A stretch of DNA of 64,000 nt, taken from assembly GCA_900315165.1 (NCBI GenBank), contig OMXZ01000015.1, positions 1 to 64,000 on the forward strand, written 5' to 3'. Numbering within the stretch: the stretch's first letter is position 1; each line of letters starts with the position of its first letter. A program made the position numbers and the translations under genes. This stretch comes from an uncultured Actinomycetes bacterium. GTDB lineage: Bacteria; Actinomycetota; Coriobacteriia; Coriobacteriales; Atopobiaceae. Under the pieces are notes generated by a model, which did no database searches, was not told where the DNA came from, and saw nothing but the letters and a program-made list of their open reading frames with translations. This document shows positions 1-64,000 of this stretch, one piece after another.

Positions 1-44
1 CCTCCAAGTCCCTTCGATAATTCGGCGATTACGAGTCTACTTGG

Positions 45-76
45 AAGACGGGCCTCTGGCTCATCGCCCGTCTTTT
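45..76 (+). terminator. Intrinsic terminator hairpin at the left edge
   Basis: A perfect 9-bp stem (45-53 with 66-74, AAGACGGGC/GCCCGTCTT) with a 12-nt loop runs into TCTTTT on the + strand. A possible last reading frame of a + strand gene ends at a TAA at 18-20, so this probably terminates a gene lying left of the window. The hairpin also abuts the stop codon of the minus-strand HicA remnant at 75, so it may act in both directions. Confidence 0.6.
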
Positions 77-272
77 ACACCACTATAGGGACGCTATCAA
101 ATGAAATCTGTATTGAGCGGTCATCTCGGAAGAACGTGATTCGAGACCCACTCGTTTTCCCTTTATTGAGCCGATGATAGCCAAAATATCCCAGCAGTGT
201 CTCAGCTTCTTCGAAAGTGAAATCTTTCGGATGGGACTTTAACCTCTCGATTAGTTTGTCTTTCCTTCCCAT
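75..272 (-). pseudogene. HicA-family toxin, C-terminally truncated
   Basis: This 65-residue product reads as a HicA-type mRNA interferase: DKLIERL near the N terminus, the FGYHR segment and the GKTSGSR strand that starts the conserved beta-sheet. Full HicA proteins of this subtype continue with an HKPHP motif and a closing helix, about 15-20 more residues. Here the frame leaves the family after SIQIS and ends in SFDSVPIVV, just before a terminator hairpin. I did not find the HKPHP segment in another frame. The start has an AAGGA about 10 nt upstream. A HicB antitoxin would lie left of the window and is not visible. Loss of the HKPHP part, which carries the His expected to be catalytic in this subtype, suggests an inactive remnant. 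Confidence 0.65.
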
Positions 273-395
273 GCACCACCGTCCTTAGCGTAATCGACAG
301 AGAATCAATTTGCAATGAATTTTAGTTGCAGACCTGAGGCAATCCTCCGTCTATCTCTTCAATCCCCCTCTGATAAAAGGCGAGACAGACCTCCG

Positions 396-467
396 GTCGG
401 GCGCCGCTGCGACAATTTGTGGAGTTCCCCGGGGCGTCCCGAAAGGCGTACTGCAGCGGCGCCCGAC
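396..467. repeat. 15-bp perfect inverted repeat with 42-bp loop
   Basis: Arms 396-410 (GTCGGGCGCCGCTGC) and 453-467 are exact reverse complements and enclose 42 bp. The structure lies between the HicA remnant and the 3' end of the gene at 504-1262. No T-run follows either arm, so a simple terminator is not a good fit. It could be an RNA hairpin in the 3' UTR or the footprint of a small element. Confidence 0.6.
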
Positions 468-503
468 AAGGGGGCAAGGGCGGCCGGGGCTATGGACGGA
501 ATA

Positions 504-1262
504 TCAGGCGCAGTCGTCGGTCATCTCTTCTTCTTCGCGCATGTGCTCGAGAATCTGATGCATCTCAGAAAGGCGGTCGGGGTCGGAGGCGACTTCCTCG
601 CCGTGATAATCGGGCTCACGAACATAACGGCTCATCGAGAGCGCCATCAGACGTCCCACCTCGACAAATCCGATCTGTCGAGGCTGCCACTCGACAGGAT
701 CGCCATCCAGGTCAAGACAATCGGGCATCACAAGCGCCCGTAGGTAATGGCCGGGTAGGAATTGGGCAAAGGCACCCACCACATGCCAGGCACCACGAAC
801 TTTGGCTATGCGCATGCATACTGCGGGCGCTTCGATGCGTCCGCCGATCTCCGCGATTGCAAAGGGATACCTCTTGCCGGTATTAAGGTCGAACAGACAC
901 ACGGTCGATTCCGCCCCCTGGCACTCCTCGATCCCGAAGACGCTGAAGAGTTCGGTACGCACCACGGCCTGCAGCTCACGCTGAAGACGGGGCGATATGT
1001 CCGGGAGATGCAGGTCGAGATAACGCTGCAAGGGTGTGTCACCTCGCTGGAGGCGGTACGAGAAGAGGTACCACTCCTCGAACTCATCCTCAAGCCAAGG
1101 AATCACATCGGAATCAGGACGTTCACCGAAGAAATCGTACAGATTGAATTCCGCGCAGAACCTCCGCCACGCCTTTTCGAGCTCCCCCTCCTCCGGATGG
1201 TGATACCAGTATTCGACCACCTTGCTCAGCGCTCTCATGACCTCGTTTGCCGGCATCTGCAT
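504..1262 (-). CDS. Conserved protein of unknown function (paralog A)
   Basis: A 252-residue acidic, soluble protein of unrecognised family. No signal peptide or membrane segment is visible. It is clearly related to the product of 2451-3104: both share an EYW near the N terminus, an AW..FC helix, an F.EW..F.Y......TPL..Y core at about residues 76-100, a TG turn, and a G.W..VG strand. This copy has a longer, very acidic C terminus ending EEEEMTDDC. The start at 1262 is preceded by AGGGAGGGAGC. The two paralogs flank folP, and both carry the same 31-bp element about 80 bp upstream of the start codon, which suggests duplication of a whole gene-plus-promoter unit. Function unknown. Confidence 0.75.
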   Translation of the reverse strand: MQMPANEVMRALSKVVEYWYHHPEEGELEKAWRRFCAEFNLYDFFGERPDSDVIPWLEDEFEEWYLFSYRLQRGDTPLQRYLDLHLPDISPRLQRELQAVVRTELFSVFGIEECQGAESTVCLFDLNTGKRYPFAIAEIGGRIEAPAVCMRIAKVRGAWHVVGAFAQFLPGHYLRALVMPDCLDLDGDPVEWQPRQIGFVEVGRLMALSMSRYVREPDYHGEEVASDPDRLSEMHQILEHMREEEEMTDDCA

Positions 1263-1341
1263 GTACCGCTCCCTCCCTTTCGCTTTTCGTGAAAGGCAGT
1301 GTAGGGGCAGGCGGGTACGGGGCGGCCGAGGTTCTCCCGGC

Positions 1342-1372
1342 TGCTTGCAGCAAACTGGCAGGCAGCTGGCAG
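1342..1372 (-). promoter_or_regulatory. Shared upstream element, copy A
   Basis: This 31-bp block matches 3182-3212 at 30 of 31 positions and sits 80 bp upstream of the paralog A start, nearly the same distance as copy B. It contains the dyad TGCT-TGC-AGCA and repeated GGCAGGCAGCT words. Its conservation between otherwise diverged upstream regions suggests a protein-binding site or promoter element. Confidence 0.55.
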
Positions 1373-1537
1373 GCAGCTATGCGACGTAGCTTGCCAGAGG
1401 TTTTCGACAGCCCCTGGCCAGCGCGTATGCAACCGCTCGGCGGTCCTGTTGCCAAGCTTGCTGAGGTTTCTTCGAAAGGGGCGCTGATTTTGCATACCGT
1501 TCGCCGGGCAAAAGGCGCCGTCCGTCGGTATTGAGTG

Positions 1538-2389
1538 CTATGCGCTTTGTATGGCACCAAACAGGCGGAAAGCTTGCACGGTCTCGGCGACATCGTGCAC
1601 ACGTGCGACCAAGGCGCCATGCTCCACAGCATACTGCGCCGCCGCAACCGAACCCGCAACGCGATCTGCCGCAACGTCCACACCCGTCAGCTCACCGATG
1701 AAGCGCTTACGCGAGACCGCCACCATGAGCGGGTAGCCGAGGCTTGCGAGCCAATCGGTCGCCTGGAGGAGCTGTAGATTGTGTTTGGTTGTCTTTCCGA
1801 AGCCCACGCCGGGGTCAATACAAATGCGCTCGGGGGCGACCCCCGCCTGCTCGAGCATATGCGCCTGTTTGACCAGATAGGCGCCCACCTCGCCGACCAC
1901 GTCCTCGTAATGGGGCTCGGCCTGCATTGTCTTGGGCTCGCCTAGCATATGCATCACGACGAGGCCGGCATCGCACCCCGCGGCGACCTCCACCATCGCA
2001 GGATCGCGGAAGCCAGAAACGTCGTTGATGATGGCGGCACCCGCATCGACGCATGCCTGCGCGACCGGGGCATGACGGGTGTCGACGGAGACGCAGCGGC
2101 CGCGCGCCGCCAGCTCGCGCACCACAGGCAGGACGCGGGCAAGCTCCTCTTCCGGCGCGACCTCATCGGAGCCGGGACGCGTAGACTCGCCCCCCACATC
2201 GATGATGTTGGCGCCTTGCCCGAGCATGTGCTCGGCATAGACAAGCGCGTCCTGCGGCGCGTTGTGCGTGCCGCCGTCCGAGAAGGAATCGGGCGTCACG
2301 TTGAGGATGCCCATCACCAAGGGACGGACATCGGCCCCCTCCGCCGGAAAGGTGAATTCCCCGCATCGCCACACTGCCTGATCAGCCAT
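1538..2389 (-). CDS. folP: Dihydropteroate synthase
   Basis: Condenses 6-hydroxymethyl-dihydropterin diphosphate with p-aminobenzoate to give dihydropteroate in folate synthesis; target of sulfonamides. The 283-residue length is normal. It carries the pterin-binding signature MGILNVTPDSFSDGG near residue 27, the GGESTRPGS loop, the D-x-N strand (IINDVSG), the DPGVGFGKT motif and the C-terminal R-x-HD (VARVHDV). The start at 2389 follows GGGAGTGGG. Other folate genes are not adjacent; instead it sits between two paralogous unknown genes, all on the minus strand. A 9-bp hairpin at 2400-2428 lies just upstream of the ribosome-binding site. Confidence 0.95.
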   Translation of the reverse strand: MADQAVWRCGEFTFPAEGADVRPLVMGILNVTPDSFSDGGTHNAPQDALVYAEHMLGQGANIIDVGGESTRPGSDEVAPEEELARVLPVVRELAARGRCVSVDTRHAPVAQACVDAGAAIINDVSGFRDPAMVEVAAGCDAGLVVMHMLGEPKTMQAEPHYEDVVGEVGAYLVKQAHMLEQAGVAPERICIDPGVGFGKTTKHNLQLLQATDWLASLGYPLMVAVSRKRFIGELTGVDVAADRVAGSVAAAQYAVEHGALVARVHDVAETVQAFRLFGAIQSA

Positions 2390-2399
2390 CGACCCACTC

Positions 2400-2428
2400 C
2401 CATCGACGAGTTGTATCCCCGTCGATGG
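2400..2428 (-). promoter_or_regulatory. Hairpin immediately upstream of folP
   Basis: CCATCGACG (2400-2408) pairs perfectly with CGTCGATGG (2420-2428), leaving an 11-nt loop. It lies between the paralog B stop and the folP ribosome-binding site. No T-run follows it in the direction of transcription, so it may affect translation or stability rather than end transcription. Confidence 0.4.
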
Positions 2429-2450
2429 TAGTGGACTTCCGGCGGTTTTG

Positions 2451-3104
2451 TCAGGCGGCGTTCAACACGCACTCGTGCAAACAAACGGAAGCCGAATACT
2501 CCCCATCGAGCCCGACGGTCTTCTGGACGAGGCGCAGGAAGGACGGCCGCTCGATACGTGGCACATCCGGCAGACGCCGACCTGCATCATGCAGGGGTGT
2601 GCGGCCGACCATGAACCAGCTGCCGCCCAACCGGGCCACGCGCAAACCGACCAGTCCGGCGTTCCACCAAGGCGTCTGGGCAACCACGTCGTCGAGCAGG
2701 ACGATCTCCTCCCCGGTCGCCGCGTCGACGAGCTCCGAACTACCTGCCTTGGGGTCCTGATCCATCACCCAATACTGGGCGAAGCGCTGGCTGTCCGCCA
2801 GCTGGCGCAGCAGGGCACGCTGTTCCTCTCCCATCCCATCGGGGGCGAGCTCGATGTAGAGCTCAAGTGGCGTTCTGCCCTCGTCTGTCTGATAGTCGAA
2901 GACGAACCACTCATAAAACATGCTGTCGACCAGGTCGATGTCGACGCCCCGCGGGTCTTCGACATGTGACACATACGGGTCCACCTGCCCACAGAAACTC
3001 TCCCACGCGCGGTAGACGCACTCGACCTCGTGTCCCTCCCAGTACTCGGCTACCACAAGGGGGTCGACGAGATCGATGCCGTGATAGGGTCGCTTCACTT
3101 CCAT
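2451..3104 (-). CDS. Conserved protein of unknown function (paralog B)
   Basis: A 217-residue soluble acidic protein related to the product of 504-1262 (see the shared EYW, AW..FC, F.EW..F.Y.....TPL..Y and G.W..VG blocks). The open frame extends upstream to 3290, but the ATG at 3104 is preceded by AAAGGAG at good spacing. The upstream extension also runs through the 31-bp element shared with paralog A, so the shorter form is chosen. The C terminus differs from paralog A and ends with Cys-containing VCLHECVLNAA. No catalytic motif was recognised; function unknown. Confidence 0.75.
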   Translation of the reverse strand: MEVKRPYHGIDLVDPLVVAEYWEGHEVECVYRAWESFCGQVDPYVSHVEDPRGVDIDLVDSMFYEWFVFDYQTDEGRTPLELYIELAPDGMGEEQRALLRQLADSQRFAQYWVMDQDPKAGSSELVDAATGEEIVLLDDVVAQTPWWNAGLVGLRVARLGGSWFMVGRTPLHDAGRRLPDVPRIERPSFLRLVQKTVGLDGEYSASVCLHECVLNAA

Positions 3105-3181
3105 GCCGTGCTCCTTTCCCTCATTTCGTGTGCGAGAAGGATACGGTGAGCCGACCGCGCCGCTGCCGAGAATTTCGGCAT

Positions 3182-3212
3182 TGCTTGCAGCAAACAGGCA
3201 GGCAGCTGGCAG
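3182..3212 (-). promoter_or_regulatory. Shared upstream element, copy B
   Basis: Second copy of the 31-bp block (30/31 identity to 1342-1372), 78 bp upstream of the paralog B start. The dyad is slightly longer here (TTGCT-TGC-AGCAA), and the word AGCAAACTG is repeated again just downstream on the + strand. Confidence 0.55.
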
Positions 3213-3348
3213 CAAACTGACGAGCTTTTTACCTGCGAATTTGTTGAAAAGCAGATACAGTATCCGGCAAGCTTGGCAAGTCTTGCCCACACCCTCCGCG
3301 ACGGGTGCGTATCATGGAAGCGCTGGATACAGACCGGAACGGGGATGC

Positions 3349-5898
3349 ATGGAAGACGCACAGACGCAGCGCGCAATGACGGCCAAGGTGCCACTGCCCA
3401 TCTACGAGGAGGACCTGGACGCGGAGGAGGCGCTTGACGAGTTCCTCTCGTGGACCCAGGGCCGCGGCATCGACCTCTGGCAGCATCAGGAGGATGCCCT
3501 GCTGGCCCTCGCTGCCGGCGACCATGTGATCCTCGGTACGCCGACCGGCTCGGGCAAATCGATGGTCGCGCTCGGCCTGCTCTACCTCTGCCTCTCCGCG
3601 GGCAAGGTCGCCTACTATACCGCCCCGATCAAGGCGCTCGTGAGTGAGAAGTTCTTCGACCTCGTGGACCTGCTTGGACGTGACAACGTGGGCATGGTCA
3701 CGGGCGACACCCACATCAATTCCGGCGCGCCGGTCATCTGCTGCACCGAGGAAATCGTCGCCAACCTTGCCCTGCGCGAGGGCGAGCATACCGACATCGC
3801 CGCCGTGGCCATGGACGAGTTCCACTACTACGCCGACCCCGACCGCGGCTGGGCCTGGCAGGTGCCCCTGCTCACGATGCCTCACACGCAGTTCCTGCTC
3901 ATGAGCGCCACGCTGGGCGATGTGAGCCGTATCGCCGCCGACCTCGAAACGCGCACGGGCCGCGCCGTGGACCAGGTCCTCGACGCACCCCGCCCCGTGC
4001 CCCTCTCCTACCAGTACTCGCTCAACCCGCTCGAGACCACCGTCGAGCTCGCAATCAAGCAGGGCCAGGCGCCCATCTACATCGTCCACAGCTCCCAGGC
4101 CGACGCCCTCACGACCGCCCAGGCCCTCTCGAGCTACGGCGTCACCACCAAGGAGCAGCGCGAAGCCGTCAAGGAGGCCTGCTCCGGCACCCGTTTCACG
4201 ACCGCCTTCGGCAAGACCCTCAAGCGCCTGCTGGCCAGCGGCGTGGGCGTCCACCATGCCGGCATGCTGCCGCGCTACCGCCTGCTCGTGGAGAGGCTCG
4301 CCCAGCAGGGCCTTCTGCCCGTCATCTGCGGCACGGACACCCTGGGTGTGGGCATCAACGTCCCCATCCACACCGTCCTTTTGACCTCTCTCACCAAGTT
4401 CGATGGCTCGCGCGTGCGCCGCCTGCGCAGCCGCGAGTTCCACCAAATCGCCGGCCGTGCGGGACGGGCGGGCTACGACACCGAGGGCCTGGTCATCGCC
4501 GAGGCGCCCGAGCACGAGATCGAGAACGCCAAAGCCCTGGCCAAGGCCGGCAACGACCCCAAGGCCCGCCGCCGCGTGAAGAAGAAGCGCCCACCCGAGG
4601 GCTTCGTTGGCTGGAGCGAGCAGACCTTCAACCAGCTGGCCGAATCAGTCCCCGAGACCCTCACACCCCGCATGCGCATCACGCACTCCATGGTGTTGGC
4701 CGAAGTCATGCAGGGAGGCGACGCCGAGGCGCGCGTCCGTCAGCTGATTGCCGACAGCGCCCAGACCGACGAACAGAAGGAGCGCCTCTACACGCGTGCG
4801 GACGAGATCTTTGCCACGCTGATCGACGCGGGTGTCGTCCTTCGCACCGAGGGCGAGGACGGCACGCCCGCCTATACGACCACCGTGGAGCTGCCCGACG
4901 ACTTCGCGCTCGACCAGCCCCTCTCGCCCTTCCTGCTCGCGGCGCTCGAGCTGCTCGACCCCGAAAGCGACACCTACGCGCTCGACGTGGTGTCCATGGT
5001 CGAGGCCACGCTCGAGGACCCCTGGCAGATCCTCCGCGTGCAGCAGAAGCGCGCCCGCGACGAGGCCCTGGCCGCCATGAAAGCGGAAGGGATCGACTAC
5101 GACGATCGCGTCGACCGCCTGGCTGAGATTACCTATCCCAAGCCGCTCGAGGACCTGCTCGGCCGCGCCTTTGCCGCCTACTGCGAGGAGGTCCCCTGGG
5201 CCCGCGACTACGAGCTCTCACCAAAATCGGTCCTCCGTGACATGCTCGAGACCGCCAGCGACTTCAAGGGTTACGTCTCCGGCTGCGGCATGAGCCGGTC
5301 GGAAGGGACCCTTTTGCGCTACCTCTCCGAGGCCTACCGCGCCCTCAGCCGCACCGTACCTGCCGACAAGGTGGACGACCGCCTGCGCGAGATCATCGAC
5401 TGGCTGGGCTTCACGGTGCGCACCGTTGATTCCTCGCTCGTGGACGCCTGGGAGGCGGCTGGCGAGGAGGGGCTCGAGGCCGCACCTCCCACGGCTGCCG
5501 ACGCCGTCGTGCGTGACCGTCGTGCCGTCACGCTGCTCGTGCGCAACGCCCTCTGGCGCCGCGTCCGCTGCCTCGCCCATCGTGACACCCGCACGCTCGG
5601 CGACGCCGACCTCGACTGGGGCTGGAGCGAGCGCCGCTGGCGTGAGGCCGCCGACGCCTTCTTTGAGGCCCATGGCTATATCGAACTGGGCGCGGATGCC
5701 CGCAGCGCCAAGTTCTTCTCGATCGATGAGAAAGACGAGAAGGCTGACCACGTCTGGCACGTGGCCCAGACGGTCTGCGACTCCGACGGCGACCACGACT
5801 TCCGCATCCTCGCGGACGTGCTGCTCGACGAGACGCAAGACATCGGCGAGGTCATCTTCGACAACTACCGCGCCGGCTTCCCGGAGGATCTGGATTAA
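3349..5898 (+). CDS. DEAD/DEAH-box helicase with C-terminal DUF3516
   Basis: An 849-residue superfamily 2 helicase of the Ski2-like type common in Actinobacteria. In order it shows the Q-like WQHQEDAL, Walker A GTPTGSGKS, Walker B DEFHYYADPDRGWAWQ (this extended form is typical of the DUF3516 helicases), SAT, the C-terminal helicase motifs GVGVHHAGMLP and HQIAGRAGRAGYD, then about 400 residues of DUF3516. It probably remodels RNA or RNA-protein complexes in the cytosol using ATP; the substrate is not known. The ATG at 3349 follows GGAACGGGG; the open frame reaches back to 3103 but overlaps the upstream region of paralog B. It is divergent from the paralog B-folP block. Confidence 0.9.
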   Translation: MEDAQTQRAMTAKVPLPIYEEDLDAEEALDEFLSWTQGRGIDLWQHQEDALLALAAGDHVILGTPTGSGKSMVALGLLYLCLSAGKVAYYTAPIKALVSEKFFDLVDLLGRDNVGMVTGDTHINSGAPVICCTEEIVANLALREGEHTDIAAVAMDEFHYYADPDRGWAWQVPLLTMPHTQFLLMSATLGDVSRIAADLETRTGRAVDQVLDAPRPVPLSYQYSLNPLETTVELAIKQGQAPIYIVHSSQADALTTAQALSSYGVTTKEQREAVKEACSGTRFTTAFGKTLKRLLASGVGVHHAGMLPRYRLLVERLAQQGLLPVICGTDTLGVGINVPIHTVLLTSLTKFDGSRVRRLRSREFHQIAGRAGRAGYDTEGLVIAEAPEHEIENAKALAKAGNDPKARRRVKKKRPPEGFVGWSEQTFNQLAESVPETLTPRMRITHSMVLAEVMQGGDAEARVRQLIADSAQTDEQKERLYTRADEIFATLIDAGVVLRTEGEDGTPAYTTTVELPDDFALDQPLSPFLLAALELLDPESDTYALDVVSMVEATLEDPWQILRVQQKRARDEALAAMKAEGIDYDDRVDRLAEITYPKPLEDLLGRAFAAYCEEVPWARDYELSPKSVLRDMLETASDFKGYVSGCGMSRSEGTLLRYLSEAYRALSRTVPADKVDDRLREIIDWLGFTVRTVDSSLVDAWEAAGEEGLEAAPPTAADAVVRDRRAVTLLVRNALWRRVRCLAHRDTRTLGDADLDWGWSERRWREAADAFFEAHGYIELGADARSAKFFSIDEKDEKADHVWHVAQTVCDSDGDHDFRILADVLLDETQDIGEVIFDNYRAGFPEDLD

Positions 5899-5925
5899 AG
5901 AAGGACAAGCTCAGGGGGACAGGCG

Positions 5926-7113
5926 TTAGAGCAGGCGAAGCACCCCGCGGACCAGACGCTCGAAATCGTCCGCGTGCTCAGCCGCGACCTCGGCGACCTT
6001 GTCGTGCGTCGCCCCATCGCCCGCCATGTTGGTGGCCAGCGTAAGGCCGAGCACGTTCATGCCCAGGGCGCGCGCCATGATTGTCTCGCAGGCCAGGGAC
6101 ATGCCCACATAGGAGACGCCCATCTGGCGCATCATCGCAGCCTCGGCCTGGGTCTCCAAACAGGGGCCGAGCACGCCGGCATAGACGCCCTCCTCCACCG
6201 CGATGCCCGCGTCGTCGGCCACGCCGCGCGCGAGGGTCCGCAGGTAGGGGCTATAGGCATCGGTCATATCGACGAAGGGCGAGTCCACGTCGCGAATCTC
6301 GTCCCACTCGGCAAGCGGGTTGCGGCCCGTGAGGTTGATCTGGTCGGAGATGATGCCCAGGCCCGTGTGTGCGTTGCCCTCAATCGCGCCTGTCGCGCAG
6401 GCAAAGACGATGTCGCAGGCACCCAGACGATGGGCATGGCGGACGAGCGCCGAGACCTCCGCGGCGCTGTAGCCTTGGTAGAGGTGGATGCGGCCGGGAT
6501 ACACGATCACAGGCACGTCGTCCACGCTGCCGATGGTCGCCTCGAAGCTATGGCCCTCCATCGGCCGTGCCTCGGCCGGGAAGCCCTCGATGTCGTGATA
6601 GCCGATACGGCGGACGGGGCGCACGAGCGACGCCAGATGCCCGAGGCCTGTGCCCAGGATGATCGCGACGGGATGCTCCACCGACGGCTTGCACGCCTTG
6701 ACCACGTCTTCGTTCACCACGCAAATCCCCTCTTCCTGCAGCAGACGTGCAAAGACGCCCGCACCCTTCACCAAACGGCCCGTATAGCTACCATCGTAAA
6801 CGCACGTAGGGCCGCAGGAGGGGCTTTTCTCCTTCAAGACGGCGAGCGGCGCCCCACAGTCACGCGCCTTGTCCAGACAGGTCTGGGCACCGGCGGCAAA
6901 TGCCGAGGTCAGATTAGTGCCGTCGGCAGACCAGACGCCACCGTCGCGCTGTTCGGCGGGCGGTCGCGGCACGGGAAGACCCGCCTCCCGCTCGGGGCAG
7001 ACGCCGAGCGCCTCAACCTTTGCGCATAAAGAAAGGACCGCCCCCGAGGGCTTGGCCCCGCCGTCATACCGGCAGGCAATCCCTCGGAGGCAGTCGCTGA
7101 CGACGATGCGCAC
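5926..7113 (-). CDS. Fusion of DUF523 (TudS-like desulfidase) and purine nucleoside phosphorylase
   Basis: A 395-residue two-domain protein. Residues 1-145 are DUF523; its founding characterised member, TudS, is a [4Fe-4S] thiouracil desulfidase. The three cysteines expected to hold the cluster are present: C8 in VSDCLRG, C39 in GVCPE and C100 in KSPSCG. Residues 148-395 are a class I (trimeric) purine nucleoside phosphorylase, with ILGTGLG, GRIHLYQGY, INLTGRNPL, DMTDAYSP, a GPCLET loop, GMS and LATN. The Asn of LATN is the purine-recognition position in this family. Start is GTG at 7113 with TAAGG upstream, 10 bp after the SurA-like gene. Inference: cleavage of a (thio)nucleoside coupled to desulfuration of the base. 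PNP activity is confident; the DUF523 substrate is unknown. Confidence 0.85.
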   Translation of the reverse strand: MRIVVSDCLRGIACRYDGGAKPSGAVLSLCAKVEALGVCPEREAGLPVPRPPAEQRDGGVWSADGTNLTSAFAAGAQTCLDKARDCGAPLAVLKEKSPSCGPTCVYDGSYTGRLVKGAGVFARLLQEEGICVVNEDVVKACKPSVEHPVAIILGTGLGHLASLVRPVRRIGYHDIEGFPAEARPMEGHSFEATIGSVDDVPVIVYPGRIHLYQGYSAAEVSALVRHAHRLGACDIVFACATGAIEGNAHTGLGIISDQINLTGRNPLAEWDEIRDVDSPFVDMTDAYSPYLRTLARGVADDAGIAVEEGVYAGVLGPCLETQAEAAMMRQMGVSYVGMSLACETIMARALGMNVLGLTLATNMAGDGATHDKVAEVAAEHADDFERLVRGVLRLL

Positions 7114-7123
7114 GCGCGCGGCC

Positions 7124-8110
7124 TTATGAGGCGCTGGTCGTGGTCGCGGGCGAGCTGATAGCCGTGCTCAGCTGCACCGACACGTTGGCAAAGAGCTTGT
7201 TGTAGTAGTCGACCCACTCGTTGTTGGCCGCGGTGGTCTGGGCGGAGTACTCCTGATAGGCCACGTAGTAGGCAGCCTGGGCAGCCTCGTAGGTCGCACC
7301 CTCGTCGGCCGAGATGGTGTAGTTGGCCAGAGCGGTCGCGTAGGTGCCGGCGGGGTCGGCCCAGGTGCCCTTGTCGGCATCCCAGGCGTCGCCGGCCAGG
7401 CCGACGATGTAGTTGTAGTAGTCGACGGTCGCAGTGCTCTCCTCGCCCTCGGCGGGCTCGGACGGTGCGTCGGGCATGTCGCCGACCTTAGTGGTCACGA
7501 CGGACTCGCGCAGCTTGTTCATGGTCGCAGAGTCGGTGACCATCGTGACGACGGTGTCCTTGTCGAGGCCGTACTGGGAGGCGACGGTGTCGAAGTCGGA
7601 GCTGCCGAGCTGCTCCTGGGCGTACTCCGCGACCTCGTCGTCGGACGCCTCGATGCCCTGGTTCTTGGCCTCCTGCAGCAGAATCTGGTTGCGCGCGGCC
7701 GAGAGCACGCCGTCGGCGGCGGGCATGTTGTAGGTGTCGTCATCGTTCTTTGCCTGGTCGAGCGTGGAGGTGAGCTCGATCACGTCGCGGATGGTCACGT
7801 CGTAGCTCTTGCCGTTGTAGGTGTAGGTGCCCATCACGTCGTCGAGCTCGCCCTCGGTCACGGTCGTCTTGCCCGAGACGCTGCCGGACAGCACGCCGCC
7901 CTTCCCGAGAACGAAGTGGTCGAGCGCGATGCCCGCGGCCAGGCAGACCGCGGCAATCAGCACCCAGACGCCCGTCGGCAGACCGCGGCGCAGCTTGACC
8001 GGCTTCTTGCGGTCGGCCTTGCCGTCCTTGCGCCCCGCCTTGTCAGCCGCCGCCTCGGCAGTCTTCTTAGCGGCCTTTTCCTCATCCTTTTTGTCATCAT
8101 CCAGAGCCAC
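7124..8110 (-). CDS. Membrane-anchored SurA N-terminal-like chaperone
   Basis: A 328-residue protein with a Lys/Glu/Ala-rich cytosolic N terminus (1-40), one membrane helix at about 47-67 and an extracytoplasmic domain. That domain has the SurA/trigger-factor-like helical pattern, with LSAARNQILLQEAKNQGIEASDDEV typical of SurA_N. No parvulin isomerase domain follows; the rest is a low-complexity helical Ala/Tyr/Glu region ending Ser/Thr-rich. It probably binds unfolded exported proteins at the outer face of the membrane. Start is GTG at 8110 with AAGGAGG upstream. It is the gene before the DUF523-PNP fusion and likely co-transcribed with it. Confidence 0.7.
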   Translation of the reverse strand: MALDDDKKDEEKAAKKTAEAAADKAGRKDGKADRKKPVKLRRGLPTGVWVLIAAVCLAAGIALDHFVLGKGGVLSGSVSGKTTVTEGELDDVMGTYTYNGKSYDVTIRDVIELTSTLDQAKNDDDTYNMPAADGVLSAARNQILLQEAKNQGIEASDDEVAEYAQEQLGSSDFDTVASQYGLDKDTVVTMVTDSATMNKLRESVVTTKVGDMPDAPSEPAEGEESTATVDYYNYIVGLAGDAWDADKGTWADPAGTYATALANYTISADEGATYEAAQAAYYVAYQEYSAQTTAANNEWVDYYNKLFANVSVQLSTAISSPATTTSAS

Positions 8111-8150
8111 GAGGCCCTCCTTCTATCGGTATACGGACGTACAGATGGTA

Positions 8151-8738
8151 CTACTCGCCATCGCCCTGCGCAGCCTCGTCAACAACCTTGAGGATATCTG
8201 AGGAATACGCGCGGATGTAGTTGAAGCCGTGATTGGCATCGAAGCGCATGCGGTCGGCCAGCGTGGCGCGGGTGGCATCGGACAGGTTGCCGTGGGCGAA
8301 GTCCAGAAGGCAGGTCAGCATGTCGCGGTACTCGGGGTCGCCGTGATAGCACTGGATGGCCTCGTCGATGAGGCCCCAGACCGCGTCCGAGCGCTCGGGC
8401 GAGGTCTTGCCGTAGGCCGCGAGGAAGCGGAAGGCCGCGAGCCGCACGGCCGAGGAGGTCTCGTCGAAGAGCGCGGCCTCGGCACCCTCGCAGGCGTCGG
8501 CGACCAGGTCGGCATGGCCCTCGGCCAGAAGCGTCAGCACATCGAGCACCTCCCAGCGCGTCTGCGCCTCGGTATGGTCGAGCGCCTCGACCAGCTGGCC
8601 GATGTAGGGCACCATCTGCTCCGGGTCCTCGTGCGCGCGCAGGGCGATCTCATGCGCGGCGTCCTGGCGCACGCGGCGACGTGCGCTGCTGAGGTTGGCC
8701 ACAAGGCCCTCCATCAGGATTTCAGTCTCTTCTGCCAT
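8151..8738 (-). CDS. HEAT-repeat protein
   Basis: A 195-residue all-helical soluble protein with repeated HEAT-like helix pairs: residues 9-35 (LVANLSSARRRVRQDAA...), 47-75 (LVEALDHTEAQTRWEVLDVL), 80-108 and beyond. HEAT repeats are protein or nucleic-acid binding scaffolds, and no catalytic residues are seen. It lies between the NYN-LOTUS gene and the SurA-like gene on the same strand with gaps of about 40 bp, so one transcript is likely. Its partner is unknown. Confidence 0.7.
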   Translation of the reverse strand: MAEETEILMEGLVANLSSARRRVRQDAAHEIALRAHEDPEQMVPYIGQLVEALDHTEAQTRWEVLDVLTLLAEGHADLVADACEGAEAALFDETSSAVRLAAFRFLAAYGKTSPERSDAVWGLIDEAIQCYHGDPEYRDMLTCLLDFAHGNLSDATRATLADRMRFDANHGFNYIRAYSSDILKVVDEAAQGDGE

Positions 8739-8775
8739 TACGATCTATCCTTTCCGTCCGATGCAGTCTGGTTGC

Positions 8776-9564
8776 CTATTCCTTCTCCTTGAAGCCGTCC
8801 ACGACCACCGTGCCGCTCTTTTGGTCGGTGTGGATCCCGAGGAAGCCGAGCTTGGCGGCCTCGCGCAGGAGATTGGTGAACGACCGGTAGCCATAGGTGC
8901 GCTCGGAGAACTGCGGCCGCTTGCGGCGCATCGTGTCCTTGATGCGGCTCGCGAGCACCGCGCTGTCCGTCTCGTGCTCGAGTGCGTCGATCGTCTCGAA
9001 GAGGAGCTGGTAGCACTCGTGCTTCTCCTTGGGCACCTTGCCCTTGTAGTCGGGCACGCCCGCGTTGCTCACGATGTCCTCGTAAAAGATGAACTCGTCG
9101 CAGTTCTCGGAGAGCAGGGGGCTCGTGGCGTCCTTCATGCCCACGCCGATGACCGTCTTGCCAAACTCCTTGAGCTTGGCGACCAAGGGCGAGAAGTCGG
9201 AGTCGCCCGAGAGGATCGCGAAGGTGTCGATGTGGTCGCGCGTGAGGCACATCTCCACGGCGTCGACCGACAGGCGGATGTCCGCCGAGTTCTTGCCCGT
9301 ATAGGCGCGGTCGGGGATCTCGATGAGCTCGATGCCCAGCTCGTGCAGGGGCGTGATCGCGTCGTCAAAGCGCTGCCAGTCGCAATAGGCGCGCTTTGCC
9401 ACGATGCGGCCCTTGTCCACGAGGCGCTCGAAGATACGCTTGACGTCGGGTCGGGGGCCGGCCTCCTGATGGCCGTTGCGCTTGCGCCTGCCGGTGCCCA
9501 GCGCGAGGTTCTCGTAGTCGATGAACACCGCCATCGAGCTCTGCTGAATGTCGTTTTCCGTCAT
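8776..9564 (-). CDS. NYN-domain ribonuclease-like protein with C-terminal OST-HTH/LOTUS domain
   Basis: A 262-residue protein. Residues 11-165 are a NYN (PIN-like, LabA/DUF88) domain with acidic residues in the expected places: FIDYEN (D16), NSADIRL (D95) and SGDSDF (D121, D123). Residues 183-258 match the LOTUS/OST-HTH winged helix (YQLLFETIDAL, then YGYRSFTNLLREA and GFLGI). Proteins of this pairing are thought to be metal-dependent RNases guided by the RNA-binding LOTUS domain. The open frame extends to 9909, but the ATG at 9562-9564 with AGGAACGAG upstream gives the natural domain start. It is followed by the HEAT gene. Confidence 0.88.
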   Translation of the reverse strand: MTENDIQQSSMAVFIDYENLALGTGRRKRNGHQEAGPRPDVKRIFERLVDKGRIVAKRAYCDWQRFDDAITPLHELGIELIEIPDRAYTGKNSADIRLSVDAVEMCLTRDHIDTFAILSGDSDFSPLVAKLKEFGKTVIGVGMKDATSPLLSENCDEFIFYEDIVSNAGVPDYKGKVPKEKHECYQLLFETIDALEHETDSAVLASRIKDTMRRKRPQFSERTYGYRSFTNLLREAAKLGFLGIHTDQKSGTVVVDGFKEKE

Positions 9565-9578
9565 ATAAAAACTCGTTC

Positions 9579-10001
9579 CTAATGCTTCTTGTCTTTTTCG
9601 TCCTCGGCCACGCTCATGACCTCGGGCATGGGGGTGCCGTCCCTGCGCGCGCGGCGCACCGCCTCGGCGTTTTCCGACCCGGCGCGGCGCAGCTGGTCCT
9701 TGTTGACGCGCAGGAAACGGTCGTGGACCTTCCAGGGACCGACGCTCTCGCCAAAGGTCATCTTGAGGCCCACGAGGGCGCCCGCCATACCGCCGATGGC
9801 GATGCCCGCGAGCATGAGCCAGCCGCTCGCCCAGATGAGCGACGAGACGAGCACGCCCGCGACCAGGACCTTCACATTTGCCATGGTGTACTCGTGAGTC
9901 GTCACGCACTGCACGCCCTTGTCCTCCCCGTACTTGTACCCAATGGTCAGGCCGAAGAAGAACATGAGAATCGCGACGATGGCAAGGGAGAAATCAACCA
10001 C
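9579..10001 (-). CDS. Small membrane protein of unknown function
   Basis: A 140-residue protein with a hydrophobic helix at 4-22, two more at about 43-61 and 63-80, and a charged cytosolic tail rich in Lys, Arg and Asp (DRFLRVNKDQLRRAG and following). The GTG start at 10001 directly abuts the TAA of the dehydrogenase gene (TAAGTG), so translation is probably coupled. No family recognised. Confidence 0.65.
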   Translation of the reverse strand: MVDFSLAIVAILMFFFGLTIGYKYGEDKGVQCVTTHEYTMANVKVLVAGVLVSSLIWASGWLMLAGIAIGGMAGALVGLKMTFGESVGPWKVHDRFLRVNKDQLRRAGSENAEAVRRARRDGTPMPEVMSVAEDEKDKKH

Positions 10002-11042
10002 TTACGCTTCCCCGCCCTCGTGGCAGTGGCAGTGCCCGTCCTCGCAGTCGCAGTCTTCGCCGTGCTCGCAGCCCTCGCCGTGGTGATGGTGATGGTGCCC
10101 GTGATCGTGCTCGTTCTCGTCATCGAGCTTGGACCAATCGAGGCCGGCCGCCTCGCCCGTCGCCTGATCGGCATACAAAAGCGAGATGGCCTGGGTGCCG
10201 AGGCGTGAGCCGCCGACCTGACAGAGCAGGTCATAGAGGGTGTAGGCGGTGTCGGCGCCGGGCAGCGTGATATCGAGGTCCTCGGCTGCGGAGAGGGCCA
10301 GGCCCAGGTCCTTGCGCAGGTGCTCGGCAAGGAAGCCCGGCGCGTAGTCGCCCGCGAACGAACGCGGGGCGAGACGCTGCAGCGCCACCGACCCGCCCAT
10401 ACCGTCACCGATCATCTCGAGCGTCTCCGCGACATCGAGCCCGCCCTGCTCGGCCAGGGCCATCGCGTCGGCATACCCCAGCATGCAAGAGGCAAGCGAG
10501 ACCTGGTTGGCAAGCTTGGCCATCTGGCCCTTGCCCGCGCCGCCGAAGTAGTACTGCTTGGCGGAGAAGGACGCAATCACGGGCAGCACCGGGGCCACGG
10601 TCGCCTCATCGGCTCCGATGATGGCCGTGAGCGTGCCCGCCTCGGCGCCCTCCTGGCCACCGGTCACGGGGCAGTCGAAGGCATGCTTGTCGTCGACCTC
10701 CGCCGCATCGTGGATATCGCGGGCCAGATCGGGCGAGCTGGTCGTGAGATCAATCAGGTAGGCGCCCTTCTTGCTCGCGCGCAGGACGCCGTCGGTGGCG
10801 AGGTAGGCGTCCTCGACGTCCTCCGGATAGCCGAGCATGGTGAAGACAGCATCGGCCCCGGCCGCGGCCTGCGCGGGTGTGTCGGCCCAGGCCGCGCCGG
10901 CGGCGACGAGCGCGTCGGCCTTCTCGCGGGTGCGGTTGTGCACGGTGAGCCGGTAGCCCGCTTCCATGATGTGGCGGGCGATCGGGGCACCCATGATGCC
11001 GGTGCCGATGAAGGCGACCGTATCGATATGCTGCAAAGTCAT
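10002..11042 (-). CDS. NAD(P)-dependent beta-hydroxyacid dehydrogenase with His/Cys-rich tail
   Basis: A 346-residue member of the 3-hydroxyisobutyrate/tartronate-semialdehyde reductase family. The Rossmann motif FIGTGIMGAPIARH is at residues 10-23, substrate-loop DCPVTGG near 123, and the catalytic Lys in the GKGQMAKLANQ helix near 173. The usual family length is about 290-300 residues. Here roughly the last 40 residues form an added tail with 12 His and 5 Cys, including a run of six His and CDCEDGHCHCH. Such a tail should bind Ni, Zn or Cu. It may reduce small 2-oxo or semialdehyde acids in the cytosol; the exact substrate cannot be told. RBS is AAAGGA, start ATG at 11042. Confidence 0.85.
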   Translation of the reverse strand: MTLQHIDTVAFIGTGIMGAPIARHIMEAGYRLTVHNRTREKADALVAAGAAWADTPAQAAAGADAVFTMLGYPEDVEDAYLATDGVLRASKKGAYLIDLTTSSPDLARDIHDAAEVDDKHAFDCPVTGGQEGAEAGTLTAIIGADEATVAPVLPVIASFSAKQYYFGGAGKGQMAKLANQVSLASCMLGYADAMALAEQGGLDVAETLEMIGDGMGGSVALQRLAPRSFAGDYAPGFLAEHLRKDLGLALSAAEDLDITLPGADTAYTLYDLLCQVGGSRLGTQAISLLYADQATGEAAGLDWSKLDDENEHDHGHHHHHHGEGCEHGEDCDCEDGHCHCHEGGEA

Positions 11043-11090
11043 GCAAATCCTTTCGGGGCGGCTTGTCCCGCCCGTAGGCCGGCAGGCCCG

Positions 11091-12176
11091 CTACTTGTTG
11101 TTCCTGACGCGATGGGCGATGCGGTCGGTCAGCGAGAGCTTCTCGCGGCGATCGGTGCCCCAGAAGACGAGCGCGACCATGCCCGGGCCCACATGCGAGC
11201 CGAGGATCGGCGAGACCGAGCTGCGGATGATCGCGACGTCCTCGCAGCCCTTCTCCTTGCGGACCTGCGCCTCGAGCCAGTCGGCATCCTTCTCCGCGTC
11301 GGTCGAGACGATCGCGAGGGCAAGCGAGGGGTCGTGCGCGTAATCGTCGCGGAAGTCCTGGATGATGGCACGCAGGGCCTTCTTGCGACCGCGGCAGACG
11401 CCGCGGAGCGTGAGCGCGCCCGTCGTGTCGTAGCTGAGCTCGGGCTTCACGTCGAGCTTGCCGCCTACCTGCGCCGCGGCGGCGGGGATGCGGCCACCGA
11501 GCGCCAGCCAGTGCAGGCTGTCGAGCGTGAAGTAGCCATGGATGAAATAGCGCGCGTCCTGCGCCCAAGCGTAGAGCTCCTCGGCCGTGAGGCCCAGCGA
11601 CGCCTGCCGCACGACCTCGACCGCGAGCAGCTCGCCCGCGGCCGAGTCACAGCAGTTGTCGAGGATGTAGAGCTCGAAGTCGGGGTACTTGTCCGCGATC
11701 ATCTCCTTGGCCTGGCGGGCCGAGTTGATGGAACTCGAGAGGCCCTCCGACAGGCACATGTACAGCGTCGGCGTGCCCTCCTTGGCGGCGTCCTCGAAGT
11801 ACTCGTAGTAGGCACCGGGGGTCACGGCCTCCGTCGTGAAGCGAACTTCCGGATTATTGCGCATGAAGTCGTAGAAGTCATGTGATGACCTGGTCTTCCA
11901 GAGGTCATCGACATGCTCCCCGTCGGGACCGACATAGCGGAAGGGGATGAGGTCGACCCCGAGCGCCTGCAGCACATCGAGGTTGAAATCCGAGGTGGAG
12001 TCCACGATGATGCGGCACGCGCGCTTTTTGTGGTAGGCCCTGCCGATCTTTGAGACGTCCTCGCCGGCTGGCGCGTTCGTCGTATCCTCAGAAACGGCGG
12101 AGAGGGCCCCGTCCTGCGCGGCGGGGCCCTCCTGTGTGCCAGTCAGCTGTTCTTCTTGCTGGCTATGCTTGCTCAT
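11091..12176 (-). CDS. DegV family fatty-acid-binding protein
   Basis: A 361-residue DegV protein. The family signature IIVDSTSDFN starts near residue 55 and is followed by the conserved TTEAVTPGAYYEYFE and CLSEGLSSSINSARQ segments; the C-terminal domain holds VSPILGSHVGPG. DegV proteins bind fatty acids and, in Firmicutes, present them to fatty-acid kinase FakA; no kinase gene is next to this one. The first 45 residues (Gln/Glu/Ala-rich) are not part of the fold. Start ATG at 12176 lies inside the end of the HPF gene with GAGGAGG upstream, so the two are translationally linked. Confidence 0.88.
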   Translation of the reverse strand: MSKHSQQEEQLTGTQEGPAAQDGALSAVSEDTTNAPAGEDVSKIGRAYHKKRACRIIVDSTSDFNLDVLQALGVDLIPFRYVGPDGEHVDDLWKTRSSHDFYDFMRNNPEVRFTTEAVTPGAYYEYFEDAAKEGTPTLYMCLSEGLSSSINSARQAKEMIADKYPDFELYILDNCCDSAAGELLAVEVVRQASLGLTAEELYAWAQDARYFIHGYFTLDSLHWLALGGRIPAAAAQVGGKLDVKPELSYDTTGALTLRGVCRGRKKALRAIIQDFRDDYAHDPSLALAIVSTDAEKDADWLEAQVRKEKGCEDVAIIRSSVSPILGSHVGPGMVALVFWGTDRREKLSLTDRIAHRVRNNK

Positions 12177-12756
12177 CGTCCTCCTCGAGCTTAGGCTTGA
12201 TGATGCCGTAACCGCCGTTCTTGCGATGGTAGATGACGTTGATGAGGCCGGTCGTCGCGTTCTCGAAGACGAAGAAGTCGTGGCCGAGCAGGTCGGTCTG
12301 GACCAACGCCTCCTCCTCGGTCATCGGCTTGAGCTCGATGTACTTCTCGCGGACCAGCTGGTCGTCCTCGTCGGGCGGCACGATGAGGTCGGCCAGGTCG
12401 TCGACGGACGCGGGCATCGGGTGGGGCATATCACGGCCGGCGCGCTGGCGCTTGTCCACCACGCGGGTCTTGTAGCGACGCAGCTGGCGGGCGACCTTCT
12501 CGGCCGCGTCGTCGATGGCGGCGTACATGTCGGAGCTCTCGGAGACGACGCGCACGACGTTCTCGCGCACGTACACCGTGACCTCGCAGGCCTGGCGGTC
12601 GGGATTGGAGCGGTTCTTATCCACGCGGAGCACGACGTCGCACGTCATGGGCTGGATGTCGAAAACCTTCAGGGCGTTGCCGATTTTTTCCTGCACCGCG
12701 TCACGCAAAGCGTCGGTGACGCTGACCTTGCGGCCCGAGATCTTGATGTCCACCAT
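12163..12756 (-). CDS. hpf: Ribosome hibernation promoting factor, long form
   Basis: A 197-residue long-form HPF. It binds the 30S subunit and drives 100S ribosome dimers in stationary phase or stress. Residues 1-100 are the RaiA/HPF domain (VDIKISGRKVSVTDALRD at the start). Residues about 135-190 are the C-terminal dimerisation domain, with ALVQTDLLGHDFFVF and YHRKNGGYGIIKP. The frame is open to 12828, but the ATG at 12756 has AGGAGG at ideal spacing and matches the family N terminus. It overlaps the DegV gene by 14 bp. Confidence 0.93.
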   Translation of the reverse strand: MVDIKISGRKVSVTDALRDAVQEKIGNALKVFDIQPMTCDVVLRVDKNRSNPDRQACEVTVYVRENVVRVVSESSDMYAAIDDAAEKVARQLRRYKTRVVDKRQRAGRDMPHPMPASVDDLADLIVPPDEDDQLVREKYIELKPMTEEEALVQTDLLGHDFFVFENATTGLINVIYHRKNGGYGIIKPKLEEDDEQA

Positions 12757-12869
12757 ATGGTCCTCCTTCTGTATCGCAATACCGCGGAGTATAACGGGCG
12801 CGAACCCGATGACACATTGATACCCCAACTCGTTTCGTTTTGTTCACACCAAACGACGAGCGGGCGGGT

Positions 12870-13880
12870 TTATAGCGTGACCGCGTTGGAGCCGGCCTCG
12901 GCGGGCGTCTGCTCCGTCGAGTCGCTCGCATCGCCCTCCGCTTCCCCGGAGCCATCGGTCTGGGTGTCCCCTGTAGAGGACTCCGCCTCGGGGATGTCCG
13001 AGATCTGCTGATCGGCCGTCAGCGTCGGGAACTCGCCGACCCAACGGGCGCGGATGGCCTCGTAGGTGCCGTCGTTCAGAGCCTCGTCGAGCGCCTGCTG
13101 AATGGCGACCTGCAACTCCGTATTGGACGAGGCGACGGCGATGCCGCGCGTCGCGGGGGCGTCGAGCGTGCCGGCGAACGCGAGGTCGCCGTAGCTATGG
13201 GCGAGGAAGGCGCCCGCGTAGGCATCGCAGAGCACGTAATCGATTTCGCCCGCCTCGAGGGCGTCGAATGCCTCGTTGAGATTGGCATAGGGGGTCTTGG
13301 TCATGTCGAGACCTGTCTTGCCGAGCGCACGCTCGGAGACGGAGCCAGACTGGACGCCCACCTTCTTGTCCGCAAGGTCACTCGCACTCACCACACCGGA
13401 ATCGCCCTTATGGAAGAAGGCCGAGGCAGACTCGGCATAGGAACCGACGACCATCGAGTCGGAGACCGAGTCGGGCGAGACATTCATGACGACGTCGCAG
13501 CTATCGGCCGTGGCCTCATCGGTACCCACAATCGACACGAAACGCACCTTGAGGCCGAGCTGGTCAGCGAGAGCCGAGGCGAGGTCGATGTCGATGCCGG
13601 AGACCGTGTCGTTGTCACCCGAGATGCACATGGGGGCGAGCGACGCGTCGGCGTCGATCCCGACGGTGAGGACGCCGTCCTCGCGGATGGTCGGGGTGGC
13701 CAGGGACGCGTCCGAAGCCGTGCTCAGGGACTCGAGGCCCTCGGCGACCGAAGGGGTCTTGTCCAAGAACGGGAGCTGCGAGACATCGGGCAGGCTCTGC
13801 GGGTTGCATCCGGCAAGTCCCGCCATCAACGCGCCGCCCAGCGCCACGCTGGCGGCCAGCCTCGAAATTCCAGCTTTCAT
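12870..13880 (-). CDS. Amino-acid ABC transporter substrate-binding lipoprotein
   Basis: A 336-residue periplasmic-binding-protein family 3 protein. A lipoprotein signal peptide ends in LAGC at residues 21-24, so it is predicted to be anchored to the outer face of the membrane. The SBP_bac_3 core begins at LTVGIDADASLAP and contains SGIDIDLASALADQLGL, VGVQSGSVSE and the AGEIDYVLCD segment. The C terminus is a Ser/Glu/Thr-rich tail of about 50 residues. No permease or ATPase gene is next to it, so it must serve a transporter encoded elsewhere. Start ATG at 13880, with GGGAGAG upstream. Confidence 0.88.
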   Translation of the reverse strand: MKAGISRLAASVALGGALMAGLAGCNPQSLPDVSQLPFLDKTPSVAEGLESLSTASDASLATPTIREDGVLTVGIDADASLAPMCISGDNDTVSGIDIDLASALADQLGLKVRFVSIVGTDEATADSCDVVMNVSPDSVSDSMVVGSYAESASAFFHKGDSGVVSASDLADKKVGVQSGSVSERALGKTGLDMTKTPYANLNEAFDALEAGEIDYVLCDAYAGAFLAHSYGDLAFAGTLDAPATRGIAVASSNTELQVAIQQALDEALNDGTYEAIRARWVGEFPTLTADQQISDIPEAESSTGDTQTDGSGEAEGDASDSTEQTPAEAGSNAVTL

Positions 13881-14254
13881 ACACTCTCCCTCGACGTCCC
13901 ATCTGTCATGGCGCCGTCCGGAAACGACGCATGTCCTCCCAGCTGACCTGGTATTTGACCCCACACTCGCGCACCGGGGTCCTCGCTTCGGGTGCCGCGC
14001 GCACCCCCACTGGTAACCCTCTCGCCCGCGAAGCCGTATGCCTCTTGTCTGACGGGCGGTGCGGCTTACCTCTAGGACGAGCCATGCTCGCCCGGGCACG
14101 CGCGCCCGAACTTACGTGGATCCTTTCGACCTCGTCTGCCATGGACTAGGGCGGAGCCTTGCCCGCCCGCAACCACAGACCTGGAAAGACGGACCGATTA
14201 TACCAGCTAGGCGTCCTGATGCGCCACCCACGGGAAGCGAACATAACGCACCGT
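13881..14254 (-). other. Intergenic region with several strong hairpins
   Basis: No convincing gene is seen in these 374 bp between comF and the binding-protein gene. Read on the minus strand it has a series of local stems: CGGGC/GCCCG and CGAGC/GCTCG near 14080-14110, AAGCCG/CGGCTT spanning about 14030-14070, and GGGTGC/GCACCC near 13990. This looks like a structured leader for the binding-protein gene. I could not match it to a riboswitch class, although I considered T-box and c-di-AMP (ydaO) types. Confidence 0.35.
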
Positions 14255-15046
14255 TCACCAGACACGGGCAAGCGAGCAACCCGTGACCGAGACGGCGCCG
14301 TGTGCGAGCAGGGTGCGGGCAGCCTCGCGCATGGAGGCTCCGGTCGTGACCACGTCGTCCACCAGCAACAGATGCGCCCCGGCGACCTCGTCGACGACCG
14401 ACACGCTGCCGCGCAGGTTGGCTGCACGGTCGGCCGCCCCGAGGGCACGTTGGTCCGCGCCCGTCGCCCGCGCGAGCAGGTCGACGCAGGGTATGGCCAA
14501 CTCGCGCGAGAGGCTGTCCGCGACGAGCTCCATGTGGTCGAACCCGCGTCGGGCATAGGCCTTCTGCGTGGCGGGCACGAAGCACAGGGCATCGGTCCGG
14601 GCTGCGTCGTAGCGGGGACGCCCGTCGGCCGCGGGCCAGGAGGCCGCCTCGTCGAGCGCCGTGGCGACCGCCGCCGCGATGATGGGGGCGAGACGCAACT
14701 CATGGCGGTCCTTGAGGTCCGTTGCCATGAGCGCCGCCGTGCCCGCGAACTCGAGGGCGCAGACCACCGCCCGTGTCTCCCAACGGGTTTGGCCGACCTG
14801 CCCCTCCTCGCCGTGCACAGTGGCATGGATGTAGTCGGCTCCGCAGCCCGTACATGCAAGCCAGCCGTGCGGGGCCCCGCAGCGCGGACAAGCCCAGCGC
14901 TGGTCGATCCAGGCAAGGTCTGCTCGACACTCCGCGCACAGCAGCTCCCCGGGCAGGTTGCAGGAGACGCAGCGCGTCGGCCACGCAAGCTCCGCCATGC
15001 CCGCCCCGAAGGAATATCGATTTGAGCGATTGTCTTTTCGGCCCAT
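14255..15046 (-). CDS. comF: ComF-family phosphoribosyltransferase-like protein
   Basis: A protein of about 263 residues of the ComF/GntX family. The N-terminal zinc-ribbon cysteines are CVSC...CAEC and CPRC...CTGC. The C-terminal phosphoribosyltransferase-type domain has the PRPP-loop motif LLLVDDVVTTGAS. In competent bacteria ComF is needed for DNA uptake; in many others its role is unclear. The start is uncertain: ATG at 15046 (with GGTGGGTG upstream), 15067 and 14998 are all possible. It is in line with tatD, rsmA and metG on the minus strand. Confidence 0.82.
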   Translation of the reverse strand: MGRKDNRSNRYSFGAGMAELAWPTRCVSCNLPGELLCAECRADLAWIDQRWACPRCGAPHGWLACTGCGADYIHATVHGEEGQVGQTRWETRAVVCALEFAGTAALMATDLKDRHELRLAPIIAAAVATALDEAASWPAADGRPRYDAARTDALCFVPATQKAYARRGFDHMELVADSLSRELAIPCVDLLARATGADQRALGAADRAANLRGSVSVVDEVAGAHLLLVDDVVTTGASMREAARTLLAHGAVSVTGCSLARVW

Positions 15047-15095
15047 AGTCACCCACCACGCATCCATGCGCGGGGACGGCCGACGTGAAATCAGT

Positions 15096-15989
15096 CTAAC
15101 ACCGATCTCGTTGCGAGAGGCAAAAAAACGCGAGGGCGTTGTCCCAAAGCTGGCGATAGGTCTGCGCGGGATCCTCGGGCGTTCGGAGCTCGGCCAGCTG
15201 CGCCACGGTCAACGCGACCATGGCCGGCTCGCAAGCCAGGCCGCGTAGGGGCACCGGCGCCATGTAAGGGCTGTCGGTTTCGGACAGGATGAGCTCGTCC
15301 GGGCAAGCCAGAAAAGCCGCACGGATGTCTTCCGACCGCTTAAAGGTCGCCGCCCCGCCAAATGCGATATGGCAGCCCATCTCGACGAAGGGCGCCATCA
15401 CCTCAGGGCCGCTCGTGAAGCAGTGCAGGTCGCAGCCCGCGGCCGGCACGCCTTCCTCGCGCAGGATCCGCGCCGCCATGTCATGCGCCAGCGTATCGTC
15501 GGCGCCGTCACGTATGTGCAGCTCGACGGGCATGTTGCGATCACGCGTAATGGCCAGCTGCCAGCGGAAGGCCTGCTCCTGCACGTCGGCGGGCAGCTCG
15601 TTCCAGGGGCCGAAGTCCAGGCCGATCTCCCCCACGCCGATGCAGCGGGGGTCATCGAGCAGGACGCTCAGCCGCGCCTGGGCGTCGGGGTCCTCCATGA
15701 GCGTCTTTGCCCCGTAGGGATGCACGCCGGCCAGGTAGCGCAGGTGCTCGATCTCGACCGGCGCTTCTTCGACAAGGCGCCCCCACCATTCAAGAAACGC
15801 CCCAGCATCGGGCACGTCGTCGGTCGGGTCGACAGGCGAGACGAGCAGACGCACGCCGGCTTCCGCGGCTCGAACGAGCGCCTCGGCGGGGTCGCATTTC
15901 AGCGGCAGCAGATGGCCGTGCGTGTCTGCCAGTGGCGCCAACGCCTCCGGGACCTCGACGCCTCGCCCCTTCTTGTCCGTAAAGTCCAT
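15096..15989 (-). CDS. tatD: TatD-family metal-dependent hydrolase
   Basis: A 297-residue amidohydrolase-fold protein, probably a Mg2+-dependent deoxyribonuclease involved in DNA repair or RNA quality control. Metal ligands are visible: DTHGH near residue 23, the Glu in GVGEIGLDFG, LHIRDG, LHCFTSG and the C-terminal SETDSP. It lies between comF and rsmA; a tatD-rsmA-metG cluster is a common bacterial arrangement. Start ATG at 15989, 10 bp after the rsmA stop. Confidence 0.9.
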   Translation of the reverse strand: MDFTDKKGRGVEVPEALAPLADTHGHLLPLKCDPAEALVRAAEAGVRLLVSPVDPTDDVPDAGAFLEWWGRLVEEAPVEIEHLRYLAGVHPYGAKTLMEDPDAQARLSVLLDDPRCIGVGEIGLDFGPWNELPADVQEQAFRWQLAITRDRNMPVELHIRDGADDTLAHDMAARILREEGVPAAGCDLHCFTSGPEVMAPFVEMGCHIAFGGAATFKRSEDIRAAFLACPDELILSETDSPYMAPVPLRGLACEPAMVALTVAQLAELRTPEDPAQTYRQLWDNALAFFCLSQRDRC

Positions 15990-15998
15990 GGTGACCGC

Positions 15999-16883
15999 CT
16001 ACTCGTCCGCCGCAACACCGAGGGCCGCCGCGAGGCGCACAAAGTCGGTCGGCGCAAGGGTCTCGGCACGGCAGGTCGGACCGATGCCCGTAGTCGCGAA
16101 GGCAGCATCAAGGGCGGCCTTGTCGTAACCCTTGGCCGACATCGAATTGCGGATCGTCTTGCGACGCTGGGCGAAAGCTGCGTCGATCACCTGGGCGACG
16201 GCTGCCCGGTCGCAGTCCATTTCATCGCGGTCGATACGGACGACGGCGCTCTCCACGTGCGGAGCAGGCATGAAGCAGCCGCGACCGACCTCGAACCGGC
16301 CGGTCACCTTTCCATACAGGGCGAGCTTTGCCGTGTAGGCGCCGTAGTCCTTGGTGCCCGGGCGCGCCGCGATGCGGTCCGCGACCTCGGCCTGGACCAT
16401 CACGATAGCACGCCGCAGGTCGGGCATCTGCTCGAAGGCCTGCAGGATAATCGTCGCGGCGATCCGGTAGGGCAGGTTGGAGACGAACTTGGTGATGCCC
16501 GCTCCCCCGTCGGGCAGACGGTGGGGTACGGCCCGCAGGGCATCGCCCCACACGAGCTCGAACTTGTCGGAATCCTGCGCGCAGGTCTCGGCCAGCACGG
16601 GCTCGAGCGTCCGGTCCGCCTCGACCGCCACAACATGAGCAGCCCGCGGCAAAAGGGCCACCGTGAGCGTACCGATGCCGGGGCCGACCTCCAGCACCCG
16701 GTCGTCAGGCTCCAGCTCCGCCAAACCCAAGATCCGCTGGATGACCGAGTCGTCCACCAGGAAGTTCTGGCCCAGGCGGTGCTTGGTAAAAAGGCCGTGC
16801 CGCTCGAGGGCGGCACGGGTCTCGCGCACGGACGCCAGCCGGGAGGCCGGCGCCTGCGGGTATGTCGGTTGCGGGTCTGCCAC
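15999..16883 (-). CDS. rsmA: 16S rRNA (adenine-1518/1519-N6) dimethyltransferase
   Basis: A 294-residue KsgA/RsmA enzyme that dimethylates the two adjacent adenines in helix 45 of 16S rRNA during 30S maturation. It carries the N-terminal LGQNFLVD, motif I VLEVGPGIGTLT, motif IV NLPY and the C-terminal RRKTIRNSM region. Start is GTG at 16883 with AAGGA upstream, 16 bp after the metG stop. The length is normal for the family. Confidence 0.95.
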   Translation of the reverse strand: MADPQPTYPQAPASRLASVRETRAALERHGLFTKHRLGQNFLVDDSVIQRILGLAELEPDDRVLEVGPGIGTLTVALLPRAAHVVAVEADRTLEPVLAETCAQDSDKFELVWGDALRAVPHRLPDGGAGITKFVSNLPYRIAATIILQAFEQMPDLRRAIVMVQAEVADRIAARPGTKDYGAYTAKLALYGKVTGRFEVGRGCFMPAPHVESAVVRIDRDEMDCDRAAVAQVIDAAFAQRRKTIRNSMSAKGYDKAALDAAFATTGIGPTCRAETLAPTDFVRLAAALGVAADE

Positions 16884-16898
16884 GCGCGTCCTTCTCTT

Positions 16899-18506
16899 CT
16901 AGTCCTTCTTCTGCAGGCGCGGGAAGAGGGCGTCGCCCTTGGTCACGGACAGGCCACCGGGGATCTGGCCCCAGGCACAGGTGGCCGCAAGGTCGTCGGC
17001 GCCGATCTCGCCCTCGAGCGACAGACGGCGCAGCACCTCAGCGCAGGTCTCCGGCGTGAAGGGCGCAAGCAGGTGGGCGGAAATGCGGATGGCCTCGAGC
17101 AGACCGCCGATCACGAAGGCCAGCTCGTCGGCCTGCGCGGAATCCTTGGCCAGGGCCCAGGGCTTGGCGTCCTCGATGTAGTGGTTAGCGGCGCCGACCA
17201 GAGCCATGACCTCGTCGATCGCCTCGGGATACTCGAAGACGTCCATGTGCTGGGCATAGCGCTCGTAGAGGCCGCTCGCCGCCTCGGTCAGCGGGCTTTC
17301 GCGCTCGGCCCAGCCGGCGGGCAGCACGGGGGTCTTGCCGTCGAAGTACTTGGCGGACATGTTGAGCGCACGGGACACGAGGTTGCCCCAGCTATTGGCC
17401 AGGTCGGCGTTGTAGACCTGATCCATGCGGTTGAAGGAGATCGCACCATCCTCGCCCGGCTTCACGTCGCGCATGAAGTAGTAGCGGTAGCCCTCGACGC
17501 CAAGCATGTCAATCACGTCCTGGGGGGCGATCGCGTTGCCGCGGGACTTGGACATCTTCTCGCCCTGGCCGGTCTCCTCGTTGCGCACCATCAGGAAGCC
17601 ATGGGCAAAGACGTGCTCCGGGATGGGCTCGCCGATGGCCATCAGCATCGCGGGCCAGATCACGCAGTGGAAGCGGATGATGTCCTTGCCCACCACATGG
17701 TACTGAGCGGGCCAGCGGCGGGCGTAGTCGGCCGCAGCCTCCTCGCCGGGCTGGCCGTAACCGACGGCGGTCGCATAGTTGAGCAGGGCATCGAACCACA
17801 CGTAGGTCACGTGCTTGTTATCGAAGGGCAGACGGATGCCCCAATCGAAGCTCGTGCGCGAGACGGACAGGTCCTGCAGGCCGCCCTCGACGAAGCTGCG
17901 GACCTCGTTCATGCGGAAGCCCGGCATCACGAAGTCGGGGTGCTCGTCGTAGAACTTGAGGAGCCGGTCCTGGAAGGCGGAAAGCTTGAAGAACCAGCTC
18001 TCCTCCTGCACGCGCTGAAGGGGACGGCCGCAGTCGGGGCAGAGGTGCTGGCCCTCGGTATGGTTGGCCTCGTCGGACTTGGCGACCTGGGTCTCGGTGA
18101 AGTAGGTCTCCTCGGGCACGCAGTACCAGCCGTCGTAGCTGCCCTTGTAGATGTAGCCGGACTCCTTCATGCGCTCCCAGAGGTATTGGACGGCGCGCAC
18201 CTGGCGCTCCTGGGTCGTACGGATGAAGTCGTCGTTGGAGATCTCGAGCGTCTGCCAGATGTCCGTGAAGGCGGGGGCCAGCGAGTCACACCAGGCCTGC
18301 GGCGTCATGCCGTGGGCCTCGGCGGCCTCCTCCACCTTCTGGCCGTGCTCGTCGAGGCCGGTCAGGAACTTGACGTCGTAGCCAGCGGCGCGGCGGTAGC
18401 GTGCCTGCACGTCGCACATAATTGTGCAATAGGCGGTGCCCAGGTGCGGGGCGGCGTTGACGTAGTAGATGGGCGTGGTGATGTAGAAGGAAGGCTTGTC
18501 TGCCAT
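16899..18506 (-). CDS. metG: Methionyl-tRNA synthetase
   Basis: A 535-residue class I synthetase that charges tRNA-Met. HIGH is present as HLGT in YYVNAAPHLGTAY, and KMSKS as GEKMSKSRGN. A CPDC pair at about residue 149 sits in the zinc-binding insertion. The C-terminal tRNA-binding domain found in the E. coli enzyme is absent, as in many short MetG proteins. The frame is open to 18605, but the ATG at 18506 has AGGAG upstream and the canonical start MADKPSFYITTP. It is the first gene of the metG-rsmA-tatD-comF run. Confidence 0.96.
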   Translation of the reverse strand: MADKPSFYITTPIYYVNAAPHLGTAYCTIMCDVQARYRRAAGYDVKFLTGLDEHGQKVEEAAEAHGMTPQAWCDSLAPAFTDIWQTLEISNDDFIRTTQERQVRAVQYLWERMKESGYIYKGSYDGWYCVPEETYFTETQVAKSDEANHTEGQHLCPDCGRPLQRVQEESWFFKLSAFQDRLLKFYDEHPDFVMPGFRMNEVRSFVEGGLQDLSVSRTSFDWGIRLPFDNKHVTYVWFDALLNYATAVGYGQPGEEAAADYARRWPAQYHVVGKDIIRFHCVIWPAMLMAIGEPIPEHVFAHGFLMVRNEETGQGEKMSKSRGNAIAPQDVIDMLGVEGYRYYFMRDVKPGEDGAISFNRMDQVYNADLANSWGNLVSRALNMSAKYFDGKTPVLPAGWAERESPLTEAASGLYERYAQHMDVFEYPEAIDEVMALVGAANHYIEDAKPWALAKDSAQADELAFVIGGLLEAIRISAHLLAPFTPETCAEVLRRLSLEGEIGADDLAATCAWGQIPGGLSVTKGDALFPRLQKKD

Positions 18507-18604
18507 AGGTGAATCTCCTGCCAAACGCGTGCGAATGATGCAACTGGCCCATTGTAGCCCAAGCAGCGCCCCATCTACTTTGCGGCCCGGGGCAGTAATC
18601 CGCA

Positions 18605-18831
18605 CCCCCTATTCGTGATTCTGACCCTTCTGAGTCATTGCCTCAGATTCTGCCCGAGTTTGGTTATAATTCATTTATTTATTATGCCATTTACCTGCGA
18701 TTATTATTTTTTTATTTATAAAAAAGAGGTCGTGTTTTCTCGGGTCTAGACAGTGAGCTGCCTACCAGCACTGTTATATCGGTGACATACCGATGGGGTG
18801 ACTCATAAGGGTCAGAATCTCGAATAGGGGT
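18605..18831. mobile_element. MITE-like element with 33-bp terminal inverted repeats
   Basis: Left end 18605-18637 and right end 18799-18831 are inverted copies matching at 30 of 33 positions, with the shared core CTATTCG.GATTCTGACCC. They enclose about 160 bp of AT-rich DNA with no open frame. The 227-bp size, the long terminal repeats and the base composition unlike the neighbours fit a non-autonomous transposable element. The right end coincides with the stop codon of the MFS remnant. I could not see a clear target-site duplication. Confidence 0.6.
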
Positions 18832-19217
18832 CAAATCTCCTTGCAAAATGCCAGTCCGCTTATAGCGACTGCGCTGCCAAAGATGAGAAATGCCATGGTA
18901 GGGGACGCGGCGGACGAGATGCCGCCGAATACGGCGTACGAGAACGATGCCGTGCCGAAGGCGGCGAGATTCATGACTGAAAGGGCGGTCGCCACCGGGC
19001 CGTCGCCGATACGGGCGAGATAAGTTTTCAGTAGAAGGGTGGATGATGCTCCGCTGTCAAGACCCGCAAGGAAGACCGCGGCGGATATAAGACGCAGATC
19101 TGCAAAGAGACCCGAGAGCGCAAAGCCAGCTCCACAGATATCCTGGTGGCGTCCGACGAGTACGGCAACGCTCATCGACGCCGCAACTGAGAAGGATATA
19201 TCGGACGACGTCCAGAT
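18831..19217 (-). pseudogene. C-terminal fragment of an MFS transporter
   Basis: About 128 codons read as the last four or so membrane helices of a major facilitator protein (helices near FALSGLFADLRLISAAVFLAGLDSG, ALSVMNLAAFGTASFSY and TMAFLIFGSAVAISGLAF). The frame has no family start; the methionine at 19175 lies inside a helix, and sequence upstream of about 19217 is no longer MFS-like. The stop codon is formed at the edge of the inverted-repeat element. The 5' two thirds of the gene are missing. The fragment faces away from a + strand regulator remnant that is also missing its 5' part. Confidence 0.6.
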
Positions 19218-19479
19218 TAGCCTGAGACAGGCCTCGGCCCGCTCCTACGCAGAGACTTACGCTCGTTTTCTCGAAGCGTATCCCGATATTGATGATGAGT
19301 GGAAGCGCTGCGAGGTAGGACTCGACACGGTCCTTTGCCTGAGGCCCGACGAAGTCGAAGCTTTAGGACAAGAACTCTCGGCGGTCGTCAACCGATGGAC
19401 TGCGAAATGCGCGAATCGCAGCGATGACGAAGGCCGAGAGGTCCTTTTCGTCATTCAGGGCTACCCGTGGCTGTCGTGA
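19195..19479 (+). pseudogene. C-terminal fragment of a probable transcriptional regulator
   Basis: From about 19195 to the TGA at 19479 the + strand reads a soluble helical segment (ARSYAETYARFLEAYPD, then DDEWKRCEVGLDTV and a final VLFVIQGYPWLS). It resembles the C-terminal half of the helix-turn-helix regulators found next to MFS genes in Coriobacteria. No DNA-binding domain precedes it; the open frame upstream to 19039 is antisense to the MFS remnant. The identification is tentative. Confidence 0.4.
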
Positions 19480-19495
19480 TCTGGCGTAACAATCT

Positions 19496-19681
19496 GACGC
19501 CAACCGCCAGTTGGCGTCATCATTTAACGCCGACTGGCGGTTGGAGCAAATCAATTTTGTTAACTATCTAGCTGGACAAACGCTTGTTATCGCAGGTAAA
19601 TGAAAAATAACACCAACCGCCAATCGGCGTCATTACGGAATCTGTTTCCCTAGATTTTTGACGCCAGATGGCGGTTGGTGT
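19496..19681. repeat. Cluster of large imperfect palindromes built on CCAACCGCCA
   Basis: Two long inverted repeats lie head to tail. 19500-19517 pairs with 19527-19544 (17 of 18), and 19610-19632 pairs with 19659-19681 (about 20 of 23). The unit CCAACCGCCA...GGCGTCA occurs four times in alternating orientation, and the first copy is itself a perfect 9-bp hairpin (19496-19518). No gene is present in 19480-19808 apart from this. It may act as terminators for the converging remnant and PTS operon, or be a REP-like or MITE-like repeat. Confidence 0.6.
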
Positions 19682-19808
19682 CGCAACAGCATAAAGAGTG
19701 AAAGCACCTCGGAGCGGTTGGCGTCGAAATCGCAGCAGGGACGCGAATCCGGGGCCAAACGCACGGCTCCCCATGTCATCAGCACCACGCCCGAAAGCTC
19801 TCGCTCCC

Positions 19809-20297
19809 CTACTCGGCGGACTCCTCGATGTACTTCTTGAGGGCAGCGAGGAGGTCGTCTGCCGTGGTTTGCGCGAGGATGTCCGCGCAGGCGGCGTCAT
19901 TCATAAAGACGTTCATGAGCGCCTGCAGGACAGCAACCTGGTCCTCGTCATGGGCAAGCAGGCCCAGGTTGAGCACCAGATGCGCCTGGACATCGTGGTC
20001 GACCATGCCGCCCATGGGCGCGAATGCGATGGGCTTCTGGTTGCGGACGACCGCGATGTAGGGTTTGGCGATGTTCTCGGGCTCGACATGCGGGATGGCC
20101 ACGCTGATGGCCTGGCACTCGAGACCCGTCGGATAGTTGTGCTCGCGGGTCTTGATGGCGTCGAGCCACGTGTCCTTGATGTAGCCCTTCTCCTTGAGCT
20201 CGGGCTCAAGGGCCGCGAACATCTCGTCTGACGTCGAGGCATCGACATCGAAGAAGACCAGCTCGGGCGTGAAGAGCGAAGTATCAACCTGTCCCAT
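19809..20297 (-). CDS. gatA: PTS sugar transporter subunit IIA (galactitol/fructose type)
   Basis: A 162-residue EIIA of the mannitol/fructose/galactitol class. It accepts phosphate from HPr on a histidine and passes it to EIIB. The active-site His is H70 in SVAIPHVEP, with the preceding YPTGLECQ segment typical of GatA/FruA-type IIA. The frame is open to 20363; the ATG at 20297 has AAGGAG upstream. It is the last gene of the minus-strand sugar operon, after the aldolase, and partners with the IIB and IIC genes upstream at 23412 and 21934. Confidence 0.9.
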   Translation of the reverse strand: MGQVDTSLFTPELVFFDVDASTSDEMFAALEPELKEKGYIKDTWLDAIKTREHNYPTGLECQAISVAIPHVEPENIAKPYIAVVRNQKPIAFAPMGGMVDHDVQAHLVLNLGLLAHDEDQVAVLQALMNVFMNDAACADILAQTTADDLLAALKKYIEESAE

Positions 20298-20378
20298 ATA
20301 CACTCCTTCGAAAATGAGGTGATAAGAGAGGGCGCACCCGCACGAGCGGGGTGCGCCCCGCATTATCGGAACGCTTCC

Positions 20379-21266
20379 CTACGCGATCGGGACCGCGCCG
20401 TTGGCGAGCACCTTGATGACGTGCTCGAAGTCGTCGCGCATCGTCTCGTAGGCGACCATCGTGAGGTCCTGCCAGTAGATTGTGGCGTCGGCTTTGGCGG
20501 CCTTCTTGTCGGCGATGAGTTTCTCGGCAGCCTCACCTGCGAACTTGACGCCGTAAGTGAAGTAGTTGACCTTGCGGATACCCGCATCGACGGCCTTGTG
20601 GTAGTCCTCATCGGAGACGCCGGAGCCGCCGTGCATGACCAGGGGCACGTTGGCGCGCTTGCGGATCTCGGTCAGAACGTCGAAATTGAGGTGCGGCTCG
20701 CCCTTGTAGAGGCCGTGCACGGTGCCGAAGGAGCAGGCCAGGATGTCGAGACCGGTCGAGGCGATGAAGTCGGCCGCCTGGTCGGGATCGGTGTAGATGG
20801 CGCCGGACTCCTCAGCTGTGCCGCCCTCGTCGTGCAGGCCCGCCTCACGGGAGCCCATCGAGCCGAGCTCACACTCCAGGCCGCAGTCGTAGAGCGAGAC
20901 CATGTCGGCCGCGCGGGAGGAATTGGCGACGTTCTCCTCATACGGTAGGAAGGAGCCGTCGAACATCACACCGCCGAAGCCCATCTCGAGCGCGCGGCGC
21001 ATGTAGGAGAGATGCTCACAGTGGTCCAGGTGGACGCAGACCATCGCGGAGGAGCGCTCGGCCAGGGCGACCATCGTGGGTCCGATCACGTCGAGCGGAG
21101 CCATGGGCTCGTGGCCCTCGGCGTGGGCGATCATCACGGGGTAGCCCGTCTGCTCGGCTGCGTCGAGCGCGGCGCGGACGGCCTCGAGACTCGGGGTATT
21201 GAACTGCGGAATCGCCATATTGTTCTGCTCGGCGATCGCGCAGATGTCACGCAGGTTTACCAGCAT
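20379..21266 (-). CDS. Class II ketose-bisphosphate aldolase (FBA/GatY/KbaY family)
   Basis: A 295-residue zinc aldolase that cleaves a ketose 1,6-bisphosphate to DHAP and an aldehyde. Visible are the catalytic Asp and Zn His in VHLDH (D81, H82), the GFGGVMFDGS segment, the Zn His in GTVHG and the HGGSGV loop. In a galactitol-type PTS operon the likely substrate is tagatose-1,6-bisphosphate or a related phosphosugar, but fructose-1,6-bisphosphate cannot be excluded. The start at 21266 has AAAGGA upstream. It lies between a membrane protein gene and gatA. Confidence 0.9.
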   Translation of the reverse strand: MLVNLRDICAIAEQNNMAIPQFNTPSLEAVRAALDAAEQTGYPVMIAHAEGHEPMAPLDVIGPTMVALAERSSAMVCVHLDHCEHLSYMRRALEMGFGGVMFDGSFLPYEENVANSSRAADMVSLYDCGLECELGSMGSREAGLHDEGGTAEESGAIYTDPDQAADFIASTGLDILACSFGTVHGLYKGEPHLNFDVLTEIRKRANVPLVMHGGSGVSDEDYHKAVDAGIRKVNYFTYGVKFAGEAAEKLIADKKAAKADATIYWQDLTMVAYETMRDDFEHVIKVLANGAVPIA

Positions 21267-21281
21267 GGGAATCCTTTCTCG

Positions 21282-21842
21282 TCAGTGATTCTTCTTGCGC
21301 TTGTTCTTCTTTGCCTGTTTGTCGCGCTTGAGGGAGGCCTCTATCTCGTCGCGGTGCTTGTCATAAGAGAGGTTGGACCGCCGGGCCTGGGATTTGATGG
21401 AATCCGGGTCGACCCGCATCTCGAAATCCTCGAGCCACTCGAAGAGCTCGTCGCCACCCTCATCGATCTTTGCCGTCTGGACCCAATAGCGGCCATGCAG
21501 CAGGTTGCCGCCGTTGATGCGGATATAGAGCTTGTCTCTGCCGCCCATCTCGCGGATGTTGAACCTCTCGATCTCGTCATATCGGAAGGTGTCGGTGCGG
21601 CCATAGGCCCCGAAGGAAATGGCGTCATCCGAGATCGTGACGGTCTCGGGATTCGCGATCGCACCAAAGGTATTCCAGACCTGATAGCCAGCGATGACGA
21701 GGACGACGACGGCGATGAGTCGAGGCACCACGGGATAGCCGAGCAACGACACAAGGCTCAGGACGACCAGGGCGGCGCAGAACACGCCGATGAACGTGAC
21801 CTCGAAATTGAACGCCTTGCGATTGTAGCGGTAGACCTTCAT
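21282..21842 (-). CDS. Membrane protein with PH-like domain
   Basis: A 186-residue protein with two membrane helices (about 14-34 and 38-58), then a soluble beta-rich region. That region (ISDDAISFGAYGRTDTFRYDEIERFNI) resembles the bacterial PH-like domains that follow two-helix hairpins. The C terminus is extremely basic (KQAKKNKRKKN). It begins about 15 bp after the terminator that closes gatC and may be its own unit, or be read with aldolase and gatA by read-through. Function unknown. Confidence 0.6.
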   Translation of the reverse strand: MKVYRYNRKAFNFEVTFIGVFCAALVVLSLVSLLGYPVVPRLIAVVVLVIAGYQVWNTFGAIANPETVTISDDAISFGAYGRTDTFRYDEIERFNIREMGGRDKLYIRINGGNLLHGRYWVQTAKIDEGGDELFEWLEDFEMRVDPDSIKSQARRSNLSYDKHRDEIEASLKRDKQAKKNKRKKNH

Positions 21843-21859
21843 GCGACTCCTTCAAGACA

Positions 21860-21892
21860 AACGGGGCCTTTCCGCGAAAGAAAGGCCCCGTT
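21860..21892 (-). terminator. Strong hairpin terminator after gatC
   Basis: A perfect 13-bp stem (60-72 with 80-92 in 21,8xx numbering, AACGGGGCCTTTC) with a 7-nt loop. On the minus strand it is followed by TTTGTCTT. It separates the tpi-gatB-gatC part of the sugar locus from the PH-like protein, aldolase and gatA genes and may reduce rather than block read-through. Confidence 0.75.
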
Positions 21893-21933
21893 CTCTGTAC
21901 CAAGCGCGATGCGATGTGTCAGGCAGCGCGGAG

Positions 21934-23349
21934 CTACTCGGCCTTGTCCGCGGACTCAGCCTCGTGGAGCGCCTTGGCCTCGGCGATGATGCGCTTGCGG
22001 TTCCAGAGGGCCAGGGCGATGGCGCCGGCACCCAGGATGATGAGGCCGATGCCACCACCGATGCCACCGACGCGGACGAGCAGCCAGGTCAGGGGGTTGG
22101 CACCGTCGCAGATCGAGGAGATCGCGGAGGCGCCGCCCATGTCGAAACCGACGTTGGCCGCGGCGGTGGTGATGAGCGGGGACAGGTCGGTCGCGATGTA
22201 GAGGCCGACGGCGAGGACGACGATGCCGACGAGCAGGCCGCGGAAGCCGTTCTCATGCACGATCGGGGTGATCAGCACGAACATATAGGGGATGACGGCG
22301 AGGTCGACGAGCGGCATGACCTTGTTGCCCGGCAGGATGAAGGCCAGGGCGATGCAGAAGGGCACCAGGATCAGCGACAGCGTCAGGGTGACGGGGTGGC
22401 CGCAGCCGACAGCGGAGTCGAGGCCGATGTAGATCTTGCCACGGTTCTGGAAGTGCTTCTGGATGAAGGCGGACGCCGCATCGGAGATGGGCAGCAGGCC
22501 CTCCATCAGCAGGGCAGCCATCTTGGGGATCAGCACCATGACGGCGCCCATGGAGACGGCGGTGGTCAGGAAGCTGGGGACGGCGTTGCCGTCGGCATCG
22601 GTACCGGGCAGGAAGCCGTAGCCGGCGAGCAGGCCGATGACGAGGCCGATGATGGTGCCCAGCAGGACGGGCTCGCCGAAGACGCCGAACTTCTTCTGCA
22701 TGCTCTTGACGTTGATGTCGATCTTGTTGAGGCCGGGGATCTTGTCGATGATCCAGTCGAAGGCGTAGGCGATCGGGGCGAAGGCGCCGGAGAAGCCATG
22801 GGGGATCGAGACGCCGGGCAGGCCCAGGGAGGGCTCGACGAGCGGGGCGGTGACGTCGCCGATGATCAGGACGATGACCTCGTTGATGATGGCGGCACAG
22901 ATGCCGAACATGACGTTATCGAAGACGATGGCGACCATGGCACCCGTGAAGGCGAAGTGCCAGTAGTTCCAGATGTCGACGTCGGCCGTCTGGGTGGTGT
23001 TGGTGACCAGCATCACGATGTTGACCAGCAGGCCCAGCGGGATGATGATCGTGCCGACCACGGAACCCATGGCGATGGCGGAGGCGGCGGGCCAGCCCAC
23101 GTCCATCACGGACAGGGACAGGCCGAAGCGCGTGACCATCGCGGTGACGGCACCGGCGAGGTCGGTACCCATCAGGTTGTTGATGACCAGGTTCAGGCCG
23201 ATGAAGCCGATGCCCACGGTGAGGCCGGCCTTGAGGCTCTTGCCGAAGCCCGCGCCGAAGGCGCAGCCGATGATCGTGAGGACGATGGGCATGACGACCG
23301 AGACGCCAAGGCTCTGAACGCCCCCAAAGAAAGCAACAATTGCATCCAT
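21934..23349 (-). CDS. gatC: PTS galactitol-type transporter subunit IIC
   Basis: A 471-residue polytopic membrane protein of the galactitol PTS IIC family, with about ten to twelve hydrophobic helices. Family features include the N-terminal SLGVSVVMPIVLTIIG helix, GIGFIGLNLVI, the conserved DVGWPAASAIA segment and DSAVGCGHPVT in the second half. It forms the sugar channel, and the substrate is phosphorylated on entry by GatB. The family also carries pentitols and tetritols, so galactitol is only one candidate. It starts at 23349, 62 bp after gatB, and ends before a strong terminator. Confidence 0.92.
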   Translation of the reverse strand: MDAIVAFFGGVQSLGVSVVMPIVLTIIGCAFGAGFGKSLKAGLTVGIGFIGLNLVINNLMGTDLAGAVTAMVTRFGLSLSVMDVGWPAASAIAMGSVVGTIIIPLGLLVNIVMLVTNTTQTADVDIWNYWHFAFTGAMVAIVFDNVMFGICAAIINEVIVLIIGDVTAPLVEPSLGLPGVSIPHGFSGAFAPIAYAFDWIIDKIPGLNKIDINVKSMQKKFGVFGEPVLLGTIIGLVIGLLAGYGFLPGTDADGNAVPSFLTTAVSMGAVMVLIPKMAALLMEGLLPISDAASAFIQKHFQNRGKIYIGLDSAVGCGHPVTLTLSLILVPFCIALAFILPGNKVMPLVDLAVIPYMFVLITPIVHENGFRGLLVGIVVLAVGLYIATDLSPLITTAAANVGFDMGGASAISSICDGANPLTWLLVRVGGIGGGIGLIILGAGAIALALWNRKRIIAEAKALHEAESADKAE

Positions 23350-23411
23350 AGTTCAGTTCTTTCTGTCGAACAGGCGGCACATCGGCTGCGCCGCCCCCTT
23401 ACCCTGCAAAG

Positions 23412-23699
23412 CTAGTTGTTCTTCATGAAATCGAGAATCTGCTGCTCTGCCTGTGCACGGCCCATGCCGGTCAAGAACGGGATGCCCGAGATGAACGGGC
23501 ACTCGATGCCGTCCGGCTTGACGGTGGTGGCGATGATCAGGTCGGCGGTCTGCGACTTGCTCGGGGCCTCCGAGATAGCGCAGGTCGTGATCTTGAACTC
23601 GCCCTCGTAGCCATTGGCGTTGAGCAGGTCCTTGATCTTGGCGGCGACCGCCGTGGACGTGGCGATACCCGAACCGCATGCCAGGATGATGTTCTTCAT
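23412..23699 (-). CDS. gatB: PTS galactitol-type subunit IIB
   Basis: A 95-residue EIIB of the lactose/galactitol-like fold. The phosphoacceptor Cys is C8 in ILACGSGIATST, the typical P-loop-like turn. It receives phosphate from the IIA at 19809 and transfers it to the incoming sugar in GatC. The length is normal. It lies between the TIM gene and gatC in the same operon. Confidence 0.93.
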   Translation of the reverse strand: MKNIILACGSGIATSTAVAAKIKDLLNANGYEGEFKITTCAISEAPSKSQTADLIIATTVKPDGIECPFISGIPFLTGMGRAQAEQQILDFMKNN

Positions 23700-23794
23700 G
23701 CTTCCTCCTCTCGTGTCTTCTCGGTGGTTTCAGCCGTTCAACGTGACGTCGGGATAAGGGTACATCGGCGAGATATCCGAAAGCCCTCGTAGCC

Positions 23795-24493
23795 CTACTC
23801 GGAGATCTTTGTACGGACTTTATCGAGGGCTGCGAACATTTCCTCGAGCTTTGCCATGGGGTCGGGCGCCGCGACGATGCCGGACGTGCCGCCCGTGGCG
23901 TCGCCGCCATAGATGATGGCATCGTAGACATCCTGGCCGGTGGAGATGCCGGCGGCCTGCAGGACCATCGTCTCGGGCGAGACGGACTTGACGGCCTCGG
24001 TCGAGGCGCGGATATAGTCCTCGCCCGCGATGTGGCCGGTGCCGATGAGCGAGTTGAGCTCGCAGGTCATGATGTCGGGATGGAGCTCGGCGATGGCGCG
24101 GGCCTCCTCGACGGAGTCTGCGCAGACGCAGGTGAGAATGCCGACCTCGCGGGCACGGACGATGGTAGCCGCGAGCTCGTGGACGGTCATGGGGTTTTCG
24201 GCGTGGTTGAGGAAGGTGGCCTTGACGCCGGCGGCGGCGAGCGCCTCGGGCAGGACGTGGCCCATGCCGCGACCGGGCTTGAGGCTCTCCATGAACTGCG
24301 CGGTCGGAATGACGTGTGGGCAGTTCTCGATCACCCAGGGCAGGTCAATCAACTGGGCGGTGAAGAGGCTCTGGAAGTCATAGCGCTCGCAGAGCTCATC
24401 GGTCTTCTTCGCGAGCTGGCGAAGCTCCTCGCCATACAGGTACGACTTTGGGTTGACGACGAAAAACGGACGCTTGAGGACGATCTTCTCCAT
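23795..24493 (-). CDS. Archaeal-type triosephosphate isomerase family protein
   Basis: A 232-residue TIM-barrel protein that matches the short archaeal-type TIM rather than the roughly 250-residue bacterial form. It has FVVNPKSY (N and K of the first strand), GHVLPEALAAAGV, the general-acid His in LNHAENP, the Glu in CELNSLIGTG and the phosphate loops AAGIST and GGTSGIV. It is the first gene of a PTS sugar operon with an aldolase. It could isomerise the triose phosphate from the aldolase reaction or a phosphorylated tetrose or tetrulose, as paralogs of this type do in other sugar-alcohol operons. Start 24493 with AAGGAAAAGGA. Confidence 0.8.
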   Translation of the reverse strand: MEKIVLKRPFFVVNPKSYLYGEELRQLAKKTDELCERYDFQSLFTAQLIDLPWVIENCPHVIPTAQFMESLKPGRGMGHVLPEALAAAGVKATFLNHAENPMTVHELAATIVRAREVGILTCVCADSVEEARAIAELHPDIMTCELNSLIGTGHIAGEDYIRASTEAVKSVSPETMVLQAAGISTGQDVYDAIIYGGDATGGTSGIVAAPDPMAKLEEMFAALDKVRTKISE

Positions 24494-24510
24494 TCCTTTT
24501 CCTTCCTAGG

Positions 24511-24541
24511 ACAACTTGTACATTCTCCTATGGACAAGTAG
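24511..24541 (-). promoter_or_regulatory. Probable GntR operator at the sugar-operon promoter
   Basis: ACTTGTACAT (24514-24523) and a nearby inverted half site ACAAGT (24534-24539) lie just upstream of the TIM gene. The sequence matches the perfect TTGTACAA palindrome upstream of gntR at 25412-25419. This is the expected position for repression of the operon by the adjacent GntR protein. Confidence 0.5.
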
Positions 24542-24610
24542 ATGGTACCATACCATGAAGGAAATGTGAAGATGATTCGTTCCCTCCTTGGCCAGTCGGC
24601 GAACGGCGCG

Positions 24611-25384
24611 CTAGTCGCCGCTGATCGAGGAGCCGACCACCGATTGGCCCGGCTTGAGCCACGTGTGGCTCCACTCGATCGGCGCGCCGTCCATCAGATA
24701 GATTGTCTGCTCCAGCAGAAGGACGGCGGCGGACTCGTCGCACCCAAGGAGCTGCCCGTGCTCCTTGCCCGCGATGCGCGCGGAATACCTGATGCGCGAT
24801 ACCTGGATCTTGCGTCCCGAGTGCCGCTCAACCGCGTCGAACAGGGTCGCCTGGGTGTAGTCCTCGTCAAAAAGGCCCGGGCACTCCTTGAGGTTCGACC
24901 AGCTCTCCTGGCAGATGACAGGCTCGCCTTCGACGGTGCGGACGCGGCGCATGAACATGACGTCGCTACCGGGTTCGATCCCAAGCGCCTCGGCTATTTC
25001 TGCAGGCGCGGGCTCGATGCGTTTGTCGAGGACGTTGGTCACGAAGTCCATACCCTGCGCACGCAGGGACGCTGCAAACGAGATGGGGTGCACGCCGGCG
25101 GCGTGCGTGATGCCCGGTTCTGCGACGAAGGTGCCCTTGCCATGCCGCTGGACGAGCAGGCCCTCGTCCACCAACACCTTGATGGCCCGGCGCACCGTGC
25201 CACGCGAGAGCCCGAAGTCCTTCATCAACATGTGCTCTGAAGGGATGAGGGTGTGGGGAGCCCATTCCTTGGAATAGATTCTTTCCCGCAACACGTTGGC
25301 AAGTTGGTTATAGCGTGTCCCGTTCGAGGGACTGGTGTCGGGCGTCTTGTTTTCATTTCTACTTTGTCTGTCTGTGCCGGTCAC
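24611..25384 (-). CDS. GntR-family repressor with UTRA ligand domain
   Basis: A 257-residue HutC/UTRA-subfamily regulator. The winged helix covers about residues 25-90 (RYNQLANVLRERI, PSEHMLMKDFGLSRGTVRRAI, and the wing GKGTFV). The UTRA domain follows and binds an effector, usually a phosphosugar. The GTG start at 25384 has only a weak GGACGA upstream; no better in-frame start is seen. It lies immediately upstream of the sugar operon on the same strand, and TTGTACAA-type sites occur at both promoters, so it probably represses both the operon and itself. Confidence 0.88.
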   Translation of the reverse strand: MTGTDRQSRNENKTPDTSPSNGTRYNQLANVLRERIYSKEWAPHTLIPSEHMLMKDFGLSRGTVRRAIKVLVDEGLLVQRHGKGTFVAEPGITHAAGVHPISFAASLRAQGMDFVTNVLDKRIEPAPAEIAEALGIEPGSDVMFMRRVRTVEGEPVICQESWSNLKECPGLFDEDYTQATLFDAVERHSGRKIQVSRIRYSARIAGKEHGQLLGCDESAAVLLLEQTIYLMDGAPIEWSHTWLKPGQSVVGSSISGD

Positions 25385-25405
25385 TACGTATCGTCCGTTC
25401 TAAAG

Positions 25406-25440
25406 AATCACTTGTACAATCTGTGCTAGACAACATGTAG
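25406..25440. promoter_or_regulatory. TTGTACAA operator in the gntR-yjbQ divergent region
   Basis: The palindrome TTGTACAA (25412-25419) is preceded by AC, as at 24514-24523, and a related ACATGT follows at 25433-25438. It sits between the divergently transcribed gntR and yjbQ genes and may control both. Confidence 0.5.
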
Positions 25441-25540
25441 GTGAAAAGCCTATCATGATTCACATGCTACGACAGTTCGACGGACCGTTGTAGCTGCATT
25501 TATCAATTTCTCTATCCCTTCTATGGGACAAGGAGGAACA

Positions 25541-26059
25541 ATGGCAGTCTACCGCGAAGTCATCAAAGTCAAGTCGCACGGCGTCCGTACGAGCTACATC
25601 AACGTGACCGACCAGGTCCGCGAGGTCATCGAAAAGAGCGGCATCCAGACGGGCATCTGCGCCGTCATCTCCCCGCACACCACCTGCTCCGTCTTCTTCG
25701 AGGAGTTCTGCCACGACTACGATGAGAACGGCGACGAGTATCTGCAGGCCGACCTCAACGACGCCCTCGCCAAGATCATTCCCGACCACACCTCGGCCGA
25801 AACCTATCGCTACCCCGGCCAGGCCCATTACGACGCCGTCGCCAGCTGGCCCGATGCCGCCAGCTACCTGCCCAACGGCCCCGAGGACCTCTGGAACGGC
25901 GACGCGCACCTGCGCTCGACCATCCTCGGCTCCAGCGAGGTCTTCGACGTGGTCGACGGCCACCTGGGCGTAGGCACCACCGGCTACATCTACTTCGCCG
26001 ATTTCGACCGCACGCGCCCCCGCGAGCGCCGCTGCGTGATCACCGTCATCGGCGAATAG
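25541..26059 (+). CDS. yjbQ: YjbQ/UPF0047 family protein
   Basis: A 172-residue protein of the UPF0047 family, with the invariant SPHTTCSVFFEE motif and a C-terminal conserved GTTGYIYFADFD segment. E. coli YjbQ shows weak thiamine-phosphate synthase activity in vitro, but the true role of the family is unresolved. ATG at 25541 has AAGGAGG upstream; an in-frame ATG at 25523 lies before the ribosome-binding site. It is divergent from gntR and shares its upstream region and operator-like site, so it may belong to the sugar regulon. Confidence 0.9.
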   Translation: MAVYREVIKVKSHGVRTSYINVTDQVREVIEKSGIQTGICAVISPHTTCSVFFEEFCHDYDENGDEYLQADLNDALAKIIPDHTSAETYRYPGQAHYDAVASWPDAASYLPNGPEDLWNGDAHLRSTILGSSEVFDVVDGHLGVGTTGYIYFADFDRTRPRERRCVITVIGE

Positions 26060-26071
26060 GCGATAGACAGG

Positions 26072-26920
26072 CTAAGCAAGCTCGAGGATGCGGTCATACA
26101 CCTCGGACTTTGGACGCGAGAGCTCCTTTGCCAAGCGTTTGGCGAGGGAGCTTTTGTTTTCTCCCGCGGCAAGGCCAATGCGGATCGCCTCGTCGAGGTC
26201 GGCGACTGTCACTTGCGGCGCCCGCTCCTCCTTGCTGGGAGGGGCGATCACGAGCACGCATTCGCCCTTGAGCTCCCCCGTCTGCTCCGCGAGCTCGGCC
26301 GCCGTGCCGCGCAGGACCTCTTCGTGGAGCTTGGTGAGCTCGCGCACCAGGGCGACCCGTCGTGCGGGCATCACTTCCGCAATCACCCGGAGCGTCGCCG
26401 CGACCCGACGGGGCGACTCGTAAATCACCAGGGCAGCCGGGATGGCGGCAAGCATGCTCAGACGCTCGCGCTGGGCACCCGCCTTGCGCGGCAGGAAGCC
26501 TTCGAAGAAGAAGCGCTCCATGGGAAGCCCCGAGGCGACCAGGGCGCAGACCACAGCCGACGGACCGGGAATCACCTCGACGGGTAGGCCGGCGTCAAGC
26601 GCCGCATCCACCAGGCGCTGTCCCGGATCGCTCACGCCGGGCATACCCGCATCGGAGACAAAAGCGATGTGCGCGCCGCCTACGATCCGGTCAAGTATGC
26701 CGGGGATGCGCGAGGCGAGGACGTTTTCGTCCGCGCGCTCGAGCGGGGTGCGGATACCGAAATGGGCGAGCAGCTTGCCCGTGACACGGGTGTCCTCGCA
26801 CAGCACGGCGTCGGCGTCGCGCAGCGTCTCCACCACGCGCGGCGACGCATCGGAAAGATTGCCGATCGGCGTACCGACCATGGAGAGCAGGCCGACCATA
26901 TCCGTCTTGCCCTGCGCCAT
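26072..26920 (-). CDS. rsmI: 16S rRNA (cytidine-1402-2'-O)-methyltransferase
   Basis: A 282-residue RsmI. It adds the 2'-O-methyl group of C1402 in the ribosomal P site. Family motifs are MVGTPIGNL near the N terminus, CEDTRVTGKLL, SDAGMPGVSDPG, IPGPSAVVCAL and FFFEGFLPRK. The C-terminal helix-turn-helix-like tail (LAKRLAKELSRPKSEVYDRIL) is also present. The ATG at 26920 overlaps the stop of the GH5-like gene (TGATG), so translation is coupled. The frame is open to 27124 but that part is antisense-like. Confidence 0.95.
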   Translation of the reverse strand: MAQGKTDMVGLLSMVGTPIGNLSDASPRVVETLRDADAVLCEDTRVTGKLLAHFGIRTPLERADENVLASRIPGILDRIVGGAHIAFVSDAGMPGVSDPGQRLVDAALDAGLPVEVIPGPSAVVCALVASGLPMERFFFEGFLPRKAGAQRERLSMLAAIPAALVIYESPRRVAATLRVIAEVMPARRVALVRELTKLHEEVLRGTAAELAEQTGELKGECVLVIAPPSKEERAPQVTVADLDEAIRIGLAAGENKSSLAKRLAKELSRPKSEVYDRILELA

Positions 26921-27963
26921 CAGTCGAGCATCCGTCGCTCGAAGGTGGCAAGCGCGACGCGCGCATCCCAGCCGATGAGGCGGCCCGTCGTCTTCCAGGT
27001 CTGGAAGAACCAGGCGGGACAGTCGCGGAAGGCGCCGATCTGCTCGGCGATGTAGACGCGTTCTAGCGCAATGCGGCCCTCCGGCGTCATGAGCGAATCG
27101 GGGAAGGGCAGCGAGCCGGACCACTTGCCCACCATCGTCGGCAGGCCGCTGCGGCGCGCCTCATCCAGCGACCGTGCGGACGCCTCGACCAAGCGGCGGA
27201 CCCCCAGAGGACCGGTCGCGTCGGCATTGTCTGCGTAGTGGTAGAGATGGCTGTCGAGCCAGACGTTCTCGTAACGCGACTGCGCCATGAAAGCCCGCCA
27301 GGCTTTGGGCTGGCCGGCATCGGGGAGGATGACGACGGGATCGGAACCCGCTGCCGTGCGCACCGCCTCGTAGGCGTCGCGGTAATAGCTGCGCAGGTCG
27401 TGCAGGGGCACACCATCACCCACGACCAGGCCACGGCGCACCTGCGCCAGCGGCTCATCCGCGACTTCGATGCCGTAGAAGCCGTCACGCATCTTGTAGC
27501 GGCCCGCCAGAGCCGCAAGGACCGAGAGCGCGTCGCTGCGATATTCGGAGAATCGGTCGCGTCCGCGTACGGAACCATAGCCCTCGGCCTCCCGACCAGG
27601 GGCGATGCCGAGCACCAGTACAATCTTGAGACCGACGTCCTCGGCCCACTCGAACGCATCGTCGACCTGCTGGATGCAGCCGACATAGGGACCGGGATCG
27701 GGCCCATCCTCGCCAAAGGCATACCAAGGCACCGTGAGCCGAACGGCGTTGAAGCCGCGGCCCGCAATCTGAACGAAGTCGGCTTGTTTAATGAAGTTGG
27801 CACGATGATGGGCGATGAGCTCGCGGTAGCGCCGCTCCCCCACCGCACGGATGAGCGTGGGCTCGTCGAGGGCGCCAGAGTCCGCGAACAAGCCAGGCGT
27901 GACCCAAGACCTCAGCATCAGCCAGCCGGTCAGGTTCACCCCGTGCAATGCGCGCGCACCCAT
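26920..27963 (-). CDS. GH5-like glycosidase lacking the catalytic nucleophile
   Basis: A 347-residue cytosolic TIM-barrel protein of the GH5 (cellulase/exo-glucanase) family; no signal peptide. It shows the GVNLTGWL start, FNAVRLTVPW, the acid/base region as VADEP (E170; the preceding Asn of the family NEP is Asp), and the DSHLYHY strand. Where the nucleophile Glu should be (family G-E-W-S-G), the protein has VGKWSG, with K280 encoded by AAG. It is therefore probably hydrolytically dead, or works by another route, for example as a sugar-binding sensor. It is translationally coupled to rsmI. ATG at 27963. Confidence 0.78.
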   Translation of the reverse strand: MGARALHGVNLTGWLMLRSWVTPGLFADSGALDEPTLIRAVGERRYRELIAHHRANFIKQADFVQIAGRGFNAVRLTVPWYAFGEDGPDPGPYVGCIQQVDDAFEWAEDVGLKIVLVLGIAPGREAEGYGSVRGRDRFSEYRSDALSVLAALAGRYKMRDGFYGIEVADEPLAQVRRGLVVGDGVPLHDLRSYYRDAYEAVRTAAGSDPVVILPDAGQPKAWRAFMAQSRYENVWLDSHLYHYADNADATGPLGVRRLVEASARSLDEARRSGLPTMVGKWSGSLPFPDSLMTPEGRIALERVYIAEQIGAFRDCPAWFFQTWKTTGRLIGWDARVALATFERRMLD

Positions 27964-28011
27964 GCCAACCCCTTGGAACGGAAAATGATACGTGGACTCA
28001 GTATACTCGCG

Positions 28012-28434
28012 CTACTCGACGAAATAGCTTGCGCAGTTGAGCGGTGTCTCATATACGTCTACCTGCGAGACAGGAAGACCCCGCTCCTGCAGCCGCTCGG
28101 CGAAGTAGCGGGCAAGATTTTCCGCCGTCGTGCGGAAGGGCAGGACGGAGAGGGTGAAGCCCTCCTCCTTAAGGCAGGCGATCGTCTTGTCCATGAGGGA
28201 GCCTTCCTCGACCAGGAAGGTATGGTCGAGCTTGGCCGTCTCCTCGCGCAGGATCCGCTTGAAGGCGCCGAAGTCCAGCACCATGTCGCGCTCGGTGCCC
28301 TCCGCACCCAGCTCCTGCTGGCGGATGTAAGCCACAACCCGCCAACGATGGCCGTGGAGATTCTCGCATTTACCGTAGTAGTCGGTCAGGAAGTGGGCGC
28401 CGTCGAAGTTGCTCTCGGTCTTGAGTCCGTACAT
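28012..28434 (-). CDS. queD: 6-carboxy-tetrahydropterin synthase (QueD)
   Basis: A 140-residue PTPS-family enzyme that converts 7,8-dihydroneopterin triphosphate to 6-carboxy-tetrahydropterin on the path to preQ0 and queuosine. The zinc His residues H14 (FDGAHF), H27 and H29 (LHGH) and the catalytic Cys C23 (GKCENLHGH) are in place. The start codon at 28434 is 4 bp after the pcrA stop, with GGGG as ribosome-binding site. No queC, queE or queF gene is nearby. Confidence 0.9.
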   Translation of the reverse strand: MYGLKTESNFDGAHFLTDYYGKCENLHGHRWRVVAYIRQQELGAEGTERDMVLDFGAFKRILREETAKLDHTFLVEEGSLMDKTIACLKEEGFTLSVLPFRTTAENLARYFAERLQERGLPVSQVDVYETPLNCASYFVE

Positions 28435-28438
28435 CTCC

Positions 28439-31069
28439 CTACCCCTCAATCTTGACGATGGGGGCAAAGCCCTTCATCAGCTTTTTCGTCTTGCCCGTGC
28501 GCGTGAAGTAGACCGTGATGGTGTCCTTTTCGGCCGCCTTGACCACGCCGGGGCCGAAGGTCTTGTGCGAGACCTGGTCGCCGACCTCGAAGGTCTCGGA
28601 CACCTTGGCCGCGTTGCGGCGGATGGGGGTCGGGCCCGCCGCCTTTTCCCGCGAGCCGCCCGTGGAGCGGGTGCGGGAGCCGAAGACGTTGCCCCCATAG
28701 ACCTCGCTGCCGCGCCCGGAGCCATAGGTGCCGTGACGGTCGCCACGCTTCTCCCAGCCGACACCTGCGAAGCCCGCCGAGCCGATGCCAATTGACTCGA
28801 CATGCTCCTCGGGCAGCTCGCGCAGGAAGCGGCTGGGCGCGTTTGCGGTGGTAGAACCGTACATGCGACGGGTGGAGGCGTAGGTGAGGTAGAGTCGACG
28901 CTCGGCACGTGTGATGGCGACGTAGGCGAGGCGACGCTCCTCCTCGAGCGTATCGCCCTCGCCCTCCTTGGCATGGTGGGGGAAGAGGCCCTCCTCCATG
29001 CCGGCGACGAAGACGACCGGGAACTCCAGGCCCTTGGCCGAGTGGATGGTCATGAGCGTCACGGCACTTGTGGAGCCAGCGAGGCTGTCGAGGTCGGAGC
29101 GCAGGGCGAGCCACTCCATGAAGGCTGGCAGCTTCTCGGCGGCGACGCCCGAGTCGGCAGGCGTTTCCGCCGCGGAGGTCTGCGCGGCCGCCGCTCCATC
29201 GGCACCGTCAGTCGGGTTCGCCAAAGGCGCCGCAGCGGCAGCGGCTACCCCGGGCACAAGCGTAGGCAACGGCTGCGTCTCGATCGCACCGGCAGCCTTG
29301 AGCTGGGCAAGCGACTCCAAGGTCTCCGCCACGTCGTCGTGCGTCTCGTCGAACTCGGCGGCGACGCCAAAGAACTCGCGGATGTTCTCGATGCGGCTGT
29401 CGCCCTCGACCGAGTGCTCCGCCTCGAGCGCCTGGATGAGGCCGGTCTTGTCCACGATCATCTCAACGACGTCGGAGAGGTCGCCCGCGAAATGCCGGCC
29501 CGCCTCCACGGCCGAGGTAAAGTCCGACAGGCCGTTGCGCACCTTGGCGGAGAGCAGGCCCGTCTCGGCGGTGCACATCTGAGCCGCCGCAAAGAAGCTC
29601 ACCCCATGCTGGCTCGCGTAGCTGCGGATTTTGTTGATGGAGGTGGTACCGATGCCGCGACGGGGCGTGTTGATCACGCGCAGCGCGCTCACATCGTCGT
29701 CGGGATTGACCACGAGCTTAAGATAGGCCGTGACGTCGCGGATCTCGGCGCGGTCGAAGAAGCGCGTGCCGCCCACGATCTTATAGGGCACACCGGCACG
29801 CAGGAGCATGTCTTCGAGCACGCGGGACTGGGCGTTGGTGCGGTAGAAGACCGCGATGTCGTCGTAGCTCGTACCGCCATCGTGGAGCTTCTCGATCTCC
29901 GAGCCAATCCAACGTCCCTCGTCGCGCTCGTCGTCCGCCTGGTAGAGACGGACCTTGTCGCCGTCGCCCCGGTCGGTAAAGAGGTGCTTGGGCTTGCGGC
30001 GGGAGTTGTGGGCGACCACGGCGTTGGCCGCGGCGAGGATGTGGCCGGTGGAGCGATAGTTCTGCTCGAGCTTGACGACGCGCGCCTCGGGATAGTCCTG
30101 CTCGAAGGCGAGGATGTTCTTGATGTCGGCACCGCGCCAGCTGTAGATGGACTGGTCGTCATCGCCCACGACCATGAGGTTCTTGTACTTGGCCGCGAGC
30201 AGGTTGGTGATCGCGTACTGGACGTGGTTGGTGTCCTGATACTCGTCCACGCTGATCTGGCGGAAACGATCCTGGTAGCGCTCGAGCACGTCCGGGTGCT
30301 GGGAGAGCAGCTCATAGGCCTTGACCAGCAGGTCGTCGAAGTCCATCGCGTTGGCGCGGGCAAGGCGGCTCTGGAGCACGGCATACACGCGAGCGGCCTT
30401 GCGGGAGAGCGGGTTGTTGTCCCCCGCGGCCTGGTCGGCCATCTCCTCGGGCGTGACCATCGCGTTTTTCGCCTGGGAGATACGCGAGCGGATCGCCTGC
30501 AGCGGGAACTGCTTGGGGTCGATATCGAGCTCGGTCATGATTGACTTGACGAGGCGCTTGGAATCGTCGTCGTCATAAATCGTGAAATTTGACTTGTAGC
30601 CGAGCTTGTCGCCGTCCTCGCGCAGCATGCGCACGCACATGGCATGGAAGGTGCAGACCCACATGCCGCGCGTTCCCCCCGGGAGCAGGGCGTTCAGACG
30701 GTCGCGCATCTCGGCGGCCGCCTTGTTGGTGAAGGTGATGGCCAGCACCTGCCAGGGGCGCACGCCCTCGTCCGCGATCATGTGGGCGATGCGGTAGGTG
30801 AGCACGCGCGTCTTGCCCGAGCCGGCGCCCGCGAGCACGAGGAGCGGGCCCGAGGTGCAGAGCGCCGCCTCGCGTTGGGCGGGATTGAGCGAGTCGATAT
30901 CGACCGCACCCGAGCCGGTCCAAGATGCCGGTACTGCAGCCGATAATGCATCCGCCCCCGCGGAAGCCGACTCCGGCATCGGCATCGGCACAGATTGCGG
31001 CGCGGGCGCTACCGGTTGCGGCACGGGCGCTCCCGGCATCACCACAGGTGTGAGCGGCTGCGTATTCAT
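28439..31069 (-). CDS. pcrA: ATP-dependent DNA helicase PcrA/UvrD
   Basis: An 876-residue superfamily 1A 3'-5' helicase for nucleotide excision repair, replication restart and removal of RecA. Motifs: the N-terminal LNPAQREA, Walker A AGAGSGKTR, DEYQDTN, QSIYSWRGA, QNYRSTG, TIHSAKGLEFPVVF and VAITRAE. A Pro-rich N-terminal extension (about 50 residues) precedes the Q motif, and an Ala-rich linker lies near residue 600. The C-terminal RNA-polymerase-binding Tudor-like domain (VGDQVSHKTFGPGVV...) is present. ATG at 31069 with AGGA is preferred to an upstream GTG at 31093. It is followed directly by queD. Confidence 0.95.
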   Translation of the reverse strand: MNTQPLTPVVMPGAPVPQPVAPAPQSVPMPMPESASAGADALSAAVPASWTGSGAVDIDSLNPAQREAALCTSGPLLVLAGAGSGKTRVLTYRIAHMIADEGVRPWQVLAITFTNKAAAEMRDRLNALLPGGTRGMWVCTFHAMCVRMLREDGDKLGYKSNFTIYDDDDSKRLVKSIMTELDIDPKQFPLQAIRSRISQAKNAMVTPEEMADQAAGDNNPLSRKAARVYAVLQSRLARANAMDFDDLLVKAYELLSQHPDVLERYQDRFRQISVDEYQDTNHVQYAITNLLAAKYKNLMVVGDDDQSIYSWRGADIKNILAFEQDYPEARVVKLEQNYRSTGHILAAANAVVAHNSRRKPKHLFTDRGDGDKVRLYQADDERDEGRWIGSEIEKLHDGGTSYDDIAVFYRTNAQSRVLEDMLLRAGVPYKIVGGTRFFDRAEIRDVTAYLKLVVNPDDDVSALRVINTPRRGIGTTSINKIRSYASQHGVSFFAAAQMCTAETGLLSAKVRNGLSDFTSAVEAGRHFAGDLSDVVEMIVDKTGLIQALEAEHSVEGDSRIENIREFFGVAAEFDETHDDVAETLESLAQLKAAGAIETQPLPTLVPGVAAAAAAPLANPTDGADGAAAAQTSAAETPADSGVAAEKLPAFMEWLALRSDLDSLAGSTSAVTLMTIHSAKGLEFPVVFVAGMEEGLFPHHAKEGEGDTLEEERRLAYVAITRAERRLYLTYASTRRMYGSTTANAPSRFLRELPEEHVESIGIGSAGFAGVGWEKRGDRHGTYGSGRGSEVYGGNVFGSRTRSTGGSREKAAGPTPIRRNAAKVSETFEVGDQVSHKTFGPGVVKAAEKDTITVYFTRTGKTKKLMKGFAPIVKIEG

Positions 31070-31237
31070 AAAATCCTGAAATGACTGTCCCACGAGACTC
31101 CGATCGTCCTTCTTGTTTACGCAATCAGTCTAACCCACGCCTCGGACACGTTCATGCGCAGGCGCCGCTCCCCTTCCGGCCTACACCCCGAGTTCTTATG
31201 CGTGGCTGTCCTCACCAGAATGCCACCATAGGTGTGC

Positions 31238-31263
31238 TAATATTCTTCGTAATATATTACGAA
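31238..31263 (+). promoter_or_regulatory. -10 box and 18-bp palindromic operator of a TA operon
   Basis: TTCGTAATATATTACGAA (31246-31263) is a perfect 18-bp palindrome ending just before the antitoxin ribosome-binding site. TAATAT at 31238-31243 can serve as -10 box. This is the expected layout for autorepression by the Phd-type antitoxin. Confidence 0.65.
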
Positions 31264-31274
31264 AGGAATTACAA

Positions 31275-31532
31275 ATGCCGAAAATCAAGCCTGTCTCTGA
31301 CATGAGAAACTACAACGAGGTGCTGCGAGACGTCCTGCCGGGCTCCCCGGTCTTTCTCACCCTCAATGGCCGCGGCCGTTACGCAGTGCTCGACCTAAGG
31401 GATTACGAGCGCTTAGAAGCTTCCGTTGGCCTCCTCAACCAACTCGAAGAGGGTCGCCGGTCATACGAAGAAAATAGCGGCATTACTGCAGAAGACATGC
31501 GCACGCGGATAAAGGCGCAGTTCAATGGCTAA
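31275..31532 (+). CDS. Phd/YefM-family antitoxin
   Basis: An 85-residue antitoxin. The N-terminal half is the Phd/YefM DNA-binding fold (PVSDMRNYNEVLRDV, SPVFLTLNGRGRYAVLDLRDYERLEA). The C-terminal half is an acidic helix and tail that would wrap the toxin. ATG at 31275 with AAAGGA. It overlaps the toxin gene by 8 bp and sits behind a perfect 18-bp palindrome, so it should repress its own promoter. Confidence 0.88.
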   Translation: MPKIKPVSDMRNYNEVLRDVLPGSPVFLTLNGRGRYAVLDLRDYERLEASVGLLNQLEEGRRSYEENSGITAEDMRTRIKAQFNG

Positions 31533-31851
31533 AACGATCTTCTCCCCCGCCTCACAGAGCGACCTCGGCAGCATCGCAGAATATGTCTCCGAGGAGCTCG
31601 GCAATCCAAAGGCTGCCATAGACACGGTCAACAGGATCATCGACAAGGCAGAGGTGCTTGGCGCATTTCCTCGCCGCGGCACTCCGCTCGATAACGTCTG
31701 CCCCGTACGAAGCGACTACCGTTTCATCGTCTGCGACAACTGGATGATTTTTTATTGGATCGAAGCGGAAACGCCCGTTGTGGCACGAGTGCTTTGGGGC
31801 TCCAGCGATTACGTGCGAGCGCTGTTCGATGACTCAACCGGCTTACGCTAG
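31525..31851 (+). CDS. ParE/RelE-superfamily toxin
   Basis: A 108-residue toxin of the RelE/ParE superfamily. It has an SDLGSIAEYVSEELGNPKAA helix pair, the FPRRGTPL turn and the DYRFIVCDNWMIFYW beta-strands. Family members cleave mRNA on the ribosome (RelE) or poison gyrase (ParE); which applies here cannot be told. Its stop overlaps the 3' end of the convergent Cof phosphatase gene by 4 bp. Confidence 0.87.
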   Translation: MAKTIFSPASQSDLGSIAEYVSEELGNPKAAIDTVNRIIDKAEVLGAFPRRGTPLDNVCPVRSDYRFIVCDNWMIFYWIEAETPVVARVLWGSSDYVRALFDDSTGLR

Positions 31852-32657
31852 GCAGACGGGAAGAGATCGCGCAGGATACGGGCCATACCGTCCTCGTCCA
31901 CGGGCGGGGCGATGACGTCCGCGACCTTCTTGAGCTGGTCGACGCCGTTGCCCATCGCCACGCCGCAGCCGGCATACTCGACCATCTCGAGGTCGTTGAA
32001 GCCGTCGCCGAAGGCATAGCTGTCCTCGCGGGGGATACCGAAATGGTCGAGCGCCTTCTGCAGGCCATAGGCCTTGGAAATCCTACGCGAATAGAACTCG
32101 GCGTGGTTGCCCGTGCCGTTCTCGTCGATCTTGTCGAGCGCACCCAGGTTGTTCCAGAGCTGGGCCAGCATGCCCGTGTGGCTGATGGGGAAATCCGCCT
32201 CGAGTTTGATGCACTCGCGGAGCGCCTGGGCCCGGTCGAAATCGGAGACGAACCGCACCCGGTCGCCCCCGGCGAAGCCGCTGAAATGGTCCCACATCCG
32301 ATCGAAACGCCGGTCGATGTAGATGGTGTCGCGGCACTCGATCATGTACTGGGCGTGCAGGTTGTCGAGCACCTCCGCCGTCAGGCAGGCTGCCTTGAAA
32401 CCCATCCGGCGCTCGGAGACGGGCTTGCCGTCGATCTCCACATAGCCGCCGTTGAAGAGCACGTATCCATCGAAACCGACGCTCGTGACCGCCTCGTTGA
32501 GGAAGCCGAGGGGGCGTCCGGACGCGATAAAAATCTTATTGCCCTCACGCTGCAGACGATGGAGCTCGCCGACCGTGGAAGCTGGGATGACCGCATTATG
32601 CTTGCCAAACGTGTCCATCAGCGTTCCGTCTATATCGAAAAAGAGCGCCTTGGCCAC
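31848..32657 (-). CDS. Cof-type HAD-superfamily phosphatase
   Basis: A 269-residue HAD phosphatase of the Cof/YidA group, acting on small phosphorylated metabolites such as sugar phosphates. It contains motif I FFDIDGTL, motif II in IASGRPLG, the type IIB cap, and motif IV GDGFNDLEMVEYAG. Start is GTG at 32657 with GAAGGAAG upstream. It converges on the toxin gene at its 3' end. Confidence 0.9.
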   Translation of the reverse strand: MAKALFFDIDGTLMDTFGKHNAVIPASTVGELHRLQREGNKIFIASGRPLGFLNEAVTSVGFDGYVLFNGGYVEIDGKPVSERRMGFKAACLTAEVLDNLHAQYMIECRDTIYIDRRFDRMWDHFSGFAGGDRVRFVSDFDRAQALRECIKLEADFPISHTGMLAQLWNNLGALDKIDENGTGNHAEFYSRRISKAYGLQKALDHFGIPREDSYAFGDGFNDLEMVEYAGCGVAMGNGVDQLKKVADVIAPPVDEDGMARILRDLFPSA

Positions 32658-32674
32658 GGTCCGTCTTCCTTCGT

Positions 32675-32773
32675 CTAGGCGTTGTCGTAGATGCTAATGT
32701 ACATCACATTGTTGCCCTTGTAGCGGACGTTGAGATCGACACCGTCGCTGCGTTTGGCCCACAGGTAGCCGCC
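32675..32773 (-). pseudogene. 32-codon remnant in frame behind the elp3 stop
   Basis: Directly after the elp3 TAA (32774-32776), and in the same frame, 32 sense codons read GGYLWAKRSDGVDLNVRYKG through to ISIYDNA and a TAG at 32675-32677. Codon choice is typical of the genome. Elp3 proteins normally end where this one does, so the segment is probably the tail of another, lost gene rather than part of Elp3. Family unknown. Confidence 0.4.
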
Positions 32774-34539
32774 TTACAGCGCGCGCCGCTGGTAGAGGCC
32801 GTTGTCGATGAAGCCGAGGCTGCGATAGTACTCACGCGTGCCCACGGATGAGATCACATTGACGCTGGTGCAGCCGGCCTTGCGCGCGATGCGGCAGGCT
32901 TCCTCAACCAAGCGGCGGCCGAGACCACGGTGTTGGGCGTTGCTATCGCCGACGCCCAGATGAGCCGAGCGACCGTACACGTGAACCTCGCGAATCATGG
33001 CCTCGCCCACGCCCACGCGCAGGTCGGCAGCATGGTCCCGCACGTATGCTTGGTCCGGCAGCGACAGCCGCAGGAAGCCCGCGATCCCGCCCTCGGGCGT
33101 CACCCATTGGATGAAATGCTCGGTCGTCACGGTCGTCTCGTAGGGAACATCCTCCAAGGTCAGGTCGTCGAGACGGACACGCTCGCCCTGGATCTCCCGC
33201 ATACGGATCTCGCGCACCTGTGAGCGCAGGCCACGCCGATCGATCGTCCCTTCCACCATCTGGCGGAGGTTGGTCTGCTTGTTGCCGTCGACGATGTCGG
33301 TGGAGGGGATGTCGCGGATCATGCGCGACACACGGGTCCACGCCGGCGTCGCCATGATGTCGCGCACGAGGATGTCGACCAGCTCGTCACGGGTATAGGG
33401 GCGCCAGGCACCCTCGTCGCGCAGCCGCATGAGACCCGTGCCGGCGACCTCATCGGGCGCAAAGGCGGTCCCCGTCGCGAAGGCACGGTAATCGTCCACA
33501 TCGGCCTGGGGCGTGGCACCGGCCAGGTTGAGCATGAAGTGGGCATGAATCTTGAAACCATATAGACGCGTCAGGGCAAAGGTATCCGCAATGCGGTCGA
33601 CCGTAAGACCTCGACCGTTGCGGTCGAGCAGGTCCTGACGGATGCCCTGCACGCCGATCTGGACCTTGGTGCAGCCGAGTTCGCGCATGAAGGTCAGACT
33701 CTCGGGCGTGATGGCATCGGGCCGCGTCTCCACGACGAGTCCCACGACACGGTGGTCAGCACGCTCGTTGACACGATGTTGTGCGCGCAGACTCTCGAGC
33801 GTGCTCGCCTGGCCTGCGGAAACGCGCTGCCAGGCAGGACTGTCGCGATAGAGCCCGGCGACCGCCTGGTTGTAGGTGAGCTCGCCAGCGTCGATACGGG
33901 CCTGGGTCGAAGCCGTCTGATCGCGGAGGGCGTCCGGCTCATCTGCCAGGCCCGCAGCGTGATAGGCATCGCGGATCTCCTGCACGCGGTCCCATGAGGC
34001 ATCGCCGTCGTTGAGCGCACGGAAGAGCTGCTCGACAAACCAGATTCGATAGTCACGCGGATAGTCGTCCCAGGTGCCGCCCAAGATGATCAGCTCGACC
34101 TTGTCGGTCGGATGGCCCATCTCGGAAAGAACGTGCAGACGCACCGCCACCTGCAGGTAGGGGTCGAAAAAGCTGTGCTCCGCCCGCTGACAGGCGGGCT
34201 CATCCCAGATGTAGCTCTTGGGCATCCGCACGTCGTTGGGGCAATAGAGACAGGTTCCGCCGCAAGGCCAGGGCTTGGTGAGGACCGAGATGGTCGCGAC
34301 GCCCGAGGCGGTACGGCGGGGCTTGACCTGCAGCACGCGCACAAGCTCGGCCTCGGTCGCCGGATCGATCCCCCAGCTTGCCCAGCGGGCGGGGTCGCCC
34401 GTCTTGACCTCGCGATAGTAGGGCAGCAGCTGCCGCTTGGCATAGTGGTCGGCGTTGTCGGAGATGCCGCGGTTGGCGTCGAGGATGGCGTTTCGCCGCG
34501 GCGAATGCGCGCTACTATCTCTAGGAGTATCTCTTCCAT
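32774..34539 (-). CDS. elp3: Elp3-type radical SAM/GNAT tRNA U34 enzyme, apparent N-terminal frameshift
   Basis: Makes the 5-carboxymethyl group on wobble uridine of tRNA from acetyl-CoA. The main frame carries LPYYREVKTGDP, the cluster motif PCGGTCLYCP, GGTWDDYPRDY, QIGVQGI and a C-terminal acetyltransferase domain (GLGRRLVEEACRIA). The first coding stretch seems to be in another frame: ATG at 34539 gives MEEILLEIVARIRRGET, which looks like a normal Elp3 N terminus, and then the frame changes near 34485 into AILDANRGISDNADHYAK. A small deletion (or an assembly error) would explain it. The in-frame ATG at 34549 overlaps the likely -10 box and has no ribosome-binding site. Confidence 0.8.
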
Positions 34540-34547
34540 AGATACGC

Positions 34548-34556
34548 ATTGTAACA
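34548..34556 (-). promoter_or_regulatory. Extended -10 promoter placed for a leaderless elp3 start
   Basis: On the minus strand TGTTACAAT (34556-34548) is an extended -10 box (TG-N-TACAAT). The ATG at 34539 begins 9 bases beyond the box, almost at the expected transcription start, and no Shine-Dalgarno sequence is present. This fits a leaderless mRNA. Confidence 0.5.
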
Positions 34557-34592
34557 GCCGTGCCCCGCGCACACCCCCGTCCTGGAAGGCCC

Positions 34593-35441
34593 ATGGACCG
34601 CGAAACCGCCCTCTTCCTCAACCTCATGACCTGCGAATTTTATCGCGACAACGTAGCGTCGTTTTCCGCCACGCGCCGGGCGCCGTGGGATGGGTGGCAG
34701 GCTCTTGCGGGCACATTGCACGAGGCGTGGGATACCAAGAAGGACAAGGCACGCACCGTGGCCGACCTCGCCTGCGGCAACCAACGGTTCGAGCGCTTTT
34801 TGATGGATGAATTTCCGGCTACGCCGTTCGCCTTCCGCACGTGGGACAACTGCGACCCGCTCGTTCGCGATAGCAGCGATCTGTCTGAGACAAACGTGTC
34901 GGTCACCCACCATCGCCTCGACATCGTGGACGCCCTTCTTGCTGGCGGCTCAATTGCGACTGGTTTCGAACTCTCGACGGCTGAATGCAATCTCGCGGTC
35001 TGCTTCGGCTTCTTCCACCACATCCCGACGCCGCAGGCACGAGAGCGTGCCTTGTCGTGGCTGCTCGGAAACGTATGCCCCGGCGGCATCGTTGCCCTCT
35101 CACTCTGGCGGTTCGCCGATGACGACCGCACGCGTGCGAAGGCCGAGCGGGCGACAGAGCGCGCTCTCGCGAGCCTGTCCAGCGTCAATCCCGGGCTTGA
35201 CAACCAGCTCGCGCAAGGCGACTACCTGCTCGGTTGGAAGGACACCCGCTCGTCTTTCCGTTACTGCCACAGCTTCGAGGATAAGGAAGTCAACTGTTTG
35301 ATCGAGCTTGCGGCCAATCCCGTTGGAGACGCCCGAAAGGCAGGCGGGGCCGCTCGGCTGCTCGCCCGTTATCGCGCGGACGGCAAGAACGGCAGGTCAA
35401 ATGACTATCTCGTCTTCCGCAAGGAGGCCGCACATGAGTAA
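34593..35441 (+). CDS. Trm9/ALKBH8-like class I SAM methyltransferase
   Basis: A 282-residue SAM-dependent methyltransferase. After a short N terminus it has the pattern FYRDNVASFSATRRAPWDGW, close to the diagnostic FS-x-TR-x-x-PW segment of Trm9/ALKBH8 tRNA methyltransferases. Motif I follows (VADLACGN), then CFGFFHHIPTPQARERAL and PGGIVALSLW, which parallel the Trm9 HHL-x-T...GG...VW region. In eukaryotes Trm9 methylates the cm5U made by Elp3. Here the gene is divergent from elp3, about 50 bp away. ATG at 34593 with GGAAGG. The tRNA role is inference. Confidence 0.72.
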   Translation: MDRETALFLNLMTCEFYRDNVASFSATRRAPWDGWQALAGTLHEAWDTKKDKARTVADLACGNQRFERFLMDEFPATPFAFRTWDNCDPLVRDSSDLSETNVSVTHHRLDIVDALLAGGSIATGFELSTAECNLAVCFGFFHHIPTPQARERALSWLLGNVCPGGIVALSLWRFADDDRTRAKAERATERALASLSSVNPGLDNQLAQGDYLLGWKDTRSSFRYCHSFEDKEVNCLIELAANPVGDARKAGGAARLLARYRADGKNGRSNDYLVFRKEAAHE

Positions 35442-35721
35442 CGCCTCGTATGAGGAGGCCCGCGCCAAGCTGCGCTCCGCCGTGGTGGACCTCGGCTATC
35501 CCGTCGAGCTGGCGCTGGCGCTGGAAGCCCAGCTGGGATCCGAGTCCACCATGCTCAAAATGGCTTCCTATCTGCGCGGGGCCAAACCAGCCTCCATCGA
35601 GGAGATCGCCGACGAGGCCATCGCCATCGCGTCCTTCCGCGACACCTGGCGCGAGCGCAAGATCTCCGAGCATGCCAACGCCAAGATCACGGAGTTCTAC
35701 AACCGGTCCGACCGTCCATAA
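35434..35721 (+). CDS. Small helical protein coupled to the Trm9-like methyltransferase
   Basis: A 95-residue predicted all-helical protein (EEARAKLRSAVVDLG, LALEAQLGSESTMLKMASYL, PASIEEIADEAIAI...). Its ATG at 35434 lies 8 bp inside the methyltransferase gene and has AAGGAGG, so the two are translated together. It contains no Cys, so it is not a Trm112-type zinc partner. It may be a subunit or regulator of the methyltransferase; no family was recognised. Confidence 0.7.
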   Translation: MSNASYEEARAKLRSAVVDLGYPVELALALEAQLGSESTMLKMASYLRGAKPASIEEIADEAIAIASFRDTWRERKISEHANAKITEFYNRSDRP

Positions 35722-35820
35722 CTCTCCCACATCGGTCGGCTAGAGTTGCAGACCTGACGATTCAAGCCTCCCCGGGCATACGGCCTGGCGGACGGCCATA
35801 TCAGAAAGTTGATTTTCCGC

Positions 35821-37215
35821 ATGACACAAAGCAACAGCGCGCCCGTCTCCTTTGCGGACCTCGGGCTTTCCGATACCATGCTCGCCGCCGTGGACGACCT
35901 CGGCTATAGCGATCCCACCCCCGTGCAGGCCGCCGCGATCCCCGAGGTCCTCGCAGGCCGCGACCTGCTCGCCGCCGCCCAGACCGGTACGGGCAAGACG
36001 GCCGCCTTCCTCCTGCCGACCATGGGCCGGCTTGGCCACGCCCGCCGCGGCCAGGGCCCGCTCATGCTGGTCGTGACCCCCACGCGCGAGCTCGCGAGCC
36101 AGATCGAGGACGTCGCGGGCACCATTGCCGCGCACAGCCACCACCGCTGCACGACCGTGGTCGGCGGCGTCGGCTACCAGCCCCAGATCGACGCCCTGCG
36201 CCGCGGCTGCGACGTGCTTGTCGCGACGCCCGGCCGCCTGGTCGACCTGATCGAGCGGGACGCCTGCCACCTTGGCGGCGTGGAGGTCCTTGTGCTGGAC
36301 GAGGCCGACCGCATGCTCGACATGGGCTTCATGCCCCAGATGCGCAAGATTGTGGCGCAGCTGCCCGCCGACCGCCAGACGCTGCTCCTTTCCGCCACGC
36401 TCGATGACAGCGTCCTTTCCCACGTCAAGGGACTGGTCCACGACCTCGCCCGCGTCGAGATCGCCCACAAGGGCGTCGCGGCCGACACGATCGACCAATA
36501 CGTCCTGCCCGTCTCGCTCGAGGCGAAAAACGCCCTGCTCGCCAAGGTCCTCAAGCAGGCCGGCCCCGAGCACGTGATCGTCTTCACACGCACCAAGCAC
36601 CGCGCCGACGCCTGCTGCCGCCGCCTGCGCCGCGCGGGCATCTCGGCCTCCCCCATCCACGGCAACCGCAGCCAGAACCAGCGCGAACGCGCCCTCGCGG
36701 ACTTCCGCGACAACAAGACGGACGTGCTCGTCGCGACCGATGTCCTGGCCCGCGGCATCGACATCTCCGACGTACGCTACGTCGTGAACTTCGACGTCCC
36801 CGAGGACCCGGAGGACTACATCCATCGCATCGGCCGCACGGGCCGCGCAGGCGAGGTAGGCTGGGCGCTCACCTTCGTCACCGTCAACGACCTCGACGAC
36901 TTCCGCCGCTGCGAGGCGCTGATGGACCGCATTGTGCCCACCTACATCGCCATCGGCGCCGAGGACCTGGGCGAAGAGCCGCCGGCGCTCGACCCCAATC
37001 GCATCGCGCGTCCTGCAAAGGGCATCCCCCGCAAGAAGCGTGTCGTCCGCCGTGCCAAGGAGGCGGCCGAGAAGAGGCACGCCGCACGCAGGCCCAACCG
37101 CGCCGGGAGCCGCCGCAGTGGCGACGAGCTGCCGCGCGGCTTCGTGAATGAGTCAACCTCGGCCAAGCGCAAGAAGGGCTCGCGCCGTCCCGGTGACCTT
37201 GGCGGTCGCCGCTAG
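35821..37215 (+). CDS. DEAD-box ATP-dependent RNA helicase
   Basis: A 464-residue RhlE-like DEAD-box helicase with FADLGLSDTMLAAVDDLGY, the Q motif PTPVQ, Walker A AAQTGTGKT, DEAD in VLDEADRMLDMGF, SAT, ATDVLARGID and HRIGRTGRAG. A basic C-terminal tail (KGIPRKKRVVRRAKE to KRKKGSRRPGDLGGRR) should bind RNA. The role is likely ribosome assembly or RNA decay. ATG at 35821 has a poor AGAAAG upstream; an in-frame TTG lies at 35809. Confidence 0.94.
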   Translation: MTQSNSAPVSFADLGLSDTMLAAVDDLGYSDPTPVQAAAIPEVLAGRDLLAAAQTGTGKTAAFLLPTMGRLGHARRGQGPLMLVVTPTRELASQIEDVAGTIAAHSHHRCTTVVGGVGYQPQIDALRRGCDVLVATPGRLVDLIERDACHLGGVEVLVLDEADRMLDMGFMPQMRKIVAQLPADRQTLLLSATLDDSVLSHVKGLVHDLARVEIAHKGVAADTIDQYVLPVSLEAKNALLAKVLKQAGPEHVIVFTRTKHRADACCRRLRRAGISASPIHGNRSQNQRERALADFRDNKTDVLVATDVLARGIDISDVRYVVNFDVPEDPEDYIHRIGRTGRAGEVGWALTFVTVNDLDDFRRCEALMDRIVPTYIAIGAEDLGEEPPALDPNRIARPAKGIPRKKRVVRRAKEAAEKRHAARRPNRAGSRRSGDELPRGFVNESTSAKRKKGSRRPGDLGGRR

Positions 37216-37240
37216 ACAAGCACATCGGATGGGGGTACGC

Positions 37241-38227
37241 ATGAGGATCTTCGACCTGCATTGCGACACGGTGGATGCCCTGGCCCTGCGCGACGTCTCG
37301 GCTACCTTTTCGGATCAATTGGGCAACGCGACCACGGGCGACCTTGCCGACAATAGCCTTCATCTGGCGGGCAACCGCATGCGCGCCGTATCGGATGGAT
37401 GGGCGCAGTGCTATGCCGTCTGGGTGCCTGACGACCTGACCGGCACGGGCCTTTCTCCCCTCGGCTTCTACGACCGCTGTCAGCACTACTTCGCAGGCCA
37501 GATGGAGGCCCACCCCGACGTCTTCGCCCAGGCGAGACATGCAGGCGACGTGGAGCAGGCCCTCTCCGCGGGCAAGGTGGCTGCCCTCCTTACCGTGGAA
37601 AACGCCACGCCCGTGACTAGCCTGGACGTCCTCGACCGCATGGCTGCCGATGGCGTGCGCATGATCACCCTCACCTGGAACGGCGCCAACCAGATCGCCG
37701 GCGGCGCTCAGGAGCCGGGCGGCCTGACCTCCTTCGGCAAGCAAGTGGTGAGGCGCATGGGCGAGCTGGGCATCACCGTGGATGTGAGCCATCTGTCCGA
37801 CCAGGGATTAGCTGACGTGTTGGTAGCAACCGATGCGCCACTGGTCGCCTCCCACTCCAATGCGCGCGCTATGTGCAACCATCCGCGTAACCTCACGGAC
37901 AGCCAGTTCCGCGCCATCGCCGAGCGTGGCGGCCTCGTGGGCATCAACTATTACCGCGCCTTCATCCGCGAGATGAGCGAAGGGGAAGCCGCCTCCCCCA
38001 CGCGCGAGGTGACCTTTGACGAGCTCTCGGCCCACATCGAGCATTTCCTCGACCTAGGTGGCGAGAAGGTCCTCGCGCTGGGAAGTGACTTCGACGGCAG
38101 CGAAGTGCCCGCGTGGCTCGACGGCTGCGAGCAAGTCCCGAGTCTCATTGACCGTCTCGCCAGCCGTTTCGGCGCGGATATCGCCCACGGCATCGCCTAC
38201 GACAACGCCGCCTCCTTCTTCGATTAG
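37241..38227 (+). CDS. Membrane dipeptidase family (M19) peptidase
   Basis: A 328-residue zinc dipeptidase of the renal-dipeptidase family. Zinc ligands are H7 and D9 in IFDLHCDT, the Glu in LTVENA, and the His residues in VDVSHLS and ASHSNAR; the end has ALGSDFDG. No signal peptide is present, so it should be cytosolic and hydrolyse dipeptides, possibly with D-residues. ATG at 37241 follows GGGGGT; an in-frame ATG at 37229 is possible. It is 25 bp after the helicase gene. Confidence 0.9.
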   Translation: MRIFDLHCDTVDALALRDVSATFSDQLGNATTGDLADNSLHLAGNRMRAVSDGWAQCYAVWVPDDLTGTGLSPLGFYDRCQHYFAGQMEAHPDVFAQARHAGDVEQALSAGKVAALLTVENATPVTSLDVLDRMAADGVRMITLTWNGANQIAGGAQEPGGLTSFGKQVVRRMGELGITVDVSHLSDQGLADVLVATDAPLVASHSNARAMCNHPRNLTDSQFRAIAERGGLVGINYYRAFIREMSEGEAASPTREVTFDELSAHIEHFLDLGGEKVLALGSDFDGSEVPAWLDGCEQVPSLIDRLASRFGADIAHGIAYDNAASFFD

Positions 38228-38270
38228 TCAGTCCCGCACAGCTGGATAGTCGTTTGCGCGCTACGTCATA

Positions 38271-38594
38271 TCACGGCAGCATACGCGTGAGGTCACGTGA
38301 GCCATACACGAGGCGGCGCACTTCCATAACGTCGCCCATCACGACATAGAACACCATATAATTCCCCACGGAAAACCAGTAGTAAGGTTGGGGCCGATCA
38401 CGAGTGGTTCTGTATATTGGGGCCATAGTCGGTGCAGCCAGATGAGCAAGGATCCCCTTTTCGATCTCATCAACCAATCGTATTGCCGCGGCCCGGTTCT
38501 TTAGCACGTCGGAGATATAGGTAACGGTCTCTTCGAGGTCGTCCCAGAAAAGCGGAAGGTACTGAAGCTTATAGCGCAACGGCCTGTCCCCCAT
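38271..38594 (-). CDS. ParE/RelE-superfamily toxin
   Basis: A 107-residue toxin with the RelE/ParE plan: LQYLPLFWDDLEETVTYISDVLKN, AAIRLVDEIEKGI and the final strands YYWFSVGNYMVFYVV and VRRLVYGSRD. The chosen ATG at 38594 overlaps the antitoxin gene by 26 bp; the longer open frame to 38681 is antisense-like. Target (mRNA or gyrase) unknown. Confidence 0.86.
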   Translation of the reverse strand: MGDRPLRYKLQYLPLFWDDLEETVTYISDVLKNRAAAIRLVDEIEKGILAHLAAPTMAPIYRTTRDRPQPYYWFSVGNYMVFYVVMGDVMEVRRLVYGSRDLTRMLP

Positions 38595-38844
38595 CTCCCA
38601 GCACCTCCCGGATGGACCCGAATACGTCCTCATGCGAATACCTGAGAGATGTGGTGGCAGCCTGCCTATCCGCGGCGTCAAGCGCCTTCTCTACGGAGCC
38701 AGAGAGATACTCGTACTGCTCCATGCTCATGACCACCATCGAGCCATAGCCGTTCTTCGTCAAGAAGACAGGACCTTGCTCCTGCACATCTCGTTCCACC
38801 TCCGCGTAATGATTGCGCAGGTCAGATACCGGTCTGATATTCAC
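38569..38844 (-). CDS. Phd/YefM-family antitoxin
   Basis: A 91-residue antitoxin. Residues 1-55 match the Phd/YefM fold (RPVSDLRNHYAEVERDVQEQ, VFLTKNGYGSMVVMSMEQYEYL), and the C-terminal half is a helical neutralising tail. Start is GTG at 38844 with AAGGAGG. A 13-bp palindrome lies about 17 bp upstream. The protein is clearly related to the antitoxin at 31275 in its first 55 residues. Confidence 0.87.
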   Translation of the reverse strand: MNIRPVSDLRNHYAEVERDVQEQGPVFLTKNGYGSMVVMSMEQYEYLSGSVEKALDAADRQAATTSLRYSHEDVFGSIREVLGDGGQAVAL

Positions 38845-38860
38845 AGCACCCCTCCTTATC

Positions 38861-38873
38861 CGGATATTATCCG
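38861..38873 (-). promoter_or_regulatory. Palindromic operator of the TA operon
   Basis: CGGATATTATCCG is a 13-bp palindrome (CGGATA/TATCCG around one central base) just upstream of the antitoxin ribosome-binding site. It is in the same place as the palindrome at 31246-31263 for the related pair, but has a different sequence. Confidence 0.5.
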
Positions 38874-38952
38874 AATTTTATCATTATTTGAGATACATGA
38901 GTCGCCGTTGTCAGATCAGAGACAGTTGCCCGCGTGTCAGATGCTTGCTCGG

Positions 38953-39882
38953 TTAGAGCTGCTCCTCCAGCCAGTCGATGATCGTCTGCTCGACCTCGAA
39001 CTTGATCTCGTCGTAGTTGTGGATCTCGTGGCGGAAGCCGCTCCAGAGGTGGGTCGTCACATTCTCGTGGCCCGTGTCGATCAGCCAGTTGGCACACTGG
39101 TAGACGCCCTCGCCATAGTTGCCGACAGGGTCCTGATCGCCGGACATGAGGAGAATCGGCAGCTCGTTGGGGACGCGCTCGGCCCACTCCTTGCCCTCGA
39201 TGCAGAGCATCATATCGATGAAGTCGCGCATACTGATGTTGTCCGTGGGGTGCGTGAAGGCGTCGAAGGGATCCTCGGCGTGGTCCTTCTGGACCCAGGG
39301 GTCGTGGCAGATCCACTCGTTGCCCCGCGTGGCACCCTCCTCGCAGCGAGCAAACATCCAGCCAAAGAGCTTGGCCGTGACCTCGGGGTCGGAGTCGTGC
39401 GCATGCCCAGACTGACAGAGGTCATCTGCCAGCTTGCGGGCCTCCTGCGTGGTCGCAAAGGATCCCGTCGTGCCGCAATAGACAACGCCCGCGAGCAGGC
39501 TGCCGTATTTTGCGGAGAAGTCGCGGGCGATCATGGAGCCCATAGAGTGACCGAACATGAAGTAGGGCAGATCGGGATACTTCTCGCAGACGAGGTCGTG
39601 GAAGGTCTTCTCGTCCTCCATCATGGTGTGCGGGCCGCCATCGCCCCAGTCGCCCCAGGAGTCGTTGTCGATGGCCGTGGCGCCATGGCCCACGTGGTCG
39701 TCGGCGGCGACGATGAAACCGGCATCCATAAAGGCGACGATCATATGCAGGTAGCGGCGGGAATGCTCGCCGAAGCCGTGGACCAGCTGCACGATGCCCT
39801 CGGGCGGGCAGGCCGGCACATAGATCCAGCCGGTGACCTTGTCGCGACCGTTGTAGGAATCGAACTTGACCTCATGCAGCAT
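38953..39882 (-). CDS. Alpha/beta hydrolase, lysophospholipase/monoacylglycerol lipase type
   Basis: A 309-residue serine hydrolase. The oxyanion region is QLVHGFGEHSRRY, the nucleophile elbow is FGHSMGSM, the acid is the Asp in SGDQDPVGNYG, and the catalytic His is in GFRHEIHNY. This arrangement is that of PldB/YtpA-type lysophospholipases and monoacylglycerol lipases. No signal peptide; probably cytosolic. ATG at 39882, with GGGAGCC upstream as a possible ribosome-binding site. Confidence 0.9.
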   Translation of the reverse strand: MLHEVKFDSYNGRDKVTGWIYVPACPPEGIVQLVHGFGEHSRRYLHMIVAFMDAGFIVAADDHVGHGATAIDNDSWGDWGDGGPHTMMEDEKTFHDLVCEKYPDLPYFMFGHSMGSMIARDFSAKYGSLLAGVVYCGTTGSFATTQEARKLADDLCQSGHAHDSDPEVTAKLFGWMFARCEEGATRGNEWICHDPWVQKDHAEDPFDAFTHPTDNISMRDFIDMMLCIEGKEWAERVPNELPILLMSGDQDPVGNYGEGVYQCANWLIDTGHENVTTHLWSGFRHEIHNYDEIKFEVEQTIIDWLEEQL

Positions 39883-39996
39883 GGGAGCCTCCCTCGGCTG
39901 GCGGATAAGATGGCCCAATTATCGCAAGGCCGCGAGGGCGCCCGTCGCCGACCCCCGCGGGCGGATGGCTTTGTTCCGCAAGCGGAAAATTTCTCG

Positions 39997-40024
39997 TTGA
40001 CAGCATATGTATAGCAGCTATATG
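39997..40024 (+). promoter_or_regulatory. Promoter and overlapping palindrome of the RelB/PIN operon
   Basis: A -35 TTGACA (39997-40002) and -10 TATATG (40019-40024) are 16 bp apart. The palindrome TATAGC-A-GCTATA (40010-40022) covers the spacer and the -10 box, so the RHH antitoxin could repress by blocking RNA polymerase. Confidence 0.6.
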
Positions 40025-40045
40025 TTCATAAACAAGGAGGTCATC

Positions 40046-40450
40046 ATGCCTGTTGCCATGGATGCCGTACAGATGAACACCCGTATCGACCGCACGCTCA
40101 AACGCGAGGGCGATGCAGCCCTCGCCGCTGCCGGTTTCACGCCCTCACAGGCGGTCCGCGCCCTCTGGGAAATCGCGGTGCGCATGCGCAGGGAGCCGGA
40201 ATCGCTACGGGATTATCTTACAGGAACGGCAACGCCGTCTCAGGCGCAGCACGATGCCGATGCAGCGCAGGAGGATATCGAAGCGGATGACGATGAGGGG
40301 CTCCGTGCCCACAAGGCTCGCGTTCAGGCAATTCAGCAGCGCTTTGAGGATATCGGCATCGACACCTCCACTCCCTATGCGGATGACGAGGATGACCGCG
40401 ATGCACTCGGCGAGATCTTGATGGAGAGGTACTGGGAGGAGCACCGATGA
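40046..40450 (+). CDS. RelB/DinJ-family antitoxin
   Basis: A 134-residue protein. Residues 5-50 fit the RelB/DinJ ribbon-helix-helix domain (VQMNTRIDRTLKREGDAALAAAGFTPSQAVRALWE). The rest is an acidic region with an ADDDEG stretch, longer than usual for DinJ. ATG at 40046 with AAGGAGG; an ATG at 40007 lies inside the promoter. It overlaps the PIN gene by 4 bp (ATGA). Confidence 0.82.
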   Translation: MPVAMDAVQMNTRIDRTLKREGDAALAAAGFTPSQAVRALWEIAVRMRREPESLRDYLTGTATPSQAQHDADAAQEDIEADDDEGLRAHKARVQAIQQRFEDIGIDTSTPYADDEDDRDALGEILMERYWEEHR

Positions 40451-40944
40451 GCGAAAAAGCCCCGATCCTCGTGCTTGACACCAATGTCTGGCTCGACGAT
40501 GCAATCGTCTGGCGCCAAGGGCACCAGAGCGCTTGGGACCTCATCGCCTATGCGCGGCATCACAACATCGAGCTCGCCTATGCCATAACCGCTGTCAAGG
40601 ATGTGTTCTACATCGCAGAGCGGCAGTTAAAAAAGTACGCCCGTGAGATGCAGGGGACACTCACAGAGGCCGGCGCTGCGGCGGCCACCGACAGCGCCTG
40701 GGATGTCGCAGACGGCCTCAACGATGTCGCCACCCCCATCGGCATGGACGCCGCCGACATCTGGATGGCCCGTAAGCTGCGTGGCATCCACAACGACCTC
40801 GAAGACAATTTGATGATTGCCGCGGCCGAGCGCATCAATGCAGACTATATCGTCACATCGGACATCAAGCTGATCGAGAATCCGCACGTCAAAGCCATGA
40901 CCGCTGAGGACATGCTCACACATCTGAAGCTCTTTGCCGCATAG
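40447..40944 (+). CDS. PIN-domain toxin
   Basis: A 165-residue PIN-domain protein, probably a Mg2+-dependent RNase toxin. Acidic residues of the active site: D11 in VLDTNVW, an Asp in the middle region (MDAADIWMARKL) and D139 in YIVTSDIKLIE, together with the DNLMIAAAERI helix. VapC-type PIN toxins usually pair with AbrB or other antitoxins; here the partner is a RelB/DinJ-type RHH protein. The translational overlap supports a true pair. Confidence 0.83.
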   Translation: MSEKAPILVLDTNVWLDDAIVWRQGHQSAWDLIAYARHHNIELAYAITAVKDVFYIAERQLKKYAREMQGTLTEAGAAAATDSAWDVADGLNDVATPIGMDAADIWMARKLRGIHNDLEDNLMIAAAERINADYIVTSDIKLIENPHVKAMTAEDMLTHLKLFAA

Positions 40945-40967
40945 GCTACGACCTAGGGAGTGGAATC

Positions 40968-42095
40968 CTACGCGCCCCAGACGCGCTCGGCGATTCGACG
41001 GACGAGCGCGACCTTGGCCCACTGTTCCCCCTCGGTGAGCACATTGCCCTCCTCGGTCGAGGAGAAGCCACACTGGGTGGAGAGACGCAGCTGGTCGAGG
41101 GGGACGTACTGCTCGGCCTCGTGGATGCGGTCGACCACGGCATCCTCGTCCTCGAGCTCGGGGAACTTGGAGGTGATCAGACCCAGCACCACGATACGGT
41201 CCTTGGCATAGCGCAGCGGCTCGAAGTCGCCGGCGCGGTCGGAGTCGTATTCGAGGAAGAAGCCGTCGTAATTGGCCTGGAAAAGCTGCTCGGCCACGGG
41301 GGCATAGCCGCCGGAGGAGAACCAGGTGCTGCGGAAGTTGCCGCGACAGACGTGGGTCGTGATGGTCATGTCCGCCGGCTTGGCCTCAAGCGCCTCGTTG
41401 ATCGTGCACACATAGCGCTCCTGCAAAGCATGGAGGTCGATGCCTTGTGCCTCGTAGGCGGCACGCTTATCGGCATCGCAGAGCTCGCCCCAGCTCGTGT
41501 CGTCGAACTGCAGGTAGCGGCAGCCCAGGTCGTAGAAGACCGTGATGGCATGCTGGTAGGCCACAGCGATGTCATGGGAGAGCACATCCTCGTCCTGGTA
41601 GCGGTCGATGGACTGGTAGGTCGCCTTGCCGCGGACGCAGGGAATGAGGTGCAGCATGCTCGGCGCGGGGATGGTGAGCTTGGTCGGGTAATCGCCCGCG
41701 ATCTCGGTTAGGCGGCGGTAGTGCTCGACGAAAGGATGGTCCGCCGGGAAGTCGATCTTGTCCACAAAGCGGAGCTGGGCGCCCTTGGGCTTGGGGCCCT
41801 TGAACTCCACGGACCAGTTGGTGGTGTCCACATGTTCCACGCCGTCGAGCGCCTCGAGGAAGTCGAGATGCCACATGGCACGGCGGAACTCGCCGTCGGT
41901 CACGGCCTTGAGGCCGGCCTTCTTCTCGGCCTCGACGAGCTCGGCGATAGCCTTGTCCTCCACGGCGGTCAGCTGGTCGCGGTCGATCTGACCAGCGGCG
42001 AACTGGGCGCGGGCCTCCTTGAGATAGGCGGGGCGCAGGAAGCTGCCGACGATGTCGTAGGTGTAGGGAGGCTGCTTGAGATTCTTATCGGCCAT
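40968..42095 (-). CDS. MetE-like cobalamin-independent methionine synthase (short form)
   Basis: A 375-residue protein equal to the C-terminal catalytic barrel of MetE (YxjG/YxjH type). Zinc ligands are visible: His and Cys in THVCRGN, Glu in FLEYDS and Cys in STQCGFSS; the DTSWGEL segment also fits. It would transfer a methyl group to homocysteine, with the donor not necessarily 5-methyl-tetrahydrofolate as in full-length MetE. ATG at 42095 with AGGAG. It is divergent from a LysR regulator whose binding site lies in the shared intergenic region. Confidence 0.87.
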   Translation of the reverse strand: MADKNLKQPPYTYDIVGSFLRPAYLKEARAQFAAGQIDRDQLTAVEDKAIAELVEAEKKAGLKAVTDGEFRRAMWHLDFLEALDGVEHVDTTNWSVEFKGPKPKGAQLRFVDKIDFPADHPFVEHYRRLTEIAGDYPTKLTIPAPSMLHLIPCVRGKATYQSIDRYQDEDVLSHDIAVAYQHAITVFYDLGCRYLQFDDTSWGELCDADKRAAYEAQGIDLHALQERYVCTINEALEAKPADMTITTHVCRGNFRSTWFSSGGYAPVAEQLFQANYDGFFLEYDSDRAGDFEPLRYAKDRIVVLGLITSKFPELEDEDAVVDRIHEAEQYVPLDQLRLSTQCGFSSTEEGNVLTEGEQWAKVALVRRIAERVWGA

Positions 42096-42167
42096 GTCTT
42101 CTCCTAGCGGATTGGTTGGTGTATCTGCTTGCGAGAGACATGGTAGGACGATTCATCTTGTTAGCGT

Positions 42168-42202
42168 TAATACCTATTCTTTTTGATTTGTTATAGGTAT
42201 TA
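42168..42202. promoter_or_regulatory. Inverted repeat operator between metE-like gene and lysR
   Basis: TAATACCTAT (42168-42177) and ATAGGTATTA (42193-42202) are exact 10-bp inverted repeats, 15 bp apart, in an AT-rich divergent promoter region. The form and position suit a LysR-type regulator that controls both itself and the MetE-like gene. Confidence 0.6.
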
Positions 42203-42268
42203 GCTATAAATAGAAAAGTACCGCCACAAGAAACCACCGTCACGAGGGATGGCGCGAAAAGGGGCCGA

Positions 42269-43192
42269 ATGAAACTCCAACAGCTTCGCTACCTGGTCGC
42301 CGTCGTCGGCTATGGGTCCTTCAACAAGGCCTCGCAGGCGCTCTACGTGAGCCAGCCCACCATGTCCAAGGCTGTGGAGGACCTGGAGCGCGAAATGGGC
42401 ATCACCATCCTGGCGCGCACAAACCGCGGCGTCACCCTGACGGAGGAGGGCACCCGCTTCCTCTCCTACGCCCGCCAGGTGGTCGAGCAGGCCGACCTCC
42501 TCGAGGAGCAATATAAGGGCAGCGCACCGGCACGGCGTGTCTTTTCCATCTCGTCGCAGCACTATGCCTTCGTTGTGAACGCCTTCGTCCGCCTGGTGGA
42601 GGAGGTCGGCCGCGACCGCTATGAGTTTTCCCTGCGCGAGGGCCGCACCGCCGACATCATCGAGGACGTGCGCCTGGGCCGTTCCGAGCTGGGCGTCATC
42701 TACCTCTCCCATTTCAACGCGGAGGTCATGGAGCGCGTCTGCCGAAACGCGGGGCTTTCCTTCACGGACCTTTTCACGGCGACGCCCCATGTCTTTGTAG
42801 GCAGAAACAACCCGCTCGCACAGCGTTCCTCGGTCACCCTCGATGACCTCGTCCCCTACCCGCGACTCTCCTACGACCAAGGCGAACGCAACAGCTTCTA
42901 CTTCGCCGAGGAGCTCTACAGTGTGGCCGAGGCCCCCAAGTCGATCGTGGTGCTGGACCGCGCGACCCTCTTCAACCTGCTGATCGGCCTCGACGGCTAC
43001 ACGATCTCCTCGGGCGTCCTCTCCTCCGACCTCAACGGCACCGACATCGTCTCCGTGCCGCTCGAGGGAGACGAGGTCATGCGCATCGGCTACCTGCAGC
43101 AGACGGGCCGGCCGCTCTCCCCCGTGGCAAAACGCTACCTCGGACACCTGCGCGCCTACATCGCCGAGTACGGCGAAGCGGACCCGCGCTAG
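42269..43192 (+). CDS. LysR-family transcriptional regulator
   Basis: A 307-residue LysR regulator. The winged helix-turn-helix is at residues 1-60 (MKLQQLRYLVAVV, YGSFNKASQALYVSQPTMSKAVEDLE), and the substrate-binding domain follows from about residue 90. It is likely to sense sulfur or methionine status, judging only by its divergent neighbour. ATG at 42269 with AGGGG at a suitable distance. Confidence 0.93.
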   Translation: MKLQQLRYLVAVVGYGSFNKASQALYVSQPTMSKAVEDLEREMGITILARTNRGVTLTEEGTRFLSYARQVVEQADLLEEQYKGSAPARRVFSISSQHYAFVVNAFVRLVEEVGRDRYEFSLREGRTADIIEDVRLGRSELGVIYLSHFNAEVMERVCRNAGLSFTDLFTATPHVFVGRNNPLAQRSSVTLDDLVPYPRLSYDQGERNSFYFAEELYSVAEAPKSIVVLDRATLFNLLIGLDGYTISSGVLSSDLNGTDIVSVPLEGDEVMRIGYLQQTGRPLSPVAKRYLGHLRAYIAEYGEADPR

Positions 43193-43247
43193 ATGGTGTC
43201 CGACGGTCGCCGTATCATCTTGGAAAGCAATGGGAGAGGAGACCGGC

Positions 43248-44411
43248 ATGGCAGAGGACAAGACAAGCACCCAGGCAACACCGCCGTCCAAGGTGTGGTG
43301 GTGCGACCTCCGCACCCATGGCAAGACGAGCCGCCCGCAGATGCTGGAGAGGCTCTGCCGCAAGGCGGGTCTTGCCGACATGGACCTCGCGAACAAGTTC
43401 GTGGCGATCAAGATGCATTTCGGGGAGCCCGGCAACCTGAGCTTCCTGCGCCCCAACTATGCGCGCGTCGTCGCCGACCTCGTGAGAGAGGCGGGTGGCA
43501 AGCCCTTCCTCACAGACTGCAACACGCTGTATGTCGGAGAGCGAAAAAACGCGCTCGACCACCTGGACGCGGCGACAGCAAACGGTTTCGGCCCGCTCAC
43601 GACCGGCTGCCAGGTCATCATCGCCGACGGCCTCAAGGGGACCGACGACGTGGAGGTGCCCGTGGCGGGCGGCGTCCATGTGCAGAATGCCAAGATCGGC
43701 CGCGCGATCATGGACGCGGATGTCTTTATCTCGCTCACCCATTTCAAGGGGCACGACCAGACCGGCTTCGGCGGGGCGCTCAAGAACATCGGCATGGGCT
43801 GCGGCAGCAGAGCGGGCAAGATGGAGCAGCATGCGGCGGGCAAACCCCACGTCGACCAAGACCGCTGCATCGGCTGCATGGCCTGCGCCAGCGCCTGCGC
43901 CCATGGGGCCATATCGCATCGCACCGAGCGCCCTCGCCTGGCCTCGATCGACCAGTCCAAGTGCGTCGGTTGCGGTCACTGCATGGGCGTCTGCAACCAG
44001 GACGCGATCGTCCCCAACGACGAGGCGGCCACCCAGATCCTGGGCGAGCGCATCGCTGAGTATTCCAAGGCGGTCTGCGACGGGCGGCCCTGCTTCCATG
44101 TGTCCCTCGTTATCGAAGTCTCGCCCAACTGCGACTGCTGGGAGCTCAACGACTCCCCCATGGTCCCGGACATCGGCTTTTTTGCGAGCTACGACCCGGT
44201 CGCCCTCGACCAGGCCTGCGTCGACGCGGTCAACAGCGCGCCGACAAACCCACTCTCCATCCTGGCAGACGAGGAGCATGCGCACCCGGACGACCCCCGC
44301 ATCCACGACCACCTGCACATGGCCAACCCCAACACCAGCTGGGAGGCCACGCTCGAGCACGCGGAGAAGATCGGCCACGGTACGAGGAAATACGAGCTCA
44401 TCAAGGTTTAG
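43248..44411 (+). CDS. DUF362 protein with two [4Fe-4S] ferredoxin motifs
   Basis: A 387-residue iron-sulfur protein. DUF362 covers about residues 30-200 (FVAIKMHFGEPGN, KPFLTDCNTLY, FISLTHFKGH, GFGGALKNIGMG). Two ferredoxin clusters follow, CIGCMACASACAHG and CVGCGHCMGVCNQ, and then a second DUF362 part (FFASYDPVALDQAC). The partner and reaction are unknown; electron transfer is expected. ATG at 43248 with AGGAG is chosen over 43230. Confidence 0.9.
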   Translation: MAEDKTSTQATPPSKVWWCDLRTHGKTSRPQMLERLCRKAGLADMDLANKFVAIKMHFGEPGNLSFLRPNYARVVADLVREAGGKPFLTDCNTLYVGERKNALDHLDAATANGFGPLTTGCQVIIADGLKGTDDVEVPVAGGVHVQNAKIGRAIMDADVFISLTHFKGHDQTGFGGALKNIGMGCGSRAGKMEQHAAGKPHVDQDRCIGCMACASACAHGAISHRTERPRLASIDQSKCVGCGHCMGVCNQDAIVPNDEAATQILGERIAEYSKAVCDGRPCFHVSLVIEVSPNCDCWELNDSPMVPDIGFFASYDPVALDQACVDAVNSAPTNPLSILADEEHAHPDDPRIHDHLHMANPNTSWEATLEHAEKIGHGTRKYELIKV

Positions 44412-44423
44412 GAGCCTATCGGT

Positions 44424-45455
44424 ATGTCATTTCGCAGACGCTGGCTGCCCATCGTGCTCGCCGGCCTTTTCATCTGGGCGATGGTCACCGCTGCCGCCGT
44501 GTCGGATACCTGGGAGCTCCTCTTCCCCGAGGCCGCCGCGATACTCTGCGGCGCCTGGATCCAGCCGGCGCAGGCGTGGAACGTCGATCGCCCCCGCATG
44601 CTCGCGCTGATGGCGATCGGGTCGGTCGCGGGTGTGGCCATGAACCTCTGGCTGCCCGCGCCACTGGTCGTGAAGGCACCGCTCGGCTTTGCCTTTGTGG
44701 CCCTAACCATGCACGTCTTTGCCGCCGACATGACCCCGATGGTCTCGGCGGTCGTCCTACCGCTCCTGCTCGGCACAACCGACTGGCTCTATCCCGTCGC
44801 CGTCATGGTCATTGTGACGTTGATCTGCGCCGGCCAGGTCGTCCTCGAGCACCTGGGGCTCCGCGAGCCCATCGCGTACACGCCGCTGCGTCTGCCCACC
44901 GGGGAGGCCCTGCGCTCCTGGGGCAGGCGCCTTGCGGTCTTCTGCGTGCTGGCGCTGCCCGCCTATGCCCTGCGCCAGCCCTTCTTTGCCGTACCGCCCC
45001 TGCTCGTCGTCTATACCGAGCTCTCGAGACCGGACAACAACCTGCGCCGCCGTCCCCCGCGCGGCATCGGCGTCCTGGTCTGCGCCGCGCTCATCGGTGC
45101 TGGCGCTCGTGCGGCAGCGGACGCCCTCGCCGCCGCAGGCTGGGGCAACCTCGGCTACATCGCCGTCACCCCCGTGGCCTACGCCCTGCTCGTAGTCGCC
45201 TGGGACCGGTTCCGCACATGGCTGCCCCCGGCGGGAGCGGTCGTCCTGCTCGCCCTGCTCGCTCCCGTGTCGGTACCCGCGCTGTACGCGCTGGAGGCGT
45301 CGGTCGGCGCCTGCGTATGGGTCGCGGCCGCGCTGTTCTGCTTCAAGGGCGCCTCGCCCGAGGAGCAAGACGACCCGACACACCCCGCACGGCGTGCGCC
45401 TGACAGCCGATTCACACTCGCACTCGATGCGATAAAGAGTAAAAATAAAGACTGA
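44424..45455 (+). CDS. Polytopic membrane protein of unknown function
   Basis: A 343-residue protein with about nine to ten membrane helices, divided into two similar halves by a charged loop near residue 160 (PLRLPTGEALRSWGRR). The general look is of HPP- or FUSC-like integral membrane proteins, but no family was firmly recognised. ATG at 44424, 12 bp after the DUF362 gene, so the two probably share a transcript. Confidence 0.65.
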   Translation: MSFRRRWLPIVLAGLFIWAMVTAAAVSDTWELLFPEAAAILCGAWIQPAQAWNVDRPRMLALMAIGSVAGVAMNLWLPAPLVVKAPLGFAFVALTMHVFAADMTPMVSAVVLPLLLGTTDWLYPVAVMVIVTLICAGQVVLEHLGLREPIAYTPLRLPTGEALRSWGRRLAVFCVLALPAYALRQPFFAVPPLLVVYTELSRPDNNLRRRPPRGIGVLVCAALIGAGARAAADALAAAGWGNLGYIAVTPVAYALLVVAWDRFRTWLPPAGAVVLLALLAPVSVPALYALEASVGACVWVAAALFCFKGASPEEQDDPTHPARRAPDSRFTLALDAIKSKNKD

Positions 45456-45489
45456 TACACGAGAGCACACGTCTCGAAAGGGGCTCGGC

Positions 45490-45819
45490 ATGGCAATCAC
45501 GGTGAACCTGTACTACACGGGCGCGGACGGCGCAGCGAAGAAGTTCGCGGACGAGATGGTCGCATCCGGCACGGTCGACGCCATCCGGGCCGAGCCGGGC
45601 AACCTCAAGTACCGCTACTTTCAGCCGCTCGACGATCCTGAGACCATCCTGCTGATCGATAGCTGGGAGAGCCAGGAGGCAATCGACGCTCATCACGCCT
45701 CCCCGATGATGCAGACGCTGGCTGCCCTGCGCGACAAGTACGACCTGCACATGCAGGTCGAGCGCTATGTGTCCGACGACACGATGCCCGAGACCGACCA
45801 GCAGTTCATCCGCAAGTAG
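45490..45819 (+). CDS. Antibiotic biosynthesis monooxygenase-family protein
   Basis: A 109-residue ABM-fold (dimeric alpha/beta barrel) protein. It has the KYRYFQPLDDPETILLIDSWESQEAIDAHHAS pattern, where W and HH are typical of quinol monooxygenases (YgiN type). Small members oxidise quinols or handle reactive electrophiles without cofactor. ATG at 45490 with AAGGGG. It is the last of three co-directional genes; the MFS gene converges on it. Confidence 0.85.
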   Translation: MAITVNLYYTGADGAAKKFADEMVASGTVDAIRAEPGNLKYRYFQPLDDPETILLIDSWESQEAIDAHHASPMMQTLAALRDKYDLHMQVERYVSDDTMPETDQQFIRK

Positions 45820-45821
45820 GG

Positions 45822-47039
45822 CTAGATTCCCTCGACCTTTACGCCGGCACGCAGGCCGAAGACCCACGCAAACAGGGCCACGCCCATCACACCGACGATC
45901 AGCAGACCGAGACCGATGATGTAGGTAGGCCAAGGCAGCATGATGACCGCGGTGCCCACCGAGCCGAGCACGGTGCAGACGAAGTTGTAGAGCGAGCTCA
46001 CACTGCCGGCGTCGCCTTCCTGCTGCTCGAGCAGGAGGTTGGCAGCAAAGGGCCTGATGGCCGCCTCGATTACGGCGTAGAGCATGAAGCAGGTCCAGAA
46101 CACGAAGGGCGTCGTGCTACCCACCAGCAGCATCGCCACGCCGCAGGCAATCGAGCAAGCCATCATCAACGTCGCGTATTTCTTGCCAGATATGCGCTTG
46201 AGCATGATGACCGACAGCGATGGGCCGAAGGAGGCGAAGAGCGCCGACGCCGCGAAGAAGTACGTGTACTGCTGCTGGGTCAGGCCGAACTCATCCACAT
46301 AGATGTAGGGCGCCGAGCCGATGTAGGCCATGAAGGGCAAGTTGACCGCCGAGAGGACGAGCAGGGCGAAGCTGAAGCCGGGGTTCTTGGCCACGACGAC
46401 CAGGCGACCAAGCGAACGGGAGACAGGCACCTGGCTGCGCTCATCCGCAGACAGGCTCTCCTCGAAAAGGATGGAGAGCGCCAGACACAGGATCGCGACC
46501 GCGCCCTGAATCAGAAAAATCGCGTGCCAGGGCAGCACGGTCAGAACGAAGCCACCCAAAAGCGGCCCTACAATGGGGACGACCACGAAGAGGGTCTGGA
46601 TGAGCGAGAGCGCCTGCTCGCGCTTGTCCTCGTAGAAGCAATCCTTGGCCAGCGCGGTGCACATGGTGTCGATCGTGCCGGCACCGAAGCCCTGCACGAC
46701 GCGGGCGGCGATCAGCGTGCCGATGGTCGGGGCGATGGCACAGAGCACGCTGCCGGCGGCGTACAGGAGCGACCCGCCGATCAGGACGGGACGCCGGCCC
46801 AGCTTGTCGCTCACGGGGCCGGACAGGAGGAAACCGAGCGCGTTGGACACGAAGAAGAACGTGATGGTCTGCCCGACCACTGCCTCCGTCGTGTGGAAAT
46901 AGGCGGGCAGCTCGGGCAGGGCCGGGGTGTACATATCCGACGATAGCGCGCCAAAGACCGTCGCGAGCACCATCAGGACGAGCAGACCGCCGCTGCCCAG
47001 GCGCGGCTGCTTGACGGATATCCAGTTGGAAAAAGCCAT
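45822..47039 (-). CDS. Bcr/CflA-type drug efflux MFS transporter
   Basis: A 405-residue major facilitator with 12 helices. It shows the drug:H+ antiporter 1 motifs: SSDMYTPALPEL at the first periplasmic loop, GPVSDKLGRRPVLIGG (motif A) and RVVQGFGAG in helix 4. It should export drugs or metabolites using the proton gradient. ATG at 47039 with AAAGGAGG. A terminator-like hairpin in the leader suggests control by attenuation. Confidence 0.9.
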   Translation of the reverse strand: MAFSNWISVKQPRLGSGGLLVLMVLATVFGALSSDMYTPALPELPAYFHTTEAVVGQTITFFFVSNALGFLLSGPVSDKLGRRPVLIGGSLLYAAGSVLCAIAPTIGTLIAARVVQGFGAGTIDTMCTALAKDCFYEDKREQALSLIQTLFVVVPIVGPLLGGFVLTVLPWHAIFLIQGAVAILCLALSILFEESLSADERSQVPVSRSLGRLVVVAKNPGFSFALLVLSAVNLPFMAYIGSAPYIYVDEFGLTQQQYTYFFAASALFASFGPSLSVIMLKRISGKKYATLMMACSIACGVAMLLVGSTTPFVFWTCFMLYAVIEAAIRPFAANLLLEQQEGDAGSVSSLYNFVCTVLGSVGTAVIMLPWPTYIIGLGLLIVGVMGVALFAWVFGLRAGVKVEGI

Positions 47040-47066
47040 CGTTCCTCCTTTGCGGCCCCGCGGCGC

Positions 47067-47204
47067 AAAAGGGGCGCCCGGTAGCCTTTGCAAACCGGGC
47101 GCCCCCGACACCTTGTCCGACAATGGCGGCTGCGGCCGCCTGTCCTCCGGTGACTCTATTGTCTGTCGATTGCCTACCCTACCGAGCAGGGAAAAGACAG
47201 TCAA
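47067..47204 (-). promoter_or_regulatory. MFS gene promoter and attenuator-like leader
   Basis: On the minus strand a -35 TTGACT (47204-47199) and -10 TAGGGT (47181-47176) are 17 bp apart. The leader then forms GGCGGC/GCCGCC, followed by a perfect 12-bp stem (47105-47094 with 47082-47071) and TTTT (47070-47067). This terminator-like structure ends 28 bp before the start codon, a layout typical of transcription attenuation. Confidence 0.55.
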
Positions 47205-47326
47205 ACAACCCGCAAGACATTCTCACTTTCTCCACGCCTATTGCAACAGCTCGCCCTCGACCCATCATCCATCAAGGTCGTTGTCTATCTCACGCGCGGC
47301 GTGAGCGGGTGGTTCATGGTGGATAA

Positions 47327-47357
47327 GTGACAAAAGGGGACTGTCCCCTTTTGTCAC
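47327..47357. repeat. 31-bp perfect palindrome, REP-like
   Basis: GTGACAAAAGGGGAC and its exact reverse complement flank a single T. Repeats of this GTGACAAAAGGGGAC form are, as I recall, scattered through many gut bacterial genomes and are linked with IS200/IS605-like REP transposases. Here it lies 15 bp beyond the 3' end of the GH1 gene and can serve as its terminator. Confidence 0.65.
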
Positions 47358-47372
47358 CCCTTTTATCAGCCC

Positions 47373-48965
<1,593 letters not shown>

Positions 48966-49069
48966 TCAAGACCTTCCCGCGAGCGGTCGGCTATCTCATA
49001 CGAGGTCTTCCTTTTCTACAAGATCAAACGCTACGGCATACGGGAAAAGCGTTATTTTGAGACCAAAGG

Positions 49070-49807
<738 letters not shown>

Positions 49808-49834
49808 ACCTACTCCCTTCGTCCCTGATGGCGA

Positions 49835-49910
49835 TTTCCGATATCGGATTCTGTCAAATTTGGCTGTTTCCGATATCGGAATCCGCCATCTATGGTTGTT
49901 TCCGATATAC
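49835..49910 (+). promoter_or_regulatory. Three phased TCCGATATCGGA operator repeats
   Basis: The 12-bp palindrome TCCGATATCGGA occurs at 49837-49848 and 49869-49880, and a half copy TCCGATATAC lies at 49901-49910. The spacing is exactly 32 bp each time (about three helical turns), and all copies lie on one DNA face just before the ATPase gene. Copies two and three also share the preceding TGG.TGTT. Confidence 0.7.
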
Positions 49911-49938
49911 TGCAAGAAAAGATACCGAGGAGGTGCTG

Positions 49939-51297
49939 ATGAAACGTGAAGCAACTGAAAAGTTATCACAGTGGTACAACTCGCCCACGCGCAAGCCTCT
50001 CGTGTTGAGCGGGGCCCGACAGGTGGGAAAGACTTGGCTCGTGCAGGATTTTGCATCAAGTCGCGCTCCCCTCGCCTATGTCAATCTCCTGAACAACCAA
50101 ACCATGCAGTCGGTCTTTGCGGGCAGCCTCGACCCGGACCGTCTGCTCACAGCCATCAGCGCCTATACCGGCACCACTGCAAGCGATGGCCATACGTTCG
50201 TCTTCCTCGATGAGGTGCAGGAGTGCCCCCGCGCGCTCACATCTCTCAAGATGTTCTGCGAGCAGAGACCTGATGTTCCCGTGGTGGTCGCAGGGTCGTT
50301 ATTGGGCGTCGCGCTCAATAGAGGTGCCGACGCAGACGGTCAGGGCGGGGTATCCTGGCCAGTCGGAAAAGTCGATTATCTCGACCTCTATCCCATGACA
50401 TTTTTGGAATTCCTCGACGCCATGGGAGAAGAAGGGCTTGCGGATCTCGTGCGCGGCGGCTCTTTCGACCTCGTTAGCGCCATGAGCGAGAAGTATGAGG
50501 ACCTGCTTCGCATATACCTCTACGTGGGCGGTATGCCCGAGGCAGTTGCGCGCTATGTGGCGACCGGCTCGCTGAAAGAGGCTCGCGCAGTCCAGGAGCA
50601 TCTGATTCGCGATTACGAATACGACTTCTCGAAGCATGTGGCGTCTCCGATCGACACGGAGCGGATCCGTGAGACGTGGCGCTCCGTGCCCACGCAAATC
50701 GCCCGCGAGAGCGGCAACGGCAAGTTCGTATACTCGCAGATCCGTACAGGTGGGCGCGGGCGCGACTATCGCGATGCCGTGTCATGGCTCGTGGATGCCG
50801 GCTTGGTCATACGGGTGCGTCGGGCTGGCATGCCGGGCATGCCCCTGCGCAGCTATGCCGACGACCGTTCTTTCAAGCTCTTTATGCTGGATACCGGCAT
50901 GTTGGGTGCCGCCCTGCGTCTTCCCGAGAAAGTCATCATCGAGGGGGACGCTCTCTTCACCCATGCTAAGGGAGCCTATGCCGAGCAGTATGTGTGTCAG
51001 CAGCTCATGGCATACGGCGGCAATGCACCATACTATTGGTCGGCCGACGGTAAAAAGAGCAAGGCAGAGGTCGATTTCCTCTACGACTACTCAGGAACCG
51101 TCATTCCCGTGGAGGTCAAGGCAGAGAGGAACGTATCAAGCACAAGTCTGGGCAACTTTGCCCATAACTACGGAATAAAAAGATGCGTGCGACTCTCGCT
51201 GCTGGGCTACAAAGACCAAGGGTGGCTAGTAAACCTGCCTCTCTACGCAGCCGATGCTCTGATGAATCTGCCCGCCGTTCCGGAGGGCATCTCTTGA
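49939..51297 (+). CDS. AAA-14/DUF4143 family ATPase
   Basis: A 452-residue ATPase of the AAA_14 plus DUF4143 family. Walker A is LSGARQVGKTWL, Walker B is FVFLDEVQECP, sensor AGSLLG, and the DUF4143 region begins around residue 205 (YLYVGGMPEAV) and holds the PD-(D/E)XK-like KAEVDFLYDYSGTVIPVEVKAE near the C terminus. This nuclease-like core suggests nucleic acid action, but the family role is unknown. ATG at 49939 with GAGGAGG. Three phased palindromes precede it. Confidence 0.88.
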   Translation: MKREATEKLSQWYNSPTRKPLVLSGARQVGKTWLVQDFASSRAPLAYVNLLNNQTMQSVFAGSLDPDRLLTAISAYTGTTASDGHTFVFLDEVQECPRALTSLKMFCEQRPDVPVVVAGSLLGVALNRGADADGQGGVSWPVGKVDYLDLYPMTFLEFLDAMGEEGLADLVRGGSFDLVSAMSEKYEDLLRIYLYVGGMPEAVARYVATGSLKEARAVQEHLIRDYEYDFSKHVASPIDTERIRETWRSVPTQIARESGNGKFVYSQIRTGGRGRDYRDAVSWLVDAGLVIRVRRAGMPGMPLRSYADDRSFKLFMLDTGMLGAALRLPEKVIIEGDALFTHAKGAYAEQYVCQQLMAYGGNAPYYWSADGKKSKAEVDFLYDYSGTVIPVEVKAERNVSSTSLGNFAHNYGIKRCVRLSLLGYKDQGWLVNLPLYAADALMNLPAVPEGIS

Positions 51298-51379
51298 CGA
51301 GACTAAGGCCGGGACGCGAGGCCCCGGCCAGATTGCAGACAATTATATTGTCGGCAGATTCCCAAGTCCCGCGCAGGCG

Positions 51380-51790
51380 CTACTTGGCGAGCGTGGCACC
51401 AAGCTCCTTGAGCGCGGCGAGGGCCTCGTCGTCCGGGTCGAGGTTGGCGATGACGGTATCCACGACGTTGACGCCGGCGGACTCGGCAGCATCCTTCCAG
51501 GTCTCCATCCACTCGCCCGTGCCCCAGTCGTAGGAGCCGAAAAGCGCAACGGGCTTGTTGCCGAAGACCTTGACGCACTCGTCCCAGACAGGCTCGAATT
51601 CGTCGTGGTCGAGCTCCTCGGATCCCATCGCGGGGCAGCCGAAGGCGAAAGCATCGTAGTCGGCAACCTTGTCCGCGCTGAAGTCGGACACCTGATAGAC
51701 ATCTGCGCCGGCAGCTCCGTCAGCGACTGCATTCGCCATCGTCTCGGTATTGCCGCTCATCGTCCAATACACCACTGCAACTTTGCTCAT
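51380..51790 (-). CDS. Flavodoxin
   Basis: A 136-residue short-chain flavodoxin, an FMN electron carrier that replaces ferredoxin under iron limitation. The FMN phosphate loop is WTMSGNTETMA, the 60s loop is CPAMGSEEL, and the 90s loop is SYDWGTGEWM. ATG at 51790 with GGAGG. It lies 67 bp downstream of the DUF3793 gene on the same strand. Confidence 0.93.
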   Translation of the reverse strand: MSKVAVVYWTMSGNTETMANAVADGAAGADVYQVSDFSADKVADYDAFAFGCPAMGSEELDHDEFEPVWDECVKVFGNKPVALFGSYDWGTGEWMETWKDAAESAGVNVVDTVIANLDPDDEALAALKELGATLAK

Positions 51791-51857
51791 GTTTACCTCC
51801 ACTTATCCGTACATGGTCTTATCCAGCCGCCTATGCGGCGTGGTTCCTTTTATGGGG

Positions 51858-52568
51858 CTATGCCACCCCCAGCGTGAGCCGCGTGACGGGCAGCCGGAGC
51901 AGCTCCTCGAGCGACTCACCCTCCTTGAAGCGCTCCCAGCAGCGGCGTTCGCACCGCTTCACCTGTGCGAATACCTCCTGCGCCGCCTCCTCGTCGCCAT
52001 ATGCCTTCCAGCTACCGCGGCAGGTCTCGTGCTCGCCGGCCATGAAGCCCTGCACGTCCACAAGCGGGTAGCCCAACAGCAGGCCAACCTCATGAGGGTA
52101 GGGCGCCATACGGTCGGGCGAACCGTAATAGCCCGCCATGCGGCGCCTCAGCTCATGGACCACGGACCCCACGCTCGAGACGTCGTAGCCCAGGCCCTCC
52201 AGGAAAGCGGCGCATTCGGGCTTTTCCAAGATCTGGGCAAGACAGGCGTCGCGATAAGCGAAAAGGACCGACTTGCCGCCGCGCCGATCGAGCACGACGA
52301 GCGTCACGCCGAATCGCGCGAGACTCCGGGCTCCGACGGCTATCGTCTCTCGGGCGGCTCGGCAGACGACGCCGCTTGTATCACGACAGTGCATGCAGGA
52401 TTGCGGCATGAAATTAAAGAGGGACGCGGGCTTGACGCCGGACACAACCCCCGCCGCGCTCAACACCAGGCGACGCACGAAGTAGGCCGCCATGCCCGCT
52501 TCTTCCTCACTGCAACCGGCACCGCCGCCGTTGTCATACCGCATCCCCAGCAATTGGGCCTCACCCAT
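51858..52568 (-). CDS. DUF3793 family protein
   Basis: A 236-residue protein of the DUF3793 type. It has FMPQSCMHC near residue 54, a strand KSVLFAYRD, and a C-terminal PHEVGLLLGYPLVDVQGFM followed by CRGSWKAYGD and ERFKEGESLEELL. Genes of this family often sit beside flavodoxin and ferrous iron transport genes in gut anaerobes, which suggests a role in iron or redox homeostasis. ATG at 52568; GAGGA upstream. Confidence 0.8.
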   Translation of the reverse strand: MGEAQLLGMRYDNGGGAGCSEEEAGMAAYFVRRLVLSAAGVVSGVKPASLFNFMPQSCMHCRDTSGVVCRAARETIAVGARSLARFGVTLVVLDRRGGKSVLFAYRDACLAQILEKPECAAFLEGLGYDVSSVGSVVHELRRRMAGYYGSPDRMAPYPHEVGLLLGYPLVDVQGFMAGEHETCRGSWKAYGDEEAAQEVFAQVKRCERRCWERFKEGESLEELLRLPVTRLTLGVA

Positions 52569-52834
52569 GTCGAATCCTCGTTTCGGAAGCTTTTCGGCAC
52601 TCAACAATAATTAGCTTTTACTTATTCATGTTAGTTTTTTCTTACTTATAGAATGTGAACGGTAGATAAACTGCCGCGAACGGCTGTGTAACCTGTTTTC
52701 CGCCAGATTTTCTGCCCGAATGAAAAGATGTCAGGTAGATACACAGACTATTGCATAAGTTTTGCCGTTTTTTCCTTCTGCATGCATTTTATTTTGTACT
52801 AAGCCTTTTTGACTCACATTTTTTGGAAGCCTAA
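52569..52834. other. AT-rich divergent promoter region between DUF3793 and cstA
   Basis: No gene is seen. The sequence is much richer in AT than its surroundings and holds two direct TTACTTAT words (near 52618 and 52644), 26 bp apart, next to the DUF3793 start, and a long T-rich tract towards cstA. Regulation by a metal- or redox-sensing factor is plausible, but no known box was matched. Confidence 0.4.
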
Positions 52835-52898
52835 CGTACGGATTTGCCTCGGCGAACGCGCGGGAGAGGCCCGCGCACGCCCGTACGCGTAAAGGAGG
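52835..52898 (+). promoter_or_regulatory. Nested hairpins before the cstA ribosome-binding site
   Basis: An outer 7-bp stem CGTACGG/CCGTACG (52835-52841 with 52881-52887) encloses an inner 7-bp stem GCGCGGG/CCCGCGC (52858-52864 with 52870-52876). The AAAGGAGG of cstA (52891-52898) begins 3 nt after the outer stem, so folding could affect translation initiation. Confidence 0.5.
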
Positions 52899-52907
52899 TT
52901 TTGAAGC

Positions 52908-54752
52908 ATGAACGGTGTTTTGATAATTGTGGTGAGTGCGGTGATTCTAGTGGCGGCCTACCTGCTGTACGGGCGTTGGCTTGCCAGCCAGTGGGGCGTC
53001 GACCCCGAAGCCTACACGCCGGCCGTGCGCATGGAGGACGGCCATGACTTCACGCCCGCATCGCGCTTTACCGCTTTCTCCCACCAGTTCTCCTCGATCT
53101 GCGGCGCCGGCCCTGTGACCGGTACCATCGTCGCCATGGCCTTCGGCTGGGTGCCCGTGATTCTGTGGGTCCTCGTCGGCGGCATCTTCTTCGGCGCTGT
53201 GCACGACTTCGGCGCCCTCTATGCCTCGATGAAGAACAACGGCAAGTCCCTGGCCCAGCTCATCGAGAAGTACATCGGCAAGACGGGCCGCCGCCTCTTC
53301 CTGCTCTTCCAGTGGCTCTTCTGCCTGATCGTCATCGCGGCCTTCACCTCCATGGTGGCTACCGCCTTCCAGATGCAGCCCGGCCAGGCCGCGGGCATCG
53401 GCCTGGGCGTCGACGCCGCCAACGCGTCCTACGCCAATGGCGCGGCGGCCACGGTCTCCCTGCTCTTCACCTTCTTCGCCATCGGCTTCGGCTGGTTCTG
53501 CCGCAAGTTCGACCTGGGCGGCTGGCGCCAGTTCGCCCTCGCCGTGGCCCTCATGGTGATCATGTTCGCCATCGGCATGCAGTTCCCCATCTACCTCGAC
53601 GTCAACGGCTGGATTGCCGTGACCATGGTCTATCTGGTCTTCGCCGCCGCCATGCCCATCCAGACTCTCAAGCAGCCGCGCGACTACCTCACCGTGATCA
53701 TGATGGTCACGATGATTGTCTGCGCCGTGCTCGGCATCTTCGTGATGGGCGCCCACGGCGAGGCCACCATGACTGCGCCTGCCTTCGTCGGCCTGACCAA
53801 CGCCAAGGGCCAGTTCCTCTTCCCCGTGCTCTTCGTGTCCGTGGCCTGCGGCGCCCTGTCCGGCTTCCACAGCCTCGTGTCCTCGAACACCTCCAGTAAG
53901 CAGGTCTCCAATGAGACCGACGCTCTGCCCGTGGGCTACGGCGCCATGATTCTCGAGTCCTTCGTGGGCGTCATCGCCATCGTCATCGCAGGCATCGTCT
54001 TCGCGGACATGAACGTCGGCATGACCGACGCCGCCGGCAACGCCCTCTACAGCCCCTTCAACGTCTTCGCCGGCGGCATCGCCAAGGGCATGACCATGAT
54101 GGGCTTCAATACCACCGTCGCCACCGTCTTCATGACCATGTGCATTTCGGCCCTGGCCCTGACCTCGCTCGACGCCGTCGCCCGCATCGGCCGCCTCGCC
54201 TTCTCCGAGTTCTTCGCCAAGACCAACGATGCGGCTGAGGCCGAGACAATCGGTGCCATGAAGGTCCTCGGCAACCCCTGGTTCGCGACCGTCGTGACCC
54301 TCTTCTTCGGCCTCATGCTCACCTTCGGCGGCTACCTCAACATCTGGCCGCTCTTCGGCGCGTCCAACCAGCTGCTCGGTGGCATGACCATGATCACGCT
54401 GGCCGTCTTCTGCAAGTGCACCGGCCGCAAGGGCTGGATGCTCTACGCCCCCGTCGCCTTCCTGCTCTGCTGCACCTTCACCTCGCTCGTCATGTCCATC
54501 GTGGCCTGCTACTCCGCGCTTGTCGCGGGCGGCACCGCCGCGATCATGACCGCCGGCCTGCAGCTCGTCTTCGCCGTCCTGCTCGTGGTGCTCGGCGTGA
54601 TTGTCGCCTATAGCTGCCTCAAGGAGCTTTTCGATAAGGAGGCCGGCTCCATCCCCGACGAGCAGCCCGAGTGGACCGAAATGGGCCGCAAGCACGTCGC
54701 CGAGCGCGAGGCCGAGGCTGCCGCCCAGACCGGCGCCGCCCAGCACGCGTAA
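52908..54752 (+). CDS. cstA: CstA-family peptide/pyruvate transporter
   Basis: A 614-residue polytopic membrane protein of the carbon starvation CstA family, a little shorter than E. coli CstA. It has at least 14 hydrophobic helices, the N-terminal FTAFSHQFSSICGAGPVTGTIVA region, GGIFFGAVHDFGALYASMKN, and the conserved SGFHSLVSSNTSSKQ loop and GASNQLLGG. Characterised members import peptides or pyruvate. ATG at 52908 with AAAGGAGG. The C terminus is cytosolic and ends Ala/Glu-rich. Confidence 0.92.
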   Translation: MNGVLIIVVSAVILVAAYLLYGRWLASQWGVDPEAYTPAVRMEDGHDFTPASRFTAFSHQFSSICGAGPVTGTIVAMAFGWVPVILWVLVGGIFFGAVHDFGALYASMKNNGKSLAQLIEKYIGKTGRRLFLLFQWLFCLIVIAAFTSMVATAFQMQPGQAAGIGLGVDAANASYANGAAATVSLLFTFFAIGFGWFCRKFDLGGWRQFALAVALMVIMFAIGMQFPIYLDVNGWIAVTMVYLVFAAAMPIQTLKQPRDYLTVIMMVTMIVCAVLGIFVMGAHGEATMTAPAFVGLTNAKGQFLFPVLFVSVACGALSGFHSLVSSNTSSKQVSNETDALPVGYGAMILESFVGVIAIVIAGIVFADMNVGMTDAAGNALYSPFNVFAGGIAKGMTMMGFNTTVATVFMTMCISALALTSLDAVARIGRLAFSEFFAKTNDAAEAETIGAMKVLGNPWFATVVTLFFGLMLTFGGYLNIWPLFGASNQLLGGMTMITLAVFCKCTGRKGWMLYAPVAFLLCCTFTSLVMSIVACYSALVAGGTAAIMTAGLQLVFAVLLVVLGVIVAYSCLKELFDKEAGSIPDEQPEWTEMGRKHVAEREAEAAAQTGAAQHA

Positions 54753-54791
54753 GGCTCAGTCCTAAGCTCTAGCATCTGGCTTCTCCCCCGA

Positions 54792-54835
54792 AAGGCGCGA
54801 CCCGGCAATCCGGGCCGCGTCTTTTCTTTGCAACA
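54792..54835 (+). terminator. Terminator after cstA
   Basis: GGCGCGACCCGG and CCGGGCCGCGTC form an imperfect GC-rich stem around CAAT, followed by TTTTCTTT on the + strand. It lies 40 bp after the cstA stop. Confidence 0.65.
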
Positions 54836-54872
54836 CTTGCGCGCTACCATGCCTGCAACACAAGGAGGTCCC

Positions 54873-55649
54873 ATGGCAACCAAACTTCATCCCGGCCCCG
54901 TCTACGGCCCCGTGCACAGCCGCCGCCTCGGCCTGTCCCTCGGCATCAACCTTCTGCCCAACGACGGCAAGATCTGCAGCTTCGACTGCATCTACTGCGA
55001 GTGCGGCTCGGACGCCGAGCGACGCACAAAATCGCCCTTCCCTACCGCCGCGCGCATCGAGGCCGACCTCGAGCCGGTCCTCCGCGACCTCGCGGACAAG
55101 GGCCAGACCCTCAACAGCATCACGTTGGCCGGCAACGGCGAGCCCACGCTCAATCCCGAGTTCGCCCAGATCGTGGACGTGGTCCTGCGCCAGCGCGACG
55201 AACTCGCGCCCAAGGCGGAGGTCTCGGTCATCTCCAACGGCACGCGTGCGGGCGACCCGGCCGTCCACGACGCCCTCATGCGGGTGGACTCCAACCTCTT
55301 CAAGCTGGACACCGTGGACGCAGACTACATCGCCTTCCTCGACCAGCCCGTCGGACCCTACGACGTGCAGAGGCAGATTGACCTGGCGCGCTCCTTCGAG
55401 GGGCACGTGACCATCCAGACCATGTTCCTGCGCGGCACGGTGGCCGGGCGCGACGTCGACAATACGACCGAGCAATACGTGGGTCCTTGGCTCGACGCGA
55501 TCCGCGAGATCGAGCCCGAGGAGGTCACGGTCTACACGGTCGCCCGCGACACCCCCACGCCCGGGCTCGAGAAGGCACCCGCCAAGACGCTCGACGCCAT
55601 CGCCGACCGCGTCCGCGAGCTGGGCATTCCCTGCACCGTGGGCTACTGA
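54873..55649 (+). CDS. Radical SAM protein, COG0731-like
   Basis: A 258-residue radical SAM enzyme. The cluster cysteines are in CSFDCIYCEC (Cx3Cx2C). Next come the LAGNGEPTLNPEF strand and SVISNGT, as in the COG0731 proteins related to the TYW1 wyosine enzyme, and the later TVYTVARDTPTPG. The substrate is unknown and no flavodoxin domain is fused. ATG at 54873 with AAGGAGG; it stands alone between cstA and the convergent dehydrogenase gene. Confidence 0.85.
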   Translation: MATKLHPGPVYGPVHSRRLGLSLGINLLPNDGKICSFDCIYCECGSDAERRTKSPFPTAARIEADLEPVLRDLADKGQTLNSITLAGNGEPTLNPEFAQIVDVVLRQRDELAPKAEVSVISNGTRAGDPAVHDALMRVDSNLFKLDTVDADYIAFLDQPVGPYDVQRQIDLARSFEGHVTIQTMFLRGTVAGRDVDNTTEQYVGPWLDAIREIEPEEVTVYTVARDTPTPGLEKAPAKTLDAIADRVRELGIPCTVGY

Positions 55650-55710
55650 CAGAACACTTGCCAACCGCACGGCTTGCCGACCGCTTGGGCCGTCTACTCG
55701 CCTGGACCGG

Positions 55711-56664
55711 CTACTCCCCAAGACGCGGGTAGAAGGAATGGAGCAGCTCGGCCGACTTCTGAAGCGCCGCGAGCTCGTCCGCCTCGAGCGCGATCTCGAC
55801 AATCTCCTTGGCACCGGTATGGTCGACGATGGTCGGGACCGAGAGGTAGGTGCCGTCGATACCGTACTGGCCGGACAGGCACACGCTCACGGGCATGATG
55901 CGGTTCTCGTCGAATAGGATCGATTTCGCGATGGCCGTGGTGGAGCTGGCGATGCCGTAGCAGGTGTTGCCCTTGCGCGAGAAGATGTCCCAGCCCGCCT
56001 GGATGGTGCGGCGGCGCAGGTCGTCGCGGGTCACGCCCTTGGTGCGCGACTCGTTGTCGCGCAGGACGTCGTCCACGCGCTTGCCGCCGATGGTCGCGCT
56101 GTTCCAGCTCACGATCTCGGAGTCGCCATGCTCGCCGAGGACATAGGCCTCGACGCTCGCAGGGGCCAGGTCGTACATCTCGGATAGCATGCGGCAGAGA
56201 CGAGCCGTATCGAGGTAGGTGCCCGACCCAATCACGCGCTCGCGCGGCAGGCCACTCACACGCCAGGTGTAATAGGTCATGATGTCCACGGGGTTGGACA
56301 CCACGATGAAGATGCCGTTGAACCCAGAGTCCATCACGCTCGTGACGACCTCGCGTACGACGCCGAGGCTGGGCTTCAGCATCTCGAGACGGTCGTTGGA
56401 GTCCTTGGGCATCGGCGCCGCCGCGGTCACGACCACGATGTCGGCATCCGCGCACTCCTCATAGCCGCCGGCGTGCACGCTCATGTTGCGGTGCATGAAA
56501 TAGACGGCATCGCTCATATCGAGCGCCTGGCCCAGGGCCACCTCCGCTCGCGCGTCGATCAGGCAGAGATCCTCGCAAATCCCCTGGTTGATGATGCTAT
56601 ATGCCGTGGTCGAGCCCACGTTGCCCGCGCCGACGATGACCACCTTGGAATTCCTGTAGCTCAT
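55711..56664 (-). CDS. L-lactate/L-2-hydroxyacid dehydrogenase family protein
   Basis: A 317-residue NAD-dependent LDH/MDH-superfamily enzyme. It has VVIVGAGNVGSTTAYS, SNPVDIMTY, the proton-acceptor His in LGEHGDS and the Arg/Asp pair in GTYLDTARL. The mobile specificity loop reads AAPMPKDSNDR, without the Gln of lactate or the Arg of malate dehydrogenases, and one residue longer. This is closer to L-2-hydroxyisocaproate-type enzymes, so a larger 2-oxo acid is likely. ATG at 56664. It is divergent from the LytTR gene. Confidence 0.85.
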   Translation of the reverse strand: MSYRNSKVVIVGAGNVGSTTAYSIINQGICEDLCLIDARAEVALGQALDMSDAVYFMHRNMSVHAGGYEECADADIVVVTAAAPMPKDSNDRLEMLKPSLGVVREVVTSVMDSGFNGIFIVVSNPVDIMTYYTWRVSGLPRERVIGSGTYLDTARLCRMLSEMYDLAPASVEAYVLGEHGDSEIVSWNSATIGGKRVDDVLRDNESRTKGVTRDDLRRRTIQAGWDIFSRKGNTCYGIASSTTAIAKSILFDENRIMPVSVCLSGQYGIDGTYLSVPTIVDHTGAKEIVEIALEADELAALQKSAELLHSFYPRLGE

Positions 56665-56856
56665 GAATGCTCCTCCCACACTCGCTCTTATGCATCCACT
56701 CCCTACAGGACAGTTTGCGCGCTTTCCCGCACCTGGCGCAAGTCATTCCCCCTGTGATTACGACAAGGAAATTTAATGCGACCCGCACTCAGTCGTTCAT
56801 TACAATGGGCAAAAAATGCGCGGCGGGTGCAGCCGCCATGGTACGAGGAGTCGCGT

Positions 56857-57573
56857 GTGCTCAACATCCTGATTTGCGAGGACAACAAGGAGGACGAGGC
56901 CCAGCTCAGGCGCGCCCTGGGCGCGTGCAGCCTGCTTCGAGATGTCGACCACCGGATCGAATCCTTCTCCGCCCCCCACCAGCTCCTCCTCAACTACGAC
57001 GCGCAGGAGACCGATATCCTCTTCCTCGACATCCTCATGCAGGACGAGACCGGCATCGATATCGCCCGCAAGGTGCGCGAGCACAACGCCGACATCCCCA
57101 TCGTGTTCGTGACTTCCTCCCCCGACTACGCCGTGGCCAGCTACGACGTGAGCGCGACCCACTACCTCATGAAGCCGGCGACGCCGGCCGCGGTGGACGT
57201 CGCCCTCGCCCGCTGCAAGCGCATCATCTCCGCCGAGCGCCGCGCCATCGAGGTCATCTCGGGGCGCATGACCGAGCGCGTGCTGGTGCACGACGTGATC
57301 TATGCGGAGACGTTCGGCCACCGGACGCTGCTGCACCTGCGCAACCGGACCATCGAGACGACCACTCCGCTCACCAAGGTCGACGAGGCTGGCGGCCGGT
57401 CCTTTTTGCGCTGCCACCGCAGCTTCATGGTCAATATGGACCATGTGTCGCGCGTAATGGGCAAGGGGTTCCTGATGGACGACGGCCATGAGGTCCCCAT
57501 CAGGGCGAACGGAGCGGCCCAGGTGGTCGCTGCCTACCACGACTACCTCTTCGAGGCGGTGCGCGAGCTCTGA
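56857..57573 (+). CDS. LytTR-family response regulator
   Basis: A 238-residue regulator. Residues 1-120 are a receiver domain (ILICEDNKEDEAQL, phospho-acceptor Asp in ILFLDILMQDETGID, Lys in YLMKPAT), and residues 135-235 are a LytTR DNA-binding domain (YAETFGHRTLLHLRN, FLRCHRSFMVNMDHV). No sensor kinase is adjacent. GTG at 56857 with AGGAG gives a normal N terminus; an in-frame ATG lies at 56776. Targets unknown. Confidence 0.9.
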   Translation: MLNILICEDNKEDEAQLRRALGACSLLRDVDHRIESFSAPHQLLLNYDAQETDILFLDILMQDETGIDIARKVREHNADIPIVFVTSSPDYAVASYDVSATHYLMKPATPAAVDVALARCKRIISAERRAIEVISGRMTERVLVHDVIYAETFGHRTLLHLRNRTIETTTPLTKVDEAGGRSFLRCHRSFMVNMDHVSRVMGKGFLMDDGHEVPIRANGAAQVVAAYHDYLFEAVREL

Positions 57574-57609
57574 CCGCTCGCCGTGCCGCTCGCCATGCCG
57601 CTCGCCCAC
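57574..57609 (+). repeat. Three tandem 12-bp repeats after the LytTR gene
   Basis: CCGCTCGCCGTG, CCGCTCGCCATG and CCGCTCGCCCAC follow each other without gaps, starting at the base after the LytTR stop codon. LytTR proteins bind direct repeats, but these copies are in phase and GC-rich; their role is unclear. Confidence 0.5.
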
Positions 57610-57756
57610 GCCACCAACGTTTAGGCTCTTTCAGCCACGTTTGGGAAGCGAAGCGGCAACACACGCCCCTTGTCTGCCAGATTTCGGGATAAGTTTGTGC
57701 AACGGATTCGTCCCGCACGGATAAGACAGGTACATCTCGATCAAGGAGGCAGGAAC

Positions 57757-58635
57757 ATGGGACTTTTTGACAGCCTTACCGGTGGCGGCGCGAGCCCGGC
57801 CCCCCAGGCGGCGGCCCCGATGCCGTCGGGCAAGGTCACCCTGGAGCGTTTCGAGAACGACAACCGCAAGTTCGTCCAGCAGCTCGGCCGTTTCAAGGTC
57901 ATGGAGCACGAGCGCGACCTCTCCGTCGGCTACTCCGACGCCATCGACGAGTACTTCGCCTCCAAGATGAACGTCCGCCGTCGTCAGGTGGTCATCGACC
58001 TCGACGAGAGCGCCCCCGCCATCCTGCAGGCTGGCGCCATGCAGTGGATGGCCGGCCCCATCGCCATGAACACGGGCGTCAAGGGCGCGGGCGACTTCTT
58101 CGGCAAGATGGTCAGCGGCGCCGTCACGGGCGAGAGCGCCATCAAGCCCGAGTTCTCCGGCCACGGCACCATCGCGCTGGAGCCCACCGAGAAGTTCATC
58201 ATCCTGCAGAACGTGGCCGACTGGCCTGGCGGCCTGTGCATCGAGGACGGCATGTTCCTGGCCTGCGACGGCACCGTCCAGCAGAGCGTCGTCTCCCGCA
58301 GCAGCCTCTCGAGCGCCATCGCCGGCGGCGAGGGCCTCTTCAACCTCTCGCTTTCGGGCACCGGCGTGGTCGCCCTCGAGAGCTACGTGCCCATGGAGGA
58401 GCTTGTTGCCGTGACCCTCGAGAACGACACACTCAAGATCGATGGCAACCTTGCCGTCATGTGGAGCGCCGGCCTTGAGTTCACCGTCGAGCGCTCCAGC
58501 AAGAGCCTGATCGGCTCTGCGGCGTCCGGCGAGGGCCTGGTCAACGTCTATCGCGGCACCGGCACCGTCCTCATGAGCCCGGTTGCCCCCTCCTACGACG
58601 AGTACGACGGCGATGACGAGGATGACGACGATTAA
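57757..58635 (+). CDS. AIM24-family protein
   Basis: A 292-residue protein of the AIM24/TIGR00266 family of beta-rich folds. It shows the family pattern GAMQWMAGPIAMNTG, then GHGTIALEPTEKFIIL, and later SGTGVVALES and VMWSAGLEFTVERS. The tail is an acidic Asp/Glu run. In yeast AIM24 is mitochondrial; the bacterial role is unknown. ATG at 57757 with AAGGAGG. A strong terminator follows 50 bp downstream. Confidence 0.85.
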   Translation: MGLFDSLTGGGASPAPQAAAPMPSGKVTLERFENDNRKFVQQLGRFKVMEHERDLSVGYSDAIDEYFASKMNVRRRQVVIDLDESAPAILQAGAMQWMAGPIAMNTGVKGAGDFFGKMVSGAVTGESAIKPEFSGHGTIALEPTEKFIILQNVADWPGGLCIEDGMFLACDGTVQQSVVSRSSLSSAIAGGEGLFNLSLSGTGVVALESYVPMEELVAVTLENDTLKIDGNLAVMWSAGLEFTVERSSKSLIGSAASGEGLVNVYRGTGTVLMSPVAPSYDEYDGDDEDDDD

Positions 58636-58684
58636 GCTTTCGCGGCTTTAAGCCTGACATTGATCAGTAGCTAGAGACGCGCGC

Positions 58685-58715
58685 GGGGGCGGCCATGGAG
58701 CCGCCCCCGTTTTTT
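58685..58715 (+). terminator. Strong intrinsic terminator after the AIM24 gene
   Basis: GGGGGCGGC (58685-58693) pairs with GCCGCCCCC (58700-58708) and is followed by G and TTTTTT. A 6-nt loop separates the arms. Confidence 0.85.
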
Positions 58716-58882
58716 ATCCCGCGAGCCCGTCACGCCCCAGCCCCACTAAACGGGAAGAAAAATGGTTGACCGAACATGGTTCGCGCCCGCTCGCCGAACC
58801 GCCGACGGCATAACCGTTTGTCTTGCAATCTCCCCGATATACTGGCGGGGTGCTATGTCGGCACCACGACAAAGGAGGCTCC

Positions 58883-59833
58883 ATGGACGTGAAAGATATC
58901 AAGAAGGTCGTCGTCGCGGGCGGCGGCGTGCTGGGAAGCCAGATCGCCTTCCAGTCCGCCTACATGGGCTACGACGTCACCATCTGGCTGCGCAGCGAGG
59001 GCTCGATCGGCCGCTGCCAGCCCAAGATCGACCGTCTGCACAAAATCTACCTCGACACTCTCGAGGCTATGAAGACCGATCCGCGCGCCTATGCCTACGG
59101 CCTGGTGGCCAAGGAGGAATGCACGCCCGAGAAGTGCGAGGCCCTCAAGGCCAACGTCGAGGCTGCCTACAAGAACCTCAAGCTCGTCACCGACTGGGAC
59201 GAGGCCTTCGGCGACGCCGACTACGTGATCGAGGCCGTGGCCGAGGATCCCAAGCAGAAGGAGGACTTCTACACCGAGCTGCAGAAGCACCTGCCCGAGA
59301 AGACCTTCATCGTGACCAACTCCTCGACCCTGCTGCCGAGCACCTTCGCCGAGTACACCGGCCGCCCCGAGAAGTTCCTGGCCCTCCACTTTGCCAACGA
59401 CATCTGGAAGATGCCGACCGCCGAGGTCATGCGCCACGCCGGCACGGGCGACGAGGCCTTCGAGCTCACCGTGGCCTTCGCCGCGTCCATCCGCATGGTG
59501 CCGCTCAAGGTCCAGAAGGAGGTCCCGGGTTATCTGCTCAATTCGATGCTCGTGCCCTTCCTGTCCGCGGCCGAGGCCCTGTGGGCCGGCGGTGTGGGCT
59601 CCGTGGAGGACATCGACCGCGCCTGGACCCTGTCCACCGGCGCCCCGGCCGGCCCCTTCCGCATCCTGGACATCGTGGGCCTGACGACCGCCTACAACAT
59701 CGCCATCATGGACCCGCGCGCCAAGGATCCCACGACCATCCAGAGCGTCATCGCCGCCAAGCTCAAGGAGAAGATCGATCGCGGCGAGACGGGCATCAAC
59801 GCCGGCAAGGGCTACTACGACTACACCAAGTAA
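58883..59833 (+). CDS. 3-hydroxyacyl-CoA dehydrogenase
   Basis: A 316-residue NAD-dependent enzyme of the 3-hydroxybutyryl-CoA dehydrogenase family. It has VVVAGGGVLGSQIAFQSAYMGYD, DYVIEAVAEDPKQKE, the catalytic region FLALHFANDIWKMPTAEVM, and the C-terminal dimer domain from about residue 190 (EVPGYLLNSMLVPFLSAAEAL). It interconverts acetoacetyl-CoA and 3-hydroxybutyryl-CoA or longer analogues. No thiolase or crotonase gene is adjacent. ATG at 58883 with AAAGGAGG. Confidence 0.9.
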   Translation: MDVKDIKKVVVAGGGVLGSQIAFQSAYMGYDVTIWLRSEGSIGRCQPKIDRLHKIYLDTLEAMKTDPRAYAYGLVAKEECTPEKCEALKANVEAAYKNLKLVTDWDEAFGDADYVIEAVAEDPKQKEDFYTELQKHLPEKTFIVTNSSTLLPSTFAEYTGRPEKFLALHFANDIWKMPTAEVMRHAGTGDEAFELTVAFAASIRMVPLKVQKEVPGYLLNSMLVPFLSAAEALWAGGVGSVEDIDRAWTLSTGAPAGPFRILDIVGLTTAYNIAIMDPRAKDPTTIQSVIAAKLKEKIDRGETGINAGKGYYDYTK

Positions 59834-59852
59834 GCCCGGAACACATACCTTC

Positions 59853-59887
59853 AGGCCCCGGCCAGCCACACGCTGCCGGGGCCTTTT
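59853..59887 (+). terminator. Terminator after the 3-hydroxyacyl-CoA dehydrogenase gene
   Basis: AGGCCCCGGC (59853-59862) pairs exactly with GCCGGGGCCT (59875-59884) around a 12-nt loop, and TTTT follows. Confidence 0.8.
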
Positions 59888-60030
59888 CATGTGTCACCGC
59901 TCGAACTCTATTCTGTCGGAACCAGGTGGCGGCGCTACGTAAATCAAGCAACAAAGCGCGCCTTCCGAAACCCCCTGCTGATTCGCGTGCCTGCAAGGGG
60001 CTTTACGTTCACTCCGCGAGTACCTAAGAA

Positions 60031-60061
60031 AATGTCGGTTTTTACCAAATCTGCCGACATT
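60031..60061 (+). promoter_or_regulatory. Inverted repeat upstream of the cellobiose PTS gene
   Basis: AATGTCGG (60031-60038) and CCGACATT (60054-60061) are exact inverted repeats, 15 bp apart, about 75 bp before the IIC start. This is the only gene-free part between the previous terminator and the IIC gene, and it is a likely operator for the AraC-type regulator encoded at 63120. Confidence 0.5.
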
Positions 60062-60136
60062 GTCCGCCATCGGTGTGCCAAGCACAATCTATCTGACGTC
60101 ATACGACAGACTGAGTGTGCGTGAGAAAGGACTCCG

Positions 60137-61396
60137 ATGGACAACAAACTTCTCGACAAGTTGGGAGCGTTCGCAAGCAGGATGGACTCCAACAACGTGC
60201 TCCAGGGCATCTCGCGAGGTGTCATGGGCGTGTTGCCGATCATCATCGTGGGGGCGTTCGCGAGCCTCTTCGTGGGCCTGCCCATCCCAGCATGGCAGAG
60301 CTTCATCGCGTCGACCGGCCTGAACACCGCCCTCTCGATGCTCGCGAACGGCGCGTCGGGCATGCTCGGCGTCTTCGTCTGCGCATCCGTCGCCCATGTC
60401 TATGCCGACCGACTCGGCCTTAAGGCAAAGGCGATCAACATCCTGGCCCTCGTGCTGTACTTCGGCCTTCTGCCCTTCGGCCAGACCGATGAGCTCGGGA
60501 CCTTCCTGCCCATCACCTACCTCGGCACCCAGGGCATGATCATCGGCATCCTGCTCGCCCTCCTCGCGGTCCACATCTACAAGTTCGTCATCGACCGCAA
60601 CATCGTCATCAAGATGCCCGCAGGCACACCTCCCTACGTCTCTGATTCCTTTACCGCGCTCATCCCGGCCTTTGTGATCGCCGCGGTCACCCTCGTCCTG
60701 AGGATGGTTTTCGCCGCCACGCTTTGGGGCAGCGCCTTCGACTTTGTGTATGCCATGCTGCAGGCTCCCCTCCAGAGCATCGTCGGCGACAACATCTGGA
60801 CGATCATTCTGCTCTACATCCTCTTCCAGCTCGTCTGGGTCTTCGGCATCCACGGCGGCTTCATCACCGGCACCTTCGCCCCCATCCTCTTCGGCCTCGA
60901 CGCCATGAACCAGGCCGCCTTCGCCGCCGGCCAGGCCATCCCCAACGTAATCGGCATGGCCTTCTCCTACAGCATGACGACCGCGGTCTTCTATCCGGCG
61001 CTAGCCGTTGCGGCGCTGCTGTGCAAGTCCGAGAACCTCAAGACCGTCGGCAAGATCTCGGTCGTACCCGCCTTCTTCGGCATCTCGGAGCCCCTGGTCT
61101 TCGGCATCCCCGTCGTCTTCAACCCGATCATGTTCGTGCCCTTCGTCTTCACTCCGGCAATCAACCTCCTTCTGGGCTACGGCGCAATCTCGCTTGGCCT
61201 GGTGCCCGCCTACGCCGGCGTGACGGTCTTCAACGTGCCCATGATCGCAACCGGCCTGATGAACGGCTCCCTTGCTCTCGCCATCCTCGAGGTCGTGCTC
61301 TTCGTCCTCGACGTTGCGCTGATCCTCCCCTTCATGCGCGTCCAGGACAAGCGTCATCTGGCCGAGGAGGCCGCCGCGGCCGAGGATGCCGAATAA
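60137..61396 (+). CDS. celB: PTS lactose/cellobiose-type IIC
   Basis: A 419-residue IIC of the lactose/cellobiose/diacetylchitobiose class with about ten membrane helices. It has the GVMGVLPIIIVGAFASLF start and the family signatures QLVWVFGIHGG and FFGISEPLVFGIPVVFNP. It forms the sugar channel for beta-linked disaccharides. No IIA or IIB gene lies next to it, so these must be encoded elsewhere or be shared. ATG at 60137 with AGAAAGGA. The GH5 gene follows 78 bp downstream. Confidence 0.92.
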   Translation: MDNKLLDKLGAFASRMDSNNVLQGISRGVMGVLPIIIVGAFASLFVGLPIPAWQSFIASTGLNTALSMLANGASGMLGVFVCASVAHVYADRLGLKAKAINILALVLYFGLLPFGQTDELGTFLPITYLGTQGMIIGILLALLAVHIYKFVIDRNIVIKMPAGTPPYVSDSFTALIPAFVIAAVTLVLRMVFAATLWGSAFDFVYAMLQAPLQSIVGDNIWTIILLYILFQLVWVFGIHGGFITGTFAPILFGLDAMNQAAFAAGQAIPNVIGMAFSYSMTTAVFYPALAVAALLCKSENLKTVGKISVVPAFFGISEPLVFGIPVVFNPIMFVPFVFTPAINLLLGYGAISLGLVPAYAGVTVFNVPMIATGLMNGSLALAILEVVLFVLDVALILPFMRVQDKRHLAEEAAAAEDAE

Positions 61397-61474
61397 CGGC
61401 CTGATAGACTATCGACAGGACCTCTCGGGATGCCAGTCCTCTGGCATCCCCTTTTCATAGGAACGGAACCCACC

Positions 61475-63109
61475 ATGGACTTTCTCAGGACGGACGGGCA
61501 GCGCATCATCAACGAGTCGGGAGACGAGGTCATCCTCAGTGGCTACGCTTTGGGCAATTGGATGATCCAAGAGGCCTTCCTCTTCGGCACGGGCGGCTTC
61601 TCGGCCGATTTCAAGCCGTTCATGCGCGCCCAGGGCATGGACCGCGGCAGGACCATCGACCGGATTATCTCCGAGCTCGCAGGCGAGGAGTATGCGCGAT
61701 CCTTCTGGCCGAGGTACCATCGCGCCTTTGTGACCGCCGACGATATCCGGCTCATGGCCGACATGGGTATGAACTCGGTCCGCGTCCCGCTCAACGCCCG
61801 CCTCTTTCTGAAGGAGGGGCCGGGCTACCGGTGGAACGAGGAGAGCTTCTCGATCCTCGCTAACCTCCTTGCTTGGTGCGAACAGGCGGGCATTTATGCG
61901 ATCCTCGACCTGCATGCCGCCGTCGGCGGGCAGAGCACCATCGGTTGCGACGACGAGTGGGACAATCAGCCTCATCTCTTCACCGATCGGGAGAGCTGGG
62001 AGCGGACCTGCGTGCTCTGGGAGGAGTTCGCCCGCCGCTATGGCAACCTCGCCTGCGTCGCCGGCTACGAGCTCCTCAACGAGCCCTTGGCGCTGCCTGC
62101 CTTCGACCGTCTCGACGGAGAGCTCCTTCGCTTTTACGACGAATGCATCGGTCGCATCCGCGCCATCGACTGCCGCCACATCATTTTCCTACAGGGCCAC
62201 CGCTTCGCCCATCGCTCCGACCTGCTACGCCCCGATATGGACCCCGTCGCGCACAACTGGTGCCTCGCGATGCACATCTACGAGACCCTGCCCGACCTGG
62301 GCCTCATCGGCCCCATCCTCGCCGAGCGCGAGAGGCTGGGCGTGCCCGTATGGGTGGGCGAGTCGGGCGGTGCGGCCGTTTGGGGGACGGTCCTCTATGA
62401 GATGCTGCGCCAGTACCATATCGGCGCCAATGTGTGGGTGTATAAGGCGGTGTGGAGGCCCAATGCGCCGACGCTCGTCACCTATGAGGTTCCCGACGGC
62501 TTCGACGAGATCGTCCGCTATGCCAACGAAGGCGGTCCGCGTCCGGGCTTCGAGCGCTCCGCCCGCATCTTTGATGCCTATATAGACAAGACACGCCTCG
62601 TCAACTGCGCGATTCATGAGGAGGAAGCGCGCGCCATGCTGCGCGGGGCGGGCGCCGTTGTCCCCGCCATCGGTTATGACGCCGTCCCCGGCCGGGGCAA
62701 GTCCTTTGAGGGCTCCTATCCCTACTGCGCCTTCTGCGGCTACCGCCGGGAGGACCCCATGGAGTTTGTGCTCGACGAGGGCGTGGCCCCCTACGACGTC
62801 GAGTTCGCAAAGCTCGCGGGCGTTCCCAAGTATGGCGACTACCCCCGCCTGTCATTGCGTCTGCACGAAGGCGATTTCGCCTGCTACACGTTCCGCGGCC
62901 TGCCCACCGGCGCGACGCTCTCTGTCTCCGCCCGCTCGTCCCGCAATGGTACGCTTGGGGTCGAAGTCTGCAGGCAGGCAGCTCCCTTCGAGGTAGACGG
63001 CATGGAATGGACGTCGTTCGAGGCTCCCGTGACATCATCTGGCGATGTCGTCGTCAAGCTATCATGCGCCCAGGGCACGGTCGATGTGAAGTCCCTCTGC
63101 ATCAGGTGA
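61475..63109 (+). CDS. GH5 cellulase-like glycosidase
   Basis: A 544-residue protein. Residues 10-380 are a GH5 barrel with NSVRVPLN, the acid/base Glu in ELLNEPL, HIYETLPDLG and the nucleophile Glu in VWVGESGG. Residues about 430-544 form a beta-rich domain (possibly a carbohydrate-binding or Ig-like module). No signal peptide is present, so it should act on sugars already taken up, perhaps together with the adjacent PTS. ATG at 61475; GGAACGGAA upstream. Both catalytic acids are present, in contrast to the GH5-like protein at 26920. Confidence 0.88.
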   Translation: MDFLRTDGQRIINESGDEVILSGYALGNWMIQEAFLFGTGGFSADFKPFMRAQGMDRGRTIDRIISELAGEEYARSFWPRYHRAFVTADDIRLMADMGMNSVRVPLNARLFLKEGPGYRWNEESFSILANLLAWCEQAGIYAILDLHAAVGGQSTIGCDDEWDNQPHLFTDRESWERTCVLWEEFARRYGNLACVAGYELLNEPLALPAFDRLDGELLRFYDECIGRIRAIDCRHIIFLQGHRFAHRSDLLRPDMDPVAHNWCLAMHIYETLPDLGLIGPILAERERLGVPVWVGESGGAAVWGTVLYEMLRQYHIGANVWVYKAVWRPNAPTLVTYEVPDGFDEIVRYANEGGPRPGFERSARIFDAYIDKTRLVNCAIHEEEARAMLRGAGAVVPAIGYDAVPGRGKSFEGSYPYCAFCGYRREDPMEFVLDEGVAPYDVEFAKLAGVPKYGDYPRLSLRLHEGDFACYTFRGLPTGATLSVSARSSRNGTLGVEVCRQAAPFEVDGMEWTSFEAPVTSSGDVVVKLSCAQGTVDVKSLCIR

Positions 63110-63119
63110 GGTCAAGGCG

Positions 63120-64000
63120 ATGGCAAGCGACGGGTATGTGAGGTATGCGGACCTGGAGGCCGTGCTCAAGGACACCTATGAGCGCACGGGCGTCTATGGC
63201 GAGTTCATCGACGCCCTGCGCTCGCTTGTCGAGGCCGGGCGCACAGTGTCGCACCGCCCCGCCGCCCCCTCGCACAGCGACCTCGCGCCCGATGCTTTCC
63301 TCCGTTGCGTCGATGAGTCCTGTATTCCCACGCGCTTCCTGAACGACACCAAGGGCGATGGGGAGGCCACACACCCGGCAAGCGAGTCGTCCATGATTCC
63401 CGATGGCTTCGACCTCTTTGCCCTCAGGCATCTCCCCCATGTCGCACAGCACGTCCATTCCCATGGCTGCTTTGACATCAACTACGTCTATCGGGGGAGC
63501 GCCACCCTCGACTACGAGGGCGTGCTCACGAACCTCCACGAGGGAGACCTCTGCATCATCGCCCCGCATTCGTCCTACCGTCTCGAGAAGGACGATGTGA
63601 CCGTAATCATGACGGTATACATCCGCCAGTCCGTGATGGACACCGCCTTCTTCGAGGTGCTCACCCAGTTCGACATCGTGTCGGAGTTCGTCCGCGACGT
63701 CCTGTATGAGCAGCGGTCTCCCAATTACCTGCTCTTCCTGGGCAAGAACACCGCCAGCCTGCGCGAGGTGATCCAGAACCTGTTCATCGAGACCAACTAT
63801 CCCGACGAGTACTCCCCGGTGGCCTCGCTGCACTGGGCGCACCTCCTGTTCGTCGCCCTACTCCGCGACTTCGACTTCCAGAGCTCCTACCGCGGCATGG
63901 ATACGTCCAACCTCCACCTCTACGCCACGCTCGAATACACAAAGAACCACCTGCAGGACGTGAGCCTAGGTCGTCTCGCCAAGATGTTCGGCTACAACGA
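63120..64000 (+). CDS. AraC-family regulator, cut by the window end
   Basis: An open frame from ATG at 63120 (GAGGTCAAGGCG upstream) runs 293 codons to the window end without a stop. Residues from about 115 form a cupin sensor domain (HVHSHGCFDINYVYRG, then LHEGDLCIIAP). The last residues (LEYTKNHLQDVSLGRLAKMFGYN) are the first helix-turn-helix of an AraC DNA-binding domain; the second is outside. It starts 11 bp after the GH5 gene and probably controls the cellobiose PTS-GH5 unit. Confidence 0.88.
   Translation, partial: MASDGYVRYADLEAVLKDTYERTGVYGEFIDALRSLVEAGRTVSHRPAAPSHSDLAPDAFLRCVDESCIPTRFLNDTKGDGEATHPASESSMIPDGFDLFALRHLPHVAQHVHSHGCFDINYVYRGSATLDYEGVLTNLHEGDLCIIAPHSSYRLEKDDVTVIMTVYIRQSVMDTAFFEVLTQFDIVSEFVRDVLYEQRSPNYLLFLGKNTASLREVIQNLFIETNYPDEYSPVASLHWAHLLFVALLRDFDFQSSYRGMDTSNLHLYATLEYTKNHLQDVSLGRLAKMFGYN

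Follow-up and report, generated by a model that had tools for sequence, protein, structure and literature searches.

The stretch of DNA analysed here (64,000 nucleotides; hereafter the window) encodes a protein in which a TudS-type desulfidase (DUF523) is fused to a class I purine nucleoside phosphorylase (PNP), two known enzymes in a previously undescribed combination. We consider it probable that this is a bifunctional RNA-salvage protein, with two halves that are both catalytically competent and functionally independent of each other. The gene is a single uninterrupted open reading frame (ORF) on the minus strand (7113..5926), with a GTG start at 7113, a TAA stop ending at 5926 and no internal stop, and the plus strand of 5926-7113 holds an unrelated frame with a stop and nothing more (Table 1). 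Both domains scored well above their curated Pfam cut-offs: PF04463 (2-thiouracil desulfurase, DUF523) covers residues 3-136 at 129.4 versus 34.7 bits (E = 1.3e-37), and PF01048 (phosphorylase superfamily) residues 148-393 at 127.1 versus 25.1 bits (E = 9.1e-37). The protein passed the NCBIfam purine-nucleoside phosphorylase model NF006054/PRK08202 (221.6 bits, cut-off 218) and missed the narrower TIGR01697 (inosine/guanosine/xanthosine phosphorylase; 186.4 versus 197.1 bits), which another fusion, L116, passed at 217.8 bits. An artefact of assembly or gene calling was rejected because about 86 genomes, isolates among them, have the same ORF. Both halves are under purifying selection, with dN/dS values of 0.08-0.35 for TudS and 0.02-0.20 for PNP (Nei-Gojobori method, close pairs with unsaturated dS).

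Table 1 The fusion gene, its domains and its conserved neighbours in the window
Feature	Position	Strand	Basis
TudS-PNP fusion gene, 395 aa	5926..7113	-	Single ORF and orthologues
TudS/DUF523 (PF04463) desulfidase domain, residues 3-136	6706..7107	-	Pfam (129 bits), alignment to 6z92, conservation in 58 fusions
Interdomain linker, residues 137-147 (VVKACKPSVEH)	6673..6705	-	Signature C.PS.EHP; AlphaFold
Class I (NP-I trimeric type) PNP domain, residues 148-393	5935..6672	-	Pfam, alignments, structure comparison
ACATGAIE loop, residues 238-245 (usual form TNAAGG(L/A))	6379..6402	-	Sequence alignment
SurA_N-like gene, 328 aa, upstream, 10 bp from fusion start	7124..8110	-	Conserved neighbour
HEAT-repeat-like gene, 195 aa	8151..8738	-	Conserved neighbour

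The N-terminal half corresponds to the whole of the stand-alone enzyme TudS (PDB 6z92-6z96; PMC10611767), to which the fusion adds a C-terminal PNP, and crystallised TudS 6z92 is its closest match by sequence. The cluster ligands, catalytic residues and substrate pocket assigned in TudS (PMC10611767) all have counterparts: C8, C39 and C100 align with the ligands Cys10, Cys43 and Cys104; E41, S97 and S99 with the catalytic Glu45, Ser101 and Ser103; and R15, Y16, P98 and Y106 with Arg17, Tyr18, Pro102 and Tyr110, which docking placed around 4-thio-UMP, at its phosphate, base and ribose (PMC10611767). Among 58 aligned fusions, C8, R15, C39, E41, S97 and C100 are kept in 57-58, residue 99 is serine in 53 and alanine or threonine in five, and Y16 is replaced by phenylalanine in four, with the four pocket residues retained in nearly all. 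A cluster and desulfidase activity are predicted for the fusion from this correspondence. TudS enzymes act on 4-thio-UMP with a kcat/Km about 2,200-2,650-fold above that for the free thio-base, and their proposed role is the recycling of RNase products of tRNA (PMC10611767).

In the PNP half, Thr155, His188, Arg208 and His210 occupy the positions of human PNP S33, H64, R84 and H86; Tyr212, Ala240, Phe280 and Glu320 those of Y88, A116, F159 and E201; and Met338, Ser339, Asn362 and His370 those of M219, S220, N243 and H257. R208, H210, Y212, F280, E320, S339, N362 and H370 are conserved in 57-58 of the 58 fusions, including the residues that read the 6-oxopurine (Glu320, 58/58; Asn362, 57/58). 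The substrates of class I PNPs are 6-oxopurine nucleosides; these enzymes are not known to cleave pyrimidine or uridine-type nucleosides, and the PNP half is expected to have the same 6-oxopurine specificity. CATGA replaces the NAAGG loop of class I PNPs, and Cys239 lies at the position of human Asn115. Cysteine occurs there in 52/58 fusions and 12/15 TudS-less relatives from the same clade, whereas all 27 outgroup and other-family PNPs have asparagine. Its retention in the TudS-less relatives indicates that ACATGA marks the clade and not the fusion, and we rejected the motif as a mark of thio-adaptation for the same reason. The sequence-only reading had proposed a DUF523/TudS-like domain joined to a class I PNP in one protein, with C8, C39 and C100 in place, the PNP phosphate and base loops kept and an unusual ACATGAIE motif, all of which was borne out; it had named no strand.

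An AlphaFold model of the fusion, computed from an 81-row alignment of relatives, gave a mean pLDDT of 94.9 and a pTM of 0.92, with no low-confidence segment in the linker. The matches listed in structure searches were to the PNP half only, and the TudS half was compared by sequence. Thermus thermophilus PNP (6tk9), also the closest PNP by sequence, superposed with Z = 34.3 and an rmsd of 2.0 over 249 residues at 39% identity. This superposition starts near PNP residue 19, implying that TudS stands in for the usual PNP N-terminal stretch. Compared with class I trimeric PNPs (6tk9 and human), the fusion shares the fold and, except in details, the phosphate, ribose and base contacts, but has TudS in place of the first ~20 residues and differs by Asn115 to Cys, Ala117 to Thr, Gly119 to Ala and Ser33 to Thr (human numbering).

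The same domain order was found in other genomes: about 86 of the 297 sampled from the order (a hand count of full-length rows in the search) encode a full-length fusion, at 52-86% identity. These include the isolates Olegusella massiliensis KHD7 and Parafannyhessea umbonata KHGC19, and O. massiliensis (L004) and a genome of the window's own genus (G194) have the same fusion sequence lengths and identities, which suggests that the window's genome is, in GTDB terms, a relative of Olegusella. Fusions occur in nearly all genomes of family f1, which named loci identify as Atopobiaceae, and in 13/65 of family f10, probably Coriobacteriaceae. Among 396 genomes sampled across the phylum, no other family had a full-length fusion, and plasmids and phages yielded none either. 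A Propioniciclava match (L033) that seemed to hold both halves was rejected, being a PNP alone that ends a long read-through frame, with no TudS match. Genomes carry at most one DUF523 domain, with two exceptions: G123, where a pair of contigs is apparently duplicated, and G183, where a gene is seemingly broken at contig ends. The locus runs in a conserved order from a HEAT-repeat gene through a SurA_N-like gene (Pfam match below cut-off; SurA_N_3, E = 0.01) to the fusion. Several lineages have an isocitrate/isopropylmalate dehydrogenase-like gene between the first two, and across two families the SurA_N-like and HEAT-like genes stay beside the fusion.

The fusion arose once: in the PNP tree, a single starred clade (98*) takes in every fused PNP and, nested among them, some PNP-alone proteins. 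In family f9 (L136:1838-2626, minus strand; L145:3508-4350, plus strand), tudS and pnp are separate genes that lie side by side, in the order of the fused domains and in an orthologous neighbourhood, and the fusion was therefore most simply formed in place. The adjacency of the two genes appears older than the fusion. In the f9 PNPs, leucine replaces Glu201 and serine or histidine replaces Asn243; base recognition by these PNPs probably differs from that of ordinary PNPs.

The fusion has since come apart repeatedly: at least two lineages keep PNP but lack TudS, and two keep TudS but lack PNP. In g14 and in several f10 genomes, the PNP-alone proteins are encoded at the fusion locus, following the SurA-like gene, and start with the interdomain C.PS.EHP, some with the last TudS residues; that of L133 retains the end of TudS together with the linker: MVDERTVAFCEPSFEHP. 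We interpret C.PS.EHP at these N termini as the scar of a lost TudS half. At the same locus, g6 (L144) has TudS alone and g16 (L109) has TudS with a truncated PNP remnant beneath Pfam recognition. No DUF523 whatever is found in g14, which has kept its PNP, and the TudS job is dispensable there. Some PNP descendants in g14 (L115, L147, L148, L186) have moved or strongly diverged, with changes at the equivalents of His64 or Tyr88. Among the 65 f10 genomes, 13 have fused TudS, 49 standalone TudS, three neither and none both (Fisher P = 3e-11, shared ancestry ignored), and the two forms were found together in none of the order's 297 sampled genomes. The f10 genomes that lack fused TudS thus mostly have a standalone copy. 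The sampled standalone TudS of PNP-alone f10 genomes belong to a separate TudS lineage (99*), and we rejected them on that ground as fission partners of the lost half. Since the two forms never occur together in the sampled genomes and the tested standalone form is of separate lineage, selection seems to act on the TudS function in its own right. Several f10 genomes (G054:C3, G160:C37, G228:C2, G240:C1) have standalone tudS within ~5-7 kb of thiI. The fusion gene of G028 (L108:3001-4202, minus strand) has, relative to L096, lost one base from a T run in its PNP half, which is either a sequencing error or the sign of a young pseudogene.

From these data we infer two uncoupled activities. The TudS half would bind a [4Fe-4S] cluster, with C8, C39 and C100 as its ligands, and the sulfur of 4-thio-UMP (or 4-thiouridine) from tRNA would be ligated to the free iron of the cluster, where Glu41, Ser97 and Ser99 would help swap it for water, yielding UMP and sulfide. 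The PNP half, expected to form a trimer of the usual class I type, would convert inosine- or guanosine-type nucleosides to base and ribose-1-phosphate. No intermediate would be handed between the halves, and the benefit of fusion would lie in the co-production of two enzymes acting on products of the same RNA turnover. The conserved residues and purifying selection make it very likely that both halves work; independent activities are the best account because the halves have no substrates in common and either one can be lost independently. ThiI, the enzyme that makes s4U, is present in 292/297 genomes of the order, which gives the cells a 4-thio-UMP source of their own, and the substrate should be present; being near universal, ThiI is uninformative as a co-occurrence clue. 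Counting against this account, the model's pTM of 0.92 points to domains fixed relative to each other, more than simple tethering would require, and the older adjacency of tudS and pnp hints at some functional link. Two further points weigh the same way: the genome's second, DeoD-type PNP means that the fused PNP could be specialised, and g14 manages with PNP and no TudS.

The sequence-only reading had gone further, linking phosphorolysis of a nucleoside to desulfurization of its base. In such a route, PNP would phosphorolyse 6-thioinosine or 6-thioguanosine and TudS would desulfurize the freed base, or the steps would run in reverse order, with channelling between them. The fusion itself, the older gene adjacency and the confident relative placement of the domains by AlphaFold speak for this route, as does the fact that class I PNPs accept 6-thiopurine nucleosides. 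We nevertheless consider it quite unlikely: no 6-thiopurine is known from tRNA, the pocket conserved in the fusions fits a pyrimidine nucleotide, namely a thiouridine phosphate, the halves were lost independently of each other and no publication describing the route was found. TudS, moreover, favours nucleoside monophosphates and performs worst on free bases (PMC10611767), the very class of substrate that phosphorolysis would supply, and the proposed linkage is not supported. An equally slim probability attaches to a single-chain thio-nucleoside salvage machine in which both sites share a thiopurine or other sulfur-modified purine nucleoside as intermediate. From the thio-nucleoside salvage originally suggested, nucleoside recycling survives as likely and TudS does point to sulfur-modified RNA products, but one linked thio-nucleoside pathway is not supported.

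A slightly less improbable reading, though still an unlikely one, is that the PNP half has shifted to a modified nucleoside, for example from tRNA breakdown, with TudS recruited for RNA-modification clean-up. This would accord with the cysteine, threonine and alanine at Asn115, Ala117 and Gly119 (the cysteine being the clade marker described above), with a DeoD-type PNP that already handles ordinary purines and with the separate f9 PNP that lacks the base-reading Glu201 and Asn243. However, Glu320 and Asn362 are all but invariant in the fusions, and the window's protein still scores above the curated PRK08202 cut-off. We give least credence, regarding it as very unlikely, to a PNP part that serves mainly as an oligomerising or binding module and redirects TudS to tRNA or an oligonucleotide. 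RudS provides a precedent for a partner domain that alters the TudS substrate (PMC11417400), and TudS is the N-terminal partner of several unrelated domains in the order, but the PNP catalytic residues are conserved beyond the needs of a scaffold and PNP survives alone after loss of TudS.

RudS resembles the fusion in joining an N-terminal TudS to a second domain in one chain (PMC11417400). Its partner is DUF1722 and it acts on tRNA 4-thiouridine, whereas the window's fusion has no Pfam match to DUF1722 and carries instead a PF01048 PNP. TudS proteins are 58.9% stand-alone and 40.1% DUF1722-fused (PMC11417400), leaving ~1% for all other architectures, among which the PNP fusion falls. No paper describing it was found in a literature that consisted mostly of sources outside subscription journals, and titles and abstracts on thiopurines and gut bacteria held nothing on TudS. 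Other families of the order carry TudS-GNAT (PF13302; L080:823-1920, minus strand, L066, L069, L070, L073 and L092) and TudS-DUF5662 (PF18907; L064:892-2007, minus strand, and L065) proteins, the architectures of L065 and L066 being assigned from sequence likeness alone. These share the N-terminal TudS but have other partners and represent separate events, and we saw no published description of either. Such promiscuity of TudS as an N-terminal partner weakens any inference from the fusion alone. The workings of TudS desulfidases, whose iron-sulfur cluster takes up sulfide, were deciphered only recently, and the PNP fusion is fixed in a bacterial family of the gut and mouth. It offers an experimental system for either an altered TudS substrate choice, as with DUF1722, or the tying of two salvage enzymes, with its split relatives as natural controls. 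Coupling, if true, would matter for how microbes deal with thiopurine drugs, and a single-chain salvage machine would mean that gut and oral Coriobacteriales could desulfurize thiopurines, drugs included.

Finally, we rejected the fused PNP as the sole PNP of its genome, which also encodes a DeoD-type PNP and an MTA/SAH nucleosidase. At L094:1507-3536 (minus strand), the gene for the former lies immediately downstream of an adenosylhomocysteinase-like gene. Elsewhere in the window, a 51-base direct repeat (1322-1372 and 3162-3212, 80% identical) occupies two regions between annotated-looking genes; it may be a dispersed repeat by which ORFs in these regions are spuriously extended.

Follow-up and report, generated by a model that had tools for sequence, protein, structure and literature searches.

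The window, that is the whole stretch of 64,000 nucleotides that was analysed, contains two divergently oriented genes, which represent a gene pair widespread in bacteria, in a copy that is either damaged or misassembled. On the minus strand, positions 32774..34549 correspond to an elp3 gene, encoding radical SAM and GNAT domains and damaged here; on the plus strand, positions 34593..35441 encode, in an intact frame, a Trm9-like class I SAM-dependent methyltransferase of 282 aa, predicted to act as a cm5U34 carboxyl O-methyltransferase. The latter overlaps by 8 bp a Cys-free ORF of 95 aa (35434..35721, plus strand), predicted to be helical. Gene order and overlap agree with those described in an earlier note on this DNA, and the motifs it had reported for the methyltransferase, FS-x-TR-x-x-PW, FFHHIPT and PGG...LSLW, are present where it had placed them.

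The methyltransferase ATG at 34593 is backed by homolog alignment, and is separated by a divergent intergenic stretch (34540..34592) from the conserved elp3 start, an ATG at 34539. The spacing of about 50 bp given in the earlier note holds, being 53 bp, when measured from this conserved start; the alternative ATG at 34549, which leaves a 43-bp gap, is part of a shifted elp3 frame. No match to the sigma-70 consensus was found within the 34540-34592 region, nor any conserved RNA family in the elp3-methyltransferase region.

The window Elp3 scores 378 bits in the NCBIfam search with TIGR01211, against a cut-off of 350, contains Radical_SAM and Acetyltransf_1 domains above the Pfam cut-off and carries the radical SAM Cys motif CGGTCLYC; its best PDB matches are the Dehalococcoides (ranking first), Methanocaldococcus and eukaryotic Elp3 proteins. 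Coriobacterial Elp3 is divergent from the archaeal type, and its radical SAM domain is longer by an inserted segment of about 65 residues: the spacing from GGT to ETRPD is mostly 120-130 residues in the Coriobacterial proteins (the window and loci L037-L116), as against 55-57 in archaeal-type ones.

The elp3 frame turned out to be broken when compared with that of the nearest relative, G422, a member of the same genus with an Elp3 86% identical to that of the window. Close to the 5' end of the gene (34480..34490, about 34486; alignment with the G422 locus, L158), a 25-bp deletion shifts the frame, so that the conserved N-terminus MEEILLEIVARIRRGETP is no longer read together with the remainder, and this N-terminus is encoded in a separate ORF (34090-34572). 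A second deletion, of 24 bp and in frame, scored against G422, is located at 33440..33450 (about 33446), and removes the block V-K-L-Y-P-C-A-L, kept in all 82 other Elp3 sequences spanning the site and missing in the window alone. The deleted block contains K302 and Y304, in the MinElp3 numbering verified on PDB chain 6ia8; mutation of these residues in MinElp3 inactivates tRNA modification, Y304F being partly active (PMC13315578). As sequenced, the Elp3 of this genome is very unlikely to be an active form. Because its elp3 is frameshifted, and is missing two residues without which cm5U is not formed, the pathway discussed below is doubtful in the window organism: probably, either it is off in this genome or the sequence is faulty.

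Any loss of elp3 would be recent, since comparison with G422 gives elp3 a dN/dS ratio of 0.11 and the methyltransferase one of 0.31, and the several indels found in the latter are all frame-preserving. Alternatively, the elp3 deletions may be assembly errors within a functional locus, an explanation concerning the window only and compatible with the main one, to which we assign a sizeable probability, somewhat short of an even chance. Apart from the deletions elp3 is strongly constrained, and the genome is a draft of 80 contigs, in which frame breaks occur elsewhere, in 2 of the 40 genes compared with G422 and in MnmA at a contig edge; however, assembly errors do not usually take the form of two separate deletions, here of 24 and 25 bp, and the neighbouring HAD gene features no indel relative to G422. 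In the window, the G422 matches at 8154-9250 and 42112-43537 are split over two frames, either by frameshifts or by draft errors. The MnmA matches of the same genome (G000:C33:4-764) consist of two pieces in differing frames, at a contig edge.

The 95-residue protein had been proposed as a possible replacement for Trm112. An AF2 model likewise gives it four helices (pLDDT 83.6), but an all-helical protein contrasts with the Zn-knuckle beta fold of Trm112, and its distribution also speaks against the proposed role. Homologs were found in just 5 of the 149 genomes of the class, and in the three genomes inspected they are not linked to elp3; the ORF adjoins the methyltransferase only in the window and in one sister species, the nearest relative, while in G096 a homolog is present without any methyltransferase. 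Searches of Pfam, NCBIfam and PHROG returned no match. The protein is judged to be a passenger, rather than a conserved part of the elp3-methyltransferase pair.

The association of the two main genes was evaluated in 149 genomes of Coriobacteriia. A full Elp3 was found in 62 of them, 61 of which also contain the methyltransferase, absent from all 87 genomes without Elp3 (Fisher 1.5e-41, a figure which, the genomes being related, is not an independent-sample probability). Co-occurrence was matched genome by genome across the two survey tables; partial matches to the Elp3 model, far under the cut-off and spanning part of the radical SAM domain, were left uncounted. The sole exception is G096, where Elp3 features all the checked motifs and the methyltransferase was not found. 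Elp3 and methyltransferase are jointly missing from several genera, and also from G056, other sampled members of whose genus carry both.

Physical linkage is similarly conserved. A scan of named genomes, including Collinsella, Slackia, Gordonibacter, Adlercreutzia, Atopobium, termite-gut lineages and others, identified 80 methyltransferase loci, all of them (80/80) accompanied by elp3, nearly always divergent and no more than a few hundred bases away. In G136, whose chromosome is one long contig, the two genes lie 240 kb apart, and both are retained. In G039 (L161, 3539-5300) neither gene retains its 5' part and the 3' parts are left, which fits a single deletion spanning the shared upstream region. 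In a survey of 296 Actinomycetota genomes, the same 23 carry both genes, and six of these fall outside Coriobacteriia, with an archaeal-type Elp3 scoring about 600 bits and a distant methyltransferase homolog of 234-242 aa. The two genes are divergent in G180, G216, G392 and G204, in the last case with one intervening gene, while in G353 and G382 they lie where contigs end; the isolated genes of G018, G353 and G382 are apparent only, being explained by contig ends. The linkage to elp3, on which the earlier note had relied, is kept across the class and recurs in other Actinomycetota: the pairing is more than chance, as it is found in dozens of genomes.

The possibility of a third pathway gene located between the two was considered and rejected, since the intervening genes vary by genus, as expected for passengers: judging from their sequences, they include an MFS-like transporter in L039, L049 and L064, and a radical SAM-like gene in L084. 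No tRNA genes were found in these intervening regions. In Senegalimassilia (L041, 4671-5864) a cysteine desulfurase-like gene, which could serve U34 thiolation, lies between the pair; unrelated genes are found at this place in other genera. A second methyltransferase copy, distant from the elp3-linked one, was observed in one genome (G058:C4:255276-256094).

Relationships of the methyltransferase were analyzed by profile searches covering 177635 PDB sequences. A profile of 23 Coriobacterial sequences selects Yarrowia Trm9 (5cm2) as the best match, at 9e-7, with the runner-up at 1.8e-4. The same protein ranks first, at 1.9e-20, with a profile of the six intermediate actinobacterial homologs, and the aligned part, which reaches position 222 of the 239 in the profile, extends beyond the Rossmann core into the C-terminal RYxH region, while the other matches listed stop near the Rossmann core. 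The Coriobacterial and intermediate groups align with each other over their full length (hhalign E 2.4e-28). The methyltransferase is shown by these comparisons to be Trm9-related, in agreement with the parallel drawn in the earlier note, and in the profile searches does not group with metabolite methyltransferases.

Further support comes from the substrate site. In yeast Trm9, mutation of R29, H115, R241, Y243 or N271 impairs tRNA binding and kcat (PMC5372719). Four of these positions, R29, H115, R241 and N271, correspond to R28, H142, R223 and N270 of the window protein, and are invariant in 69 sequences (63 Coriobacterial homologs and the 6 intermediates). The yeast Trm9 sequence with which the 5cm2 letters were obtained is one residue short somewhere before R241, and R241, Y243 and N271 were therefore mapped by identity of the motifs rather than by residue number. 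The fifth position, Tyr243, is a Cys in 60 of the 63 Coriobacterial homologs, and the six intermediates have Cys, Tyr, Phe or Val there; across all 69 sequences Ala is also found, so that this residue is variable among relatives.

Eukaryotic Trm9 enzymes require Trm112 (PMC5372719). The Elp3-bearing genomes, of which that of the window is 88.7% complete, yielded no free protein of Trm112 size, with one possible exception in G216, and for this reason the methyltransferase is referred to as Trm9-like, rather than Trm9. Matches to PF03966 (Trm112) are weak and nearly all contained within long frames; the G216 exception is a 79-aa frame with a weak partial match. As for the alternative modification machinery, MnmG, the enzyme that bacteria usually employ at U34, exceeded the cut-off in one genome of the class, G071, itself devoid of Elp3, and was not found in the six Elp3-bearing Actinomycetota outside Coriobacteriia. 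MnmA, in contrast, was found in 58 of 59 genomes, and is nearly universal in the class.

Taken together, elp3 and the divergent methyltransferase probably constitute a two-enzyme wobble-uridine pathway of this clade. Elp3 would use SAM and acetyl-CoA to place a carboxymethyl group on C5 of tRNA U34, producing cm5U, and the Trm9-like enzyme would then convert cm5U to mcm5U by SAM-dependent methylation of the carboxylate just introduced, acting without a Trm112 partner; in tRNAs for Lys, Glu and Gln, MnmA may supply the 2-thio group (mcm5s2U). As MnmG is missing, the pathway is proposed to be a stand-in for MnmE-MnmG. Substrate and reaction, product, target tRNAs and Trm112 independence are those that we infer from the named families. 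The whole scheme, from Elp3-made cm5U to Trm112-free methylation and replacement of MnmE-MnmG, is the prediction that we favour for the clade, and make with fair confidence. The mcm5U34-type modification predicted by the earlier note stands in this form for the clade, by virtue of co-occurrence, linkage and Trm9 relatedness, and is doubtful in the organism from which the window derives. Points counted against the clade pathway are the change of Tyr243 to Cys, the top position of METTL6 in a structural comparison (see below), the failure to find Trm112, the G096 exception and the damage to the window elp3.

Some of these points would suit an enzyme that follows Elp3 at this wobble base, yet whose product differs from the mcm5U methyl ester, or which catalyzes a further step. 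The genomic facts tie the methyltransferase to Elp3 and nothing more, and it has diverged from Trm9, with 15% identity in the Foldseek alignment, where Trm9 is second (E 1e-10); the missing Trm112 and the Cys at position 243 also leave room for a different product. Invariance of four out of five Trm9 substrate-site residues, and the first rank of Trm9 among PDB profile matches, make this reading unlikely.

The AlphaFold2 model of the methyltransferase (pLDDT 91.7) was also searched with VIA-align, which placed METTL6, a tRNA m3C32 methyltransferase, first, with a Z of 20.1 over 232 residues, while Trm9 was not among the best 50 matches listed. The window enzyme might accordingly belong to the METTL2/6/8-like m3C32 methyltransferases, or be some other enzyme of the anticodon loop, its linkage to elp3 serving shared regulation. 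METTL6 shares with it the class I fold and acts, as the enzyme proposed here would, on the tRNA anticodon loop, although on a different base; yet high scores are common to all class I methyltransferases, so that the fold leaves subfamilies undivided, and the gaps in Z between them are modest. Moreover, METTL6 was unmatched in the profile search up to E 1, and both the Trm9-type N- and C-terminal motifs and the strict co-occurrence with Elp3 argue against this assignment, which we consider very improbable. That a metabolite methyltransferase neighbours elp3 by accident, as the sub-threshold Methyltransf_23 match, the only one obtained from Pfam, might suggest, is hardly credible, and was already disfavoured, given the 61/62 versus 0/87 distribution, the recurrence in other Actinomycetota families and the retention of both genes, unlinked, in G136.

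The proposed Elp3 and Trm9-like pathway resembles the eukaryotic and archaeal Elp3-Trm9(-Trm112) system, which in animals has ALKBH8, in that an Elp3 with radical SAM and GNAT domains adjoins a methyltransferase related to Trm9, whose substrate site has the Arg, His, Arg and Asn; it differs in the bacterial host, in the Cys replacing Tyr243 and in the free Trm112 that was not found. Putative elp3 and trm9 genes are also clustered in Sulfolobus, according to a 2017 review, in which bacterial relatives of Trm9 were reported as not found (PMC5372719). A 2020 review assigned mcm5U to archaea and eukaryotes, not to bacteria (PMC7694415). Another review of the same year spoke of Elp3 in a single bacterial clade, Dehalococcoides, where direct evidence for xcm5U34 was absent (PMC7663514), while a 2026 paper reports Elp3 in numerous bacteria (PMC13315578). 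The D. mccartyi protein (DmcElp3) is, like those described here, a stand-alone bacterial Elp3, and is the top PDB match, a methyltransferase partner not being mentioned in that review's passages on it (PMC7663514). MnmE-MnmG(-MnmC) also modifies C5 of U34 in bacterial tRNAs, as described in the same review (PMC7663514), but by a different chemistry, leading to cmnm5U, nm5U or mnm5U, and its MnmG is missing from the Elp3-bearing genomes. A literature search found no reports of bacterial mcm5U or of Coriobacterial Elp3, and the papers found contain no nucleoside analysis for Coriobacteriia with the pair.

On balance, it appears probable that much of this class of gut bacteria, along with some other Actinomycetota, makes mcm5U or mcm5s2U via a Trm112-independent enzyme of the Trm9 type, relying on Elp3 chemistry and MnmA thiolation instead of MnmE-MnmG. 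If this is true, bacterial mcm5U would be directly testable in gut bacteria that can be grown in culture, Collinsella and Slackia among them, and a possibly Trm112-free Trm9 would be available for comparison with the human ALKBH8 domain; the pathway would also hint at how NNA/NNG codons are decoded in bacteria that lack MnmG.

Small ORFs were also observed in two pairs, one on either side of the locus, at 31275-31851 and 38271-38844 of the window. On reading their sequences, each pair appears to encode a putative Phd/YefM antitoxin and a RelE/ParE toxin.
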